Shown here in pieces: positions 1-64,000 of a stretch of 64,000 nucleotides of DNA. A program made the translations under genes and the position numbers. This stretch comes from Phycisphaera sp. Its GTDB lineage: Bacteria; Planctomycetota; Phycisphaerae; Phycisphaerales; Phycisphaeraceae. The DNA lies in the NCBI GenBank assembly GCA_016125215.1, contig WGMF01000029.1, positions 1 through 64,000 on the forward strand. The letters run 5' to 3'. Every line of letters begins with the position of its first letter. The stretch's first letter is position 1. The notes beneath the pieces are model-generated. The model had not been told where the DNA came from and did no database searches. It saw nothing but the letters and a program-made list of their open reading frames with translations.

Positions 1-140
1 AGATTTCACAGATCGATACAGATTGAAGATCGAGAATACCTGCCTTGAATCTGTGCCATCTGCGAAATCTGCGGTGACTGTATCGACGCTCACGATATTT
101 CCAAGCTGGCGTCGTGGATCATTCTGTTAGCGGATCTTAG
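1..140. repeat. Word-repeat element with 60-bp tail, copy A
   Basis: Positions 1-80 are built from degenerate words of the type CGCAGATT/ACAGATC, with complementary words (AATCTGCG type) on the right, so the block is an imperfect inverted repeat cut by the window edge. Positions 78-140 form a separate tail nearly identical to 47162-47224, ending 20 bases before the next start codon. No gene is seen here. Confidence 0.7.
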
Positions 141-160
141 TATTTTTTTCGAGATCACCC

Positions 161-565
161 ATGCTCTCCGACGCCCAACGCCAGAAGTTTGATGCGGTCC
201 TCGATGCGGTGATCGACACACTGCCCGCGCACATCACCGCGTTGTTCGAGGAGGTCCCGCTCATCGTCGAGGACGAGCCTTCCGATGCGCTGCTTGACGA
301 CATGGACATCGATCGGCGGACAACCGACCTGTGTGGGTTGCACTGGGGTATTGCGCTGACGCACCGCAGCGTCGAGCAGAGCGGGAACCTGCCGGACCGG
401 ATGATGTTGTTTCGTGGGCCGATCGTCAGGTTGGCCGGTCGCAACAGCCGGGGCGGGGTCGATGACAAAGCCCTGCGCAGACAGGTCCGCATCACGCTCC
501 TGCACGAGGTCGGCCACCACTTCGGGCTGGATGAAGACGACCTGACCGCCCTGGGGTATGGTTGA
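161..565 (+). CDS. Minimal zincin-type metallopeptidase family protein
   Basis: This 134-residue protein is a small predicted zinc metalloprotease of the minimal zincin family (Pfam Zincin_1 type), usually cytosolic and of unknown substrate. The diagnostic motif HEVGHHFGLDED lies near the C-terminus (about residues 115-126): two histidines and the glutamate of HExxH plus the downstream HFG and acidic residues that typify the family. The rest is acidic and without signal peptide or membrane segment. Length matches the family. The ATG at 161 lies just after the repeat element at 1-140, so the native promoter may sit in that element. It is followed on the same strand by an efflux adaptor, with no clear functional link. 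Confidence 0.85.
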   Translation: MLSDAQRQKFDAVLDAVIDTLPAHITALFEEVPLIVEDEPSDALLDDMDIDRRTTDLCGLHWGIALTHRSVEQSGNLPDRMMLFRGPIVRLAGRNSRGGVDDKALRRQVRITLLHEVGHHFGLDEDDLTALGYG

Positions 566-722
566 AGTCCGTCTGTGACGGTTGTGCGGGTCGGCCCGTT
601 TGCAACCGTGACGCGGGTTGGTCAAATGGGTCAATTGCCCAGCGCGATCGGTCGATCCTAGAATGGCGGGCGAATCGCAGGGTATCCGTCCATCCACGCC
701 AGACTCTAATCCAAGGTCCATC

Positions 723-2030
723 ATGGCCAGGCTGAAAATCATTCTTATCTTTGCCGGCTGCATCGCGGTGCTGCTGGGCATCGGGGTTTACCGGGGCTGG
801 TCTTCGCAGGAAGAGACCGTCCGCCCGACGATCGAGCCGGCCGTGGTCCGTGTGGCGTCGCTTAAGAGGACGCAGTACGTCCAGACCGAGACGTTCTACG
901 GTTTGATCGAGGCCAACACGCGCGTGGACATGGCGTTTCAGATTGCCGGTCGCGTCGTGGCGCTCGGGCCGACCGCCGAGGCACCGCTGACCGAAGACAG
1001 CCCGGTGAAGAAGGGCGACGTGATCGCACAGATCGAGCCCGAGCGTTACCGCGCCGCGGTCGACCAGGCCAATGCGATGTCCGGTGAGGCCAAGGCCCAG
1101 CTTGCCGCCGCCGAGGCCCAGATCGCCGACGCCCAGGCAAGGCTCGATGACGCCCAGAGTGAAATGGCTCGCTTGCAACAGTTGCGTGACAAAGGCGCCG
1201 CCAACCAGCGCGAGGTCGAAAAGGCTGAGCTTGCGGTCAAGCTCAACCAAGCCATGCTCGACACCGCCAAGTCCCGCTTGGCCTCGGCCGAGGCGATGTA
1301 TCAATCCTCGCAGGCGGCGCTCAACATGGCCCAGGTGAACTTGCGAGACGCGACCATCATCGCGCCGATCGACGGTTACATCGCGGCCGTCCCGGTGGAG
1401 ATCGGCCAGATGATCCAGCCCGGGCAGACGGTGATCTCGATTGTCGATCTAAGCAAGGTCAAGCTCGTGGCCGGCGTCGTCGAGCGGAAGTTGCCGTTGC
1501 TGCGCAAGGGTCAGGTCGTGGACGTGGAGGTCAACGCGCTCTCCTCGCAGGCCAGGCGTCTGCGTGACGCCGAGGCTTTGGCCAAGCCGCGCAAGGGCCG
1601 GGTCACGATCGTCCCGCCCGCCGCCGACCCGGTGGAGAATGTCTTCAAGGTTGAGATCGAAATCCCCAACGAAGACCGGATGGTCAAGCCCGGCATGATC
1701 GGGGCGGCCAAGGTGGAGATCGGCAAAATCGACGCGGTGGTGGTCCCGGCGGACGCGGCGGTGCGTGTGGGCGACAAGGCGTGGGCGTTCTTCGTGGGCA
1801 GCTCGATGAAGGTCGGGCTGGACCTCGGTGCGCTGGGCAAGGCGGCCATTGACGTGCCGACGGACGTGGCACGGCGGGTCGAGTTCGAGCCGCGCGTGTT
1901 TGAGAAAAACGCCTACCTCGTCACCGAACTGCCCAAGGGCTACGACCGCCTCGTGGTCGAGGGCCAGGAACGATTGGAAGACGGCGAGGCGGTGCGCGTG
2001 GTCAGCGAGTCGATGGTCAACGGTCAGTGA
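723..2030 (+). CDS. RND efflux periplasmic adaptor (membrane fusion protein)
   Basis: This 435-residue protein is the periplasmic adaptor of a tripartite RND efflux system, linking the inner-membrane pump to an outer-membrane channel. A single N-terminal membrane segment (IILIFAGCIAVLLGIGVY) is followed by a lipoyl-type half motif, a long Ala/Gln/Glu-rich coiled coil (about residues 115-215), the second lipoyl half (IIAPIDGYIAAVPVEIGQ) and beta-barrel and membrane-proximal domains. I chose ATG 723 because the membrane anchor follows it directly; upstream in-frame codons lack such a signal. The pump gene starts at 2234. No outer-membrane factor gene is adjacent, so a shared TolC-like channel is inferred. 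A hairpin repeat separates adaptor from pump. Confidence 0.88.
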   Translation: MARLKIILIFAGCIAVLLGIGVYRGWSSQEETVRPTIEPAVVRVASLKRTQYVQTETFYGLIEANTRVDMAFQIAGRVVALGPTAEAPLTEDSPVKKGDVIAQIEPERYRAAVDQANAMSGEAKAQLAAAEAQIADAQARLDDAQSEMARLQQLRDKGAANQREVEKAELAVKLNQAMLDTAKSRLASAEAMYQSSQAALNMAQVNLRDATIIAPIDGYIAAVPVEIGQMIQPGQTVISIVDLSKVKLVAGVVERKLPLLRKGQVVDVEVNALSSQARRLRDAEALAKPRKGRVTIVPPAADPVENVFKVEIEIPNEDRMVKPGMIGAAKVEIGKIDAVVVPADAAVRVGDKAWAFFVGSSMKVGLDLGALGKAAIDVPTDVARRVEFEPRVFEKNAYLVTELPKGYDRLVVEGQERLEDGEAVRVVSESMVNGQ

Positions 2031-2115
2031 AGGGGCAAACTCGAAGGGGTGGGTGTCACGATTGGTAAGCAAGCGTTTGAGAAGTCAGATTGGGAACACA
2101 AGGGGTTTGATGCGG

Positions 2116-2189
2116 GTGCCACTGGCGGCTCGTCCGCCAGTGAAAATGCCACACGTTTTAAGCACTGGCGGGCAAGCCGCCAGTGGCAC
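2116..2189. repeat. Double-hairpin repeat, copy 1
   Basis: Two adjacent hairpins of the form CACTGGCGG-loop-CCGCCAGTG, the first starting GTGCCACTGG and the second ending CCAGTGGCAC, are separated by about 20 bases. The whole is also an inverted repeat, like a REP pair. Close copies lie at 5642-5719, 14361-14435 and inside dus at 31598-31673. It sits between adaptor and pump genes of the same operon and may affect mRNA stability there. Confidence 0.85.
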
Positions 2190-2233
2190 GCCCATGATTC
2201 TCAAGTGATTTTGAGAGGGAGTGACGGTCAGGG

Positions 2234-5200
2234 ATGCATCTGAGTGAACGAGCCATCGAGTTGCCGCGGCTGGTGATCCTCGCTGCGGTTCTGTTCTGCA
2301 TCATCGGCATCGATGCGGCGATGAACATGCCCAAGGAGCGTACGCCGCGCGTCAAGGTGCCGGTGATCCTTGTGGCCGTGCCCAACCCCGGCGCCGACCC
2401 GACGACCAACGAGCGCGAGATCATCCGCCGAATCGAGAAAGAGGTCGGCCTGCTCTCGCACCTCAAGGGGCAGGGGGGTTATCACAGCCAGGCGGTCAGC
2501 GGCGCAGCCCTGATGCAGTTTGTCTTCGAGGACACCATCGACCCGCTCGAAGCCCGGCGTGACGTGGATCGGCTCATCAACCGTGTGAAGGGCGAGTTCC
2601 CCGACCTGGCGCAGCGCGACCCCGGGCCACTTGTCAACGACGTGGCCTTCGAGGAGTGGCCGATTATTCAGGTCTTCATCGCCGGCGGGACCGACGGCCA
2701 GCAACGCAGACGCATCGCCGATCGCATGAAGGTCGACCTCGAAACGATCGACGGCGTGGCGGCGGTCGATATCTTCGGCGGGCTGGAGCGTGAGGTCGAG
2801 ATCGAGCTCGACCCCCACCGACTGACGCTTTATGGTTTTAGTTACGACGACGTGGCCACCGCCATCCGCACCGCCAACAGCGAAACCCCCAGCGGCGCGA
2901 TCGAGTCCAACACCGGGCTTGAGATGCGCGTGCAGACGCAGGGCAAGCTCAAGGACCTCGACGCGATCAAGCTCGTCCCGCTGGGCGTCCGCAACGGCAA
3001 GACGCTCGTGCTCGAAGACGTGGCCGAGGTCTCCGTGGGTCACAAGGACCGCACCAGCATCGCCCGCTACGACGGCAAGGACGCGGTCGTGCTGCTCGTG
3101 CGTGCCAAGACCGACATCGACGTGATGGCCACCGCCCAGACGGTCCAGGCCAAGGTCGAACGCTTCGTCGACAGCGGCCAGGCGGAGAACACGCAGGTCG
3201 GCACCGTGCGTTCGCAGGCGCGCGAGATCAGTTACATGCTCAAGCAACTGGGCTCCAGCGCGATCTACGGCACGGTGCTGGTCATCCTGATCCTGCTCTT
3301 TGCGATGGGCTGGCGAAACGCGCTACTCATCAGCATCGCGGTGCCCTTTGCCATCATGGCCACCGGCGCTCTGATGTGGATGGCCAAGCACACCGTCGCG
3401 CCCGAGCTGGCCATCAACAACATGACGCTCTTTGCGATGATCCTCGTCGTCGGCATGGTCGTCGACGGGTGCATCATCGTCGGTGAAAACATCTACCGCC
3501 ACCGTGAGCTTGGCCGGCCCCCGGTCGAGTCGGCCAAGCGCGGCGTCACCGAGGTGGGGGGTTCGGTCGTCGCGGCCTACCTGACGACCTTTGCCGCCTT
3601 TGCCCCGATGTTCCTCGTGCGCGGGATTATGGGTGACTTCCTCGAACTCTTGCCCACGGTCGTGATCTTCGCCCTCGCCGCGGCGATGCTCGTCGACCAC
3701 TTCCTGCTCCCGGTGCTCAGCGTCTACCTCATGCGCGGCAAGCTGGCCAAGGAATCGATCGCGCTGACGGATGAGGACAAGAAACTCACCAACGAAGAAC
3801 TCGAGGTCCGCGACGCCAAGGCCATTGCCGAGTCCACCTGGCTCAAACGCCACTACGGCCAGATGATCCGTTACGCCCTGCACCACCGATTGCTTGTTCT
3901 GGCGATGGCGGTGGTGGTGTCGCTGTCGCCGGTCGTGCTTTACCAGATGAACGCGATCTCCATCGAGTTCTTCCCCGAGAGCGACGTGCCGATCATCGAG
4001 GTCTATTTCGAGTTGCCGCTGGGTTCGTCGATGGAGGGCCGAACACTCAACGTGGCCAAGGACATCGAGGCCGCGGTGCTCAAGGCGGTCCGCCCCGACG
4101 AGTGGTACCGGCCGACCCCGCACTCGCCGCGCGTGCGACCGGTGACGACGATCGGCGAGCCGGGCGCGCTGAACATCCGCCTCGACAACGAACAGGGCAG
4201 CGGCCCCGAGTTCGGCATGGTCTATGTTGAGTTGCAACTGGCGGAGAGCCGTTCGCGGACATCCAAGCAGATCCGCCAGGCCATCGAGGACCAGATCAAA
4301 CTCAGCCCGCCGCCGGGGGTGATCGTGCGTGTGCGTTCGCCCTCCGAGGGCCCGCCCGCCGGTTCGCCTGTGCTGGTGCGCATCCTTGCCCAGAAGCAGA
4401 CCTCGATGGAAGAGCTCGAAGCACGCGCCGCCGAGATCGAAAAACTCGTCAAGAGTGTGCCCGGCACCTACGACGTGTCGAGCGACTTCGACCTGAGGCC
4501 CAAGATCGTCGCCCAGCCCGACCCGATCTTTGCCAAGATGTGGGGCGTCGACACGCTCCAGATCGCATCGAGCATCAATTACGCGCTCGACGGCGTGAAG
4601 GTCGGCGAGGTGGACTTCGGCGGCGACGAACAGATCGACCTGCGTGTGCGGAACCTGCCGCAGTACCGCGACGAGTTCCGCGACCTGATGGACCTGCCGA
4701 TCCGCAGCAAACAGGGCAAGCTGACCGAGCTTGGTCAGGTGGCGCAGGTCGAGCGCGAGCGGGCACCCAACATCATCCGCCACTACGACGGCCGGCGAGT
4801 CGTGGACGTGCGGTGCCAGTTGCGCGACGGCGTCCAGCCCGACGACGTGAAGGCTTACCTCGTCAGCTCGCTGCGGCCGGAGCTGGGGTCGATGGCACAG
4901 AGCCAGATCGTCCACAACGACGAGGTCCTCAAGGCGGACACCGGCACCATCATCGAGTTCGGCGGAGAGAACGAGATCCGCGACGACGCGATCGCCGACC
5001 TGCAGATGGCGCTGGTGCTTTCGTTTGCGAGCATCCTCATCATCCTGGTCATCAAGTTCAACAGCTTCACGCAGGCCCTGATCGTGCTGTTCAGTGTGCC
5101 TTTGAGCCTTGTCGGGGTGGCGCTGGGGCTGATGGTCTGTGGGCTGAGTTTCTCGGTGTCATCGATGATCGGCGTCGTGGCGTTGTCGGGGATCGTGGTC

Positions 5201-5569
5201 AACGACGCGATCGTGCTGGTGGACTTTATCAACCTGATGCGTCGCAACGGGGTGCGGATCGAGGACGCGGTAGTCTACGCCGGCCAGCTCAGGTTGAGGC
5301 CGATCTTTCTGACGACCGCGACGACGGTGGGCGGGCTTTTGCCCCTGGCGCTCAATCTCTCGGGCGGGGGGGAATTCTGGCAGCCGCTCACGGTGTCGAT
5401 GATCTTCGGGCTTTCGTTTGCGACGCTGTTGCAACTGTTCATCATCCCGCTGGCGTGCTACACCTTGAGCCGGGAGAAACGCAAGAGCCTGCTCGACCCG
5501 CTCTCGAATGTGGAATTGGCCGGCCCGGTCGCGGCGACCACAAATTCAGCAGGCCTGAGCGCTTCCTGA
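2234..5569 (+). CDS. RND family efflux transporter permease (AcrB/MexB-like)
   Basis: This 1111-residue protein is a proton-driven RND inner-membrane pump. An N-terminal membrane segment (LVILAAVLFCIIGIDAAM) leads into two periplasmic porter regions and two six-helix bundles (about residues 335-520 and 925-1085), the normal layout and length. The helix-4 relay reads VVDGCIIVGEN, where many family members have VDDAIVVVEN, so one of the two usual aspartates is glycine. The helix-10 region GIVVNDAIVLVDF is typical. The gene follows the adaptor at 723-2030 on the same strand. The ATG at 2234 has a purine-rich stretch (GAGAGGGAG) upstream. Substrate cannot be read from sequence; the family exports drugs, dyes or lipids. 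Confidence 0.9.
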   Translation: MHLSERAIELPRLVILAAVLFCIIGIDAAMNMPKERTPRVKVPVILVAVPNPGADPTTNEREIIRRIEKEVGLLSHLKGQGGYHSQAVSGAALMQFVFEDTIDPLEARRDVDRLINRVKGEFPDLAQRDPGPLVNDVAFEEWPIIQVFIAGGTDGQQRRRIADRMKVDLETIDGVAAVDIFGGLEREVEIELDPHRLTLYGFSYDDVATAIRTANSETPSGAIESNTGLEMRVQTQGKLKDLDAIKLVPLGVRNGKTLVLEDVAEVSVGHKDRTSIARYDGKDAVVLLVRAKTDIDVMATAQTVQAKVERFVDSGQAENTQVGTVRSQAREISYMLKQLGSSAIYGTVLVILILLFAMGWRNALLISIAVPFAIMATGALMWMAKHTVAPELAINNMTLFAMILVVGMVVDGCIIVGENIYRHRELGRPPVESAKRGVTEVGGSVVAAYLTTFAAFAPMFLVRGIMGDFLELLPTVVIFALAAAMLVDHFLLPVLSVYLMRGKLAKESIALTDEDKKLTNEELEVRDAKAIAESTWLKRHYGQMIRYALHHRLLVLAMAVVVSLSPVVLYQMNAISIEFFPESDVPIIEVYFELPLGSSMEGRTLNVAKDIEAAVLKAVRPDEWYRPTPHSPRVRPVTTIGEPGALNIRLDNEQGSGPEFGMVYVELQLAESRSRTSKQIRQAIEDQIKLSPPPGVIVRVRSPSEGPPAGSPVLVRILAQKQTSMEELEARAAEIEKLVKSVPGTYDVSSDFDLRPKIVAQPDPIFAKMWGVDTLQIASSINYALDGVKVGEVDFGGDEQIDLRVRNLPQYRDEFRDLMDLPIRSKQGKLTELGQVAQVERERAPNIIRHYDGRRVVDVRCQLRDGVQPDDVKAYLVSSLRPELGSMAQSQIVHNDEVLKADTGTIIEFGGENEIRDDAIADLQMALVLSFASILIILVIKFNSFTQALIVLFSVPLSLVGVALGLMVCGLSFSVSSMIGVVALSGIVVNDAIVLVDFINLMRRNGVRIEDAVVYAGQLRLRPIFLTTATTVGGLLPLALNLSGGGEFWQPLTVSMIFGLSFATLLQLFIIPLACYTLSREKRKSLLDPLSNVELAGPVAATTNSAGLSAS

Positions 5570-5576
5570 ACGGTCC

Positions 5577-5758
5577 GTCCTATTTTGCAGGCACTCCGGG
5601 TTATTTAGCCGGTTGTGGGTCTTTCAGAAAATTATTGAATCGGTGTGCCACTGGCGGCTTGTCCGCCAGTGAAATACGGAAAATTATCGCACTGGCAGGC
5701 ATGCTGCCAGTGGCACACCATGCCACGGCCGGTCCTATTTTGCAGGCAGTCCGGGTAT
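5577..5758. repeat. Double-hairpin repeat copy 2 with flanking direct repeats
   Basis: The hairpin pair (5642-5719) starts GGTGTGCCACTGGCGG and ends CCAGTGGCACACC. It is enclosed by a near-identical direct repeat of about 27 bases, GTCCTATTTTGCAGGCA..., at 5577-5603 and 5732-5758. The flanks differ by one or two bases. They could be a target duplication from insertion or a short segmental duplication. Confidence 0.75.
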
Positions 5759-5842
5759 AAGGGCCACGCCCCTGCGGGATGGCGCGCACTTTGCTCGGGT
5801 GTTATGATGATCGTTTCCAGCAGACATCGCGGCTCCCTGCCC

Positions 5843-7522
5843 ATGCTCAAGCTTGCAACGATCCTCGACAACCCCGGTGAACCCCTGGCCGAGTCACGGT
5901 ACCGTGATCCCAGGGTCCTGCGCGAGATGGGGTTCAACGGCGTGATCCTTTTCGAGACCGTCGGCTTGTCGGGGCTGGACGGGCCGGACTCCGTCGCGGA
6001 TACCGAGCTTCGCCGGTGGGTCTCGCACCAATTCGAACGAGTCGAGCAGCGCGTCCGTGCCGCCAAGGAGGCGGGGCTGGATGCGTACGTGGTCTTCGAC
6101 ACGCTCACGCTTGCGCGGGACGTGGTCGAGCGTCAAGTCGCGGCCCTGACATGCAAGGGCAGGCCCACCACCCTGTGCCCGGGTTCGGACGCGGCGATTG
6201 AAAAATCCGTGGCCTCATTGGAATCGATGCTCAACCGTCTGCCCGACGCCGCGGGGGTCGTGCTGCGCTTCGGCGATAACGACGCATCCAGGCTGCCCTA
6301 TCTCGTGGGCAACGACATCCACATCCCGCACTGTTCGCGGTGCTCTCCCCTGGGCAGGGCCGACAGGATCGTGCGCGTGCTCGATCGCTTTTATGAAGCT
6401 GTCGTCAACAAACTCAACCGCCGACTGATCGCCCGCGCGTGGAACGTTCGGCCAGATGGCATGCACGACTCGGCTGAATTGTGTCAACGTCTGGCCAAGC
6501 GCCTGCCCGGCAACCCCGATGACCCCAACGACCACCGCTTCGTCTTGTCGTTCAAGTTCACGCAGACCGACTTCTGGCGGTACCAGAGTTGGAACCCCTC
6601 GAGCCTGGTCTTCGGCAATCGGCCGATCATCTACGAGCTCGAGTGTCAGCGCGAGTTCGAGGGCAAGGGCGGCATCCCCAACTGGCAGGCGCCGCTTTGG
6701 CGAGACGGCCCGCCGGAGATGCAAGACCCGCGTGAGAATCCCATGATCGACAAGCCGATGGCAGGCCTGGCACGGGTGAGCGAGGTGGCAAACGTCGCGG
6801 GCCTGTGGGCGTGGGTGCGTGGCGGCGGGTGGGGCGGGCCATTCGTTACCAACGAGACGTGGATCGATGCGAACGTGTTTGCCGTGCCCAAACTGGCCGA
6901 CGACCCGCAGCTCGACCTCGATCAACTTGCCGACGATTGGATCGCCAACCGCCTGGAGATCACCGAGCCGGCGTTGACGCAGGCGATCAAGAGCCTGCTG
7001 GAAGATTCACCTAACATCGTGTTATATGGCTTCTACATCGGGCCGTACGCCAAGGCGCTGGGCAAGCCGTGGCACCCCAACAGCGACTGGATCCAGGACG
7101 ACATGATCGATGCGCAGTCGGCGTGGCGGATCGTGCAGCACCTGGGCGACGCGGGCCTGGACGAAGCGGTCCGTGAGAAGCAACTGGCCGTCGACGCCAT
7201 CGCACGCCACCGCGCCCGCATCCAGATGCTCATCGACGACCGTCGGCACAAGCACATCGAACCGCTCATGCACATGCTCGTCTACGCCGAGTCTCTGCTC
7301 GAGACTTTACGCGACCTCGTGACCGGGCTGGTGGCGTACCGGAAATACCAACGCTCGAAAGACACCGGCCTGGCCAAGCTCACACGAGAACGGCTGCTCA
7401 TGTCCCAGAGCCACTGGCAGCACCACACGCAGCGCCACGGATCGCTCCCCGGCGCGGCGACCGCCTTCCGCGAGAACCAGTTCTGGGAACTGACCCAGCG
7501 CATCCTCAGCGAAGTCAGCTAA
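5843..7522 (+). CDS. Predicted TIM-barrel glycoside-hydrolase-like protein (alpha-glucuronidase-like?)
   Basis: This 559-residue protein has no signal peptide. Its N-terminus has barrel-like alternation (MGFNGVILFETVG, AGLDAYVVFDT). The central block FGNRPIIYELECQREFEGKG, then WAWVRGGGWGGPFVTNETW, resembles the catalytic barrel region of GH67/alpha-glucuronidase-type proteins, but I recognise this only by general style and no catalytic residue assignment is secure. The LacI regulator at 7879 lies just downstream on the same strand, which fits a sugar-related enzyme. ATG 5843 was preferred to ATG 5804 because homologous-looking sequence (LKLATILDNPGEP) starts there. It could also be an uncharacterised metal-dependent barrel enzyme. 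Confidence 0.6.
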   Translation: MLKLATILDNPGEPLAESRYRDPRVLREMGFNGVILFETVGLSGLDGPDSVADTELRRWVSHQFERVEQRVRAAKEAGLDAYVVFDTLTLARDVVERQVAALTCKGRPTTLCPGSDAAIEKSVASLESMLNRLPDAAGVVLRFGDNDASRLPYLVGNDIHIPHCSRCSPLGRADRIVRVLDRFYEAVVNKLNRRLIARAWNVRPDGMHDSAELCQRLAKRLPGNPDDPNDHRFVLSFKFTQTDFWRYQSWNPSSLVFGNRPIIYELECQREFEGKGGIPNWQAPLWRDGPPEMQDPRENPMIDKPMAGLARVSEVANVAGLWAWVRGGGWGGPFVTNETWIDANVFAVPKLADDPQLDLDQLADDWIANRLEITEPALTQAIKSLLEDSPNIVLYGFYIGPYAKALGKPWHPNSDWIQDDMIDAQSAWRIVQHLGDAGLDEAVREKQLAVDAIARHRARIQMLIDDRRHKHIEPLMHMLVYAESLLETLRDLVTGLVAYRKYQRSKDTGLAKLTRERLLMSQSHWQHHTQRHGSLPGAATAFRENQFWELTQRILSEVS

Positions 7523-7694
7523 GACGAATCCGGATCACGGGCAATCACCTGACGTTCACGCAACGCAATCGGCGTGTGCAAGGAATCCGCCAGCCTTGTT
7601 TATCCTGAGTTGTGCCAGACCCGATGTCCGCTGGCCTTAATCGCTTAAACGCGCTCGGTTGACGATATCCGCAAAACAAAATTCAACTGACCAC
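7523..7694. other. Intergenic, nothing recognised
   Basis: No gene, hairpin terminator or known repeat was seen between the TIM-barrel gene and the palindrome upstream of the LacI gene. The remaining leader (7724-7878) is also without an evident coding region. Confidence 0.5.
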
Positions 7695-7723
7695 TACATC
7701 TTGTTAGTAACAAGTGTTATACT
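7695..7723 (+). promoter_or_regulatory. Candidate promoter with palindromic operator for the LacI gene
   Basis: A perfect 15-base palindrome CTTGTTAGTAACAAG (7700-7714) lies just upstream of a TATACT -10-like box (7718-7723). At 17-base spacing the -35 would be TACATC (7695-7700), a weak match. Palindromes placed like this are typical LacI-family operators, so autoregulation is inferred. The start codon is about 155 bases downstream. Confidence 0.45.
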
Positions 7724-7878
7724 CATGGAACCGCGATACGTCCCGGGGCGTCTGATGTATGCAATCGGCGTGACAGACTGGGCCGGGGCGGGTCGGTGGC
7801 CGGGAAGGGCGGGGATGCCTTGGACCGGTGAAGAGCGTGTATCACGGTGAATCAATCGCATGAGCAACGGGGTGTGAC

Positions 7879-9012
7879 ATGAATCGATCTGACGGGTCGG
7901 CGGATCGACCCAAACGGGTGAGCCTTCGGCATATCGCGGACAAGGTCGGTGTGTCTGTGCCCGTGGTGAGCAAGGTGCTCAACGGCGGGCGCAGCACCGT
8001 GGGCGTCGGCGAAGAGACGCGGCAGCGCATCGAGCAGGTCGCCGCCAGGCTGGGCTATCAAGGCCGGTCGTTGCCACGCAACACCCCCAACATCCCCAGG
8101 GGTCAAACGGTGGCGCTGGTGCTTCTGGATACGGATACGGACCACCAGCCCGTCACCCAGCCGTTCCTGACCGCACTCTGCCGAACGCTGATGCAAAGAG
8201 AGTATCACTGTGCCCTGATCTGCTGTGCCCGTATCGATCAGAAGAACATCACCCAGCACCCGCTCCTGCGTGAGAAGCACGCCGACGCCGTGATCCTGCC
8301 GCGTGTGGCGGACCTGCCCGAGGGTGTAAGGTCGTCGTTGCGGAGCCTGGGCCTGCCGACGGTCAGCATGCACGTGGCGCAGCCTTACGGCTCGGTCTAT
8401 CTCGACGAGGCGGGCGCCGCGCGGGAGCGGGTCGAGCACCTGGTGGGGCTGGGCCACGATGCGATAACCTACATCGACTTCAACCACGATCACACCGCAC
8501 CGGGCACGGTGGACGAACGGGTGCGGGGTTTCGAGGAGGCCTGCCATCAACACCACGTCAAGTCTTCACGGCAGGTCCACAAGATGGTCGGCAGGGGCCG
8601 ACGCGCCGCATTTACCCGCGAGTGGCTCACCGTCACCGGCCGACCGCACGCCCTGATTGTGGACACCTGCGCCGCGGCGCAGGTGGTGATCCAGACCGCC
8701 AAAGAAGCGGGCTGGAGCGTGCCGGGCGACCTGGCGGTGGCGTCGTTCGATGACGGGACCTACGCGACCGCCAACGAGCCGGCCATCACCTGCGCCATGG
8801 CCCCCCTGGCCGAGCTGGGCCACGCCGCGGCCGAGATGGCCATCCAACTCACCACCAACCCCAGCGGCAAAATGATCTCCAAGCTGTTGCCCTACACCCT
8901 GCACGTCGGCGGTTCGACCGACCCGAAAGTGATCGAACGCGCTTCCGAGCATTTCATCAACAAGACCGCGATCTCCAGCGATGAACTTCAACGCGACGCG
9001 TTGGAAAGTTGA
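7879..9012 (+). CDS. LacI family transcriptional regulator
   Basis: This 377-residue protein is a LacI/GalR-type repressor. The N-terminal helix-turn-helix is RHIADKVGVSVPVVSKVLNG (about residues 16-35), with the hinge and a periplasmic-binding-like effector domain after it. Motifs typical of the family include VAARLGYQ, and DLAVASFDDGTYATANEPAITC near residues 285-306. Length is slightly above the usual 330-350 because of a C-terminal tail. The ligand is not predictable; the upstream TIM-barrel gene on the same strand suggests a sugar or sugar acid. A palindrome at 7700-7714 is a candidate operator. A bidirectional terminator follows at 9084. Confidence 0.9.
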   Translation: MNRSDGSADRPKRVSLRHIADKVGVSVPVVSKVLNGGRSTVGVGEETRQRIEQVAARLGYQGRSLPRNTPNIPRGQTVALVLLDTDTDHQPVTQPFLTALCRTLMQREYHCALICCARIDQKNITQHPLLREKHADAVILPRVADLPEGVRSSLRSLGLPTVSMHVAQPYGSVYLDEAGAARERVEHLVGLGHDAITYIDFNHDHTAPGTVDERVRGFEEACHQHHVKSSRQVHKMVGRGRRAAFTREWLTVTGRPHALIVDTCAAAQVVIQTAKEAGWSVPGDLAVASFDDGTYATANEPAITCAMAPLAELGHAAAEMAIQLTTNPSGKMISKLLPYTLHVGGSTDPKVIERASEHFINKTAISSDELQRDALES

Positions 9013-9083
9013 CTCGGCAGACCCCCACGCGACCGTCCCCGTCCCCGAATCGCGTGACAGGTCGTTGAGAATGATGTCCCGAC

Positions 9084-9120
9084 AAAAAAAGCCCGGCTGT
9101 TTTGGCCGGGCTGTTTTGTT
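9084..9120. terminator. Bidirectional rho-independent terminator
   Basis: An A7 tract (9084-9090) precedes the stem AGCCCGGC / GCCGGGCT with a short TGTTTTG-type loop and then a T-rich tract. It lies between the converging LacI gene (+) and rpsA (-), so it can serve both. Confidence 0.85.
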
Positions 9121-9140
9121 TGATGTTTTTCGGTCCCGAA

Positions 9141-10940
9141 TCAGCCGGCGTTGGTGCCGCCCGGGCCGAACGTGATCTTGTCGCTGCCCAGGGCGCCGTG
9201 CTGGTCGCCCAGGCCACCGAGTCCGCCGCTCTGTGGCTGCTTCTTGCCCGCGGCTTTGGTCGAACCACTCTGCGCCTCGGCATCGGGTTCGGCGGTCCAC
9301 TGTGCCCGCTTGAGCGACAGGCCGATCTTCCGGTCCTCGATGTCGACACGCAAGATCTTCACCTCGACATCCTGGCCGGCCTTCACCACGTCCTGCGGGT
9401 TCTCGACCTTGTGGTCGGCCAGTTCGGAGATGTGCAAGAGGCCTTCGAGGTCCTCTTCGAGTTCGACGAAGACGCCGAAGTTGGTGATCTTGGTCACCTT
9501 GCCGTGCACGATCATGCCCGGCTGGTAGTGGCTGGGGATCGCTTCGAGCCACGGGTCCTGCGTGAGTTGCTTGAGGCCCAGGCTTACACGTTGTTTGGCC
9601 TGGTCGACCTCGAGCACGACACACTTGACCGCGTCGCCCTTCTTGAGCAGTTCGTTGGGGTGGGTGAGCTTCTTGGTCCACGACAGGTCGCTCACGTGAA
9701 GCAAACCATCGACGCCCGGCTCGATCTCGACGAACGCGCCGTACGACGCAAGGTTCCGCACCTTGCCCTCGACGACGGTGCCGGGGGGGTATTTCTCCGC
9801 CACGAGGTCCCACGGGTTGACCTCGGTCTGCTTCATGCCCAGCGAGATCTCCTGCTTGTTCTTGTCGATCTCGAGGACGACGACCTCGACCTCCTCGCCG
9901 ATGGAGAGCACCTCGGAGGGGTGGTTGATGCGACGGGTCCACGACATCTCGGAGATGTGCACGAGGCCCTCGACGCCGTCTTCGAGCTTCACGAACGCGC
10001 CGTAGGAGACGATGTTGGTGACCACGCCCTTGATGCGGGTGTTGGCGGGGTACTTGGACTCGATGCCCTCCCACGGGCTGGATTCGAGCTGCTTGAGGCC
10101 CAGGGCGATCTTCTCTTTCTCGCGGTCGACGTTGAGGACCTTGACCTGGACTTCCTGGTCGATCTTGACCATCTCGGACGGGTGGCCGATGCGGCCCCAC
10201 GACATGTCGGTGATGTGCAGCAGGCCGTCGATCCCGCCCAGGTCGATGAACGCGCCGAAGTCGGCGATGTTCTTGACGACGCCCTTGACGGTGTCGCCCT
10301 CTTTGACGTTGCCCAGCAGTTTCTTGCGCATCTCGGCGCGCTGGTCTTCGATGAGCTTGCGCCTTGAGATGACGATGTTCCGCCGCGGCTCGTCGATCTT
10401 GAGGATCTGGGCCTTGATCTTCTTGCCGATGAACTCGCCGATGTCCGCCGGCCTGCGGACGTCCACTTGAGACGCGGGCAAAAAGACCGGCACACCGATG
10501 TCCACGAGCAGGCCGCCCTTGATCTTGCGCATGACCTTGCCCTCGATCTCGTCGCCCTCGTGGGCCTTCTCGATGAGGCGTTCCCAGCCGCGGATGCGGT
10601 CGGCCTTGCGCTTGGAAATTTTCAGTGTGCCCTGGTCGGTCTCCATCTCTTCGAGCAGCACGTCGACGCTGTCGCCGATCTCGACGTCGTCCGGCTCGTC
10701 AAACTCGGAGCGGTCGAGGATGCCCTCGGATTTAAGTCCCACTTCAACGAGGAATCCGTCGCCGGCTTTGCCGATGATCTTGCCCGTGAGGATCGAACCG
10801 GTCTTGAAGTCAACGATCTGGTCGCCGAGGATCGACTCCATGTCCCCGCCGGCCACTTCTTCGCCCAGCGCGTCGGCCACCATCGTGGTCGCTAAATCGT
10901 CGTCGATCTCCAGTTGTGCGATGAGGTTCTTGTCAACCAT
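9141..10940 (-). CDS. rpsA: 30S ribosomal protein S1
   Basis: This 599-residue protein carries six S1 (OB-fold) repeats, the standard layout of ribosomal protein S1, which binds mRNA and aids initiation on structured leaders. Repeats are easily seen as recurrent blocks such as VKNIADFGAFIDLGGIDGLL, VTNIVSYGAFVKLEDGVEGL, VRNLASYGAFVEIEPGVDGL and VTKITNFGVFVELEEDLEGL. The C-terminus is a Gly/Gln-rich tail (about 45 residues) without S1 fold. I chose ATG 10940 (MVDKNLIAQ) as the conserved-looking start; an in-frame ATG lies at 10970. The gene converges on the LacI gene with a shared terminator. Long ORFs on the opposite strand here are composition artefacts. Confidence 0.97.
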   Translation of the reverse strand: MVDKNLIAQLEIDDDLATTMVADALGEEVAGGDMESILGDQIVDFKTGSILTGKIIGKAGDGFLVEVGLKSEGILDRSEFDEPDDVEIGDSVDVLLEEMETDQGTLKISKRKADRIRGWERLIEKAHEGDEIEGKVMRKIKGGLLVDIGVPVFLPASQVDVRRPADIGEFIGKKIKAQILKIDEPRRNIVISRRKLIEDQRAEMRKKLLGNVKEGDTVKGVVKNIADFGAFIDLGGIDGLLHITDMSWGRIGHPSEMVKIDQEVQVKVLNVDREKEKIALGLKQLESSPWEGIESKYPANTRIKGVVTNIVSYGAFVKLEDGVEGLVHISEMSWTRRINHPSEVLSIGEEVEVVVLEIDKNKQEISLGMKQTEVNPWDLVAEKYPPGTVVEGKVRNLASYGAFVEIEPGVDGLLHVSDLSWTKKLTHPNELLKKGDAVKCVVLEVDQAKQRVSLGLKQLTQDPWLEAIPSHYQPGMIVHGKVTKITNFGVFVELEEDLEGLLHISELADHKVENPQDVVKAGQDVEVKILRVDIEDRKIGLSLKRAQWTAEPDAEAQSGSTKAAGKKQPQSGGLGGLGDQHGALGSDKITFGPGGTNAG

Positions 10941-11131
10941 GTGAAATGTTTTCCCTTTGCGTGTGTCCATACCCGGCTGACCGCGCGGCCAGCTCAACGG
11001 GTCACGGCTCAAGGTTTGAGCCGACTGGTGTATGCCTGACCCCACCGACAAGCCGCACGGCTCGTCCCACGGGCGGGGATGGGCGAATCAAACAGTGTAT
11101 CGACAAGGGGGGCAGGGGGCAAAACGGCGAT

Positions 11132-12637
11132 TCAATATTCACTGACAGGCAGGTGCTTGAAGGGGTCGCCCCCGGAAGTTTTGCTGGGGGTGATCTTGCC
11201 GGTCTTATCGAGGGCCAGGGCTTCGATGATCGCGTCGAGGTCGTCGGGGACGGGGATGGGGCGGTTGCTGAGTTTCCCATGCGGGTCGTGGCGGGGGGCT
11301 TGTTCTTGAATAGCCTTCATGTCGACGCCGGTGTGGTACTTGACGGTGGCGTCGGGGTCCTTGAGTTCGTGGCCGGTGAGGATGCAGACGACGCGGTCGG
11401 ACTTGCCGATCACACCCTCGTTGATGAGTTGGTGCGCCCCGGCCACGGACGCGGCGCTGGCCGGCTCGCAGCCAAAGCCGTAGCGCCCGACCATGGCCTT
11501 GTGTTCGAGGATGGTCTGATCATCGACCTGTCGCACGACGCCGTCCATGAAGTCCAGGGCACGCAGGGCCTTGGGGAGGTTGACGGGTCTGCCGATCTCG
11601 ATGGCGCTGGCGAGGGTGTGGGCGTGGGCGTCGCTGGCGTCCTGTTCGCGGTAGTAACTTTTGATTAGGTCAAGGTCGTAGCGTCCGCCGTTCCAGCGCA
11701 GGCCGCGGTTGTTGTAGAGTTCGTAGAGTGGGTTGGCACCGGAGGCCTGGATGATGGCCAGGCGTGGGACGCGGTCGATCAGGCCCAGGCAGTGCAGTTC
11801 GGAGAACGCCTTGCCGAACGCCGAGCAGTTGCCCAGGTTCCCGCCGGGCACGACGACCCAGTCGGGCGCTTCCCACCCCAGCGCTTCGAGGACGCGGTAC
11901 ATGATGGCCTTCTGCCCCTCGAGGCGGAAGGGGTTAACGCTGTTCATCAGGTAGATGCCCAGCTCGGTGCGGTCGACGGCGATCTGTCGGACGCGACGGA
12001 GGCAGGCGTCGAAGTCGCCCTGGATTTGAAGTGTGAGCGCCCCGTAGTCGAGGGCCTGGGAGAGCTTGCCGTAGGCGATCTTTCCAGACCCGATGAACAC
12101 CACCCCCGGAAGTTGAGCCAACGAACTGTACATAGCCAGGGATGCGCTGGTGTTGCCTGTGGAGGCGCAGGCGACGCGCCGGGCGTTGACCATGCGAGCG
12201 TGTGTGAACGCGGCGGCCATGCCGTTGTCTTTGAAGGACCCGGAGGGGTTGAGGCCCTCGTATTGGAGCAGGAGTTTCCCGCCGTGCTGCGTGTCGATGC
12301 CGAGATGTGGGGCCAGAAGATTGGCGTTCTGCAGGTTCGTGCGTCCCTCGCCGATGGTGACGATATCGCGCTGGGTGCGGTAGAAGGGCATCAGTTCACG
12401 GAAGCGCCACACGCCGGAGAAGTCCAGCGCCCCGTCGCCGCCCTCGCCCTTGGTGGCCCAGCGGTGCTCGAAATAGTTGAGCGACTTGGGCGCAGCCAAC
12501 CGCTCCCAGTCGTACTGGATATCGAGCAGCGACTGCTTGCCGTTTTTAGCGCACGCGGGGCAGGAGACGTGGACCTCCTCGACGCTGTAGGTCGCCTTGC
12601 AGTCGGGGTCGATGCACTGTTGAAACGCTCGGCTCAT
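11132..12637 (-). CDS. thrC: Threonine synthase
   Basis: This 501-residue PLP enzyme converts O-phosphohomoserine to threonine. The N-terminus has a zinc-ribbon-like segment ([22 protein letters not shown]), then the fold-type II core. The PLP lysine is in [15 protein letters not shown]; the glycine-rich phosphate loop is near [13 protein letters not shown]. Start ATG 12637 (MSRAFQQC) was preferred over an upstream extension that reads as non-conserved sequence. No other threonine-pathway gene is adjacent. Two copies of the CCCCCGGAAG motif lie inside the gene (11169, 12103), encoding SGG and LPG stretches. Upstream lies a block of intergenic repeats. Confidence 0.93.
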
Positions 12638-12670
12638 GGGAGGGGGATTGTAACAGTTTCGAGGGACAAG

Positions 12671-12900
12671 ACGTTTCACGCCAAACCCGCCAAGAACGCC
12701 AAGTAAGAAGATTGAGATGCAACGCGAATCATCTTGGCTTGAAAAGAGAACACGGGGTCAACGGGGCCGGGGAAGAAACCGCAGATTGCGCAGATGACGC
12801 AGATTTAAGACAGATTTCCCGGTTCATGAATCGGTATCGATCTGTGAAATCTGAGTAATCTGTGGTTTCTGTCTCGCTCTCACGCATTTGTCCGTACCCA
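12671..12900. repeat. Intergenic word-repeat blocks
   Basis: Positions 12676-12712 hold one arm of the TTCACGCCAA...CGCCAAG family. Positions 12780-12872 form an imperfect inverted repeat of the CGCAGATGACGCAGATT family (left arm) with AATCTGAGTAATCTGTGG-like words on the right. Together they fill most of the 338-base gap between thrC and the C26 gene; no coding region is seen. Confidence 0.7.
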
Positions 12901-12975
12901 TGTTGTCCCCGGCTTTGGACTCTCTGTCAGGTTGTCTTGGTCAATCAATGGTAATGCGTGAAGTAAGATGAGTTC

Positions 12976-13704
12976 ATGACCAAGCCCCTGATCGGCATCA
13001 CCGTGGACAACCGCGACAACAGTGCATTGTCAGGGACGTACGAGTGTGCGATTGCGTACCCGCGTGCGGTGGCGGAGGCGGGGGGGGTGGCGGTGTTGTT
13101 GCCGCATTCAACCGATCGCGTGGTGGATTACGTGGACCGTCTGGACGGTTTCATCCTCACCGGCGGCGTCGATCCCCGGATGGAAGTATTCGACAAAATC
13201 ACTCACGCCCAGGCACGCCCGATGGACGCGACTCGTCAAACGTTCGAGCTTGCGCTGCTCGATGCGCTGTGTGATCGACACCCCGGCAAACCGGCGCTCG
13301 GCGTGTGCCTGGGGATGCAGCTCATGGCGCTGCACGCGGGGGGCGACCTCGATCAATTCATGCCGCAGTCGATGGGCAATGACGCGGCGGCCGTCCATCA
13401 GGGCAACAGGCAACACACCGTGACTTTCACCGCGCCGCTGCATAACCACAATCAACTCAAAGCCGAGGGTTGGCCATCCCTCGGCTTTAGCGCACAGATC
13501 ACGTCGTCGCACCGACAATGTGTCAGTCACGCCGGTTCGATGCGGGTCTGTGCCACCGCGCCCGACGGTGTGATCGAAGCCATCGGGGACCCGTCGAGAG
13601 ATTTTTACGTCGGCGTCCAGTGGCACCCGGAGCGCGGGGGCGACGGCCCACTCAGCCTCGGCTTGATCCGCCGGTTTGTTCAGGCAGCGGCCGGTCGTGT
13701 TTAG
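12976..13704 (+). CDS. Gamma-glutamyl-gamma-aminobutyrate hydrolase family (peptidase C26)
   Basis: This 242-residue cytosolic protein is a class I glutamine-amidotransferase-like hydrolase of the PuuD/C26 group, which cleaves gamma-glutamyl amide bonds. The nucleophile elbow is LGVCLGMQLM (about residues 109-118) and the His/Glu pair is VQWHPERG near residue 215; an oxyanion-type FILTGGVDP lies near residue 55. A perfect palindrome at 13459-13488 is translated in frame within a loop after THE HNHNQ segment, an apparent repeat insertion. The 3' end overlaps lspA (opposite strand) by 53 bases. Substrate is not determinable; polyamine or amino-acid catabolism is the family norm. Confidence 0.85.
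   Translation: MTKPLIGITVDNRDNSALSGTYECAIAYPRAVAEAGGVAVLLPHSTDRVVDYVDRLDGFILTGGVDPRMEVFDKITHAQARPMDATRQTFELALLDALCDRHPGKPALGVCLGMQLMALHAGGDLDQFMPQSMGNDAAAVHQGNRQHTVTFTAPLHNHNQLKAEGWPSLGFSAQITSSHRQCVSHAGSMRVCATAPDGVIEAIGDPSRDFYVGVQWHPERGGDGPLSLGLIRRFVQAAAGRV
13459..13488. repeat. Palindromic repeat inside a coding gene
   Basis: AAAGCCGAGGG (13459-13469) and CCCTCGGCTTT (13478-13488) are perfect 11-base arms around an 8-base loop. The element is in frame within the C26 hydrolase, encoding residues around LKAEGWPSLGFS. Confidence 0.85.
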
Positions 13705-14296
13705 GACCGAAGATAACCATCCCGATGAGGATGGCCACACCAGCGAGCAACGCCACGTCCGCAAGGTTGAAGATCCACGGGTAGGCGTCGTCGCTGCCGT
13801 TGGGCCAGTTCCAGCCCCACGGCAACTTCACGCCCGGCAGCATCCAGAACATGTCCCGCACCGCGCCGAACACGATGCGGTCGTAAAGGTTCCCCAGCGC
13901 CCCCGAGAGGATTAGCCCGAGGCAGACGTGGAAGAGCCACGCCTTGCGGTCGCTGGTGTAAAAGACCCGCCCGATCGCGCCGATGGCGACGACACTGACC
14001 AGCACGAGCAACCACCGCTTGTTCTTGGCCAAACCGAAGATCGCGCCGGTGTTGGTGGTGAGTTTCAAACTCAGCACACCGGGGATCAGTGTCGTGGCCT
14101 CGTGCGGGTAGGCCTCCCAGAAGAACGGGTCGTCCGAGTGGCCTTTATCGAGCACCACCGGCTTACCCGCGACATGGGCAAACGTCCACGACTTGATCCC
14201 CAGGTCGGCCGCGAGCGTCACCACGGTGACCGCCAGAAACAGGGCGATGCATCGTCCGCATCGGCCGGCGGGTCGGGGTGGGGCGTCGTCGGGCAT
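13652..14296 (-). CDS. lspA: Lipoprotein signal peptidase (signal peptidase II)
   Basis: This 214-residue inner-membrane aspartyl protease removes signal peptides from diacylated prolipoproteins. Four membrane segments are visible: near residues 15-35, 80-105 (RWLLVLVSVVAIGAIG), 115-135 and 180-200. The catalytic aspartates fit the conserved blocks TTNTGAIFG, GALGNLYDRIVFGAVRDMF (first Asp region) and FNLADVALLAG (second Asp). The protein is longer than the usual 160-170 residues owing to an insertion after the first helix (about residues 40-68). The gene's 3' end overlaps the C26 gene on the opposite strand. Predicted lipoproteins in the window (for example 30303-30779) would be substrates. 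Confidence 0.93.
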   Translation of the reverse strand: MPDDAPPRPAGRCGRCIALFLAVTVVTLAADLGIKSWTFAHVAGKPVVLDKGHSDDPFFWEAYPHEATTLIPGVLSLKLTTNTGAIFGLAKNKRWLLVLVSVVAIGAIGRVFYTSDRKAWLFHVCLGLILSGALGNLYDRIVFGAVRDMFWMLPGVKLPWGWNWPNGSDDAYPWIFNLADVALLAGVAILIGMVIFGPKHDRPLPEQTGGSSRG

Positions 14297-14360
14297 GGGG
14301 TGGGCGTGGGGACTTACAGTTGGTTAGAATCTGCCTTGGACCCTGCAACGGATCATTGGG

Positions 14361-14435
14361 CGTGCCACCGACGGTTTGTCCGCTGGTGAGTGGGTCGTTC
14401 GTTTTTAGCACTGGCGGGCAAGCCGCCAGTGGCAC
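14361..14435. repeat. Double-hairpin repeat, copy 3
   Basis: The right hairpin (GCACTGGCGGGCAAGCCGCC...) is intact; the left (CGTGCCACCGACGGTTTGTC) has several substitutions from the other copies at 2116 and 5642. It lies in the gap between lspA and the DksA-like gene. Confidence 0.75.
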
Positions 14436-14459
14436 CCTTTGGCGGGGCGGTCTGGAAAA

Positions 14460-15293
14460 TCAAGTCGGCTGGCCGCGCTTCTCACGTTCACGGACGACCT
14501 CGATGCAATACTTGGCCCAGGGCTTGGCGTCGAGCCGGGCGCGCGTGATGGGCACCGCGCTTTCGAGGCATACGCCGTAGATGCCTTTCTTGATGCGTTC
14601 CAGGGCCTCGTTGATCTCGCGCAGGAGTTTGCGTTCGGATTCGACGAGGCCGAGCGTGAACTCCTGCTCGTAGTAGTCCGAGCCGATGTCCGCCATGTGG
14701 ACGGGCATGTGGGAGAGGTTGCCGCCGTTGTTCTTGGTGTCGGTCTGGAGCGACTCGACGTCGCCGATGATCTGGGCACGTTTTTCCAGGAGCAGTTGGC
14801 GGTAGTGTTCGAGGTCTTTCTTGGTCAGGCCGGTCTTGACCTTCTTGAGCTGCGCCTCGGTGGGGGAGTCGGGCAGCAGCGGTTCTTCCACAGCCTGCGT
14901 GGAGGCGGAGGCGGGGGCCTTGGCGGGGATGGTGGTCTTGATCATCACCCGGCTGCGGACGACGGGGGTGGTCCTGGGCTTGGCCGGCTCGGTCGTTGCC
15001 GGGGCTGGCGGCGCGGGTTTGTGCGCGACCTTCTTGGTCGGCTTGTTGATCGAAAAAGGCCTGGGCTGGACCTTCTTCTTGGGCTTGGCGGGCTTGGTAG
15101 AAGAACCCTTGGCAACGGGGGCTTTGGATTTGGTCTTGGAAGTCTTTGACGAAGTCTTGGCCACGGATTTCTTGACCACTTTCTTCTTAGAAGCGGGCTT
15201 CGTGGCCGTGCCTTTTTTACCGGTCGCCGACTTGGGCGCGGTCTTATTCGAGGTCTTGGCGGAAGTCTTGCTTGATTTTTTGCTCTTTGCCAA
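14460..15293 (-). CDS. DksA/TraR-like protein with lysine-rich histone H1-like N-terminal tail
   Basis: This 277-residue protein joins two parts. Residues 1 to about 125 are Lys/Ala/Thr/Ser/Pro-rich (KKSSKTSAKTSNKTAPK and similar), like histone H1 or bacterial H1-like tails that bind nucleic acid. Residues from about 150 hold a DksA/TraR-type region: coiled coil (LTKKDLEHYRQLLLEKRAQI) and a finger-like end (YGVCLESAVPITRARLDAKP...YCIEV). Canonical DksA has four cysteines in two CxxC pairs; only the first Cys of each pair remains here, so zinc binding is probably lost or weak. DksA proteins bind the RNA polymerase secondary channel; whether this one does is open. Confidence 0.8.
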   Translation of the reverse strand: MAKSKKSSKTSAKTSNKTAPKSATGKKGTATKPASKKKVVKKSVAKTSSKTSKTKSKAPVAKGSSTKPAKPKKKVQPRPFSINKPTKKVAHKPAPPAPATTEPAKPRTTPVVRSRVMIKTTIPAKAPASASTQAVEEPLLPDSPTEAQLKKVKTGLTKKDLEHYRQLLLEKRAQIIGDVESLQTDTKNNGGNLSHMPVHMADIGSDYYEQEFTLGLVESERKLLREINEALERIKKGIYGVCLESAVPITRARLDAKPWAKYCIEVVREREKRGQPT

Positions 15294-15479
15294 AGCGAAC
15301 GCTCCGTGTTCGTGACCTTCCCGCGGGGTCGGCTTGCCCCGGGCTTGGGGTGGCCATGGCCGGACGGGACATTACGGGGTCCGGACGCGGGAAATGCCGC
15401 ATGGTATCGCACCGTGGGGCGGTCTTCAACTTCGGGAGTCGGATCGGGAAATGGGATCGGTAGCCACACAGGCCCACCG

Positions 15480-16049
15480 TCAATCGCCGTGCCTCTGGCG
15501 CAATCGGGCGCTGGTCCGCAGGAGCAGGTGGACGCGCTCGAACTCGTCGAGCCAGTCGTGGAGCGTGGCGTGCATTTCGTCCTCATCGAAATGCGCCCCG
15601 GGCAGCGGGCAGGCACCGCCGAGCTGCTTGCGAGCGATCGCGCGGTAACGGTTGAGCGTGCGGTCGCCGAACCAGCTCACCAGTTCAAAATCCTCCGCAC
15701 AGAAAACCAGCACCGGCACACGCTTGCCCGCGTTGATGGTGACGTGGGCCTGGAGGTCTTCGTGTTCATCACGGTCGAGCCAGCGCAGGTCGATGGCTCT
15801 GGGGTTGGCCTCGGCGATGCGCTGGATGAGCGGGCACTGCTGGACACAATCGCCGCACCAGATGCCTGATAAGCCGATGACGTTGATCTTGCGTGTGAAT
15901 GATGAGACGAGCGATCGCTGGGCGTCGGTGAGTTTGGCCTGCCCGTAAACGCGGGTCCAGTTTTCACGCTGGGCGTCGGTGCCTGTGGCGAGGTAAGCCG
16001 GGTAAGCCAGGCCCTCGTCGTGTTTGGCTTTGAGGAAGTCGGGTGTCAT
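15480..16049 (-). CDS. Thioredoxin family protein
   Basis: This 189-residue protein has a thioredoxin fold of the Thioredoxin_9-like type. The redox motif is WCGDC (SGIWCGDCVQQCP, about residues 62-74), followed by a third cysteine, and the cis-proline segment is KRVPVLVFCAEDF. The N-terminus (about 50 residues) is an extra helical region. No signal peptide is visible, so it likely acts in the cytosol as a thiol reductase or monitor. It is transcribed away from uvrC, sharing a 90-137 base upstream region. Confidence 0.8.
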   Translation of the reverse strand: MTPDFLKAKHDEGLAYPAYLATGTDAQRENWTRVYGQAKLTDAQRSLVSSFTRKINVIGLSGIWCGDCVQQCPLIQRIAEANPRAIDLRWLDRDEHEDLQAHVTINAGKRVPVLVFCAEDFELVSWFGDRTLNRYRAIARKQLGGACPLPGAHFDEDEMHATLHDWLDEFERVHLLLRTSARLRQRHGD

Positions 16050-16186
16050 GGCGGTGCCTGTTATCGAGAGAGAAGTTTCGTGAGCATAGGCGCGTGACGG
16101 GGCGTGTCAATGTTTTGGCGAGCGGGCTATGATCCCCCGTGCTCAAGTTCTCCCCCAGAATGCAGGTTAGCCGTAAAATCGAGACG

Positions 16187-17527
16187 ATGCCCGAACGCCG
16201 ACCCAAGCTCGATGAACTGCTCGCCAAGGCGCGTTCGTTACCCAAAACGCCGGGCGTCTACCTGATGAAAGACGCGCAGGGCCGGGTGATCTACGTCGGT
16301 AAAGCCGGCAGCCTGCCCAACCGGGTGTCGAGTTACTTCGTGCCGTCCGCCGACCTGGGCGTGCGCAAGACGCAGATGCTCGACCTCGTCGAGGGCTTCG
16401 ACACCATCGAGTGCGAGGGCGAGTGGGAAGCGCTGCTGACCGAGAATCGGCTCATCAAGGACATCCACCCGCGCTTCAACGCCCGCCTGACCGATGACAA
16501 GACCTTCCCCTATCTGGTCATCACGATGCGCGATGATTTTCCGGGGGTCTTCATCACCCGTCAGCCCAACGACGAAGAGTTCCGTGGGGCCAAGGTGCTT
16601 GGGCCGTTCACGAGTGTCTACGCGCTCAAGGAATCGATCGCGCTTTTGCAGCGGGTTTTTAAGTTCCGCACGTGTCACCTTGAGATCCGTGACGACGACG
16701 ATCGGCGTCGATTCTTCCGCCCGTGCCTGTTGTATCCCATCAAGCAATGCACCGGGCCGTGCGCCGCGAAGGTCAGCAAGGAAGCCTACCGTGCGGACAT
16801 CGACCGCTTTGTGCGGTTCATCGAGAGCAAGCGGAGCGTGATGCTGCGCGAGCTTCGACAGGAGATGGCCGAGGCGTCAGCCAAACAGGAATACGAACGC
16901 GCCGCGACACTGCGTGACCAGGTCAAAGCCATCGAAAAACTCGACGAGCGTGGCAAGGCCAAACAGCGCTGGCAACCCGAAGCGGAAGGCTTCTACGCCG
17001 ACCCCCGGAAGGGGTTGGAATCCCTGCGTAAGACGCTGGGCATGGAGGAGCCGATCCGCTGCCTCGAAGCGATCGACATCGCGCACCTGCAGGGCGGCGA
17101 GACGGTGGGATCGAAGGTCTGTTTCGTGGATGGCCGACCGCTCAAGAACGAGTACCGGCGATACAAGATCCAAACAGTGACGAACGATGACTACAGCGCA
17201 ATCAAGGAGGTCGTCTCCCGCCGATACCGCGATGCGGGCGTGGGTCAGGAGCTCTACCCCGACGTGATCCTGATCGACGGCGGGCTGGGCCAACTGCACG
17301 CGGCGATGTCGGTCTTCGAGTCGCTCGATATCAAGCCGCCGATGGTGATCTCACTGGCCAAGAAAGAAGAACTCATCTACACGCAGGCCAGGAGCGAACC
17401 CATTCGGCTGGGCCGTGAGAACCCCGGCCTGCGTCTGTGCCAGGCCATCCGCGACGAGGCCCACCGCTTTGCCCAGCACTACCACCACATCCTGCGCCGC
17501 AAGAAAACGCTCGGGGAGTCGGAGTGA
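16187..17527 (+). CDS. uvrC: UvrC-type excinuclease subunit lacking the C-terminal HhH domain
   Basis: This 446-residue protein is the dual-incision nuclease of nucleotide excision repair. The N-terminal GIY-YIG domain begins PKTPGVYLMKDAQGRVIYVG; the cysteine cluster CRPCLLYPIKQCTGPC-like segment (CLLYPIKQCTGPCAAKV) and UVR coiled motif (QEYERAATLRDQVKAI) follow; the RNase H-like endonuclease half includes AIDIAHLQG, VILIDGGLGQL and RDEAHRFAQHYHHILRRKK. The reading frame stops right there, so the tandem helix-hairpin-helix region (about 130-150 residues) of standard UvrC (near 600 residues) is absent. An intergenic repeat begins at the stop codon, which may have replaced that end. ATG 16187 was chosen; 16160 is an alternative. 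Confidence 0.9.
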   Translation: MPERRPKLDELLAKARSLPKTPGVYLMKDAQGRVIYVGKAGSLPNRVSSYFVPSADLGVRKTQMLDLVEGFDTIECEGEWEALLTENRLIKDIHPRFNARLTDDKTFPYLVITMRDDFPGVFITRQPNDEEFRGAKVLGPFTSVYALKESIALLQRVFKFRTCHLEIRDDDDRRRFFRPCLLYPIKQCTGPCAAKVSKEAYRADIDRFVRFIESKRSVMLRELRQEMAEASAKQEYERAATLRDQVKAIEKLDERGKAKQRWQPEAEGFYADPRKGLESLRKTLGMEEPIRCLEAIDIAHLQGGETVGSKVCFVDGRPLKNEYRRYKIQTVTNDDYSAIKEVVSRRYRDAGVGQELYPDVILIDGGLGQLHAAMSVFESLDIKPPMVISLAKKEELIYTQARSEPIRLGRENPGLRLCQAIRDEAHRFAQHYHHILRRKKTLGESE

Positions 17528-17528
17528 T

Positions 17529-17812
17529 CCACAGATGACGCAGATGACGCAGATTCAAGGCAAGGAACTTCAACACAGAGGACGCAGAGAACGCAGAGAA
17601 GAAGTGGAGAAGAATCGTCATCAAGATGATTTGAAGTGAGCCGGTTTCTAAGCCGGGTTCGAGGCAGACGAAGATGAGCCGAATACATGGGTATTGAATC
17701 AATACACAAAACTTTGTTCCCCCTCTGTGCTCTCTGCGTCCTCTGTGTTGATATCTCGGATCGAATCTGCGAAATCTGCGTCATCTGCGTCATCTGCGGA
17801 TCATCCGCTCTG
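17529..17812. repeat. Nested inverted word-repeats
   Basis: An outer pair of arms uses CGCAGATGACGCAGATT words (17530-17557) and their complement (17763-17805). An inner pair uses CACAGAGGACGCAGAGAA words (17573-17605) and their complement (17722-17752). The inner element thus appears inserted in the outer one. The block starts at the uvrC stop codon. The remainder of the 480-base gap (17813-18008) holds a small ACCGGC/GCCGGT hairpin near 17895 and a CTTCCGGGGG motif at 17987, with no gene. Confidence 0.8.
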
Positions 17813-18008
17813 CCGTCTGCACGGTACTCAAACCATCGATCCTCTCGACCACCCTCTTGGCAATTCCGGGCCTTGCGGGTAATCTTTTGTTGACACCGGC
17901 ATGAGGCCGGTGGGGAGTCCCGAACGGGTGGTGCCGGACGGGTTAGCTCGATAAACCTTGTATCGCTCACGGAAGGCCCGGGGAAACTTCCGGGGGCGGG
18001 GTCCACGG

Positions 18009-19280
18009 ATGGATCAAAGCCCAAGCAACGGCGGTTCCCGTCAGTCATCGGAGGTCTTTGCCCGTCCCATCGGGTACAGCTCGACCTTTCCCGTCAGCGA
18101 TGTCACGCAGCAGGACGACCCGGCCCTGCGCTGGCAACGCCCGACCAATGGCGACAGCAAAAAAAAGCACGACCACCCCGCGCTGCCCCCCGGCGCGACG
18201 CCCGTGGCCAAGCGCCCCAAGGGCCGATGGTTTGTCGGTGGCGTGATTATCGTGGTGGCCCTTTTCATCACCTATGAAGTCTGGACCGCTTACTTCCGCT
18301 ACCGCGCGATGGGCGTGGTCGAGGCGCAGGTGCTCAACCTCTCGCCCCGTGTGGACGGTGTGATCGAGGGCCTCTACGCCGCCGAGGGCGAGCACGTCAA
18401 GAAGGGGCAACTGCTGGCCAAGGTCACGAATGTCGACCTGCAATACCGCTACGAGGCCGCCACGGACGAGCTGAAAATTGCCAAGGCCAACCTGCTCGCC
18501 GCCGCCGCGCAGCTCAAGTGGCAGAGCGCCCGTTACGCGGACAACTTCGGCGAGGCCTCGACCGATTACTACGACCTGTGGTCTCGCCTCGAACAGGAAA
18601 AATCCAACCTCCAGCAGGCGCAGATCGAACTCGACCGAATCTCCGATGTCTACAAGGCCAGCGCCGCGACCTACCGCGAGATGGAACTGCTCAAGAATCG
18701 GCGGGACGGCCTGACGCAGCGTGTCGAAAAACTCACGCAAGCCGTGGAAGAGGCCCGCAAGCGCGTGGACAACGCCAAGGCACTCTCCGAGAGCGACCCC
18801 GACGCGCTCGCGCCGCTCAACGCCAGGATCGAAACGCTCAACAGCGAACTCGTCCGCCTGCGTCAGCAACTCGCGCAGACCGACATCCTCAGCCCCGTCG
18901 AGGGCACGGTGATCCACCACCTCAAGCTCGCCGGCGAAAGGGCGGACCCCACGCAACCCCTGATGACCCTCGAGGCGCAGCAGACCACCGAGGTCGTGCT
19001 CTACGTCCCGCAGGCGTACAGCCGAAAGCTCAACGTGGGCGACACGATCACGCTCGAAGTCCGCACGTTCGGCGACCGGGTGAAGGCTAAAGTCCTGCGC
19101 ATCGAAGACCGCTGGACCCAGGCGCCCGACTCGATCGCAAGGCAATACCTCGCCGGTGAAAGCCTGCTGCCGATCCACGTCGGGCCCGTGACCGACAGCG
19201 AACCGACCGACGCCACAAAGTGGTCCAAACTCCGCGTCGGCGAGGTCGTCCGCCTGCCGTCACGCTGGAACCCGTGGTGA
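18009..19280 (+). CDS. HlyD/Alg44-like membrane fusion protein
   Basis: This 423-residue protein has a cytosolic N-terminal region (about 75 residues), one membrane segment (FVGGVIIVVALFITYEVW), a split biotinyl-lipoyl domain (VVEAQVLNLSPRVDGVIEGL ... ILSPVEGTVIHHLKLAGE) and a long coiled coil (about residues 160-310). The layout matches HlyD-type adaptors and the periplasmic part of Alg44. It lies upstream of a PilZ gene and a processive-type GT2 gene on the same strand. I infer a role as periplasmic partner for polysaccharide export. ATG 18009 was chosen since upstream codons overlap a CCCCCGGAAG-type motif and give non-conserved sequence. Confidence 0.82.
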   Translation: MDQSPSNGGSRQSSEVFARPIGYSSTFPVSDVTQQDDPALRWQRPTNGDSKKKHDHPALPPGATPVAKRPKGRWFVGGVIIVVALFITYEVWTAYFRYRAMGVVEAQVLNLSPRVDGVIEGLYAAEGEHVKKGQLLAKVTNVDLQYRYEAATDELKIAKANLLAAAAQLKWQSARYADNFGEASTDYYDLWSRLEQEKSNLQQAQIELDRISDVYKASAATYREMELLKNRRDGLTQRVEKLTQAVEEARKRVDNAKALSESDPDALAPLNARIETLNSELVRLRQQLAQTDILSPVEGTVIHHLKLAGERADPTQPLMTLEAQQTTEVVLYVPQAYSRKLNVGDTITLEVRTFGDRVKAKVLRIEDRWTQAPDSIARQYLAGESLLPIHVGPVTDSEPTDATKWSKLRVGEVVRLPSRWNPW

Positions 19281-19287
19281 GGGGAAG

Positions 19288-19501
19288 TCGCCGCAGATGA
19301 ACGCAGATGGACGCAGATGGGGACGAACGGAGGTTGGCGGATGGCGAATGGCGGATGTCAAGATATGCAACGTGACCCATTTATTTTCTCTGAGATCATC
19401 AATCATCATTCATCAATCATCAATGGATTGATTAGCCCACCCATGTCCCGAAAGTTCGTTTCCTTTCCCCATCCGCGTTCATCTGCGTCCATCTGCGGCT
19501 A
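19288..19501. repeat. Inverted word-repeat element
   Basis: Left arm: CGCAGATGAACGCAGATGGA words (19290-19321). Right arm: GTTCATCTGCGTCCATCTGC words (19478-19500). Between them is a block of ATCATCAATCATC words (about 19394-19425). The element fills the gap between the HlyD-like and PilZ genes and so lies within a probable operon. Confidence 0.75.
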
Positions 19502-19505
19502 AATC

Positions 19506-20315
19506 ATGAATGACCGACGCATCCATCCTCGCTTCAGGCTCGACCGCCCGGTGGTGGTGTTGCCGGTGCTGCCCGACGGTTCGCCGGACGTGGAGCACGC
19601 GAGCAAGGGGGCGACGCTGGACGTGGCACGGGGGGGGCTGCAACTGGACATCGAGGCCCGCGCGGCCTTGCGTGAGGGGGCGTCGCTGGCGGTGGGCGTG
19701 GAACAGGCCGGCGGGGGGGTGGCGTACGAGGGCGTGGTGGTCCGGCACATCCGCCAGCGCAACGGGCACGTGGCGTTCGGGGGCGTGTTTGCGGGCGACG
19801 CCCATCGGCTGCTCGAGACCGGCTCCCGCCTGCCCGCGTTTTCGCCGGACAAGCTGGCCTACGACCTGCCGGGTTCTAATCAAGTGTATGACAAGTGGGC
19901 GCAGGCCGGCGTGCTCAAGCCGGTGCTGATGGACCACGTGCAGGTCTGCCCGCGCTGCGGGGGTCTGCCGACGTTCAGAATGGGCTGCCGACGGTGTGGG
20001 TCGGGCAGGCTCGTGGAGGACCAGTTGATCCATCACTTCGCCTGTGCCAACGTGGACCTGGCCTCGAAGTACGAGGTGGACGGCATGCTCAAGTGCCCCA
20101 AGTGCAGGACGAAGAAACTCGTGGTCGGCTCGGACTACGAATACCTCACGACGCACCGCTGCCTGGCCTGCCGGTGGAGCGACTACGAACCGACGCGCGT
20201 GGGCCATTGCCTCCGCTGTTCACTGCGTTTTGCCGGCCACGAGGCCGTCGAGCGCGAACTGGTGGGTTACGATGCTCAGCGACTTGACGTACTGGCTCTC
20301 CTCCCTCCATCCTGA
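19506..20315 (+). CDS. PilZ domain protein with C-terminal zinc ribbons (TackOD1-like)
   Basis: This 269-residue protein begins with a PilZ domain (about residues 1-100). The c-di-GMP contact motif RxxxR is RIHPR (residues 5-9) and the second motif (D/N)xSxxG appears as DVARGG. The C-terminal half has paired cysteines: CPRCGG, CRRCGS, CPKCRT, CLACRW and CLRCSL, suggesting two or more zinc ribbons similar in style to the TackOD1 output domain; that name is tentative. The gene lies between the HlyD-like and GT2 genes and overlaps the GT2 start by 44 bases, so translational coupling is likely. I infer it gates the synthase in response to c-di-GMP. Confidence 0.8.
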   Translation: MNDRRIHPRFRLDRPVVVLPVLPDGSPDVEHASKGATLDVARGGLQLDIEARAALREGASLAVGVEQAGGGVAYEGVVVRHIRQRNGHVAFGGVFAGDAHRLLETGSRLPAFSPDKLAYDLPGSNQVYDKWAQAGVLKPVLMDHVQVCPRCGGLPTFRMGCRRCGSGRLVEDQLIHHFACANVDLASKYEVDGMLKCPKCRTKKLVVGSDYEYLTTHRCLACRWSDYEPTRVGHCLRCSLRFAGHEAVERELVGYDAQRLDVLALLPPS

Positions 20316-21555
20316 GCAGCTCCTGGCACTCGTGTCAGCCCTGCTCATCGTGGACACGCCGCGCTATGCGCTGAGCAAGCTGGCCATGGTGTTCTACGAC
20401 TCGGTCGTGGACTTTGTCGGCCTGTTGCGTGGCCGATCCGGACGCAACGGGTACGGCTACTGCCCGACGGTCTGCGCGATCCTCGTGGCACACAACGAAG
20501 AGGACACGCTCGACCCGACGCTGCGCTCGGTCCTCGGAACGTATCCCCGACTGGAGGTCATCATCGTCGACGACGGCTCGACCGACGCGACGCGCCACAT
20601 CGCGCAGCGGCTCGTCGATGAGTTCCCCGGGGTGAGGCTGTTACGCAAGGAAAACCGCGGCGGCAAGGCGTCGGCGTACAACCTGGCGCTGCGGTTCGCG
20701 AGCGCCGAGGTTCTGGTGGTCATGGACTGCGACACCGAGGCCGACCCCAACGCGGTGTGGGAAGCGGTGCAACCTTTGGCCAACCCGCACGTGGGCGCGG
20801 TCTCCGCGGCGGTGCTCGTGCGCGAGCCGATGCGCAACCTCGTCACCTGCCTGCAGGCGTTCGAGTACCTGCACTCGATTTTTGTGGGGCGTTTACTCAT
20901 GTCCCGCCTCGGTGTGCTGGGCATCGTCTCGGGCGCGTTCGGGGCGTTCCGCCGTGACGTGGTCGTGAGGGTGGGGGGTTGGGACATCGGGCCGGGCGAC
21001 GACAGCGACATGACGATGCGCGTGCGCAAGGCGGGGTACCAGGTGGCGTATGCGCCCTACGCGCAGTGCCTCACGAACGTGCCGCAGACGTGGGCCGCGT
21101 TGTGGAAGCAGCGCCGGAGATGGAACCGCGGGGCGATCCGATACAAGTGCCGAAAGCACGTCGACATGGCGGCCGTGTGGAACCCGGGGTTCCTGGCGGG
21201 GAACTTCTTTTTGCTCGTGAACGTGTGGGTCTTCAACATCGCCTTTCTCTACACGTTCTGGTTTTTCTTTGTCTGGACACTCCTGCACTGGCACGCGGAG
21301 CTTTGGCACTTTGTCGTGGCGTCGTACCTGATCTACATCCTCTTCCACATCGTGCAGGCCGCGGCGATCCTTTTTTACTCGACCGACCGCGGGCGCGACG
21401 CGCTGGTCTGCTGCGTGTTGCCCTTGGCACCGGCGTACCAGTTCTTCCGCAAGTGCGTGCGGCTGATCTCGGTCACGGAAGAGATTTTTTTCCGCGCGAG
21501 CTTCGACGACCCGTTTTACCCCGACCACGTGCGGGCGGCGACGTTCAGGTGGTGA
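20272..21555 (+). CDS. Family 2 glycosyltransferase, polysaccharide-synthase type
   Basis: This 427-residue inner-membrane enzyme has the motifs of processive GT2 synthases such as BcsA, PgaC or Alg8: nucleotide-binding VIIVDDGSTDATR, DxD as VMDCDTEAD, catalytic-base region GDDSDMTMRVRKAG and acceptor-site QRRRW. One or two N-terminal membrane segments and about three C-terminal ones (for example FFLLVNVWVFNIAFLYTFWF) flank the GT domain. The start ATG 20272 (MLSDLTYW) overlaps the PilZ gene. With the HlyD-like and PilZ neighbours it forms a compact exopolysaccharide system. The sugar polymer cannot be told from sequence. Three in-frame membrane segments and a complete GT-A fold argue that it is intact. 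Confidence 0.88.
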   Translation: MLSDLTYWLSSLHPEQLLALVSALLIVDTPRYALSKLAMVFYDSVVDFVGLLRGRSGRNGYGYCPTVCAILVAHNEEDTLDPTLRSVLGTYPRLEVIIVDDGSTDATRHIAQRLVDEFPGVRLLRKENRGGKASAYNLALRFASAEVLVVMDCDTEADPNAVWEAVQPLANPHVGAVSAAVLVREPMRNLVTCLQAFEYLHSIFVGRLLMSRLGVLGIVSGAFGAFRRDVVVRVGGWDIGPGDDSDMTMRVRKAGYQVAYAPYAQCLTNVPQTWAALWKQRRRWNRGAIRYKCRKHVDMAAVWNPGFLAGNFFLLVNVWVFNIAFLYTFWFFFVWTLLHWHAELWHFVVASYLIYILFHIVQAAAILFYSTDRGRDALVCCVLPLAPAYQFFRKCVRLISVTEEIFFRASFDDPFYPDHVRAATFRW

Positions 21556-21608
21556 GGGGTGAATGGTGACGGGTGACTGGTGAAAGAGTGATACCCGAGT
21601 CAGGGTAT

Positions 21609-21642
21609 TGTTCTCAGATCATCAATCATCAATCATCAAGGG
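21609..21642. repeat. ATCATCAATCATC word repeat
   Basis: A short run of ATCATCAATC words lies between the converging GT2 and S41 protease genes. The same words occur at 19394, 34163, 44217 and 63925. Confidence 0.6.
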
Positions 21643-21648
21643 ATCGAC

Positions 21649-23169
21649 CTACTCCCCGTCCTCGGGCGCGGGGACGATGGGGGCCTCGTCTTGTTCGCTG
21701 GCCACGGGTGCCTCCGCTTCCGGGGGGGACTTGGCGCTTTCGAGTTTTTTGATCTGCTTGTCGATCTCTTCGAGTCGGTCGGTGAGCAGGTCGCGCTGGC
21801 GTTGGAGCAGTTCGCGCTGGGTGAGCATGGCCAGACCCTGGCTGTCGGACTGGCCGACCTGTGGCCAGTTGCCGGTGTCGATCTTGCCGGCGATGGCCTT
21901 GATGGCCGCGGCGAGCTGGGGGTCTTTGAGGGTGTCGGTGGCAAATTGCCCCGTGATGATCGAGGGCTTTTCGCTGTCGCGGTCCTTGCGGTACTGGTTG
22001 TAGGCGTCGACCATCGCCTGGCGCTGTTCGGGCGTGAGTCGGACGTAGCAGCCCTCGCTGGGATCGACGCCCCAGACATCCTTGCCCTCGCGTCGGTGGA
22101 TGTTTCGGCCGTTGGGCAGGTAGTAGTAGGCGTTGGTGATCTTGATCGCGCCGTGGCCGCCCTCGAGCATGCGGACCTGTTGCACGCTGCCCTTGCCGAA
22201 GGTCCGTGTGCCGACGAAGAGGGCGCGCTGGTTGTCGGAGAGCGCGCCGGTGAGGATCTCGGAGGCCGAGGCGCTTGATTCGTTGGCAATCACGACGATG
22301 GGCACGTCGGTGAGAGTTGCGTCGTCGGTCGCGGTGAAGATTTTCTCGGGCACGACGCGTCCCTTGATGCTGACGATGGTCTTGCCTGCCGGGAGGAACA
22401 TGTCCGAGATGGCCACCGCCGCATCGAGCAGCCCGCCGGGGTTGAAGCGCAGGTCGATGATGATGCCCCGCACGTTCTGGGATTTCATGTCTTCGAGCGC
22501 GTCGCGGACAGCCTGCGTGGTGGAGGCGGTGAACTGCGTGAGGCGCATGTAGCCGATGCCCTTGTCCTTGTCGATCATGTAGTCCGGGTGGAGCCTGCCG
22601 TCGCTGACGAAACTGCGGACGGTCTGGACCTGGATATTGGCGCGGGTGATGGTGAGCGTTTCTTCGACGCCGGTCTCGTGACGGATCAGGAGTGTGACCC
22701 GCGTGCCCTCTTCGCCGGTGAGTTTGCCGATGCAGTCGGTGAGTTTCATGCCCTCGGTGGACTGGCCGTCGACTTCGAGGACGATGTCGCCGGGCATGAC
22801 GCCGGCCTTCCACGCGGGGGAGTCTTCGAGGGGCGAGACGATCCGCAGGCGGTTCTCATGGATATCGACCTCAGCCCCGATACCGGAGAACGTGCCGCGC
22901 ACCACGCGCTCGAAGCCCTCGAGCTCGGTGGGGGGGAGGAAGACGGTGAAGCGGTCGTTGAGCGACTCGACCATCGCCCTGGCGGCGTCTTCGATCATGT
23001 TGATCTCGTCGGGCTTCTCGACGTACTGCGAGACGATCTCGTGTCGGATGTCAGCCAGCACGTCGAGCTGCTGGTAGACGCTGTCGGTCGTGCTTGCCGC
23101 CGGGAGGGGTGAAGCGTGAAGCAGGGCCGGGATCAAGATGAGCAACGCCGTGAGTTTTCGTTTGTGCAT
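21649..23169 (-). CDS. S41 family C-terminal processing peptidase
   Basis: This 506-residue protein is a CtpA/Prc-type serine protease acting in the periplasm. It has a signal peptide (KLTALLILIPALLHASPLPAA), a helical N-domain, a PDZ domain (IGAEVDIHENRLRIVSPLED through VMPGDIVLEVDGQS), and the protease core with the nucleophile Ser in ANESSASASEI and the base Lys in GTRTFGKGSVQQ. The C-terminal 120 residues include a coiled-coil segment (LLQRQRDLLTDRLEEIDKQI) and an acidic Pro/Glu tail. ATG 23169 gives the signal peptide directly. These enzymes trim C-termini of periplasmic proteins or degrade tagged ones. Confidence 0.92.
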   Translation of the reverse strand: MHKRKLTALLILIPALLHASPLPAASTTDSVYQQLDVLADIRHEIVSQYVEKPDEINMIEDAARAMVESLNDRFTVFLPPTELEGFERVVRGTFSGIGAEVDIHENRLRIVSPLEDSPAWKAGVMPGDIVLEVDGQSTEGMKLTDCIGKLTGEEGTRVTLLIRHETGVEETLTITRANIQVQTVRSFVSDGRLHPDYMIDKDKGIGYMRLTQFTASTTQAVRDALEDMKSQNVRGIIIDLRFNPGGLLDAAVAISDMFLPAGKTIVSIKGRVVPEKIFTATDDATLTDVPIVVIANESSASASEILTGALSDNQRALFVGTRTFGKGSVQQVRMLEGGHGAIKITNAYYYLPNGRNIHRREGKDVWGVDPSEGCYVRLTPEQRQAMVDAYNQYRKDRDSEKPSIITGQFATDTLKDPQLAAAIKAIAGKIDTGNWPQVGQSDSQGLAMLTQRELLQRQRDLLTDRLEEIDKQIKKLESAKSPPEAEAPVASEQDEAPIVPAPEDGE

Positions 23170-23250
23170 GTCGGTATCCTTGTACGCACGATCCGCGGTG
23201 AGGGTTCTATTGTAGTCCGGTGGGTGCGGGTATGATGGCGGGCCACGCAA

Positions 23251-23334
23251 GCGGGCGTGGCGGAACTGGCAGACGCGCTGGATTTAGGTTCCAGTGGGCT
23301 AACCCCCGTGGAGGTTCGAGTCCTCTCGCCCGCA
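23251..23334 (+). tRNA. tRNA-Leu (anticodon TAG)
   Basis: The acceptor arms GCGGGCG and CGCCCGC pair perfectly, with A as discriminator. The anticodon stem CTGGA/TCCAG encloses loop TTTAGGT, giving anticodon TAG (23285-23287), which reads CUA. A long variable arm (TGGGCTAACCCCCGTG region) and the GGTTCGAGTCC T-arm fit class II tRNA-Leu. CCA is not encoded. Confidence 0.95.
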
Positions 23335-23439
23335 TTGCCCCGGAAGTTACCCCGGCCCCCGCAAGTCCATCCGGCCCCCGGAAGATGAACCGCCAAGACG
23401 CGGAGAGCGCCAAGACCGATTGAGAGAGCTTATCGCTGG

Positions 23440-24402
23440 ATGTTGATGATGAAAATCCTTTTGACCGGCGGCAGTTCGTTTACGGGGTGTCACTTTATCA
23501 GGGAACTGGTTCGGGCGGGTCACGCCGTCACCGCGACGATGCGGGGTGAACGGGGCGGTTACGTCGGCCTGCGTGGCGTGCGCGTCGGGCTGGTGGAGGA
23601 AGTGGGGGATTGTGCGTGGGGGGTTTCGTTTGGTGATGAGCGGTTCGTCGCGCTCGTCGAGAAGGGGGGCTTCGACGTGCTCTGCCACCACGCCGCCGAC
23701 GTGACGGATTACAAGAGCGAAGACTTCGACGTACACCGGGCGCTGGAGAACAACACGCGTAACGCACGCAAGGTGCTCGACGCCTTCAAACGCAACGGGG
23801 GCAAGGCGATCATCCTCACCGGCAGCGTCTTCGAGGCGCACGAGGGGCGCTCGACGCTCGACCCGCACGACCCTTTGCACGCCTTCTCACCCTACGGCCT
23901 GTCCAAGACGCTCACCTCGGAGGTCTTTGCCTACCACGCGCCGCGCGTGGGCCTGGCGATGGGCAAGTTCGTCATCCCCAACCCGTTCGGGCCACACGAG
24001 GAACCCCGCTTCACGACCTATCTCGCGCGCACCTGGCTGGCCGGCAAGACCGCCGCCGTCAACACCCCCGACACCATCCGTGACAACATCCACGTCGGCC
24101 TGCTGGCAAAGTCTTACAGCTTGTTTGTATCACAGTGTGTTAGCCAAGGACAACTCAGCCGGTTGATGCGGTGTGCCCCGTCGGGTTACGCCCAGTCCCA
24201 GGGCGAGTTTGCCAAACGGTTCGCGGCGGCGATGCGACCCCGGTTGAACCGCCCCTGTGAACTGGACCTCAAAAAGCAAACCGACTTCAACGAACCGCTC
24301 TCACGTGTGAACACCGACGCGCTCGACGCGGCGGGGATGGGTTTCGATGAGCCATCGGCGTGGGACGCGCTGGCCGGGTATTACCGTCAGACGCTCGGCT
24401 GA
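23440..24402 (+). CDS. NAD(P)-dependent epimerase/dehydratase (extended SDR)
   Basis: This 320-residue protein has the Rossmann start ILLTGGSSFTGCHFIRELV (GxxGxxG-like as GGSSFTG), a NNTRNARKVLDAF helix, and the catalytic YxxxK as YGLSK (about residue 151) with an upstream Ser in LTGSVFEAHEG. It is an extended short-chain dehydrogenase, usually acting on nucleotide sugars. Three start codons are close (23440, 23446, 23449); I used the first. The sugar substrate is unknown. It overlaps the end of a DUF2304 gene on the other strand by 16 bases. A nearby GT2 gene suggests glycan metabolism. Confidence 0.82.
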   Translation: MLMMKILLTGGSSFTGCHFIRELVRAGHAVTATMRGERGGYVGLRGVRVGLVEEVGDCAWGVSFGDERFVALVEKGGFDVLCHHAADVTDYKSEDFDVHRALENNTRNARKVLDAFKRNGGKAIILTGSVFEAHEGRSTLDPHDPLHAFSPYGLSKTLTSEVFAYHAPRVGLAMGKFVIPNPFGPHEEPRFTTYLARTWLAGKTAAVNTPDTIRDNIHVGLLAKSYSLFVSQCVSQGQLSRLMRCAPSGYAQSQGEFAKRFAAAMRPRLNRPCELDLKKQTDFNEPLSRVNTDALDAAGMGFDEPSAWDALAGYYRQTLG

Positions 24403-24779
24403 TCGCCCCCGTCGTCCGTGCCCTTCATCGTGGCCTGTTGTTCGTACCGTGCCAGGCCCTGTTTTTCCATGAGGACGCCGACGATCTGCGTGAGCGTGGC
24501 GATGCGCTGCTGCTGGACGCTGACGATGGAAAAAAGCTTGAAGACCAGCGCCACGACGAAGACGGTGAGAAACAGCACCAGCACCGTGGGCTTTTCGATG
24601 CGCAGGACATCGGACACAAACACGATCCCATCCGGCCAGAGCGAGAGCACCAGAAACGGCAGCCCCAGCGCCCCGAACAGCAGCGCGTAGACTTCCTTGA
24701 GCCGATGCGCACGCAGGCTCCGCACGGTCAGAAAGAGCAGCACACCGCCAAAGATTGCCAGGATGAGTGTTCGGATCAT
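24387..24779 (-). CDS. DUF2304 family membrane protein
   Basis: This 130-residue protein has three hydrophobic segments (LILAIFGGVLLFLTV, LLFGALGLPFLVLSLW, TVLVLFLTVFVVALVFKLF) followed by QQQRIATLTQIVGVL, the typical DUF2304 pattern. The ATG at 24779 overlaps the TGA of the upstream GT2 gene, so the two are translationally coupled. DUF2304 proteins are often next to dolichyl-phosphate-mannose-type glycosyltransferases and may anchor or assist them. Function is otherwise unknown. An in-frame start at 24827 would overlap the partner further and is less likely. Confidence 0.85.
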   Translation of the reverse strand: MIRTLILAIFGGVLLFLTVRSLRAHRLKEVYALLFGALGLPFLVLSLWPDGIVFVSDVLRIEKPTVLVLFLTVFVVALVFKLFSIVSVQQQRIATLTQIVGVLMEKQGLARYEQQATMKGTDDGGDQPSV

Positions 24780-25510
24780 GGCTTGATCTTCTCCTTGGGC
24801 CAGGGGTTTCGGATGGTGTCGAGACACAACGCCACGCCGACCTTGATGACATAAATCAACCCGCGCACGAGCGAGATGCTCGACCGGCCGGCCTGGCGCT
24901 GGCTCATGTTGACCGGCACTTCGATGACGCGGTAGCCTCCCCGATTAAGCAGCAGGATGACCTCCGGCTCGGGGTAGTCATCGGGGTACCAGTGGGCAAA
25001 GGCGTTGAGGACTTCGCGGTTAACCGCGCGGAAGCCGCTGGTGCAGTCGGTGTAATGCTGGCCCGTGAAGAGCCTGATGAGCAGGCCGAGGATGCGGATG
25101 CCGGCCATGCGTCCGGGGGATTGGCGGTAGCCTGTGTCGCCGAGGAATCTTGAACCGACGACCATGTCCGCGGTCCCGTTGTGGAGCGGTTCAAGGATTT
25201 TGTGGATCTCGCTGGGCGGGTGCTGGCCGTCCGCGTCGACCTGGATGGCCACGGTGTAGCCGTGCATCGCGGCGTAGCGGTAGCCCGCCTGCATCGCGCC
25301 GCCGATGCCGAGGTTGAAGGGCAGGCTGACGACGATCGCCTCGCTGGGGATCGCACGTAGCGTGGCGTCGGTTGAGCCGTCGTCGATGACGACCACGTCG
25401 AAGTCCGGGTGTGTGCGCTTGATGTTCAGGACGACCTGCGCAATGGAACCCGATTCGTTCCACGCGGGCACGATCATGAGATGCCGTCCTGGGGTCATGG
25501 TCGCAGCCAT
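24776..25510 (-). CDS. Family 2 glycosyltransferase, dolichyl-phosphate-mannose synthase-like
   Basis: This 244-residue protein is a soluble or membrane-peripheral GT2 enzyme. Motifs: LMIVPAWNESGSI, VVVIDDGSTDATL, DxD-like QVDADGQHPPSE, and the acceptor part CTSGFRAVNREVL. The C-terminus has no clear membrane pair, which the coupled DUF2304 protein (ATGA overlap) may supply. Proteins of this group transfer a sugar from a nucleotide donor to polyprenyl phosphate for later glycan or protein glycosylation. The second start ATG (MTPGRHLMI) is possible. Confidence 0.88.
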   Translation of the reverse strand: MAATMTPGRHLMIVPAWNESGSIAQVVLNIKRTHPDFDVVVIDDGSTDATLRAIPSEAIVVSLPFNLGIGGAMQAGYRYAAMHGYTVAIQVDADGQHPPSEIHKILEPLHNGTADMVVGSRFLGDTGYRQSPGRMAGIRILGLLIRLFTGQHYTDCTSGFRAVNREVLNAFAHWYPDDYPEPEVILLLNRGGYRVIEVPVNMSQRQAGRSSISLVRGLIYVIKVGVALCLDTIRNPWPKEKIKP

Positions 25511-25652
25511 GGGCTTTCAATATATCAGTGAACGTGTGCGTTAAGCTTTTGTGAGAACTCAAGCCACTGCGCCGGCGTACGGGGTGATATGATGACGCCT
25601 GTCTGAGGATCGGGGCACAACGCACTTCTCTACGGGAAAGGAAGTCCTTGCC

Positions 25653-34288: not shown

Positions 34289-35815
34289 TCACGCTTCGAT
34301 CATCGGCCTACCCTTCTCCGGCCAGTCGACGTGGAAGAACCTGCCGCGCTCGTCGTCGAGGCGTTCGAAGGTGTGGGCGCCGAAGTAGTCGCGCTGGGCC
34401 TGGAGGAGGTTGGCAGGCAGGACCTTGGCGCGGTAGCCGTCGAAGTAGGCCAGGGCGCTCATGAACGCCGGGCAGGGCACGCCGTTCTCCGCCGCGAGGG
34501 AGACGACCTTTCGCCAGCTCTCCTGGCCCTTGTGCAGGGCCTTGCGGAAGTAGGGGGCGAGCATGAGGTTGATGAGTTTGGGGTCGTCGTGATAAGCGTC
34601 GGTGATCTTCTGGAGGAAGGCGGCACGGATGATGCACCCGCCGCGCCAGATGCGCGCGATCGAGCCGAAGTCGAGCGTCCAGTGGTATTCCGCCTGCGCC
34701 GCGTTCATGAGCTGGAAGCCCTGGGCGTAGGCGCAGATTTTGGAGCAGTAGAGCGCGTCGTGGATGGCGTCGAGGAGTTTGGTCTTGCCCTTGACCTTCT
34801 GGGCCTTGGGGCCTTTGAGGGTCTTGCTCGCGGCCACACGTTCGTCTTTGAGGGCCGAGAGGCAGCGTGCGAACACCGCCTCGGCCATGGCGTTGGCGGG
34901 CACGCCCATGTCCAGCGCGCTGGTGCTCGTCCATTTGCCTGTGCCTTTTTGACCGGCTGTGTCGAGCACGTAGTCCACCAGAAAGCCCTTCTTCTTCCGG
35001 GGGTCGCGCTGCTGGAGGATGTCGGCGGTGATCTCGATGAGGTAGCTCGAGAGGACGCCTTGATTCCACTCGGCAAAGACCTCGCTCATCTCGTCGGCCT
35101 CCATGCCCAGGAGCGACTTCATGAGGAAGTAGGCCTCGCAGATGAGTTGCATGTCGATGTATTCGATGCCGTTGTGGACCATCTTGACGTAGTGGCCCGC
35201 GCCGTCGGAGCCGATGTGCGCGGTGCAGGGTTCGCCGCCCTGCGCCGGTTGACCGGGGATGTGGGACTCGATGGGGCGTCCCTTGTCGTCGACCTTCGCG
35301 GCGATGGCGGTCCAGATGGGCTTGATGTGGTTCCACGCGTCGAGCGGACCGCCGGGCATGAGCGACGGGCCGAAGCGGGCGCCGAGCTCGCCGCCGGAGA
35401 CCCCCGAGCCGACGAAGTGGATACCCTTGTCACGCAGCGTTTTTTCCCTGCGGATGGTGTCGGTCCACTGCGCGTTGCCGCCGTCCACGATCACGTCGCC
35501 GGGGTCGACGATGGCAGCGAGCTGATCGATCACCGCGTCGGTGCCCTTGCCGGCCTGCACCATGATGATGATCTTGCGTGGCCGTTTGATCGACGCGACG
35601 AAGTCCTTGAAGTCCGCCTGCCCGCTCATGCGTGGTGCGCTGGGCTCTTCCTTCTTCACCTTGTCGATGAACTCGGTCATCTTTTCGGTGGTGCGGTTGT
35701 AGACGACGACGTGAAAGCCGTGGTCCGCGATGTTGAGCGCGAGGTTCTGTCCCATCACCGCCAGACCCACCAGGCCCACGTCGGCAACGGATTGGATGTT
35801 CGGGTTTTCGGTCAC
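34289..35815 (-). CDS. gnd: 6-phosphogluconate dehydrogenase, decarboxylating
   Basis: This 508-residue enzyme oxidatively decarboxylates 6-phosphogluconate to ribulose 5-phosphate with NADP in the pentose phosphate pathway. The Rossmann start is [21 protein letters not shown]. Substrate-site motifs follow: [38 protein letters not shown] with the catalytic Lys, and the all-helical C-domain ([19 protein letters not shown]). The length is slightly over the usual 470-490. It stands alone; smpB and mnmE are upstream on the same strand but 740 bases or more away. A CTTCCGGGGG motif is inside (34995). The 500-codon antisense ORF here is a GC artefact. Confidence 0.96.
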
Positions 35816-35990
35816 GGTAGACTCCTTGTTGGATTTTTATTTGAGTAAGGCTTGATCTGCCATCACAAATGATACCGATCCTCCACAGACCCAGCACACC
35901 GATGGCGCTGCATCGGCCTTGAATCTGCGGAATCTGCGGACGGTTCGGGGAGATTGACGAGTGTTGTTCTACGCCTGTCAAGCGGTGCGA

Positions 35991-36392
35991 TCAGAACGGG
36001 ATATCCCCATCCTCGACCCGGCCGTCGGCTCGGGATTGGCGTAAGCGCTTGGACGCGGAGCGGTGGGATTTTTTGATGATGGCGGCCAGCTTGCGCGCCT
36101 CTTCGATGATCGGGTTGGCGACCTCGTCCTTGATGATCTTCGATTCCTGGCAGACTTCGAGCCAGTAGAGCGTGTCGTCGAGGGCTTCGCCGACGGCGTA
36201 GAGGCTCTCCATGAAGGCGTAGTGGTTGCGCGCACGGCAGGCGGCACGGTAAGCCGACCCGACCGCCACACCCGCGCGGACCAGTGGCGTGCCCACGGTC
36301 TTGCCCTTCTGCGTGCGTGGGAGTTTGTCCGACAGAGCGAGCACCTGCACCGAGAATCGCCGGGTGGTTTCTTTGAGTTGGTCGGCCTTCAT
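35991..36392 (-). CDS. Four-helix-bundle protein (23S rRNA-intervening-sequence type)
   Basis: This 133-residue protein belongs to the family first seen in 23S rRNA intervening sequences and now common in planctomycetes and Bacteroidota (TIGR02436 type). The pattern TPLVRAGVAVGSAYRAACRARN, then ALDDTLYWLEVCQESKII and IIEEARKLAAIIKKS, is characteristic. The family forms pentameric helical bundles of unknown function. No rRNA is nearby, so this is a free-standing gene. The 3' tail (RQSRADGRVEDGDIPF) is charged. Confidence 0.85.
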   Translation of the reverse strand: MKADQLKETTRRFSVQVLALSDKLPRTQKGKTVGTPLVRAGVAVGSAYRAACRARNHYAFMESLYAVGEALDDTLYWLEVCQESKIIKDEVANPIIEEARKLAAIIKKSHRSASKRLRQSRADGRVEDGDIPF

Positions 36393-36554
36393 CGTACGCC
36401 TCCGATGCGTGGGATGAGCGGGGTGGGTGTGGCTAAGACTATAGCCATTTTCACGACCGGATGAAACGCCTAGCGTGAAATCACAACGGAAAGTTTTGTC
36501 CCATGAATGTTCAGCTCAAACATTATCGTCGGGCGGGGTTGACGGGAACGGCAT

Positions 36555-37037
36555 TCACAGGCGCTTGCGTGTCATGGCTCGCTGGATATCCCGCTGTGCG
36601 TCGCGGTTTTTCATGTCCTGCCGCTTGTCCTGCCGGTGTTTGCCGGTGACGAGGGCCATTTCGACCTTGACCTTGCCCCGCACGAAATACATGGCCAAGG
36701 GGACGAGGGTGTTGCCCTTGCTTGCGGTCTGGGTTAGGAGCTTAAGGATTTGGCGTTTGTGGGCCAGCAGTCGGCGGGGGCGGGTGCGTTCGTGATTGTT
36801 CGGGCCGTGCGCGTGGGTGTAAGGTGCGATGTCAGCCCCGATGAGCGTGAGGGAGAGGTCCTTGTCGCTGACCTGGGCAAAGGCCTGGGCAAGCTGGGCC
36901 TGGCCGTTGCGGATGCTCTTGACCTCCGACCCGGTGAGCACGATACCGACCTCGAGTTTTTCGAGGACGTGGTAGTCGTGCAGCGCCTTGCGATTGGCGA
37001 TGCGCGGGCTGAGGGACTCGTTGCGTGTCTTGGCCAT
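36555..37037 (-). CDS. smpB: SsrA-binding protein SmpB
   Basis: This 160-residue protein binds tmRNA and carries it to stalled ribosomes for trans-translation. The conserved core is present: NRKALHDYHVLEKLEVGIVL, GSEVKSIRNGQAQL, the ERTRPRRLLAHKRQI segment and a basic C-terminal tail (KRQDMKNRDAQRDIQR) that enters the decoding centre. Length is normal. It lies 12 bases downstream of mnmE on the same strand, suggesting one transcript. No tmRNA gene was recognised in the window. Confidence 0.96.
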   Translation of the reverse strand: MAKTRNESLSPRIANRKALHDYHVLEKLEVGIVLTGSEVKSIRNGQAQLAQAFAQVSDKDLSLTLIGADIAPYTHAHGPNNHERTRPRRLLAHKRQILKLLTQTASKGNTLVPLAMYFVRGKVKVEMALVTGKHRQDKRQDMKNRDAQRDIQRAMTRKRL

Positions 37038-37049
37038 GAAATCGTCAGC

Positions 37050-38405
37050 CTACTTCCCGACGCAGAAGGTGGCAAAGACCAGGCCGATCACGTCGTCGGG
37101 GGTCATGCGTCCGCCGAGCGAGGCCAGGTGGTCCAGGGCGCGGCGCATCGAGTCGGCGACGAGTTCGATGCCCGCAATTCCGGGGGCATCGCGCTGGGGT
37201 TCGAGCAGGGCAAGCGTGGCAAGGAGTTCATCTCTTGCGAAGTTCAAGGCGCTGGTGTGGCGGGGCTGCAGCGCAAGGGCTGAACCCGTCGCGGACGACG
37301 CACGGTCGGACAGCGCCCCGGCGAGGGCGGTCTGAAGTTCAGCGATCCCCCGACCGGTTGTGCCGCTGACGGGCAATGCCCCATCGGGATGGTCAGCGTG
37401 TTGTGTTTCGCTGTGAGTAACAATCTGTAAGACATGCCCACGCACCTCGCCGGGCAGCGTCGCAGCGACCTCACCGGGCAGCATCACATGCAAGACAAGG
37501 TCAGCCGCGGCCATGGCACGGCGGGCGTGGTGCTGCACGCGCTCATCCAGCGCGCCGGCGGGAGTGTCCAGGCCGGCCAGGTCGCACAGCAGGATTTCAA
37601 ACGCCCTGCCCGTCCGGTCGCGCACGGTCAATGGCTCGGTCAGCACGTCGCGCGTCACCCCCGGAAGGGGGGAGACCACCGCCCTGGGTTTGCCGAGCAA
37701 AGCATTAAACAACGTGCTCTTGCCGACGCTCGGTTTGCCCACCAGCACCACGCGAGGCTGCGTGCTCACCTCCGACCACGATCGGCTGCGTGCGAGCATC
37801 GTGTCGATCTTGCCAAGCCCTTCAGAAACGCGTTGCCACAAACTTCCGGGGGTGATCGGCACGACGTCTTCCTGGTCCGTGAAGTCGATGCCCGCCTCGA
37901 CCAGCGCAAGCAGCCTCGCCATGCCGTTGACCAGTTCGTCGGCCCATGCCCCTAACCGCCCCTCGCGCAGCATCGAGGCGGCGTGCAACTCGCCGTCGCT
38001 CTGTGCCCCGATGGTGGCGGCCACTCCCTCGGCCTGAGTCAGGTCGAGCTTGCTCGCGATAAACGCCCGGTAGGTGAACTCGCCCGGCTCGGCCAATCTC
38101 GCGCCGAGTTCCACGAACCTGTGCATCACACGATCCAACAACACCGGGTTCCCCGGCAAATGCAGCTCCGCCATGTCCTGCCCGGTATACGACGCCGGCC
38201 CCCGGAAGGTGGCCACCATCGCAGGCAAAATCGGCGGCAACTCGACCGTGCACACACTCATCCGCCGAGCCGTCAAACCGTCCACGCCGACCCCGGCCAG
38301 TGATAACAAATGATTAGTCCCCGACCCGCTCAGGCGCACAATCCCCCGAACCGCCCGGCCCGGCGGCGATCCCACCGCGACGATCGTGTCCTCGCAGGTA
38401 TACAT
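37050..38405 (-). CDS. mnmE: tRNA modification GTPase MnmE
   Basis: This 451-residue protein works with MnmG to install 5-(carboxymethyl)aminomethyl groups on wobble uridine. The N-terminal folate-binding domain starts DTIVAVGSPPGRAVRGIVRL; the GTPase has G1 GKPSVGKST, G2 GVTRD, and G3 DLAGLD. The usual G4 NKxD is not seen where expected; the region reads VTHSETQHAD, so guanine specificity may be altered. The C-terminal CxGK box is present as FCVGK at the very end. Three CCCCCGGAAG-type motifs lie within (37658, 37843, 38199). It lies between yidC and smpB on the same strand, the familiar yidC-mnmE order. Confidence 0.93.
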   Translation of the reverse strand: MYTCEDTIVAVGSPPGRAVRGIVRLSGSGTNHLLSLAGVGVDGLTARRMSVCTVELPPILPAMVATFRGPASYTGQDMAELHLPGNPVLLDRVMHRFVELGARLAEPGEFTYRAFIASKLDLTQAEGVAATIGAQSDGELHAASMLREGRLGAWADELVNGMARLLALVEAGIDFTDQEDVVPITPGSLWQRVSEGLGKIDTMLARSRSWSEVSTQPRVVLVGKPSVGKSTLFNALLGKPRAVVSPLPGVTRDVLTEPLTVRDRTGRAFEILLCDLAGLDTPAGALDERVQHHARRAMAAADLVLHVMLPGEVAATLPGEVRGHVLQIVTHSETQHADHPDGALPVSGTTGRGIAELQTALAGALSDRASSATGSALALQPRHTSALNFARDELLATLALLEPQRDAPGIAGIELVADSMRRALDHLASLGGRMTPDDVIGLVFATFCVGK

Positions 38406-38414
38406 GACGTAGGG

Positions 38415-38520
38415 TTCGACAGGATAACAGGATCGGATGGATTAACAGGATAAAACAAGAATGGTTGAGGACAGAAAATCTGATCCTGTCGATCCGGAAG
38501 ATCCCGTTATCCCGTCAAAA
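38415..38520. repeat. Inverted word-repeat (TAACAGGAT family)
   Basis: Left words ACAGGATAACAGGATCGGAT and ATTAACAGGATAA (38420-38455) are matched by complementary words TGATCCTGTCGATCC and CCCGTTATCCCGTC (38481-38519). The element fills the gap between yidC and mnmE, so it is likely transcribed. Confidence 0.7.
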
Positions 38521-38533
38521 AAAAGGCCTCTGA

Positions 38534-40825
38534 TCACCGCCGATCTTTCTTCTTGCCCGCGTCCTTGCGCAACATCTCTTCCTGTTTGGCCTCGGCCATC
38601 CTGGTCAGGCGGTCCATCAGCCCGCCGGGCTTGTGCGGCTTCTTCACGAAGAGCGTGCCCGCCTCTTCCTCGCGCTTGATGTGCCTGCGGACGATCCAAC
38701 TGTCGATCACCCCCGCAAAGGTCGACGACATGATGTAAAGCGTCAGGCCCGACGGCGCGGGGTAGAGGAAGATCGGGAAGAGGAAGACCATGAACTTCAT
38801 GATCTTCTGCTGCTGGGCCGCTTGCTCGTTGGCGGGCGGGGGGGTCGAGAGCTTCTGCTGGAAGTAGAAGACCACCGCCATCAGGATCGGCAGGAGGTTG
38901 ATCGAGTAGGGGATGTACGTCCCGATGAGCGGCATGTGGAAACCGCCGTCCGCGATGCGGATAAAGTCGTCGTACTTCGACAGGTCGCGCAGGAAGTCCC
39001 AGTGCCCGCCGCTGACGAACTGGAAGATACCGTAGAACGCCGGCTGGTGGCGCAGCTCGATGGCAAAGTAGAGCATCGCATAGAGCGCGATCCAGATCGG
39101 CGTCTGCAGGAACATCGGCAGGCACCCGAGCATGTTCGCGGGGTTGACGCCTTTCTCACGGTAGAGCTTCATCTGCTCGGCCTGGAGCTTCTGCTGGTCG
39201 TTGGCGTATTTCTTCTTGAGTTTCTCAAGCTCCGGCTGGAGCGTCTGCATCATCTTGCCCATCTTCATCATCTGGATCTGCGACTTCTTCGTGATCGGGT
39301 GCAGCAGGCCGCGCACGACGATGACGAGGATGATGATCGAGATGCCCCAGTCGAAGGTGATCGCGTGGAGCAGGTCGAGGAACCACAAGAGCGCCTTGGC
39401 CAACCACTGGAAGGTGCAGAGCGTGCAAGGTCCGCCGAGCGTGTAGACGATCAGTTCCTTGAAGTTGAACAGGCTGTAGGGTTCGGAGCGGAGCAGCTCG
39501 TTCTTGCGTGGGCCGGCAAAGAGGCAGAGTGACAGGTCGCTCGTGGCGTTGGGCGCAAGGTCGAAGGGCTTGCTCGTGAGCGTGAAGAAAAACAGGCGGG
39601 GGTCCGCGCCACGCCCGTGGGCCTGACCCGGTTGGCCGATCACGAGGATCGAGGGGTCCGTGAATCCGTCGGCCAGCGCGGGCGCGGCGGCGTACGTCAC
39701 GTCGGGCTTCACAGGCTCGTGAACCGCAAGGGCAAAATATCGGCTGACACACGCCAGCCAGACGAGTTCGGTGTTCGGCTCGGGCGGCAGGTCGGCGATC
39801 GGCCAGTAGGGCTTGCCCTTGTCGGCAAAGTTCGAGATCACCGAGGATCGGCTGACATACGTCTCTTTGGCAGAGACTAACACTCGGTTAGGGTCGTACT
39901 GGAGATTGTGGTAGCCCGCGATCATGTGACGCTGGTCGCCGATGTAGGTCGCGTCGTCGGCGGTGGTGTCGCCCTGGGCAATCTGCTTCCACGTGAGCTT
40001 GATCGGCTTGTCGGTGTGATTCGTGAAACGCTGGGTGCATTGGATGTCGTAACCCTGCACACCGCTGCCGAGGGTGTAGGTCCGGTCGATGGTGACCAGG
40101 GGCTGGCTGTTTTCATTGCCGATGGTGACGCGGTAGTGCCCCGGCTCGACCAGTTCCCAGGCTACGGTTTGCAGCGGCACGTCCACGCTGTTGAGGGTCA
40201 GTGCCTGCGCGGCAAAGGGGTACCACCAGCCCCCGCCGTTGGGGTCCTGCACGCTCGACATGAGCACGTAAGGCTCTTGGCCCTTGGCGGTGGTGTGGTA
40301 ATCCACGAGGCTGATCTTCATGATCGAAGCGCCCCACGCCGAGAGCTTCACCCGCAGCTTATCGCCGGTGGTTGCGTCGAGTTTGCCCTCGCTATCGAGC
40401 GGTGCGCCGATCTCGCTGGTCTGCGGGTTGGTCTGCGGGGTGAGGATGTGGTAGACGGCAACGGGCGCGGTTGGCTCGGTGCTGACCGGGGCAACGGGTT
40501 CGGGTGTGGAAGCCGTCGAGTCCGTCGGGTTGGACTGGGTTGTGTTTTGCGTGCCGGTGTCGGCGGCGTTGGGCGCTTGGGCCGCTAGGTCACGGCCGGC
40601 TTGCTCCACGGCGGAGGCGGGCGGGGTGGGCGATCCTTCACCGGTCTGCTGCTGCGCAGCGTCGTGCGCAGCCGCGCCCTCGGGGGGGGTGTCGGGTGAT
40701 GGCGAATTCAGAACGGTGTCGGTTTGTGCGTTTTGATTCGGCGCGTTCTTCGAGTTGTTGAGGAAGACCGCCGCCACGACGAGCAAACCCGCCACGATTG
40801 CCGCGATGCTAAGTGCCTGTCTCAA
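38534..40825 (-). CDS. yidC: Membrane protein insertase YidC
   Basis: This 763-residue protein inserts proteins into the inner membrane. An N-terminal membrane segment (LSIAAIVAGLLVVAAVFL) is followed by a low-complexity Thr/Pro/Ala/Gln-rich stretch (about residues 30-115), the large periplasmic beta domain (to about residue 460) and the conserved Oxa1-type core: FDWGISIIILVIVVRGLLHP, KYANDQQKLQAEQMKLYREK, GVNPANMLGCLPMFLQTPIW. The C-terminal cytosolic tail is basic (KPGGLMDRLTRMAEAKQEEM ... KKKDRR), as in ribosome-binding versions. It is longer than E. coli YidC (548 residues), mainly by the low-complexity linker. It lies upstream of mnmE. Confidence 0.95.
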   Translation of the reverse strand: MRQALSIAAIVAGLLVVAAVFLNNSKNAPNQNAQTDTVLNSPSPDTPPEGAAAHDAAQQQTGEGSPTPPASAVEQAGRDLAAQAPNAADTGTQNTTQSNPTDSTASTPEPVAPVSTEPTAPVAVYHILTPQTNPQTSEIGAPLDSEGKLDATTGDKLRVKLSAWGASIMKISLVDYHTTAKGQEPYVLMSSVQDPNGGGWWYPFAAQALTLNSVDVPLQTVAWELVEPGHYRVTIGNENSQPLVTIDRTYTLGSGVQGYDIQCTQRFTNHTDKPIKLTWKQIAQGDTTADDATYIGDQRHMIAGYHNLQYDPNRVLVSAKETYVSRSSVISNFADKGKPYWPIADLPPEPNTELVWLACVSRYFALAVHEPVKPDVTYAAAPALADGFTDPSILVIGQPGQAHGRGADPRLFFFTLTSKPFDLAPNATSDLSLCLFAGPRKNELLRSEPYSLFNFKELIVYTLGGPCTLCTFQWLAKALLWFLDLLHAITFDWGISIIILVIVVRGLLHPITKKSQIQMMKMGKMMQTLQPELEKLKKKYANDQQKLQAEQMKLYREKGVNPANMLGCLPMFLQTPIWIALYAMLYFAIELRHQPAFYGIFQFVSGGHWDFLRDLSKYDDFIRIADGGFHMPLIGTYIPYSINLLPILMAVVFYFQQKLSTPPPANEQAAQQQKIMKFMVFLFPIFLYPAPSGLTLYIMSSTFAGVIDSWIVRRHIKREEEAGTLFVKKPHKPGGLMDRLTRMAEAKQEEMLRKDAGKKKDRR

Positions 40826-40958
40826 GCCTGTGCTCTCTGATTAGGATGAAACCCAAGAGTATAGGAGACAGCGGGCCAACCCGCGAACAGCTCTTCCCCA
40901 TCAGACGGACCGGGTCGGCGGGATTGACACATCTTCACGGGTGCTCAATACTCCCGTG

Positions 40959-41840
40959 ATGTTTGATCGATTGATGGTCCGTTACGTCCACGGCGGCGCG
41001 GTGACCTACCCGCCGGGTGCGACGTTCGGCCCGAGAAAACTCGGCGATTACGAGCTGGTCTGGATCATCGAGGGCCAGGTGGTTTACCATGCCGACGGCG
41101 AGGACTACCCCTGTCCCCCCGGCTCGATGGTGATGGCCAGGCCGGGCTTTCACGACGGCTTCACCTGGGACCCCAAGCGCCCGACACGGCACGCGTATTT
41201 TCATTTCAACACGGACGCCATCCCCGAAGACTGGCCCCCGCCCAACGATTGGCCCATCGTCCGCACCATGCCCGACGACGACATCGTTCGGCCGCTCTTC
41301 CGTTACATCCTGCGTTACTGTCGAACCGTGACACCCCACACCCCCACGCCCCTTGAGCCGATGCTCGTGCGCGCTATCGAGACCCTCATCGGCGCGTTCG
41401 TGACCGGCCCGGTCAGCCAGGCGTGGGAGCACGACCGCGCGTACCCCGAACCGGTGCTCAAGGCCGTGCGCTTCATGCAACAGAGCCTGCGCAAAGACGC
41501 CGCCAACCAGGTCCACCTCGAAGACATCGCGTCGGCCGCGTCGGTCAGCGGCGAGCACCTGTGCCGTCTGTTCCGTGCGACATTCGACACCGGCCCGATG
41601 GAGGCCTACCGCTCGATGCGCCTCGACCTGGCGATGGGGTTGCTGGCGAGGTCGAACCTGAACATCGAACAGATCGCCTACCGCACGGGCTTTGCCAGCC
41701 CGTACCATTTTTCGAGGCGCTTCCGCCAGGCCTACGGCCAGCCGCCGACCACGATGCGCAAAAAAATCGCCGAGGGCGTTTCACCCCCAAGCATCCCCCT
41801 GATCCGCAAGATGCCGGTGGTCAGGGAGCAGGGGGTTTAA
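40959..41840 (+). CDS. AraC family transcriptional regulator
   Basis: This 293-residue protein has an N-terminal cupin-like sensor (YELVWIIEGQVVYHADGEDY, PPGSMVMARPG) and a C-terminal AraC/XylS DNA-binding domain with two helix-turn-helix motifs (LEDIASAASVSGEHLCRLF and IEQIAYRTGFASPYHFSRRF). Ligand and targets are unknown; planctomycete members often respond to sugars. Start is uncertain: ATG 40959 or GTG 40941. It transcribes away from yidC. The stop overlaps the 3' end of the HepT-like gene by 4 bases on the opposite strand. Confidence 0.88.
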   Translation: MFDRLMVRYVHGGAVTYPPGATFGPRKLGDYELVWIIEGQVVYHADGEDYPCPPGSMVMARPGFHDGFTWDPKRPTRHAYFHFNTDAIPEDWPPPNDWPIVRTMPDDDIVRPLFRYILRYCRTVTPHTPTPLEPMLVRAIETLIGAFVTGPVSQAWEHDRAYPEPVLKAVRFMQQSLRKDAANQVHLEDIASAASVSGEHLCRLFRATFDTGPMEAYRSMRLDLAMGLLARSNLNIEQIAYRTGFASPYHFSRRFRQAYGQPPTTMRKKIAEGVSPPSIPLIRKMPVVREQGV

Positions 41841-42193
41841 GATTTTGAGTGACGATCTTGTTTGATCAGCCATGTGTGTAACGCCGCCACAAGGGGGGGT
41901 AGATCGTCGGTGACCACAGCCCATACCAGGTCCACGTCGATCACGAAATACACGTGAACAAGTTGATGACGCATGCCGACGATCTGCTTCCAAGGCACTT
42001 CGGGGAGTTGTTCGCGGGTAACCGGAGTGATGTGCGATGCCGCCTCACCGATGACCTCGATGCATTGGAACACGGCTCGTTGAACCATGTCATTGGAGCG
42101 AAATGCGTGGCTGTCCATGTCACGACAGTAGCGCAAAGCCGCTTCCGCGGCATCGATCATGTGCAAGAAACGGGTGCGGTCATCAAGCGGCAT
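41837..42193 (-). CDS. HepT-like ribonuclease toxin (HEPN, DUF86)
   Basis: This 118-residue protein has the HEPN RX4HXY motif as RHQLVHVY (about residues 78-85) and the typical start DDRTRFLHMIDAAEAALRYC. It is the toxin half of an MNT/HEPN toxin-antitoxin pair; HepT toxins cut RNA and are silenced by AMPylation on the motif tyrosine by MntA. The upstream MntA-like gene overlaps its start by 11 bases, giving translational coupling with antitoxin first. Confidence 0.88.
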   Translation of the reverse strand: MPLDDRTRFLHMIDAAEAALRYCRDMDSHAFRSNDMVQRAVFQCIEVIGEAASHITPVTREQLPEVPWKQIVGMRHQLVHVYFVIDVDLVWAVVTDDLPPLVAALHTWLIKQDRHSKS

Positions 42194-42488
42194 ATAGTAG
42201 CTCCGCTTGAGCGATCACTTCATCTCTAAAGTAAGGGCTCAGCCCCGCTGGCGTGCGGATATCCACCTGCCGACCGAGTTTCTCGGTCAGTTCGTAGACC
42301 ATCCCACCCACATCGAAGAGCGAAACACGCGCTTCTGGTTCGAACTCCACAAGCATATCGATATCACTCTCCGGCCCGAAGCGGTCGGTCAGCACCGAAC
42401 CGAACAGCGACAGCTTCTTGATGTGATGCCGTTCGCAGAACTCCGCGATCATGTCGGGGTCGAGTTGGATTTTCGCACGTCTTCGCAT
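42183..42488 (-). CDS. MntA-like nucleotidyltransferase antitoxin
   Basis: This 101-residue protein has the minimal nucleotidyltransferase signature GSx10DxD, as LFGSVLTDRFGPESDIDMLVEF. It would AMPylate the HepT toxin. The last part (GRQVDIRTPAGLSPYFRDEV) fits MNT antitoxins. It starts 25 bases from the 3' end of leuA on the same strand and is probably transcribed separately or as a leuA tail gene. Confidence 0.88.
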   Translation of the reverse strand: MRRRAKIQLDPDMIAEFCERHHIKKLSLFGSVLTDRFGPESDIDMLVEFEPEARVSLFDVGGMVYELTEKLGRQVDIRTPAGLSPYFRDEVIAQAELLYAA

Positions 42489-42513
42489 GAGACCTCTATT
42501 TTACCATCTCACT

Positions 42514-44112
42514 CTAAACTCCTTCACGTTGTTCCATCGTCGTCGCCGCGACGGTCTTGGCTTCGCTCGTGCGGATGCGGTTGATGGCGGCGAGGTAGGC
42601 ACGGGCGGCGGCTTCGATGACGTCGGTCGAAACGCCCCGGCCGCGGACCTTGCGGTCGTGGTGGCGGACCTGCACCGTCGCTTCGCCCTGCGCATCTTTG
42701 CCACCCGTGACGGCGCGGGACTGGTAATCCTCGAGTGTGACGGTCACGCCGGTGATGCGGCCGATGGCGGAATAGACGGCGTCGATGGGACCGTCGCCCG
42801 TCGCGGCGTCGGTGCGTTCTTCACCGGACGAATCGCGCAGGACGACCGTGGCGGTGGCGATCAGGCCGGTGCCGCTGCTCACCTGGAAGCGGACGAGTTC
42901 CCAGAGTTGTCTCGCGCTGTCGAGTTGCTGGTCCAGGATCGCTTCGATGTCTTCGTCGTAGACATCTTTCTTTTTGTCAGCCAGCGCCTTGAAGGCCTCG
43001 AAGGCCTTGTCGAGCGTGGCGTCGTCGAGGGTGTAACCCAGCGTGGCGGCGCGTTCACGGAAGGCGTGTCGGCCCGAGTGCTTGCCGAGCACGAGCTTGG
43101 TTTCGGGCACACCGACCTCACGCGGGTCCATGATCTCGTAGGTGCGGGCGTTCTTGAGCATGCCGTCCTGGTGGATGCCCGACTCGTGGGCGAAGGCGTT
43201 CTCGCCGACGATGGCCTTGTTGCGTTGCACCGCCAGGCCCGTGAGGTGGCTGACCATGCGCGAGACGGGGTAGATTTTTTTCGACTGGATCGCGGTGTCG
43301 AAGCGGTTGAAATAATCCTTGCGTGTGCGGATGGCCATGACGATCTCTTCGAGCGCGGCATTGCCCGCGCGTTCGCCGATGCCGTTGATGGTGCACTCGA
43401 CCTGCCTCGCGCCGTTCTCGACGGCCGCGAGCGAGTTGGCCACCGCCAGGCCCAGGTCGTTGTGGCAATGGGCCGACAGGACGATCTTGCCCCCCGAAGC
43501 GTCGATGATCGGCAGCTTCTGGCGGACGTGCTTGAAGATGTAACCGTACTCCGCGGGCACAGCGTAACCCACCGTGTCGGGGATGTTGATCGTCGTCGCG
43601 CCGGCTTCGATCACCGCCGCGGTGATCTCGACGAGCACCTCCAGCTCGGTGCGTGAGCCGTCTTCGGGGCTGAACTCGACGTCGTCGGTGTATTGCCGTG
43701 CCTGCTGGACGCTCTGGACCGAGAGCTTGACGATCTCGTCGACGGCTTTGCGGAGCTTGTGTTCGCGGTGGATCTTGCTCGTCGCGCAGAAGACGTGGAT
43801 GCGGTTGCCGGTCGTGCCCTTGATCGCTTCGCCTGCGCGATCGATGTCGCGCGGGACGCACCGTGCCAGGCCGGCGATGACGGGGCGCTGCAGTTCGTTG
43901 GCCATGCGCTTGACGGACTCGAAGTCGCCGACGCTGGTGATGGGGAATCCGCCCTCGATGATGTCCACACCCATCGCGTCGAGCTGCCGTGCGATCTCGA
44001 TTTTTTCTTCGAGGTTGAGCGTCGCGCCGGGCGACTGTTCGCCGTCGCGCAGCGTGGTGTCGAAGATGCGGACGTGTGTGGTGTTTGAATTTTTGGAAGG
44101 TTGGTCATTCAT
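42514..44112 (-). CDS. leuA: 2-isopropylmalate synthase
   Basis: This 532-residue enzyme condenses acetyl-CoA with 2-oxoisovalerate, the first committed step of leucine synthesis. The HMGL-like catalytic barrel begins [19 protein letters not shown], with [16 protein letters not shown] (HxH metal ligands) and the [19 protein letters not shown] signature. The C-terminal LeuA dimer/regulatory domain (from about residue 380) ends with the [16 protein letters not shown] segment and is intact, so leucine feedback inhibition is likely. The ATG at 44112 is preceded by a probable leader-peptide attenuator (44298-44476). No leuB, leuC or leuD gene is adjacent. Confidence 0.96.
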
Positions 44113-44136
44113 ACGGCACCTGAGGGAGAGAAGGGT

Positions 44137-44279
44137 TTCACGCCAAGCCCGCCAAGAACGCTAGCAGAAGTCGGGATCATGGCTGGGCTGTGGTCAGGGG
44201 TTCCGGTCAATTCAGATCATCAATCATCAATCATCAATTATCAAAGGCTCGATCTTGGCGTCTTGGCGTGCTTGGCGTG
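44137..44279. repeat. Inverted word-repeat (CGCCAAG family) in the leuA leader
   Basis: Left arm TTCACGCCAAGCCCGCCAAG (44137-44156) and right arm CTTGGCGTGCTTGGCGTGAA (44262-44281) are inverted copies. A run of ATCATCAATCATCAATC words lies between (44217-44240). It sits between the attenuator and leuA and would be transcribed when read-through occurs. Confidence 0.8.
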
Positions 44280-44297
44280 AAACTTTGTTGGGATAAC

Positions 44298-44326
44298 AAA
44301 AAAACCCTATCCAACGCTGGACAGGG
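44298..44326 (-). terminator. Attenuator terminator of leuA
   Basis: On the minus strand CCCTGTCCA (44326-44318) and TGGATAGGG (44313-44305) form a nine-position stem with one mismatch around a four-base loop, followed by seven T (44304-44298). It lies between the leader peptide stop and leuA. The 10-base segment 44326-44317 can alternatively pair with 44367-44358 (CTGGATAGGG with CCCTGTCCAG, one G-U), giving an antiterminator that overlaps the leader stop codon. Confidence 0.85.
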
Positions 44327-44359
44327 CTTGAGGTTTCAACCGTCGGCTTTTGGCCGGCC

Positions 44360-44440
44360 CTATCCAGCGTGCGCACCAAGAAGAAGCAGCCCGGCGAGCG
44401 GGAGCGTGGCGGCGGCGTGAATGGGCGGAATAATCTGCAT
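44360..44440 (-). CDS. leuA leader peptide (attenuator)
   Basis: This 26-codon reading frame starts MQIIPPIH and carries Leu codons as TLPLAGLLLLG followed by AHAG and a stop. Six of the last 14 residues are Leu, four of them consecutive, just before the stop codon, which itself lies in the 5' arm of the antiterminator (44367-44358). That is the standard layout for ribosome-mediated attenuation: with ample Leu-tRNA the ribosome reaches the stop and covers the antiterminator arm; when starved it stalls on the Leu run and lets the antiterminator form. No Shine-Dalgarno is seen; the promoter spacing suggests a leaderless message. Confidence 0.8.
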   Translation of the reverse strand: MQIIPPIHAAATLPLAGLLLLGAHAG

Positions 44441-44447
44441 GTCGACA

Positions 44448-44476
44448 ACGATAGCTATATGGAACAGGAACGTCAA
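44448..44476 (-). promoter_or_regulatory. Promoter of the leuA leader
   Basis: TTGACG (44476-44471) and TATCGT (44453-44448) are spaced by 17 bases. Transcription would start about seven bases further on, at or next to the ATG of the leader peptide (44440), so the peptide may be translated from a leaderless mRNA. Confidence 0.7.
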
Positions 44477-44562
44477 CAGACCTACTATCGACCCGTAGGC
44501 GGCGGGGGCTTGAGCCCCGACCCGCCGCGGCGGGCGAATGACATCATCTAAAGGAGCAAACC

Positions 44563-45282
44563 ATGAACACCGCCACAGATATCCAGGTCCGTCCCGCCTC
44601 GTCGCGCGGCCGCACGCAGATCGGCTGGCTCGATAGTTGGCACTCGTTTTCATTCGGCAGGTATTACGACCCGGAAAACACGGGCTTTTCCTGCCTGCGC
44701 GTCATCAACGACGACTACATCAAGCCCGGGGCCGGCTTCGGGGAGCACGGCCACGACAACATGGAGATCATCACCTGGGTCCTGAGCGGCGCGGTGAAGC
44801 ACGGCGACAGCCTCAAGAATCTTCAGACACTCAACGTCGGTGAGGTCCAGGTCATGTCCGCTGGCAGCGGCATCCGCCACAGCGAGTTCAACGCATCGAA
44901 GACCGACGAGCTGCACCTGCTGCAGGTCTGGATCGAGCCCGACCGACAGGGCGTCACCCCACACTATCAACAAAAGCCATTCGACGCTGCGGCGCGGAAA
45001 AATCAGTGGGACACACTGGTGTCACCCGATGGCCGGGGTTCATCGTTGCCCATCCATCAGGACGCGGTCCTGCGTGTGGCTGACCTTGAACCGGGGGCAT
45101 CCGTGAGTGCGGTCAATGCGGTTGGCCGATCGGCGTATGTCCACGTGGCCTTCGGGCAGGTCGAGGCCTCGGGCCAATCCCTGACCGACGGCGACGCGTT
45201 GACGTGGCGTGACGAAGCCGAAACGCTGTTCAAGGCCGCGGCCCGTGCGCAGCTTCTGTGGTTCGATCTCCCCGGGAGGTGA
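44563..45282 (+). CDS. Pirin family protein
   Basis: This 239-residue protein is a two-cupin pirin of the YhaK type. The N-terminal cupin carries the metal-site pattern FGEHGHDNMEIITWVLSG with further His/Glu in GSGIRHSEFN; start DSWHSFSFGRYYDP is typical. Pirins may have quercetin 2,3-dioxygenase activity or redox-sensing roles; here neither is shown. A good Shine-Dalgarno (AAAGGAG) lies 7-8 bases before the ATG. It is divergent from the leuA leader, and the two promoters probably share the 44441-44562 region. Confidence 0.9.
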   Translation: MNTATDIQVRPASSRGRTQIGWLDSWHSFSFGRYYDPENTGFSCLRVINDDYIKPGAGFGEHGHDNMEIITWVLSGAVKHGDSLKNLQTLNVGEVQVMSAGSGIRHSEFNASKTDELHLLQVWIEPDRQGVTPHYQQKPFDAAARKNQWDTLVSPDGRGSSLPIHQDAVLRVADLEPGASVSAVNAVGRSAYVHVAFGQVEASGQSLTDGDALTWRDEAETLFKAAARAQLLWFDLPGR

Positions 45283-45658
45283 TGCGATGAAATAACAGGC
45301 GCGGGTTTGCGTTAGACCCCTGTCGTCGTCGCGTCGTTGCGTGTGTCACGGACGCGGCACGATAGGGTGATTGTTTATTCATGGCCGATTGGGGAAAAAC
45401 CTAGCGACGAATTGATGAAACCTTACGTTCTTTGACCGCGTCGGATGATAATATGCAAAGGGTCAGGGTCCGGTCACATCAAACAGCGAGTTGGCGATAC
45501 TGGAGTGTTTTGTTGAGTGCGTTGTTGAGCGCATTGGTTGAGTGCGGAGAGGCGCATGTCCGGGCAAGTCACAGGACGCGGTGTGACAGCGGCCCCGATC
45601 AGGATGCGTGTCATCGAGTGGACGGGCGTGGGTTGAGTACTCTTCTTGGGGATATGCG
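45283..45658. other. Intergenic, no gene seen
   Basis: This 376-base gap contains only a small run of TTGAGTGC-like direct repeats near 45512-45545 (GTTGAGTGC, GTTGAGCGC, GTTGAGTGC). No terminator or coding signal was recognised. Confidence 0.5.
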
Positions 45659-45853
45659 ATGATCCGATTCAAATGCAGCGAGTGTGGTCAGCGTCTTCAC
45701 GCGGTTCGGGAGTGGGCCAAGCGCAGGGTGCGCTGTCCCTCGTGTCAACAGGTGACGCACGTGCCCGAAGAGCACGCGCCCGGGCCTGCGTCAGCAAAAA
45801 GTAAATTGCCGATGAGTGACCGCATGGACGCGATCCTGCACTTCGAGGGGTGA
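45659..45853 (+). CDS. Small zinc-ribbon protein
   Basis: This 64-residue protein starts MIRFKCSECGQRLHAVREW and has a second pair as VRCPSCQQVTHVPEE, giving a CxxC-x(18 or so)-CxxC zinc ribbon. Such N-terminal ribbons are common in planctomycete regulatory or membrane proteins, where a larger domain follows; here the frame stops after about 25 further residues. It may be a complete small protein or the remnant of a longer one. ATG 45659 was used because the ribbon begins there. Confidence 0.65.
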   Translation: MIRFKCSECGQRLHAVREWAKRRVRCPSCQQVTHVPEEHAPGPASAKSKLPMSDRMDAILHFEG

Positions 45854-45863
45854 TCCCCGGGAC

Positions 45864-46898
45864 CTACAGCTTTGCGGCGGGCTGCGCGTGGATGGCTTTG
45901 GCCATCACCCCGGCCAGGGTGTGCCCGATCTGGGTCATGCCGATGTCATTGGGGTGGACGAGGTCGACGGTCAGGCCCCCGGGGTCGCGCAGCAACGTGC
46001 GTCCATCGATGTAGGCCACTCGGGGCGAGTCCTGTTTGTGGGCGATCTCCCGGACGATCTCGCGGAAGGCCGGCACGTTCGACGGGCCGGTCTGAAAGTC
46101 GTGGTCGCATGTGAACACGTCGATGCAGAAAATAAACTTGTCGGGGTGTGCGCGAACCACGGTCGAGACGAAGTGGTCCACCGCCTCACGGAACTTCTCC
46201 ACCGGCCATGTGCGCACGTTGATGCCCATCTCGAACGTGGCAAAATCCCAGTCGTCGCGCCCGGCAATGTGATCGGCCATCGCGCTGTCCATCTGGGCCG
46301 ACCCGCCGACGCCGAGGTTCACAAGGTCCACGCCCAGTTGTGTTGCACACTGCGCAGCGTAGGTGCTGTGCGGCGCGATGGCGTGGGCGCCGTGCGTGAT
46401 CGACGAGCCGTAGGCAAGCATGGTTTTCGTCGGCGTCGAGCCGGGGGCGGGGTAGGTCAGGCCGCCCTCGATGGCCAGGATGCGCACCGGGTGGATCGGC
46501 GGGAGGCACACGCGCACAAGGCCGGCATCGAAGGGCAGCTTGCGCTCCTTTGTAATACGCGACATCACCTCGAACTTGGCAGGGTCTTTGATGGTGATCT
46601 TGATCTCGGTCGGTTCCCGGCTCAGCAGGACCGTCTGACCCGAGAAGCAGCCGTGGTACACCATGGCCACGGGCGGCACGACGTTGTCATCGAGATTCTG
46701 CAGGACCACGCGGGCCTCATCGCCGACCTTGAGCATCCCGCGCAACTCGACCCCCGAGCCGTGCAGGACCATGTTCTGCGCACCACGGTTGACCCGCTCG
46801 CGCACGGCAAGCGGGATGCGTGAGGTTTTGAATCCGGGCTGGTCGGGCGTCTGGATGATGTCGCAGACGTTGTGAAGTTCGATGGACTGGTATTTCAT
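45864..46898 (-). CDS. SGNH/GDSL-type hydrolase
   Basis: This 344-residue protein has an N-terminal beta-rich domain (about residues 1-165) and a C-terminal SGNH hydrolase. Motifs: nucleophile block MLAYGSSITHG, the glycine block NLGVGGSAQMD, the asparagine block FEMGINVRTW and the catalytic DLVHPNDIGM. These esterases deacylate sugars or lipids. There is no signal peptide in the ATG 46898 version; an upstream extension would be coded by tandem repeats and is unlikely. The small zinc-ribbon gene lies 10 bases from its 3' end on the opposite strand. Confidence 0.82.
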   Translation of the reverse strand: MKYQSIELHNVCDIIQTPDQPGFKTSRIPLAVRERVNRGAQNMVLHGSGVELRGMLKVGDEARVVLQNLDDNVVPPVAMVYHGCFSGQTVLLSREPTEIKITIKDPAKFEVMSRITKERKLPFDAGLVRVCLPPIHPVRILAIEGGLTYPAPGSTPTKTMLAYGSSITHGAHAIAPHSTYAAQCATQLGVDLVNLGVGGSAQMDSAMADHIAGRDDWDFATFEMGINVRTWPVEKFREAVDHFVSTVVRAHPDKFIFCIDVFTCDHDFQTGPSNVPAFREIVREIAHKQDSPRVAYIDGRTLLRDPGGLTVDLVHPNDIGMTQIGHTLAGVMAKAIHAQPAAKL

Positions 46899-46974
46899 GA
46901 GGGCGGATTGTAGGGCATCCGCTGCGGAGTCGCCGTGGTGTCTGGTCATTGTTGCGCTGACACACATGGCGGCC

Positions 46975-47049
46975 TTCGCGGCCACGCCATGTGGCACCCC
47001 GATTGGCCATGCCATGTGGCACCCCGATTGGCCACGCCATGTGGCACCC
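46975..47049. repeat. Tandem 27-base repeat
   Basis: About 2.7 copies of a 27-base unit (GGCCACGCCATGTGGCACCC plus CGATT) run from 46975 to 47049, with one or two differences per copy. Each unit includes the near palindrome GCCATGTGGC. It lies upstream of the SGNH gene. Confidence 0.85.
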
Positions 47050-47062
47050 AACTCGCGGGGCC

Positions 47063-47224
47063 GGGGAAGTAACCGCAGATTGCGCAGATATCACAGATCG
47101 ATCCAGTTACATGATCCGGAAATCTGCCTTGAATCTGCGTCGTCTGTGAAATCTGCGGTTTCTGTATCGACGCTCACGATATTTCCATACTGGCGTCGTG
47201 GATCATTCTGTCAGGCGTTCTTAG
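47063..47224. repeat. Word-repeat element with 60-bp tail, copy B
   Basis: An inverted CGCAGATTGCGCAGAT / AATCTGCG element (47063-47161) is followed by a 60-base tail (47162-47224) matching 78-140 with about five differences. The tail runs into the stop codon of the radical SAM gene. Confidence 0.75.
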
Positions 47225-48435
47225 TTCATCACGCGCAGGCGCACAGGCGTGTGGCCGCAGTGGGGTTCCTCAGCCAGGTAGTTGTGCGATTCGGCGTAGG
47301 CTCGTGCGCGGCAGCCCATGCAGACCTTGTTGTATTCGCACACGCCGCACTTGCCCTCGAGGTTCGACTCGTCACGCAGCTCGGCAAAGATGTGGCTCTC
47401 ACGCCAGATCGCGGGCAGGCCGCGGTCCTTGACGTTGCCACTGGTCACGGGCAGGTATCCGCACGGGAAGACCTCGCCGTTGTGCGAGACGAAACAGACC
47501 GACTGTCCCGCGAGACACCCCTTGGTCATCGCCTTCATATCCCCCCCGCCCCCGGAAGTTGAGCCGGGGTGACCCCCCCCGGAAGTTGAACCCGGATGGC
47601 CGCCGCCGGCCGCACTGGGGTGCATGCCCTTGTGCGGGTGGGCGTTCGTCGGCATGGCGTGGCCGTCTTGTTTGGCACGCTGGCGCATGACGCGGAAGTA
47701 GTGGGGGGCACAGGTCGCTTTGAGGTGGATTTTTTCTTCGAGGCTCCGGTCGTAGATCCAGTTGAGTGCCGCCTCGTATTCATCGTCGTTGAGGATGATG
47801 TCCTGCGAGAGTTCCATGCCGCAGCCCACGGGCACGAGCATGAAGATGTGCAGCGCATCCGCCCCGAGGTCCAGCGCCAGGTTGTACATGCGGTCGAGCA
47901 TGAGGTGGTTGAGCTTGGTGACGGTGGTGTTGATCTGCATGGACATGCCGTGCTCGCGGAGGCATCGGAAGCCGCGCACGGTGGACTCGAAGGCGCCGTC
48001 GATGCCGCGGAAGCGGTCGTGTGTGGCGGCGTCGGGCCCGTCGAAACTCATGGAGACCCTGCGGACGCCCACGTCGACGATGCGCTTGGCCACGGCGTCG
48101 TTCATGATGGTGCCGTTGGTGGCCAGCGCGGTGGGTAGGCCGACGTTGCGGGCTTCCTCAGCCAGTTCAAAGAGGTCCGGTCGCATGAGCGGTTCGCCGC
48201 CGGAGAAGACGAGGATGGGGTTGCCCGTTTCGGGCAGGCTGCGTACGAACGCCATCGCCTGTTCGGTGGTCAGGTCGTCCTGACAGAGCTTGCGTGAGAC
48301 ATCGAGCCGACGGCAGTGGACACAGGCCAGGTTGCAGCCCGCGGTCGATTCCCAGAAGACCAGCCGCAGCGGTGGGGCGACGGGGGTTGCGGGAGTGGTT
48401 GAGCCGGTCACGTTGTGGTCATGCGTGGGATTCAT
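47221..48435 (-). CDS. Radical SAM/SPASM protein, AhbD/NirJ-like
   Basis: This 404-residue protein has the radical SAM cluster motif CNLACVHC (about residues 34-41) and a C-terminal SPASM-type cluster region (CVSHNGEVFPCGYL-like: CFVSHNGEVFPCGYL, and CGVCEYNKVCMGCRARAYA). The latter pattern is typical of AhbD, AhbC and NirJ proteins of the alternative heme and heme d1 routes, so a role in heme b synthesis is plausible but not certain. Between about residues 268 and 295 there is an odd Gly/Ser/His/Pro insert (GGGHPGSTSGGGHPGSTSGG) that contains two CCCCCGGAAG motifs (47549, 47576). The YgbA-like gene is upstream on the same strand. Confidence 0.82.
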   Translation of the reverse strand: MNPTHDHNVTGSTTPATPVAPPLRLVFWESTAGCNLACVHCRRLDVSRKLCQDDLTTEQAMAFVRSLPETGNPILVFSGGEPLMRPDLFELAEEARNVGLPTALATNGTIMNDAVAKRIVDVGVRRVSMSFDGPDAATHDRFRGIDGAFESTVRGFRCLREHGMSMQINTTVTKLNHLMLDRMYNLALDLGADALHIFMLVPVGCGMELSQDIILNDDEYEAALNWIYDRSLEEKIHLKATCAPHYFRVMRQRAKQDGHAMPTNAHPHKGMHPSAAGGGHPGSTSGGGHPGSTSGGGGDMKAMTKGCLAGQSVCFVSHNGEVFPCGYLPVTSGNVKDRGLPAIWRESHIFAELRDESNLEGKCGVCEYNKVCMGCRARAYAESHNYLAEEPHCGHTPVRLRVMN

Positions 48436-48576
48436 GCTTTGCCCTTGCCGTTCTTATCTGGGGTGTGAAGAGATTCGCTGACTTCCTACTTCTTATTTTC
48501 TGCTTCCTGCTTCCAACTTCCTGCTTCCTACTTCTTCGAGTCTCGTACGGGGGTGACGGAGTGACAAGTGGACGAT

Positions 48577-48915
48577 TCAGAAGAAAAGATGCAGCAGGTA
48601 ATCGATTCGCCCTCTGAGGACGAACTTCCGCCCGGAGTAGGCCATGACGCTTCGGATGCGCTGGCGGTACTCGGGCTTGTAGCAATGTTTGGGGCAGTGC
48701 TTGCACTCGGGCTTGGGATCGCGGATGCATCGTATCCGTCGTTGGAAGCTGTACGCCAGAAGATTCTCACATTCGGGACAGAGTTTGGGGTCGTGGTTCA
48801 ACATATGGGCCAGATCGACGCCATCGTGAGAAACCACACGGAGTTCGCACTGGCTGTGGTGGTCGTGGCAATAAAGCTCGATAAACCGTGCCAAGGTTTT
48901 TAAGTCCTTTTCCAT
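48577..48915 (-). CDS. YgbA-like nitrous-oxide/NO-responsive family protein
   Basis: This 112-residue protein fits the family named from E. coli ygbA (nitric oxide induced). Conserved features: TLARFIELYCHDHH, CPECENLLAYSFQRRIRC, CKHCPKHCY and YRQRIRSVMAYSGRKFVLRG, with eight or so cysteines that could hold a metal or iron-sulfur cluster. Function is unknown; NO stress response is inferred from the family. It precedes the AhbD-like gene by 141 bases on the same strand. An in-frame ATG at 48954 would add 13 residues. No clear NsrR or FNR box was found upstream. Confidence 0.75.
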   Translation of the reverse strand: MEKDLKTLARFIELYCHDHHSQCELRVVSHDGVDLAHMLNHDPKLCPECENLLAYSFQRRIRCIRDPKPECKHCPKHCYKPEYRQRIRSVMAYSGRKFVLRGRIDYLLHLFF

Positions 48916-49088
48916 CCTTGGGCTACGCACTGCCTGATTCGCTTGACTAATCATGAGAATCCCGCCTGTGAATTTGGGTATTTCTTTCCAACCGTGAGAA
49001 TAGTTGCAAACGTGATGCCATATCTGGTTATTCGGGTTTTATTTTCCTCTTTGGCGCGGGTTTTGATATCACTCACGTCGAGGGTCAC

Positions 49089-50162
49089 ATGCTCCGTCAG
49101 AAACTACTCGTCATTTTCTTCGGCTTGGCGCTGCTCATCGTGGTGATGGCGGTGGTCGCGCTCGTCTCGCTCAACGGCGTGCTTGACGACCTCAACGCCC
49201 TTCACGAGCACACCCACTCCATGGTCGAGCGTTGCCAGAACCTCAACGCCACCATGTCGCAGATAGAACGGCTGATCCATCACCCCTCATCGAGCAACCC
49301 TCTCGAATCAGACAGCCAGACCGCCAATGAGCGTCTCGTGGCCCTGACCCGTGATGCAGGCGCCCAGGCGCGGGACCTGCTCGAACACGAGGAGTTTCAC
49401 GACCCACAGGTCCTCGCCCGTGCCCGGGGGCTTGTCGAGGGGCTCAACAAACTCCAGAGCCTTGTTGCCGACTTGCCCCGGACGGATTCGCCGTTGGTCA
49501 TCGAGCCTTACCTCCAGGCCATGTCTTTAGCCGGCGAAACCCGTGAGCACGTGCTGTCGCTGGACACCTACGCCCAGCGTTGTGCCGTGCAGTCACAGGC
49601 CGCGATCGTCTCGCGTTTCCGCTGGCTGGTGATCGGGCTGGCGGTCGGGTTCTTCCTCTGGCTCAACGGGTCGGTGATCCTGCTCGTGCGTGCGGCGACG
49701 ATGGTCCTCAAGCCCATCGACCGCCTCATCCTGGCCAGCCGGGAACTGGGCAAGGAACACTTCGAGCACCGCGTCGAGGAGGGCAGGCGGGACGAGTTCG
49801 ACGAACTCGGACGGGCCTTCAACCTCCTGGCCTCGCAGCTCCAGCAGAACGAAAAGCAGCGCCTCGAGACGCTCGGCCAGGTCGCGCTAACCCTCAACCA
49901 CGAGCTGAATAACGCCATTGCAATCATCGAGATGCAACTGAGCCTGCTCCGAAGAAGGTCTGCGTCGGGGCAGACCTTCGAGAGCTGCCTCGAACGCATC
50001 CACCACAGCCTCGAACGCATGTCCAGCGTGGTGGACGGCCTGAAGCAGGTCAAAAGAATCGTGTTGACCGATTACACCGCGGGCGTAAAAATGATGGACC
50101 TGGAAAAATCGATCCAGCGTGATCCATCGGTCCTTGCGCATCATTCCCCATCCGGGGCGTGA
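49089..50162 (+). CDS. HAMP-domain sensor with HisKA-like helix but no ATPase domain
   Basis: This 357-residue membrane protein has two membrane segments (LLVIFFGLALLIVVMAVVAL near residue 5 and FRWLVIGLAVGFFLWLNGSV near 180) around a helical periplasmic sensor. A HAMP domain (about residues 200-255) leads to a kinase-like dimerisation helix with NHELNNAIAIIEMQLSLL (candidate phosphoacceptor His). The frame ends about 70 residues on, and no N, G1 or G2 box is seen. It is a half kinase; the complete kinase gene starts 10 bases downstream. Together they may work as a pair, with the second supplying phosphorylation. Confidence 0.78.
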   Translation: MLRQKLLVIFFGLALLIVVMAVVALVSLNGVLDDLNALHEHTHSMVERCQNLNATMSQIERLIHHPSSSNPLESDSQTANERLVALTRDAGAQARDLLEHEEFHDPQVLARARGLVEGLNKLQSLVADLPRTDSPLVIEPYLQAMSLAGETREHVLSLDTYAQRCAVQSQAAIVSRFRWLVIGLAVGFFLWLNGSVILLVRAATMVLKPIDRLILASRELGKEHFEHRVEEGRRDEFDELGRAFNLLASQLQQNEKQRLETLGQVALTLNHELNNAIAIIEMQLSLLRRRSASGQTFESCLERIHHSLERMSSVVDGLKQVKRIVLTDYTAGVKMMDLEKSIQRDPSVLAHHSPSGA

Positions 50163-50172
50163 TGCGACGCCC

Positions 50173-51504
50173 ATGAAGCCATCGCAGCCCGATCCCGAAG
50201 CCGAATCCCACCGGCACATCCTCACGCTGCACCTGCGGTGGTTCGTGCGCCTGCGCTGGTATGCCGGCTTCGTCGCCCTGCTGGCCGGCCTGTTCCTCAA
50301 ACCCTTTTTCCCAGCCGCCAGCCACCCGGGGTTCGTTGCGGCCATGGGTGGCGTGATCCTGACTTACAACCTGTTACTCTGGGGCCTGGTCCGCCGATCC
50401 CGGCCGCACAACACCACCCTCAAGCTGGCCTGGACGCAGGTGCTCCTCGACCTGGCCTGCCTGGGCTTGCTGGCCCTGTGGACCGGAGGACCGGCCAGCC
50501 CGCTGCTGGGTTTCTTTGTGTTTCACATGGTCTTTGCCAGCCTGCTCCTGGGCTCAACGCCCGCCTACGTCGCCGCAGGGTTTGCCGTCACGTTCCTGGC
50601 GTCGACCCTCCTGATCGCCAACGCCTGGCCCGATGACCCGATCGCACGCCTGCAACTGGCCGGCTGGGTCGCCACGCTCGTGCTCACCGTCTACCTCACC
50701 AACCACGTCACCCGCAGCCTCCGAAGGCACCGCCGGAACCTCGTCCGACGCAACCGCCGAATCCGCGACCTGATCGATCAGCTCCAGCTCCAACAGCAGG
50801 CCATGATCCAGCACGAAAAAATGGTTGCCACCGGGCAGATGGCAGCCGGCATCGCTCACGAGATTGCCAACCCCTTAGCCAGCATGGACTCGATCCTCCA
50901 ACTCGCCCACCGCCGCGCCTCCTCCATGACCACCGACCGACTCGACGCCCTGCGCACACAGGTCGAACGCATCAAACACACCATCCACCAGATGAAAGGC
51001 TTTGCCCACCCGACCGACGCCGTCTGGCAACAGGCCTCCGTCAACGAACTGGCCGACCACGCACTCGACCTGATCCGTTTCGACCACCGCATCCGCAAAG
51101 TCAAAATCGAAAAACAATACGACGCCTCACCCGCCTGCGTCGTCCGCGTCCAGCCGCACGCCATGGAGCAGGTCATGACCAACATCCTGCTCAACGCCCT
51201 CGACGCAATGGACAGCGCCGAATCCCCCACGCTCACGCTCCGCACCGCCTGCGACGGCTCAACCTGCCGGATCGAGGTCACCGACACCGGCCCGGGCATC
51301 GCGCCCAACCACATCGACAAGCTCTTCGAGCCTTTCTTCACCACCAAGCCCGTCGGCAAAGGCACCGGCCTGGGCCTGTCCATCTCTTACAAGTTGATGC
51401 AGAACCAGGGCGGCACCATCGAAGTCCGCTCCCGCCCCGCCCCCCAGCGCGGCGCGACCTTCACGCTCATCCTCCCCGCCTCTCAAAAACCGTCTCCCCG
51501 TTGA
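50173..51504 (+). CDS. Sensor histidine kinase
   Basis: This 443-residue inner-membrane kinase has about six N-terminal membrane segments (residues 20-180), a coiled coil, the HisKA H-box [20 protein letters not shown], the N-box [10 protein letters not shown], the G1 box [12 protein letters not shown]-box LFEPFFTTK and G2 box [11 protein letters not shown]. All catalytic motifs are intact. It is coded 10 bases after the HAMP half-kinase. No response regulator gene is adjacent. The ATG 50173 was chosen over an upstream start that would overlap the previous gene. Confidence 0.9.
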
Positions 51505-51532
51505 TTTTTCGACACTCGCCCGCACCCCCGTA

Positions 51533-52624
51533 TCACGCTACATCGCGGCGCTGGGGCAGCAGCATGAGCGCCACACCGATCAGCAGCGCCGCCCCGGGCT
51601 CGGGCAGGGCCGGGGGAAGCGTGTAGCCCACGCGGTCGTACCCGATCACGTCCAGGGCGCGGTAGTCGTTGGCGGAGAAGGTCAGCAGTTCGCCGCCGAC
51701 GAGGGTCGGGTCCATCAACCCCAGGCCCAGATCGTTCTTCCAGTGCGACTCTTCGTAGACCGAGCCGTGCGAGAAGAGCGCCACGGGCGTGGCCCCGCCG
51801 TCAACCGAAAAATACTTGTCCACGTCGTCCACGGTCCAGTCGATAATGCCTAACCCACCGCCGGTGCCGACGCTGCGTGAGGAAAACTTGAAGAGGTCCA
51901 GCGGTGTGACGTATTTGAGCTGATTGTCGTTAAGGCCGGGGGCGGTGGCGTTGCTGGCGAGGATATCCACACCGCTGACGAAGCCCAGCAGGTGGCCGAT
52001 CTCGTGGGCCGCGGTCCCGATGAAATCGATCTTGTTGGCCGCGATGCCGTCGCCGCGGTCAAAGTCGTAGATGTTCTGTGTGGTGAAGGTGATGATGCCG
52101 TCGGTGCCGTTTTGCCCGCCGGGGTAGATGCCCAGGGCCTTGGCGTTGGCGGACGAGATACGGAGGATGGCGTTGTTCTCAGGGCCGGCCTGACCGGGTC
52201 CGCCGGTGCCGGTGTCGAAGTAGGGCGTGGCGCTGACTACGCCATTGGGATTGTTGGCGGTGCGGTTGATGAGCATGGCGAACGCGGAGCCGGCCTGGAG
52301 TTGGCTGCTGCTCGTCAGGTCGTCGGCGCTGTGGCGGTCGGCCACGAGCGCCGCCCGCACCTCGTTGTAAGAGTAAAGGTCGTAGAACGTGTCGGTGTGA
52401 CCCAGCACGCCGTTGGGCAGGGCAGCGCCTTTGACGCGGATGTTGACGGTGATCGGGTCGTCGAAAGCGCTGGACCAGAGGGCCGCGGCCTCGGCCACGC
52501 CGGCGAGCATTTGGGGCGTGGCCCCGCCGCCGTTGGTGATGTTGAAGACCATCGCCGCGTGGGCGTGGGCGGGTGCGAAGTCAGTGCAGAGGACAGCTAG
52601 CACGAGCAAGGCTGCGCGTTTCAT
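51533..52624 (-). CDS. PEP-CTERM sorted metalloprotease (NF038122-like)
   Basis: This 363-residue secreted protein has a signal peptide ([19 protein letters not shown]), a zinc-protease core with [14 protein letters not shown] (HExxHxxGFxxxxD pattern), and a C-terminal PEP-CTERM sorting tail ([20 protein letters not shown]). Planctomycetes use such tails to direct proteins to the outer surface through an exosortase. The protease is probably surface or matrix associated. ATG 52624 was chosen to give the signal peptide. It lies 49 bases downstream of a sigma factor gene on the same strand, which may control it. Confidence 0.87.
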
Positions 52625-52673
52625 CGGGAACTCCTTGTGAAACACAACGGGTGGGTTAGGGGTTGGTCGCGAC

Positions 52674-53765
52674 CTAGGGGTGTCGTTGGCTTCCGGGGGT
52701 ATAAGCAAGAATTTTTTGAGCAGGCCCGCCCGTCACCGTGTAGACCGCCGCGTCGAGGCCGGGCTGGAGTTGGGCGACGGTGCAGGGGGCGTCGTTGAAC
52801 CGCAACTCTGTGGCCGCGTCGAAGCTTATCTCGACGGGCGCACCGGTGTTGCGTTGCAGGGAGAGCAACCGGTTGCTCACGCGCGTGATCTGACCCGTGA
52901 CGACCGTGAGGTTAAACGTGGGCGTCGCGACGGGTTGCTTGTGCGTGCGCGGCAGGAACGTCCAGATCAGTCCGCCGGCCAGCAGCAGCGCCCCGGCCAC
53001 GGTGAGCCACTTGAGCTTGGCCCACAGCAGCCTACGCCTGGCCGATCCCACCAACACGCGGACCGGGGTGGCCACCGCACTCGAGGCCAATTGTCCCTGC
53101 GCCCAGGCCAGGGCCGACTTCGTAACGGTGGCGATGAACTGCGATGACGCGCCGGCTTCACTGGGCAACAGCCACAAGCCCAGTAGCGCAGTAGGACTGG
53201 CTTCTGCCCCGCGCCGCTCCATCTGCTTGCGCAGCAAGGCCCGTCCGCGGTGCAGCCGCACACCCAGTGCGTTGACACTGCACCCGACCTGGGCCGCCAC
53301 GTCTTCGTGCGTACGGCCCTCGAGGTGATGGAGGATCAACGGCACGCGGTACGCATCGGGCAGCGCAGCCAGACCCGCGTGCAGGGCGTCGAGTTGGATC
53401 GGTTCGTGCTCACGTACCACGGTTTCGCGACGCATGCGTGCCGCCTCCGCTTCGTGCCGGCGCCGGGCCGTACGGGACTGGGCGGCGCGGTTTGCGATGT
53501 GCCATGCCACGCGGTGCAGCCAGCCGACGGTGTGGTGTTGCGCCCTGGCGTCGCGGGCCTTTTGCGCCAGGGTCAGAAAGACCGCCTGCGCCGCGTCCTG
53601 AGCCTCGGTGCTGTTGCCCAACGTCGACCGGCAGACCGACAGGACCATCCCACCGTGCCGGCGGACGAGTTCCGAGAAGGCCACTTCGCTGCGGGTATGG
53701 GCGAAGGCCGCGAGCAGTTCCGCGTCCGTGGCGTCCACCGGGGGCTGGGGGGCTTGGCCGTTCAT
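52674..53765 (-). CDS. ECF-type RNA polymerase sigma factor with membrane-anchored tail
   Basis: This 363-residue protein has sigma region 2 (VAFSELVRRHGGMVLSVCRS ... EAQDAAQAVFLTLAQKA) and region 4 (LPDAYRVPLILHHLEGRTHE, SVNALGVRLHRGRALL), as in ECF sigma factors. After about residue 200 the tail contains one clear membrane segment (LKWLTVAGALLLAGGLIWTF) and a beta-rich extracytoplasmic end of about 80 residues. Such fusions are common in planctomycetes and suggest direct surface sensing without a separate anti-sigma factor. The gene next downstream encodes a PEP-CTERM protease. A CTTCCGGGGG motif lies near its end (52690). Confidence 0.87.
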   Translation of the reverse strand: MNGQAPQPPVDATDAELLAAFAHTRSEVAFSELVRRHGGMVLSVCRSTLGNSTEAQDAAQAVFLTLAQKARDARAQHHTVGWLHRVAWHIANRAAQSRTARRRHEAEAARMRRETVVREHEPIQLDALHAGLAALPDAYRVPLILHHLEGRTHEDVAAQVGCSVNALGVRLHRGRALLRKQMERRGAEASPTALLGLWLLPSEAGASSQFIATVTKSALAWAQGQLASSAVATPVRVLVGSARRRLLWAKLKWLTVAGALLLAGGLIWTFLPRTHKQPVATPTFNLTVVTGQITRVSNRLLSLQRNTGAPVEISFDAATELRFNDAPCTVAQLQPGLDAAVYTVTGGPAQKILAYTPGSQRHP

Positions 53766-53992
53766 CTATGGAGATATCCGTCGCCGACCCGACGACCTTA
53801 CAACAATTGGAAAATAATTTTACCCCACGGATTGCGGCGATAGTTGCCCCGATACCTTATCTTTGCCCGCCCCGCATGACCCACGGCCCCGGTGCACGGC
53901 ACGGGTGTGCCGGGGTCTCGCTCACACGAGCCCAGCCATTTTCCGGGGTCGGCCAATAGGCAAACCATCACGACATCAGGTAAGTTCGTTGC

Positions 53993-54571
53993 ATGGCACA
54001 GGGGTTTGAGTTCCTCAAAGAGTTTATGCGTTCGCCGTCACGGGTCGGGGCGGTCTGGCCCAGCTCTACGGGGCTTGCCTCCAGAATGGTGGAGTGGATC
54101 GACTGGTCAGCGGTGGACACGGTCGTTGAATACGGCCCGGGTACCGGTGCATTCACCCGGGCCATCCTCAATACCAAGCCCGAGCGCTGCCGGTTCCTTG
54201 CCATCGAGTTCAGCCCGATTCTTGCAGCCGACCTCGCCGCCCGCTACCCGCAAGTCCAAGTCGTCACCGGCTCCGTCGAGGACATCGTGTGTATCTGCGA
54301 CGAGCACGGGATCGCGCGGATCGACGCGGTGGTGTGTGGTCTGCCGTGGTCGATCTGGACGCCAAGCCTGCAGCGATCGATCATGCGTGCGACGCGCGAC
54401 ATGCTCAGCGAGCGGGGCTACTTCACCACGTTCGCCTACCTGCAGGGCCTGCTCTTGCCGGGGGGCAGGGCGTTTACGCGGTTGCTGGATGAGGTCTTCC
54501 CGACCGTTCAGCGCAGTCGGGTGGTATGGCGGAACCTCCCGCCCGCTTTTGCATACCGTTGCCGGCCTTGA
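53993..54571 (+). CDS. SAM-dependent methyltransferase, PmtA/KsgA-like
   Basis: This 192-residue protein has the Rossmann methyltransferase motif I VVEYGPGTGAFTRAIL and a motif IV region as AVVCGLPWSIW, typical of the phospholipid N-methyltransferase and rRNA adenine dimethylase-like group. The start GFEFLKEFMRSPSRVGAVWPS is characteristic of PmtA-like proteins, which methylate phosphatidylethanolamine or other polar heads. It is read towards the integron and its TGA stop lies within the outermost, decayed attC site. Confidence 0.82.
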   Translation: MAQGFEFLKEFMRSPSRVGAVWPSSTGLASRMVEWIDWSAVDTVVEYGPGTGAFTRAILNTKPERCRFLAIEFSPILAADLAARYPQVQVVTGSVEDIVCICDEHGIARIDAVVCGLPWSIWTPSLQRSIMRATRDMLSERGYFTTFAYLQGLLLPGGRAFTRLLDEVFPTVQRSRVVWRNLPPAFAYRCRP

Positions 54572-54725
54572 CGAAAAAGACTCAGTCGCCAGCCGCCCAC
54601 GGTTTACCCCGCCCTCGACCGTGAGCTCGGACCGAACGGAGCGAAGTCAAGGGGAATCGGCTACTAACCTGCTTAACTATTCTCCATCGCAGGCGTCGCC
54701 GGTCAACCGCAGCCGGTGGTTAGTC
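54567..54725 (-). other. Decayed attC site at the distal end of the array
   Basis: The right half (CGCAGGCGTCGCCGGTCAAC through GTTAGTC) matches other attC sites, and the left end (TTGACGAAAAAGACTCAGTC) matches with CTAAC changed to TTGAC. About 50 extra bases lie between the central parts. Loss of the R' core suggests it is inactive as a recombination site. Confidence 0.7.
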
Positions 54726-54764
54726 GGGCGGATTCAAATCCGTAGTCATAAAGGTGGTAGTCAT

Positions 54765-54906
54765 AAAGGTGTCAGTATGAATAATGACGCAGACTTTTCG
54801 AATTGGTAGCACTTGGTCATGATAAGACCGTTTGCTGGCCAGAAAATGGAGTATTAAACCCGATCATCAACCGATGATTGTCAATAATTCAACCTGACAC
54901 CTTTTT
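54765..54906. repeat. MITE-like element with AAAGGTGTCAG terminal repeats
   Basis: AAAGGTGTCAGTATGAATAA (54765 onwards) and AAAAAGGTGTCAGGTTGAAT on the opposite strand (from 54906) are imperfect terminal inverted repeats around 140 bases with no coding region. The same AAAGGTGTCAG ends are seen near some IS200-type/REP-associated transposases. It lies inside the last cassette. Confidence 0.65.
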
Positions 54907-54929
54907 CTTCCTCGACGCCACCGACGTTG

Positions 54930-55421
54930 TCATGTCGGCTTGACCCACTCCACGCCGTTTCGCGCCGAGGCGTCCATCATCCGTTTCATGATTTCATCGT
55001 TCATCGGCGGCGGGGCGGCGTTGCGGTCCGTCGCGAGATAGAACGATTCTTCAAAGAATTGTTGCATGCCCGTCGGGCCCGCCGGTGAAATGATGACGAT
55101 CAATTTGGCTGGCGTCGTGCCCTCATTCTTGAACGAATGCACCGTGCCGCAGGGGATGTGGACGAAATCGCCTGGCTTGGCGTGGATCGTCTGCCCGTCG
55201 GCCTGGAACGTGATGGCACCCTCAAGTAGATAAAAGGACTCGGACTCGAAGCGGTGAACGTGCGGCGGCGGGCCTCCTCCCGGCGCGGCCAGTCCCTCGC
55301 TGACAAAAAAGTTCCCCTTCGTATCCGCACCCGTGGCCAGAAAGCTGACGCGGTCGCCCGGCCCGCAATACATCGGGCCGTTGCCGGCGGGCACGTACTT
55401 GACTGGATTCTGACTCGGCAT
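54930..55421 (-). CDS. Cupin domain protein
   Basis: This 163-residue single-domain cupin has PHVHRFESESFYLLEGAITF (motif 1, with two His and a Glu) and PGDFVHIPCGTVHSFKNEG (motif 2). It may bind a metal and act as a dioxygenase, isomerase or sensor. A C-terminal helix pair follows (MNDEIMKRMMDASARN). ATG 55421 was used; an upstream start would add non-conserved sequence. It lies in the outermost part of the integron between the decayed attC and an inverted repeat; whether it is cassette-borne is uncertain because no attC separates it from the next gene. Confidence 0.82.
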   Translation of the reverse strand: MPSQNPVKYVPAGNGPMYCGPGDRVSFLATGADTKGNFFVSEGLAAPGGGPPPHVHRFESESFYLLEGAITFQADGQTIHAKPGDFVHIPCGTVHSFKNEGTTPAKLIVIISPAGPTGMQQFFEESFYLATDRNAAPPPMNDEIMKRMMDASARNGVEWVKPT

Positions 55422-55530
55422 GGCTGCGATTCCTTTCGTCCGCGCGGTGTGGCGCGTCACTGACAACGCTCTGTGCGACAATGACGGAAACAATACGGCC
55501 TAATGTAAAAGCAAGTAGCCCGGGCCGCGG

Positions 55531-55632
55531 GTAGGGTGGGCCAAGTCCGCGCGGCCCACCATCTCGCGAACATGAACCGTGCGAGAAATGATACACCGAA
55601 TTGGTGGGCCGCGAAGACTTGGCCCACCCTAC
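55531..55632. repeat. Inverted repeat, GTAGGGTGGGCC family
   Basis: GTAGGGTGGGCCAAGTCCGC (55531-55550) and its imperfect complement ending TTGGCCCACCCTAC (55619-55632) frame about 50 bases. This is a MITE-like fold-back often found in planctomycete and other environmental genomes. It separates the cupin gene from the lectin-fold gene. Confidence 0.8.
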
Positions 55633-55676
55633 GACGAAGAGCCCGATCTACTCGCTGCCGTGGGCATGCGTATCAA

Positions 55677-56522
55677 TTATTTGAAACGGGCTCCGGTGAC
55701 GAAGACCATGGCATCTTGAGGGACCAAGCCGTCATACATTCCCCAGCGGAACATGTGACGCCGGCTGCCCTCCTGCCAACGATCGTACTGTCCTCTGGCA
55801 ACGAGTTCGCCGTTGAAATAGGCCTCGTAGTCGCGGCGATTGTCTCTCACCTTCAGGTGGAAACTCTTGCCGACCATGTTGTCGCCGATCACCACGGGCT
55901 CCTCCCCTTGCATCCGTTTCGTCCGCTCACAGATGCAGACATCGCCACCACTGGTCATATTCAGGTGGCAGGACCAGAGCTTGTCCCCTGCCGTGAAGGA
56001 CTGAAAGAGCGTTGCCTTGATGGGTTTTACGATCGTGTAGGTGCCCTCCCACTCGTGCCACTGGTCGTCTGACCAGTCGCCAAGGCTGAAGGCCTCAATT
56101 CTGGCTGCTCCGGTTCGCTCGTTGCGCACGTTGTGCTCGCCTTTGAACAGACGGAACACCTGGGTGTTGCCATCCTCCTGATACCACCTCGTCCACTTGG
56201 GAAAGTCTTCCCGATCTATGCGAAAGTGGCACAGCGTGTGAATGGCGATGTCCTCTGGGATCGGGTCTACAGTCCCGGCACGCCGCCCGAGGACATCGGT
56301 GTTGACCTCAACGGTCGAGCCCGCCTGCCCCCCTGTGGAATCCACGCCGATGGGGAAGGCGCGTGCATCCAGCAATGCCTGAAAGTCCGGGTCGTGGGGT
56401 GAGTCGCTTCCTGTCCTGACCGAGTAAAGCGCACAGACCTGCTCGTGACTTTCGCTCACTTCGTATCTCCTTGCCCAGACGACCTTCTTCAGGTCACTTG
56501 CACTGTATTGTGTCTGGCTCAC
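55677..56522 (-). CDS. Cassette gene: concanavalin-like (polysaccharide-lyase-type) fold protein
   Basis: This 281-residue protein has no signal peptide. The C-terminal 170 residues resemble the jelly-roll seen in family 7/20 alginate-lyase-type proteins: TLFQSFTAGDKLWSCHLNM, KSFHLKVRDNRRDYEAYFNG and HMFRWGMYDGLVPQDAMVFV. The catalytic residues were not traced. It starts with GTG at 56522, two bases after the attC core at 56524, so it is the first gene of its cassette; a later start is possible. Its stop is at 55677. No attC follows it until the decayed site at 54567. Confidence 0.62.
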   Translation of the reverse strand: MSQTQYSASDLKKVVWARRYEVSESHEQVCALYSVRTGSDSPHDPDFQALLDARAFPIGVDSTGGQAGSTVEVNTDVLGRRAGTVDPIPEDIAIHTLCHFRIDREDFPKWTRWYQEDGNTQVFRLFKGEHNVRNERTGAARIEAFSLGDWSDDQWHEWEGTYTIVKPIKATLFQSFTAGDKLWSCHLNMTSGGDVCICERTKRMQGEEPVVIGDNMVGKSFHLKVRDNRRDYEAYFNGELVARGQYDRWQEGSRRHMFRWGMYDGLVPQDAMVFVTGARFK

Positions 56523-56523
56523 A

Positions 56524-56631
56524 GGCCAACGAAAAAGGCTCAGTTGCCGGCCGCCCGCGGGAGTGGGCTACCAACCGACAACATCATTCTACTCGCGGGC
56601 GTCGCCGGTCAACTGCAGCCGGTGGTTAGGT
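56524..56631 (-). other. attC site
   Basis: In cassette orientation it starts ACCTAACC at 56631 and ends with the core GTTGGCC (56530-56524). Arms GGCTGCAGTTGACCGGCGAC and GGCCGGCAACTGAGCC pair imperfectly, as in attC hairpins. The preceding gene's stop lies in the first core (56626-56628). Confidence 0.88.
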
Positions 56632-57231
56632 CGCTTCCCGTTGGGGGAGTGGGCCTCGCCATTGGTGATATTCTTGGCCTTTAGGCGTAACAGATATCAG
56701 GCCACTATCCATCCCAATAAGATAGTGGGCTTGCAGAGCATTAATGATTGCATCTCGTTCTTGAACTATTGGAATGTATGGAGTCCAGATATTGTCGAAC
56801 AGTGAACGTGAAATCGGTGCTGACATCGGCACTAACCAATCAAGAACTTGCTGTGTCTGATATGCAAGGAAATAGTTGAGATAGCGATATTCCCACAGGT
56901 AGGCGTTAGCTCGCTCATTCAAATACAACTGTCGCACTGCTTCGAGTTGCTGTTGAGTGAACTCCAGATCTGCGGGAAGTGGGACTGGCTGATTCGCCTC
57001 AACTTGAGGCACTTCCGGTCTTTCAGATTCAGTCTTTTCTTCCTTGGTCCTTTCGAGTTGTGATGTCGACAATTCGCTGCCTCCCGGAAATCGAATCTTT
57101 GCAATCCGCGACATCAGCAACTTAATGTCTGACTTGAAAAGGCAGATGGCAGAAATGGCGATGACGCCCGTCACAACTGGCCACGAGAACAGAACGCGAA
57201 GGTAGTCGAGAATTATGGCTGCAATGTCCAT
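56626..57231 (-). CDS. Cassette gene: membrane-anchored protein of unknown function
   Basis: This 201-residue protein has one N-terminal membrane segment (LFSWPVVTGVIAISAICLF), a charged linker (SQLERTKEEKTESERPEVPQ), and a C-terminal helical domain with LEFTQQQLEAVRQLYLNERA and a winged-helix-like end (LQAHYLIGMDSGLISVTPKG). I recognise no named domain; the tail resembles helix-turn-helix ends of phage or defence-linked proteins only loosely. The stop TAA lies inside the attC core. ATG 57231 is 20 bases after the upstream core site at 57251. Confidence 0.7.
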   Translation of the reverse strand: MDIAAIILDYLRVLFSWPVVTGVIAISAICLFKSDIKLLMSRIAKIRFPGGSELSTSQLERTKEEKTESERPEVPQVEANQPVPLPADLEFTQQQLEAVRQLYLNERANAYLWEYRYLNYFLAYQTQQVLDWLVPMSAPISRSLFDNIWTPYIPIVQERDAIINALQAHYLIGMDSGLISVTPKGQEYHQWRGPLPQREAT

Positions 57232-57250
57232 ATGCGACCCGTGTCTTGCG

Positions 57251-57359
57251 ACCTAACGAAAAAGGCTCAGTTGCCGGCCGCCCGCGGAAGGGGGCGTTCA
57301 ACCGACCACGTCATTTTCCATCGCGGGCGTCGCCGGTCAACTGCAGCCGGTGGTTAGGC
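57251..57359 (-). other. attC site
   Basis: Starts GCCTAAC at 57359 and ends GTTAGGT at 57257-57251. The arms and central spacer (AACCGACCACGTCATT type) match the other main-type sites. Confidence 0.9.
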
Positions 57360-57635
57360 GACATCTGTTATCGCAAGCCGGGCACGCTTGAGGTCGTACC
57401 ACGCTACGATTGCAACAACAAGAACGCCAATGACAAGACCTGTGATGGCTCCCTGTTCAATTCCTAAGCCTGTACCGACCTGCACGGGATCGAACGCTGG
57501 ATGATGTCCCTGATAAAACACGTTGCGATAGTACCCGGGGTTGTAAACGCCACGCAGGTATCCGCCAATGCCACCGAGCAAGGTCGCTCCCGCGGTGGTG
57601 CCTGCGATCGTCGCGATGGCCTTGATAACGGTCAT
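57354..57635 (-). CDS. Cassette gene: small two-helix membrane protein
   Basis: This 93-residue protein has two hydrophobic segments, ATIAGTTAGATLLGGIGGYL and GAITGLVIGVLVVAIVAWY, with Gly-rich packing, separated by a Tyr-rich polar loop (YNPGYYRNVFYQGHHP). No family is recognised. I set the start at ATG 57635, four bases after the core of the next attC (57639), because an upstream start would read through that attC. The TAA stop lies in the following core. Small membrane proteins are frequent in cassette arrays and are sometimes toxins, antitoxins or phage-exclusion factors; that is only a guess here. Confidence 0.68.
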   Translation of the reverse strand: MTVIKAIATIAGTTAGATLLGGIGGYLRGVYNPGYYRNVFYQGHHPAFDPVQVGTGLGIEQGAITGLVIGVLVVAIVAWYDLKRARLAITDVA

Positions 57636-57638
57636 GTC

Positions 57639-57745
57639 GCCTAACGTAAAAGGCTCAGTTGCCGGCCGCCCGCGGAAACAGGCGTCCAACCGACAGCTAC
57701 ATCATATCGCGGGCGTCGCCGGTCAACTGCAGCCGCTGGTTAGCC
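57639..57745 (-). other. attC site
   Basis: Starts GGCTAAC at 57745 and ends GTTAGGC at 57645-57639, with the same arm sequences as the neighbours (GCTGCAGTTGACCGGCGACG). Confidence 0.9.
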
Positions 57746-58066
57746 CGCTTCGATCAAGAGCGATCGCTTCTCTTCCATTAGTTCCGGCGTTAGTCGGTGT
57801 TCGGCTTCCTCAGCCAATCCGGTATGGCGAAGCGAAGGCATGAAGAAGTTGATGTCTGCGGCCGATCGAAGGTTCTCCGCATTCTGCCCATCAGCCCACA
57901 GGGCGTACTCAAAAATGCGATCGAGTCGTTCCCGATCACCTTCGTCAGTTGCTTTGATTGCCATCTCGTAAAGATCGCTGAACAAAGAAGCAACACCCCA
58001 TCGGGAACTGTAGTCGCCTCGCTTGAAGCCAAACATCGCATACGCCTTTTTGCGCCATTCAGCCAT
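57740..58066 (-). CDS. Cassette gene: 108-residue protein of unknown function
   Basis: The protein is soluble, helical and acidic. Notable stretches: LFSDLYEMAIKATDEGDRER, LDRIFEYALWADGQNAENLR and AADINFFMPSLRHTG. This pattern resembles short helical cassette proteins of immunity or unknown type, with no recognised catalytic motif. ATG 58066 lies five bases from the upstream core; the TAA stop lies in the following attC (57740). Confidence 0.68.
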   Translation of the reverse strand: MAEWRKKAYAMFGFKRGDYSSRWGVASLFSDLYEMAIKATDEGDRERLDRIFEYALWADGQNAENLRSAADINFFMPSLRHTGLAEEAEHRLTPELMEEKRSLLIEAG

Positions 58067-58070
58067 TGCG

Positions 58071-58177
58071 GGATAACGTAAAAGGCTCAGTTGCGAGCCG
58101 CCCGCGGAAGCAGACGTTTAACCGACAACTATATCTTATCGCGGGCGCAGCCGGTCAACTGCAGCCGCTGGTTAGGT
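58071..58177 (-). other. attC site
   Basis: Starts ACCTAAC at 58177 and ends GTTATCC at 58077-58071, a slightly off-consensus core. Arms match the main type except for one change (GAGCCGC for GGCCGCC) and GCAG for GTCG. Confidence 0.85.
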
Positions 58178-58354
58178 GGATTTTCGACTACTAACAAATA
58201 CAAACAGCAGGAGTGCCATGACGATTCCAGTAATGACACCAACCATCGCGGCTCTCTGAATCATCGGCACACTGCTTGATTCGGTATACGTGAACCCGCC
58301 GGCTGCCATGGCGACAGCACCGCAAATGACGCCTCTGGTTCTTTTGTTCGCCAT
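58172..58354 (-). CDS. Cassette gene: 60-residue membrane protein
   Basis: The protein has two hydrophobic stretches (GVICGAVAMAAGGFTY and MVGVITGIVMALLLFVFVSS) and basic ends, so it likely spans the membrane once or twice. No family is recognised. The start at 58354 is 13 bases from the upstream core site; the TAA stop falls in the next core (58172). Confidence 0.65.
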   Translation of the reverse strand: MANKRTRGVICGAVAMAAGGFTYTESSSVPMIQRAAMVGVITGIVMALLLFVFVSSRKST

Positions 58355-58366
58355 AAAACCCCATCC

Positions 58367-58476
58367 ACCTAACGAAAAAGGCTCAGTTGCCGGCCGCCCG
58401 CGGTGAGCAGACGTTCAACCGACAAGTGGATTATCGTTCGCGGGCGTCGCCGGTCAACTGCAGCCGCTGGTTATCC
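58367..58476 (-). other. attC site
   Basis: Starts GGATAAC at 58476 and ends GTTAGGT at 58373-58367. The first core is off consensus and carries no in-frame stop for the upstream gene, which therefore reads about 45 bases into the site. Confidence 0.88.
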
Positions 58477-59243
58477 CGCCTCTCCCGAAGCACATCTTCC
58501 AATGCCAGCACCTTCACAGACCCAAGGTCTCGGGTGTGACGCCAACAAATACATATGCAGTCGGCATCGAGGGGGTGGCCGTGCTGGATGTAGTTTGCAC
58601 TTTCGTACTCAAACTCGGCCATGACGATTTCGCCGTCTCGTTCTAACTCTGCATCTGGGAAATCTGCTCGTACTAGGCGGATTTTGTACCCCAGTTCTTT
58701 CGCAAGTAGCGCGAACAACACTATCGTTTCCATTTCATTCCGAGGTTGGTATCGCAATGGAAGATCGTCGGGAAGCGGTGGTCGGCGTGTAGCACCTACT
58801 GGTTCAGTGGGATCAGTAGCCGGAACTTGGAACTTCAAAGAATTTGCATGAGTCTGCGCGAAATGAATTTTGACTTGGGACCATTTTCCCCATCTGCTTG
58901 TGTACGGGCGGACTGAATATTTGGAATGCTGGGTGAACTCAGCCTGGGTGGGTAGTCGTCCAAGGCTGTTCGCTACGTCGATAAACTCGTCGATTACATC
59001 TTGAACGGAATACCCGTTGTCGGGCGGCATGTTGTTGTTGGGTTCGATACTGGCCTGGGTCAGCAATTCGGTCCATGTACCGAACTGGTATAGAACTTGC
59101 GAAATGCTCGGGGCATCCGTCGCCGAGACATGTTGTTTGTACTCGTTCTGCGTAGGTGCGCGATCGAGTGAAGCGGCAAGCTCTTGCACGATGGCAATTG
59201 CCCGGGTCCGAACATCCGCGATGTCGTTGCGATGGAGTGCCAT
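58431..59243 (-). CDS. Cassette gene: HNH-repeat and endonuclease-fold protein
   Basis: This 270-residue protein has two copies of a homing-endonuclease-associated repeat (LDRAPTQNEYKQHVSATDAP and LGRLPTQAEFTQHSKYSVRP, each with a following W), then a C-terminal domain resembling PD-(D/E)XK-like nucleases: IRLVRADFPDAELERDGEIV, AEFEYESANYIQHGH and DADCICICWRHTRD. A possible DNA-binding or cleaving role is inferred. Start ATG 59243 lies 11 bases after the core of the odd attC at 59254. The stop at 58431 lies within the following attC, so the last 15 residues (NQRLQLTGDARER part) come from the recombination site. Confidence 0.7.
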   Translation of the reverse strand: MALHRNDIADVRTRAIAIVQELAASLDRAPTQNEYKQHVSATDAPSISQVLYQFGTWTELLTQASIEPNNNMPPDNGYSVQDVIDEFIDVANSLGRLPTQAEFTQHSKYSVRPYTSRWGKWSQVKIHFAQTHANSLKFQVPATDPTEPVGATRRPPLPDDLPLRYQPRNEMETIVLFALLAKELGYKIRLVRADFPDAELERDGEIVMAEFEYESANYIQHGHPLDADCICICWRHTRDLGSVKVLALEDVLRERRDNQRLQLTGDARER

Positions 59244-59253
59244 TGGTCTGGCG

Positions 59254-59352
59254 GGATAACGATAAGGATAAGCTGCCGGGGCCGCCTGCAAAACCTTTAT
59301 GCCGCGCGAAAGCAGGATGGCGGCCCCGGTCAGCTTCATCCGCTGGTTCGGC
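59254..59352 (-). other. attC site of a different type
   Basis: Starts GCCGAACC at 59352, continues AGCGGATGAAGCTGACCGGG and ends TTATCCTTATCGTTATCC at 59254. Length and imperfect pairing fit attC, but arms and centre differ from the other six sites, so this cassette likely came from another integron. Confidence 0.82.
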
Positions 59353-59357
59353 CCGGC

Positions 59358-59840
59358 TCATGCGGTGAGAGCAACTGAACGGTACAATTGACCCATGCTC
59401 TCCCCCACCTTGTCCCGCAAGCACTTCAGAGCCTTGTGGAATGGGAAGACCTCAAGTCCATTTTGAGGGAGCCAAACGGACATATGATCCAGAACGCGCT
59501 GCGAACGGAATACCGCGACCGCGTGAGGCAGCTCAAGTAACGCCGCTGCTAACACGACGCCGAAGTCTCGGGAGAAGACGTTGAGGTCGCCGCTTGCAGG
59601 TGACCAACCGGTATCCCACATGTCTGCGATGATGCGGTCAAGGCCGTCCACACCGTCGCCACCGCGTCCAATCTGATCGCCGAAAACCTCGGCAATCTGC
59701 GATCTCGCTAGCGCTGCCATCGCTTGCAGGTGCTCGCTCGCCAAAGTGACCGAATCTCCTTCGAGGCAAGGACCGAACAGTTCGGTTGGCGAATCGGCAC
59801 GAAGCGCGTCAAAGAGTACAGCTTCTTGCGGCACCTCCAC
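59358..59840 (-). CDS. Cassette gene: 160-residue protein of unknown function
   Basis: The protein is soluble with several hydrophobic helices. Stretches: EHLQAMAALARSQIAEVFGD, FGVVLAAALLELPHAVAVFR and NGLEVFPFHKALKCLRDKVG. No named family is recognised. It starts with GTG at 59840, 17 bases from the upstream core, and ends six bases before the odd attC. Its base composition is similar to the chromosome's. Confidence 0.65.
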   Translation of the reverse strand: MEVPQEAVLFDALRADSPTELFGPCLEGDSVTLASEHLQAMAALARSQIAEVFGDQIGRGGDGVDGLDRIIADMWDTGWSPASGDLNVFSRDFGVVLAAALLELPHAVAVFRSQRVLDHMSVWLPQNGLEVFPFHKALKCLRDKVGESMGQLYRSVALTA

Positions 59841-59856
59841 GAGAGCGTCTCCAAGG

Positions 59857-59965
59857 GCCGAACGAACAAGGCTCAGTTGCCGGCCGCCCGCGGAAGAGGG
59901 CTACCAACCGGCAAGGCTATTGTCCATCGCGGGCGTCGCCGGTCAACTGCAGCCGCTGGTTAGCT
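59857..59965 (-). other. attC site
   Basis: Starts AGCTAAC at 59965 and ends GTTCGGC at 59863-59857. Arms and centre (ACCGGCAAGG) match the main type. It is the attC of the first cassette of the array. Confidence 0.88.
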
Positions 59966-60253
59966 GCCTCGCCACGAACGCCAGAACTCAACCAACTCTT
60001 CTGCGCAACTACGGCTGTGCATGGCATCGAAACCAATCTCCATGCGTTCGGTGACGATCCATCTCATGTGCTTGAGAAGATCTTCGACAGAAGCGCCGGC
60101 ATCGAGCATTTGCACAATGTGAGTGGAATACATGTCGTACTCATCCTGATTGTGCTCAGAGATGACGCCGATGGGGTCCCAACGGCGGAGTACCTCTAGG
60201 ACTTTCAGGTGTCCCTTTGCGTCTGGTCGGCGAAAGTAATCGGAGTCGATCAT
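59960..60253 (-). CDS. Cassette gene 1: DUF1871-like protein
   Basis: This 97-residue protein contains the recurrent pattern LRRWDPIGVISEHNQDEYDM followed by HIVQMLDAGASVEDLLKHMR, which resembles DUF1871-type small proteins often found in integron cassettes; function is unknown. ATG 60253 is seven bases from the attI/cassette junction, so as first cassette it should be best expressed from Pc. TAA lies in its attC core. Confidence 0.75.
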   Translation of the reverse strand: MIDSDYFRRPDAKGHLKVLEVLRRWDPIGVISEHNQDEYDMYSTHIVQMLDAGASVEDLLKHMRWIVTERMEIGFDAMHSRSCAEELVEFWRSWRGS

Positions 60254-60259
60254 TTTGGC

Positions 60260-60330
60260 AGCTAACAGTGATTATACAGAAACCTGATACCAGTATCGCT
60301 CTAAGCGATTCGTTCGTCAAGAGGGATTTA
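60260..60330 (-). other. attI recombination region
   Basis: GTTAGCT on the minus strand (60266-60260) is the junction between the integrase leader and the first cassette. The attI site should extend from there towards the integrase; its outer limit and direct repeats could not be defined by eye. Confidence 0.65.
60292..60320 (-). promoter_or_regulatory. Candidate Pc cassette promoter
   Basis: TTGACG (60320-60315) and GATACT (60297-60292) are spaced by 17 bases and point into the cassette array. A second -10-like TATAAT lies at 60276-60271. The placement between integrase and first cassette fits an integron Pc promoter. Confidence 0.6.
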
Positions 60331-60392
60331 TACCTTGTACACACAGATGTTAGGGATCGATGAGAGGCCGTATTGGCGCACGGAAAGCGGGG

Positions 60393-60421
60393 TTGACGGT
60401 AGGTTTGTGTTAGGGTATGCT
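60393..60421 (+). promoter_or_regulatory. Candidate integrase promoter
   Basis: TTGACG (60393-60398) and TATGCT (60416-60421) are spaced by 17 bases, about 50 bases before the integrase ATG. No CTG-N10-CAG or other LexA-like box was seen overlapping it. Confidence 0.6.
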
Positions 60422-60470
60422 GTGATCGCATTGACCGCTTACTCAACACCTCACCCACGGGGATTTGGCC

Positions 60471-61688
60471 ATGGCACTACTCGACGACATGCACGAAAAA
60501 CTGCGTGTGTTGCACTATGCCTACGACACCGAGCAGGCCTATGTGCGGTGGGTCGAACGTTACTTGCTCTACCACCGTGAGAAAGCCGGCCGATGGGTTC
60601 GGCCGGAGGAGTTGGGGGAGGCGGGCGTGGAGGCTTTCCTGACTTATCTGGCGGTGGGTCGGAAGGTGGCCGGCTCGACCCAGAACCAGGCGCTGAACGC
60701 TTTGGTGTTTCTATACAAGCAGGTACTCGGTATTGAACTCGGGGCGTTCTCCGCTCAACGGGCAAAGAAGCCGCAGCGGTTGCCCACGGTATTGAGTACG
60801 GCGGAGGTCACGCGGTTGCTGACGGCGATGGATCGGCGGGCGGTGAACCCGTGGGTCCGTCGTGTGCACTCGCTGATGGTTCGACTGATGTACGGCACGG
60901 GGATGCGCGTGCGGGAGGTTTGCCGACTGCGTGTGAAGGACGTGGATGTCGAGCGGGGGCAGATCGTGGTGCGCAGCGGCAAGGGGGCCAAGGACCGTGT
61001 GGTGATGCTGCCGACGGCTTGCGAGCGGGATCTGTTGAAGCACCTGAAGTGGAGGGAGCGGTTGCACGAGGCGGATGTGGACCCACAGCCGAGCGTGAAA
61101 GCACGGGCGGGGGTGATCCCACGGCCGGAGGCCGTGGGCTTTGCAGGGGGCGTGGGCATTGCAGGGGGCGGTTTCGTGCCGTTGCCGTATGCGCAGGCGA
61201 TGAAGCAACCCTCTGCGGTGCGGTCGTTGAGTTGGCAGTATGTTTTTGCCAGCACGCGCCGGACGGTCCTGCCGGTGGAACGCTTGTTGATGGACGGTCG
61301 CGACGGGGCACCGCTTGAGGATTCGGGGATGATGTCGCAAGCGTCGGCACGGCTGGGGTTGGCGGATCGGAAATGCGTGACCGGGCGCTGGCACCTGCAC
61401 GAGAACGTGTTGCAAAAAGTGGTGTCGCAGACGGCGAGGGAGGCGGGCTTTACCAAGCGCGTGAGTTGTCACACACTGCGGCACTCGTTTGCGACGCACC
61501 TGCTCGAAGACGGCTACGACATCCGCACGGTGCAGGAATTGCTTGGTCACGCCAACGTGCAGACGACGATGATCTACACGCACGTGATGGACCCCCGGAC
61601 CCCCGGGGGCAAGGGCGTGATGGGGGTGTGTAGCCCGCTGGATAGGGTGTCGTTCAGAAACGGGACGGCTGAGTTGCGAACCGGATAG
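60471..61688 (+). CDS. intI: Integron integrase (tyrosine recombinase, IntI type)
   Basis: This 405-residue recombinase cuts and joins attC hairpins and attI. An N-terminal SAM-like core-binding domain ([20 protein letters not shown]) precedes the catalytic domain with Arg146 (TGMRVRE), HTLRHSF (His334, Arg337), [14 protein letters not shown] (His360, nucleophile Tyr369). The extra helix typical of IntI is recognised around [18 protein letters not shown]. It is longer than common IntI (about 320-340 residues), through two insertions: residues about 205-240, coded by a palindrome plus a tandem repeat (61118-61170), and about 265-295 ([20 protein letters not shown] region). ATG 60471 was preferred to TTG 60465. 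It is divergent from the array, as usual. Confidence 0.93.
61118..61170. repeat. Palindrome and tandem repeat inside the integrase gene
   Basis: CCCACGGCC (61118-61126) and GGCCGTGGG (61130-61138) are perfect 9-base arms with a 3-base loop, followed by two tandem copies of GGGCTTTGCAGGGGGCG. The block is in frame and codes [18 protein letters not shown]. Confidence 0.8.
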
Positions 61689-61714
61689 GGCAAGGTGTTG
61701 AGTGTCGAAATCCG

Positions 61715-62638
61715 TTACTCACACGCACCCGCAAAGCGGCAAGCCGGGATGCCTTTGGCGATTGCTCCGGCGATCTGGCCCGGGCGGGTGACGAACAACC
61801 CGCCGGCGAGGGGTTGGGATTCGAGTTGGTCGGGCTTGAGGCCGGTGCGTGCGGTGGTGATGTAGAGGTCTTCGAGGGTCGGTCCGCCGAAGGCGCAGGA
61901 GGTGACACGCTCACAGGGGAGTTTGACTTCGTGGAGGCACTGGCCCGTGAGCGGGTCGAAGCAGCGCACGCACCAGCCGGCCCAGAAGGCGATCCAGAGG
62001 CGGTCCTTGTGGTCGATCGTCATGCCGTCGGGGTAGCCGGTGAAGTCTTTGAGGTCAAAGGCCACGCGCCGGTTCTTCACGTCACCGCTGCCGGGGTCGT
62101 AGTCGAAAGCGTCGACGCGGCGCAGGGGGGTGTCGATGTAATACATCGTGGCGTGGTCGCTTGGCCAGACGATGCCGTTGGAGCAGACGATCTTGTCCGC
62201 GATTTTGTGGACCGAGTGGTCGGGGTCGAAGCGGTAGAGCGAGCCGACGGGTGTGCCGCTGTGCTTGCCGGTGCCTAGGGTGCCGGCCCAGAATCGGCCT
62301 TGCGGGTCGCACTTGCCGTCGTTGAATCGCGTGACCCCCGGAAGTTTCTCCGGGTCGGCGTGGATTACCAGTCTTTTTGAATCGAGGTCGAACGTGCCGA
62401 TGCCGTGGTGAAGCGCGAGCAGCACCTTTCGGGGAAGGGGATTGCCCGCGATGGGCACGACGGTGCCGACCATCTGGCCGATGTCCCAGGGGGTGTTCTG
62501 ATTCTTCCGGGGGTCGAAGGCGTGGAGTTTGCAGCCCTCGATGTCGACCCAGTAGAGCAGGCCGGCCCTGTCGTCCCAGACCGCGCCCTCACCGAGTGTC
62601 GCTTTGGCGTCGAGTACGCACGTGACCGAGTGTGACAT
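61715..62638 (-). CDS. SMP-30/gluconolactonase family protein
   Basis: This 307-residue protein is a six-bladed propeller lactonase of the SMP-30 group, which opens sugar lactones with a divalent metal. Signatures: LGEGAVWDDRAGLLYWVDIE (metal-ligand Glu), TRFNDGKCDPQGRFWAGTLG (Asn/Asp), CSNGIVWPSD and YPDGMTIDHKDRLWIAFWAG. It is cytosolic. The gene lies 18 bases downstream of the DegT aminotransferase on the same strand, suggesting one transcript. Two CCCCCGGAAG-type motifs lie inside (62335, 62504). It starts the flank on the far side of the integrase. Confidence 0.92.
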   Translation of the reverse strand: MSHSVTCVLDAKATLGEGAVWDDRAGLLYWVDIEGCKLHAFDPRKNQNTPWDIGQMVGTVVPIAGNPLPRKVLLALHHGIGTFDLDSKRLVIHADPEKLPGVTRFNDGKCDPQGRFWAGTLGTGKHSGTPVGSLYRFDPDHSVHKIADKIVCSNGIVWPSDHATMYYIDTPLRRVDAFDYDPGSGDVKNRRVAFDLKDFTGYPDGMTIDHKDRLWIAFWAGWCVRCFDPLTGQCLHEVKLPCERVTSCAFGGPTLEDLYITTARTGLKPDQLESQPLAGGLFVTRPGQIAGAIAKGIPACRFAGACE

Positions 62639-62656
62639 GGTGTGAGTCCCGGTGGG

Positions 62657-63868
62657 TCAATCGCGTTTGAGGAGTTGCTCACGCTGGAGCATGACCTTGA
62701 AGGTGTGGACGACCAGTTCGACCTGTGTCTCGTCCATCTGGTTGTAGAAGGGCAGGGCGATGGTGCGCTGACTGACCGATTCGGTCAACGGAAACGCGCC
62801 CTTCTCGAAGCCGAACTTCTCACGGTAGAACGGCTGAAGGTGGATGGGGGGGAAGTAGTTGGATGCGCCGATCTCGTGCCTGCGCATGCCGACAATGATG
62901 CGGTCGCGTTCGACCTGCGTGTAGAGGTCGTTGAGACGGATGACGAAGACGAACCAGCTCATGTCCTCCCACACCTCGACGTTGGGCAGGATGATGTCCG
63001 GGCAGTCCATGAGCTTTCGCATGTAGAGCGAAGCGACGCGCCGCCGACTTTCGAGCATCACGTCGAGGCGTTCCATCTGGGCGATGCCCAGGGCGCAGGA
63101 GATTTCGGAGAGTCTGTAGTTGTAACCCAGTCGTTCGTGGTGGAGCCAGGAGCCGCCGAGGGAGAGGAAGGGGTCGCCGCTGGGGCCTGTGGGTTTGACG
63201 GGGGCCTGGTTGGGCGCAGTGTGGTCGGCCACGGGCCTGCCCTGGTTGCGCATGGATCGGCAGGCTTCCGCGAGTCGGTCGTCGTCGGTGACGATCATGC
63301 CGCCCTCGCCGGTGGTGACCTGTTTGTTGGGGTAGAAACCAAAGACCCCCGCGCGTCCGAACGAGCCGATCGGCTTGCCCATGTGCATGCCGCCCAAGCC
63401 CTCGCAGCAGTCCTCGATCAATGGGACCTCGTGACGCTGGGCGACCTGTGCGATTTTTTCCATGTGGCAGGGGTTGCCGAAGACTTCCACAGCAATGATC
63501 GCTTTGGTTTTCGGCGTGATGGCTTTCTCGACGAGGGCGGGGTTCATGTTGAGGCTGCGCGGGTCGATGTCGACAAAGACGGGCGTGGCACCGACGTAGA
63601 GGATGCAGTTGGCCGAGGCAATGAATGAAAAGGGCGTGGTGATCACTTCATCGCCCGGGCCTATGCCCAGCGCGAGCAGGACGAGGTGAAGGCCGGCCGT
63701 CCCGGAGTTGATGGCAATGCCCAAGCGTCGCTGGGTGCGGTCCGCGACGAGTTCCTCGAAGCGTGCCTGTCGTGGGCCGATGCTCAGTCGGCCCGACCGC
63801 ATCGTTTCGATGACCGCGTCGATTTCAAGATCGGTGATGTCGGGCTGCGAGAGCGGGATGAAACTCAT
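62657..63868 (-). CDS. DegT/DnrJ/EryC1/StrS family aminotransferase
   Basis: This 403-residue PLP enzyme transfers an amino group to a keto sugar nucleotide, as in WbpE- or ArnB-type steps. Signatures: SGTAGLHLVLLALGIGPGDE, the aspartate and catalytic lysine regions PLIEDCCEGLGG and GFYPNKQVTTGEGGMI, and the end NYFPPIHLQPFY. A short Pro/Ser/Gly-rich insert (about residues 215-240, TAPNQAPVKPTGPSGDPF) is unusual between the RNQG segment and LGYNYR. Products of such genes enter surface polysaccharides. It is likely co-transcribed with the SMP-30 gene. Confidence 0.92.
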   Translation of the reverse strand: MSFIPLSQPDITDLEIDAVIETMRSGRLSIGPRQARFEELVADRTQRRLGIAINSGTAGLHLVLLALGIGPGDEVITTPFSFIASANCILYVGATPVFVDIDPRSLNMNPALVEKAITPKTKAIIAVEVFGNPCHMEKIAQVAQRHEVPLIEDCCEGLGGMHMGKPIGSFGRAGVFGFYPNKQVTTGEGGMIVTDDDRLAEACRSMRNQGRPVADHTAPNQAPVKPTGPSGDPFLSLGGSWLHHERLGYNYRLSEISCALGIAQMERLDVMLESRRRVASLYMRKLMDCPDIILPNVEVWEDMSWFVFVIRLNDLYTQVERDRIIVGMRRHEIGASNYFPPIHLQPFYREKFGFEKGAFPLTESVSQRTIALPFYNQMDETQVELVVHTFKVMLQREQLLKRD

Positions 63869-63894
63869 GGAAGGGTCCGGGGAGAGAGGGGGGG

Positions 63895-63970
63895 GAATGG
63901 ATGATGGATAATGGATGATGTCAGAGACGAGCCATTGATGATTGATGATTTTTGATTGATGATCTCAGGG
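63895..63970. repeat. ATGATTGATGATT word repeats
   Basis: Runs of ATGGATGATGGATAATGGAT and ATTGATGATTGATGATT fill the upstream gap of the DegT gene to near the window end. They match the ATCATCAATC family in the opposite sense. Confidence 0.7.
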
Positions 63971-64000
63971 GGTTGTGTCTTTCGTGGTGATAAGATTTTT

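Follow-up and report, generated by a model that had tools for sequence, protein, structure and literature searches.

The closest described counterparts of the element reported here are the leu and thr leaders of Enterobacteria (Rfam Leu_leader and Thr_leader), in which a short peptide enriched in the regulated amino acid is followed by an antiterminator and a terminator that share one arm, and in which rare Leu codons are used; in Salmonella, leucine sensing by the leu leader employs the rare codon CUA (PMC1183508). In Actinobacteria, peptides with a run of Leu are found upstream of leuA or leuS (leuL1 and leuL2 in Streptomyces lividans; Corynebacterium), and the leu leaders of S. lividans are transcribed leaderless (PMC8079986; PMC5784534). 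No typical terminator is found in the S. lividans leader leuL1, located before leuA, and a LEU pseudoknot element may form in the leuA regions of Actinobacteria (PMC1262725). Likewise, actinobacterial synthetase genes (leuS, thrS, trpS, alaS) follow leader peptides in which the amino acid charged by the synthetase is abundant (PMC8079986). The T-box riboswitches of Firmicutes also place branched-chain biosynthesis and synthetase genes under the control of tRNA charging, but they read the tRNA directly, without a leader peptide. Naville and Gautheret (2010), before their own report from Firmicutes, were aware of leader-peptide systems in Proteobacteria and Actinobacteria only (PMC2965389), and in Korolev (2016) planctomycete leader genes are treated as reinitiation at short distance. 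A preliminary description of the present locus had remarked that no such leader was described for its group; this agrees with the open-access literature, the scope of our comparison, where our searches met no account of leader-peptide attenuation of these genes in Planctomycetota.

In the window, that is, the whole 64,000-nucleotide stretch of Phycisphaera sp. contig WGMF01000029.1 that was analysed, the region upstream of leuA is very probably a classical ribosome-mediated transcription attenuator of this gene (Table 1). It shares the above properties of the enterobacterial leaders, but differs from them in that the leader stop lies within arm 1 and in its predicted leaderless start. With the actinobacterial leuA leaders it has the Leu-run peptide in common, whereas its clear terminator/antiterminator pair sets it apart. 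Neither Leu_leader nor any other Rfam family was matched at the gathering threshold in the window and the loci of 11 relatives, the T-box gave no match in the same set, and the sub-threshold Rfam matches were unrelated and were discarded. The mechanism itself is a classical one; what is notable is the phylum, the exchangeable codons and the predicted leaderless start.

Table 1. Features upstream of and including leuA, in window coordinates
Feature	Coordinates	Strand	Basis or remark
−35 hexamer TTGACG	44471..44476	(-)	sequence
−10 hexamer TATCGT	44448..44453	(-)	ends 7 nt 5′ of the leader ATG
Predicted transcription start	~44441-44440	(-)	inferred from promoter position
Leader peptide frame MQIIPPIHAAATLPLAGLLLLGAHAG*	44360..44440	(-)	ATG to TAG, 26 sense codons
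Four consecutive Leu codons CTG CTT CTT CTT, proposed sensor	44378..44389	(-)	sequence; Leu replaced by Ile/Thr at cimA/ileS/thrS
Antiterminator 5′ arm (arm 1) ACGCTGGATAGGGC, leader stop TAG inside	44357..44370	(-)	complementarity, covariation
Shared arm (arm 2) GCCCTGTCCAGCGT, partner of arm 1 (antiterminator) or arm 3 (terminator)	44314..44327	(-)	
Terminator hairpin AAGCCCTGTCCA-GCGT-TGGATAGGGTTT	44302..44329	(-)	12 pairs, loop of 4; covariation in relatives
T-run of seven closing the terminator	44298..44304	(-)	sequence
Repeat-derived spacer, 149 nt, flanked by 23-nt inverted repeat	44135..44283		outside the attenuator
leuA, 2-isopropylmalate synthase, regulated gene	42514..44112	(-)	NCBIfam

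The identity of leuA was supported by NF002086 (760.7 bits, cut-off 532) and TIGR00973 (723.6 bits, cut-off 598.7). The preliminary description had listed a promoter of TTGACG, 17 bases and TATCGT, a 26-codon frame with GLLLLG just before its stop, an antiterminator arm over that stop, a terminator with seven T and near-identical competing arms. The promoter was found as described and is sigma-70-like, matching at 9/12 positions with an only fair −10 box. The frame and its GLLLLG block were confirmed, but the Leu block is not directly before the stop; its end lies five codons earlier. The antiterminator, originally drawn over 10 positions (44367-44358), turned out to be longer, arm 1 (44370-44357) and arm 2 (44327-44314) being 93% complementary over 14 nt. 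The terminator stem and its T-run were both present, and the competing arms at 44358-44369 and 44305-44316 are indeed 92% alike over 12 nt. The pirin gene next upstream (44563-45282) is divergent from leuA, and the terminator therefore has no preceding gene to end. In a single-sequence fold the minimum free energy of the leader was ordinary, and because z was only −1.16, this fold carries no weight as evidence. Downstream on the minus strand, a nucleotidyltransferase/HepT-like pair (MntA-HepT type toxin-antitoxin, Pfam; 42186-42488 and 41840-42193) begins 26 nt past leuA and might share its transcript, and hence its attenuator.

Conservation was examined at leuA relatives drawn from 61 related genomes and GTDB contigs. 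Short Leu-rich frames were found upstream of leuA at nearly all Phycisphaerales loci and in many other Planctomycetota, for example MMFYASIPALRHSQSLLGLLLLCNLRG at locus L003 and MNQNLLNLSLLLLLPHPSGMA in Rhodopirellula sp. (L061). We scored regions with a detector that demanded a terminator, four or more Leu among the final 15 codons and a duplex between arm 1 and arm 2. It passed 50 of the 95 leuA upstream regions, a set that takes in proteobacterial and other outgroups, against 0 of 950 dinucleotide shuffles, which marks this joint occurrence of parts as unusual. Among Phycisphaerae-like regions, 37 of 44 were called, and on inspection several of the Phycisphaerae misses held the element below threshold. 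The promoter pattern TTGAC-17-TAnnnT was kept upstream of the relatives' leaders, and arm 1 was conserved along with the stop codon it contains, which is TAG in 46 of 55 leaders. Across 32 Phycisphaerales leaders, changes on both sides were observed in 5 of 7 terminator pairs and 6 of 12 antiterminator pairs, counts that take no account of relatedness among the sequences, a limit that also applies to the p-values for codon composition. Both helices exceeded every slid control in paired cells as well as in covariation score. In 15 Planctomycetia leaders the antiterminator was paired in 87% of cells; its covariation in this set was weak, and the slid controls at +1 and +2 had higher covariation scores. 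The preliminary description had made its reading depend on the persistence of the Leu run and stems in relatives and had suggested aligning them for compensatory changes. Run and stems are conserved in Phycisphaerales and many other Planctomycetota, and both helices have changed on both sides with pairing kept. Outside the phylum, a set of Woeseiaceae and other proteobacterial leuA loci (L067, L074, L076, L086, L090, L092, L102, L104, L108 and L109) carried Leu-rich leaders and terminators farther upstream of leuA, probably at the head of the operon.

The most telling result came from other genes. R1, a covariance model built on leuA leaders alone, also matched sites upstream of cimA, ileS, leuS and aspS, in which the leader codons were altered. 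The cimA leader of the window's own genome reads MLPTTHASPIIAIIMTESPTR, and other leaders read MTHAQPTIIAIIISDPDQR at ileS and MTTSPSTFAAGLKLPELLGLLARVG at leuS; at thrS in a related family, the leader MHRPTTTTTTTTATRHRG was accompanied by a core that had drifted more in sequence with its arrangement unchanged. Gene identities were taken from NCBIfam, for which the partial ileS and thrS queries scored under the full-length cut-offs and yet had these as their best families. In contrast to the actinobacterial synthetase leaders, the Phycisphaerae elements at leuA, leuS, cimA and ileS have the common core GG-UAGGG / CCCUG-CC / GGCAGGG-T.

For leuA, cimA, ileS, leuS, thrS and aspS, upstream regions were next collected in a systematic way and searched with a detector that takes no account of amino-acid composition. 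This detector called 25/28 leuA, 28/38 cimA, 11/30 ileS and 9/30 thrS loci, compared with 9 matches in 1,860 dinucleotide shuffles; one aspS, one leuS and one further thrS call were dropped by eye as spurious before composition was computed. The commonest leader residue was the cognate amino acid in nearly every case: Leu in 24 of 25 leaders at leuA, Ile in 26 of 28 at cimA and 11 of 11 at ileS, and Thr in 9 of 9 at thrS. Within the last 18 residues, Leu made up 34% at leuA, Ile 27.5% at cimA and 26% at ileS, and Thr 52.5% at thrS. This natural exchange of codons within one RNA device, in step with the downstream gene, is strong evidence for ribosome-mediated attenuation. Leaders were undetected in these upstream scans at some leuA loci and at most ileS, leuS and aspS loci. 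We rejected leuS and aspS as general targets, since each gave one convincing case in 30 loci, with L233 as a second aspS case. Further target genes suggested by weaker R2 matches (those inspected, at about E = 1e-6 and above) were also rejected, being ordinary terminators or cimA and ileS sites already counted. In the aspS leaders of L227 and L233 (MLTAPTNANRQDHTPQGR and MRYPFGAPGGNGHNNPSPSR), Asn codons outnumber Asp codons, which might mean sensing of Asn-tRNA if this AspS also charges tRNA-Asn.

The preliminary description had also taken the promoter to imply a leaderless mRNA, and as a prediction this has the support of promoter position. The end of the −10 box lies 5-12 nt before the leader ATG at 36 of 37 Phycisphaerales leuA loci, and the same spacing was found at 25/28 cimA, 7/11 ileS and 8/9 thrS loci, against a shuffle background of about 7-11% (7% for leuA). 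Since a −10 box this close to the ATG predicts a leaderless or nearly leaderless transcript, such a transcript is predicted for the window's clade. In other Planctomycetota, outside Phycisphaerales, this spacing occurred at only 1 of 16 leuA loci.

Sequence and comparison show which elements are present, that they are conserved, how the pairings compete, what the geometry is and that the leader codons fit the gene; from these we infer where the transcript actually begins, that the leader is translated, that ribosomes stall on it and that leuA responds to leucine. RNA polymerase would begin on the leader ATG or close beside it, with a ribosome translating the nascent leader. With ample charged Leu-tRNA, the ribosome would reach the TAG within arm 1 and cover this arm, leaving arm 2 free for arm 3, so that the terminator would form and transcription would stop before leuA. 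With scarce Leu-tRNA, the ribosome would stall on the Leu block, arm 1 would be exposed and pair with arm 2, the terminator would not form and leuA would be transcribed. This planctomycete thus probably turns on leuA when ribosomes stall at the leader Leu codons. Equilibrium folds were computed for a ribosome whose assumed footprint hides 12 nt of downstream RNA: arm 1 was wholly free and paired with arm 2 when the A site was at Leu 18-20 and was mostly free at Leu 21, whereas a ribosome at the stop covered arm 1 and the free RNA took the terminator fold. CTT and CTA, both rare Leu codons, account for 47% of the Leu codons in leaders but 10% of those in leuA, which fits the use of rare codons for sensing in Salmonella leu. 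When the window sequence was folded with no ribosome, arm 1 was able to pair with the 5′ part of the leader, a pairing that would favour termination when translation fails; across relatives, the signal for such an upstream protector was modest (0.68 versus 0.57 in shuffles).

We weighed three other explanations against attenuation. The hairpin could instead close a small RNA or act constitutively as an early terminator, in which case the Leu run would be a chance product of a GC-rich frame. The ordinary folding energy of the single leader would fit this, as would the plain terminators with similar stems that are common in these genomes among the low-scoring R2 matches. Against it stand the Leu-rich frames that recur at leuA and end in the antiterminator arm, their Ile and Thr counterparts at cimA, ileS and thrS, an arm 1 conserved together with its mostly TAG stop (46/55), and a Leu-requiring detector that no shuffle passed (0/950), and we regard this explanation as highly improbable. 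Just as improbable in our judgement is a leader that senses leucine but acts through Rho-dependent termination or control of leuA translation. Terminators are often missing from the leuA leaders of Actinobacteria, whose mode of action may differ (PMC1262725; PMC8079986), and two loci of the window's class, L161 and L166, combine Leu-rich frames and a stop-spanning hairpin with no obvious terminator. In the window, by contrast, there is an intrinsic terminator with T7 that covaries in relatives, and the roughly 185 nt that separate it from the leuA start are too many for it to mask the ribosome site.

A somewhat less remote but still unlikely case is that leuA is transcribed mainly from a promoter within the repeat-derived spacer between terminator and gene, by which the attenuator would be bypassed in the window's genome. 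Parts of the spacer gave 56 matches in that genome, so that related sequence stands at many other sites, and a weak promoter-like TTGATA-17-GATGAT occurs at 44244-44216. This site, however, lies inside short tandem repeats and matches at just 9/12 positions, and every part of the attenuator is intact in the window's genome; the spacer looks like a repeat insertion that spared it. The attenuation reading of the preliminary description is supported by the conserved Leu leaders, both arms, their covariation and the swap to Ile and Thr at cimA, ileS and thrS.

Beyond Phycisphaerae, a third model had matches in 81 of 149 Planctomycetia genomes, and the sites inspected there precede leuA or cimA; the leaders are mostly Leu-rich in the first case and mostly contain Ile in the second. 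A sample of the phylum yielded the terminator form at 7 of 28 leuA loci; it was absent at the leuA loci of other groups, in some of which leuA closely follows another gene. We lean, with moderate confidence, towards leader-peptide attenuation being general in Planctomycetota for branched-chain biosynthesis and some aminoacyl-tRNA synthetase genes, with a recurring RNA core, exchangeable codons and, in Phycisphaerales, a leaderless start.

Little is known of how Planctomycetota regulate amino-acid synthesis, and the codon-matched attenuators at leuA, cimA, ileS and thrS offer testable predictions in many genomes while extending leader-peptide attenuation to another phylum. A spatial separation of transcription and translation has been proposed in Planctomycetota (Gemmata). 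General attenuation in planctomycetes, if true, would imply that the two processes are tightly coupled; because attenuation needs a ribosome close behind RNA polymerase, these leaders would provide a genetic test of coupling in these bacteria. The occurrence of leaderless leaders both here and in Actinobacteria raises the question of whether immediate loading of ribosomes at the 5′ end is favoured for attenuation.

Other arrangements were seen upstream of leuA in the phylum. In other families of the window's class, L154, L161 and L166 have short frames whose stop is spanned or adjoined by a hairpin, and no terminator; those of L161 and L166 are Leu-rich, and this type possibly has a different output mechanism. 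L145, L147, L148 and L152 resemble one another in a short non-Leu frame and a GC-rich hairpin, unlike the attenuator. Several members of a single family (L155-L158, L160, L162 and L164) share a motif near TATTGAATGT...CATGTAGTAAAATT, which is perhaps a promoter with a regulator site.
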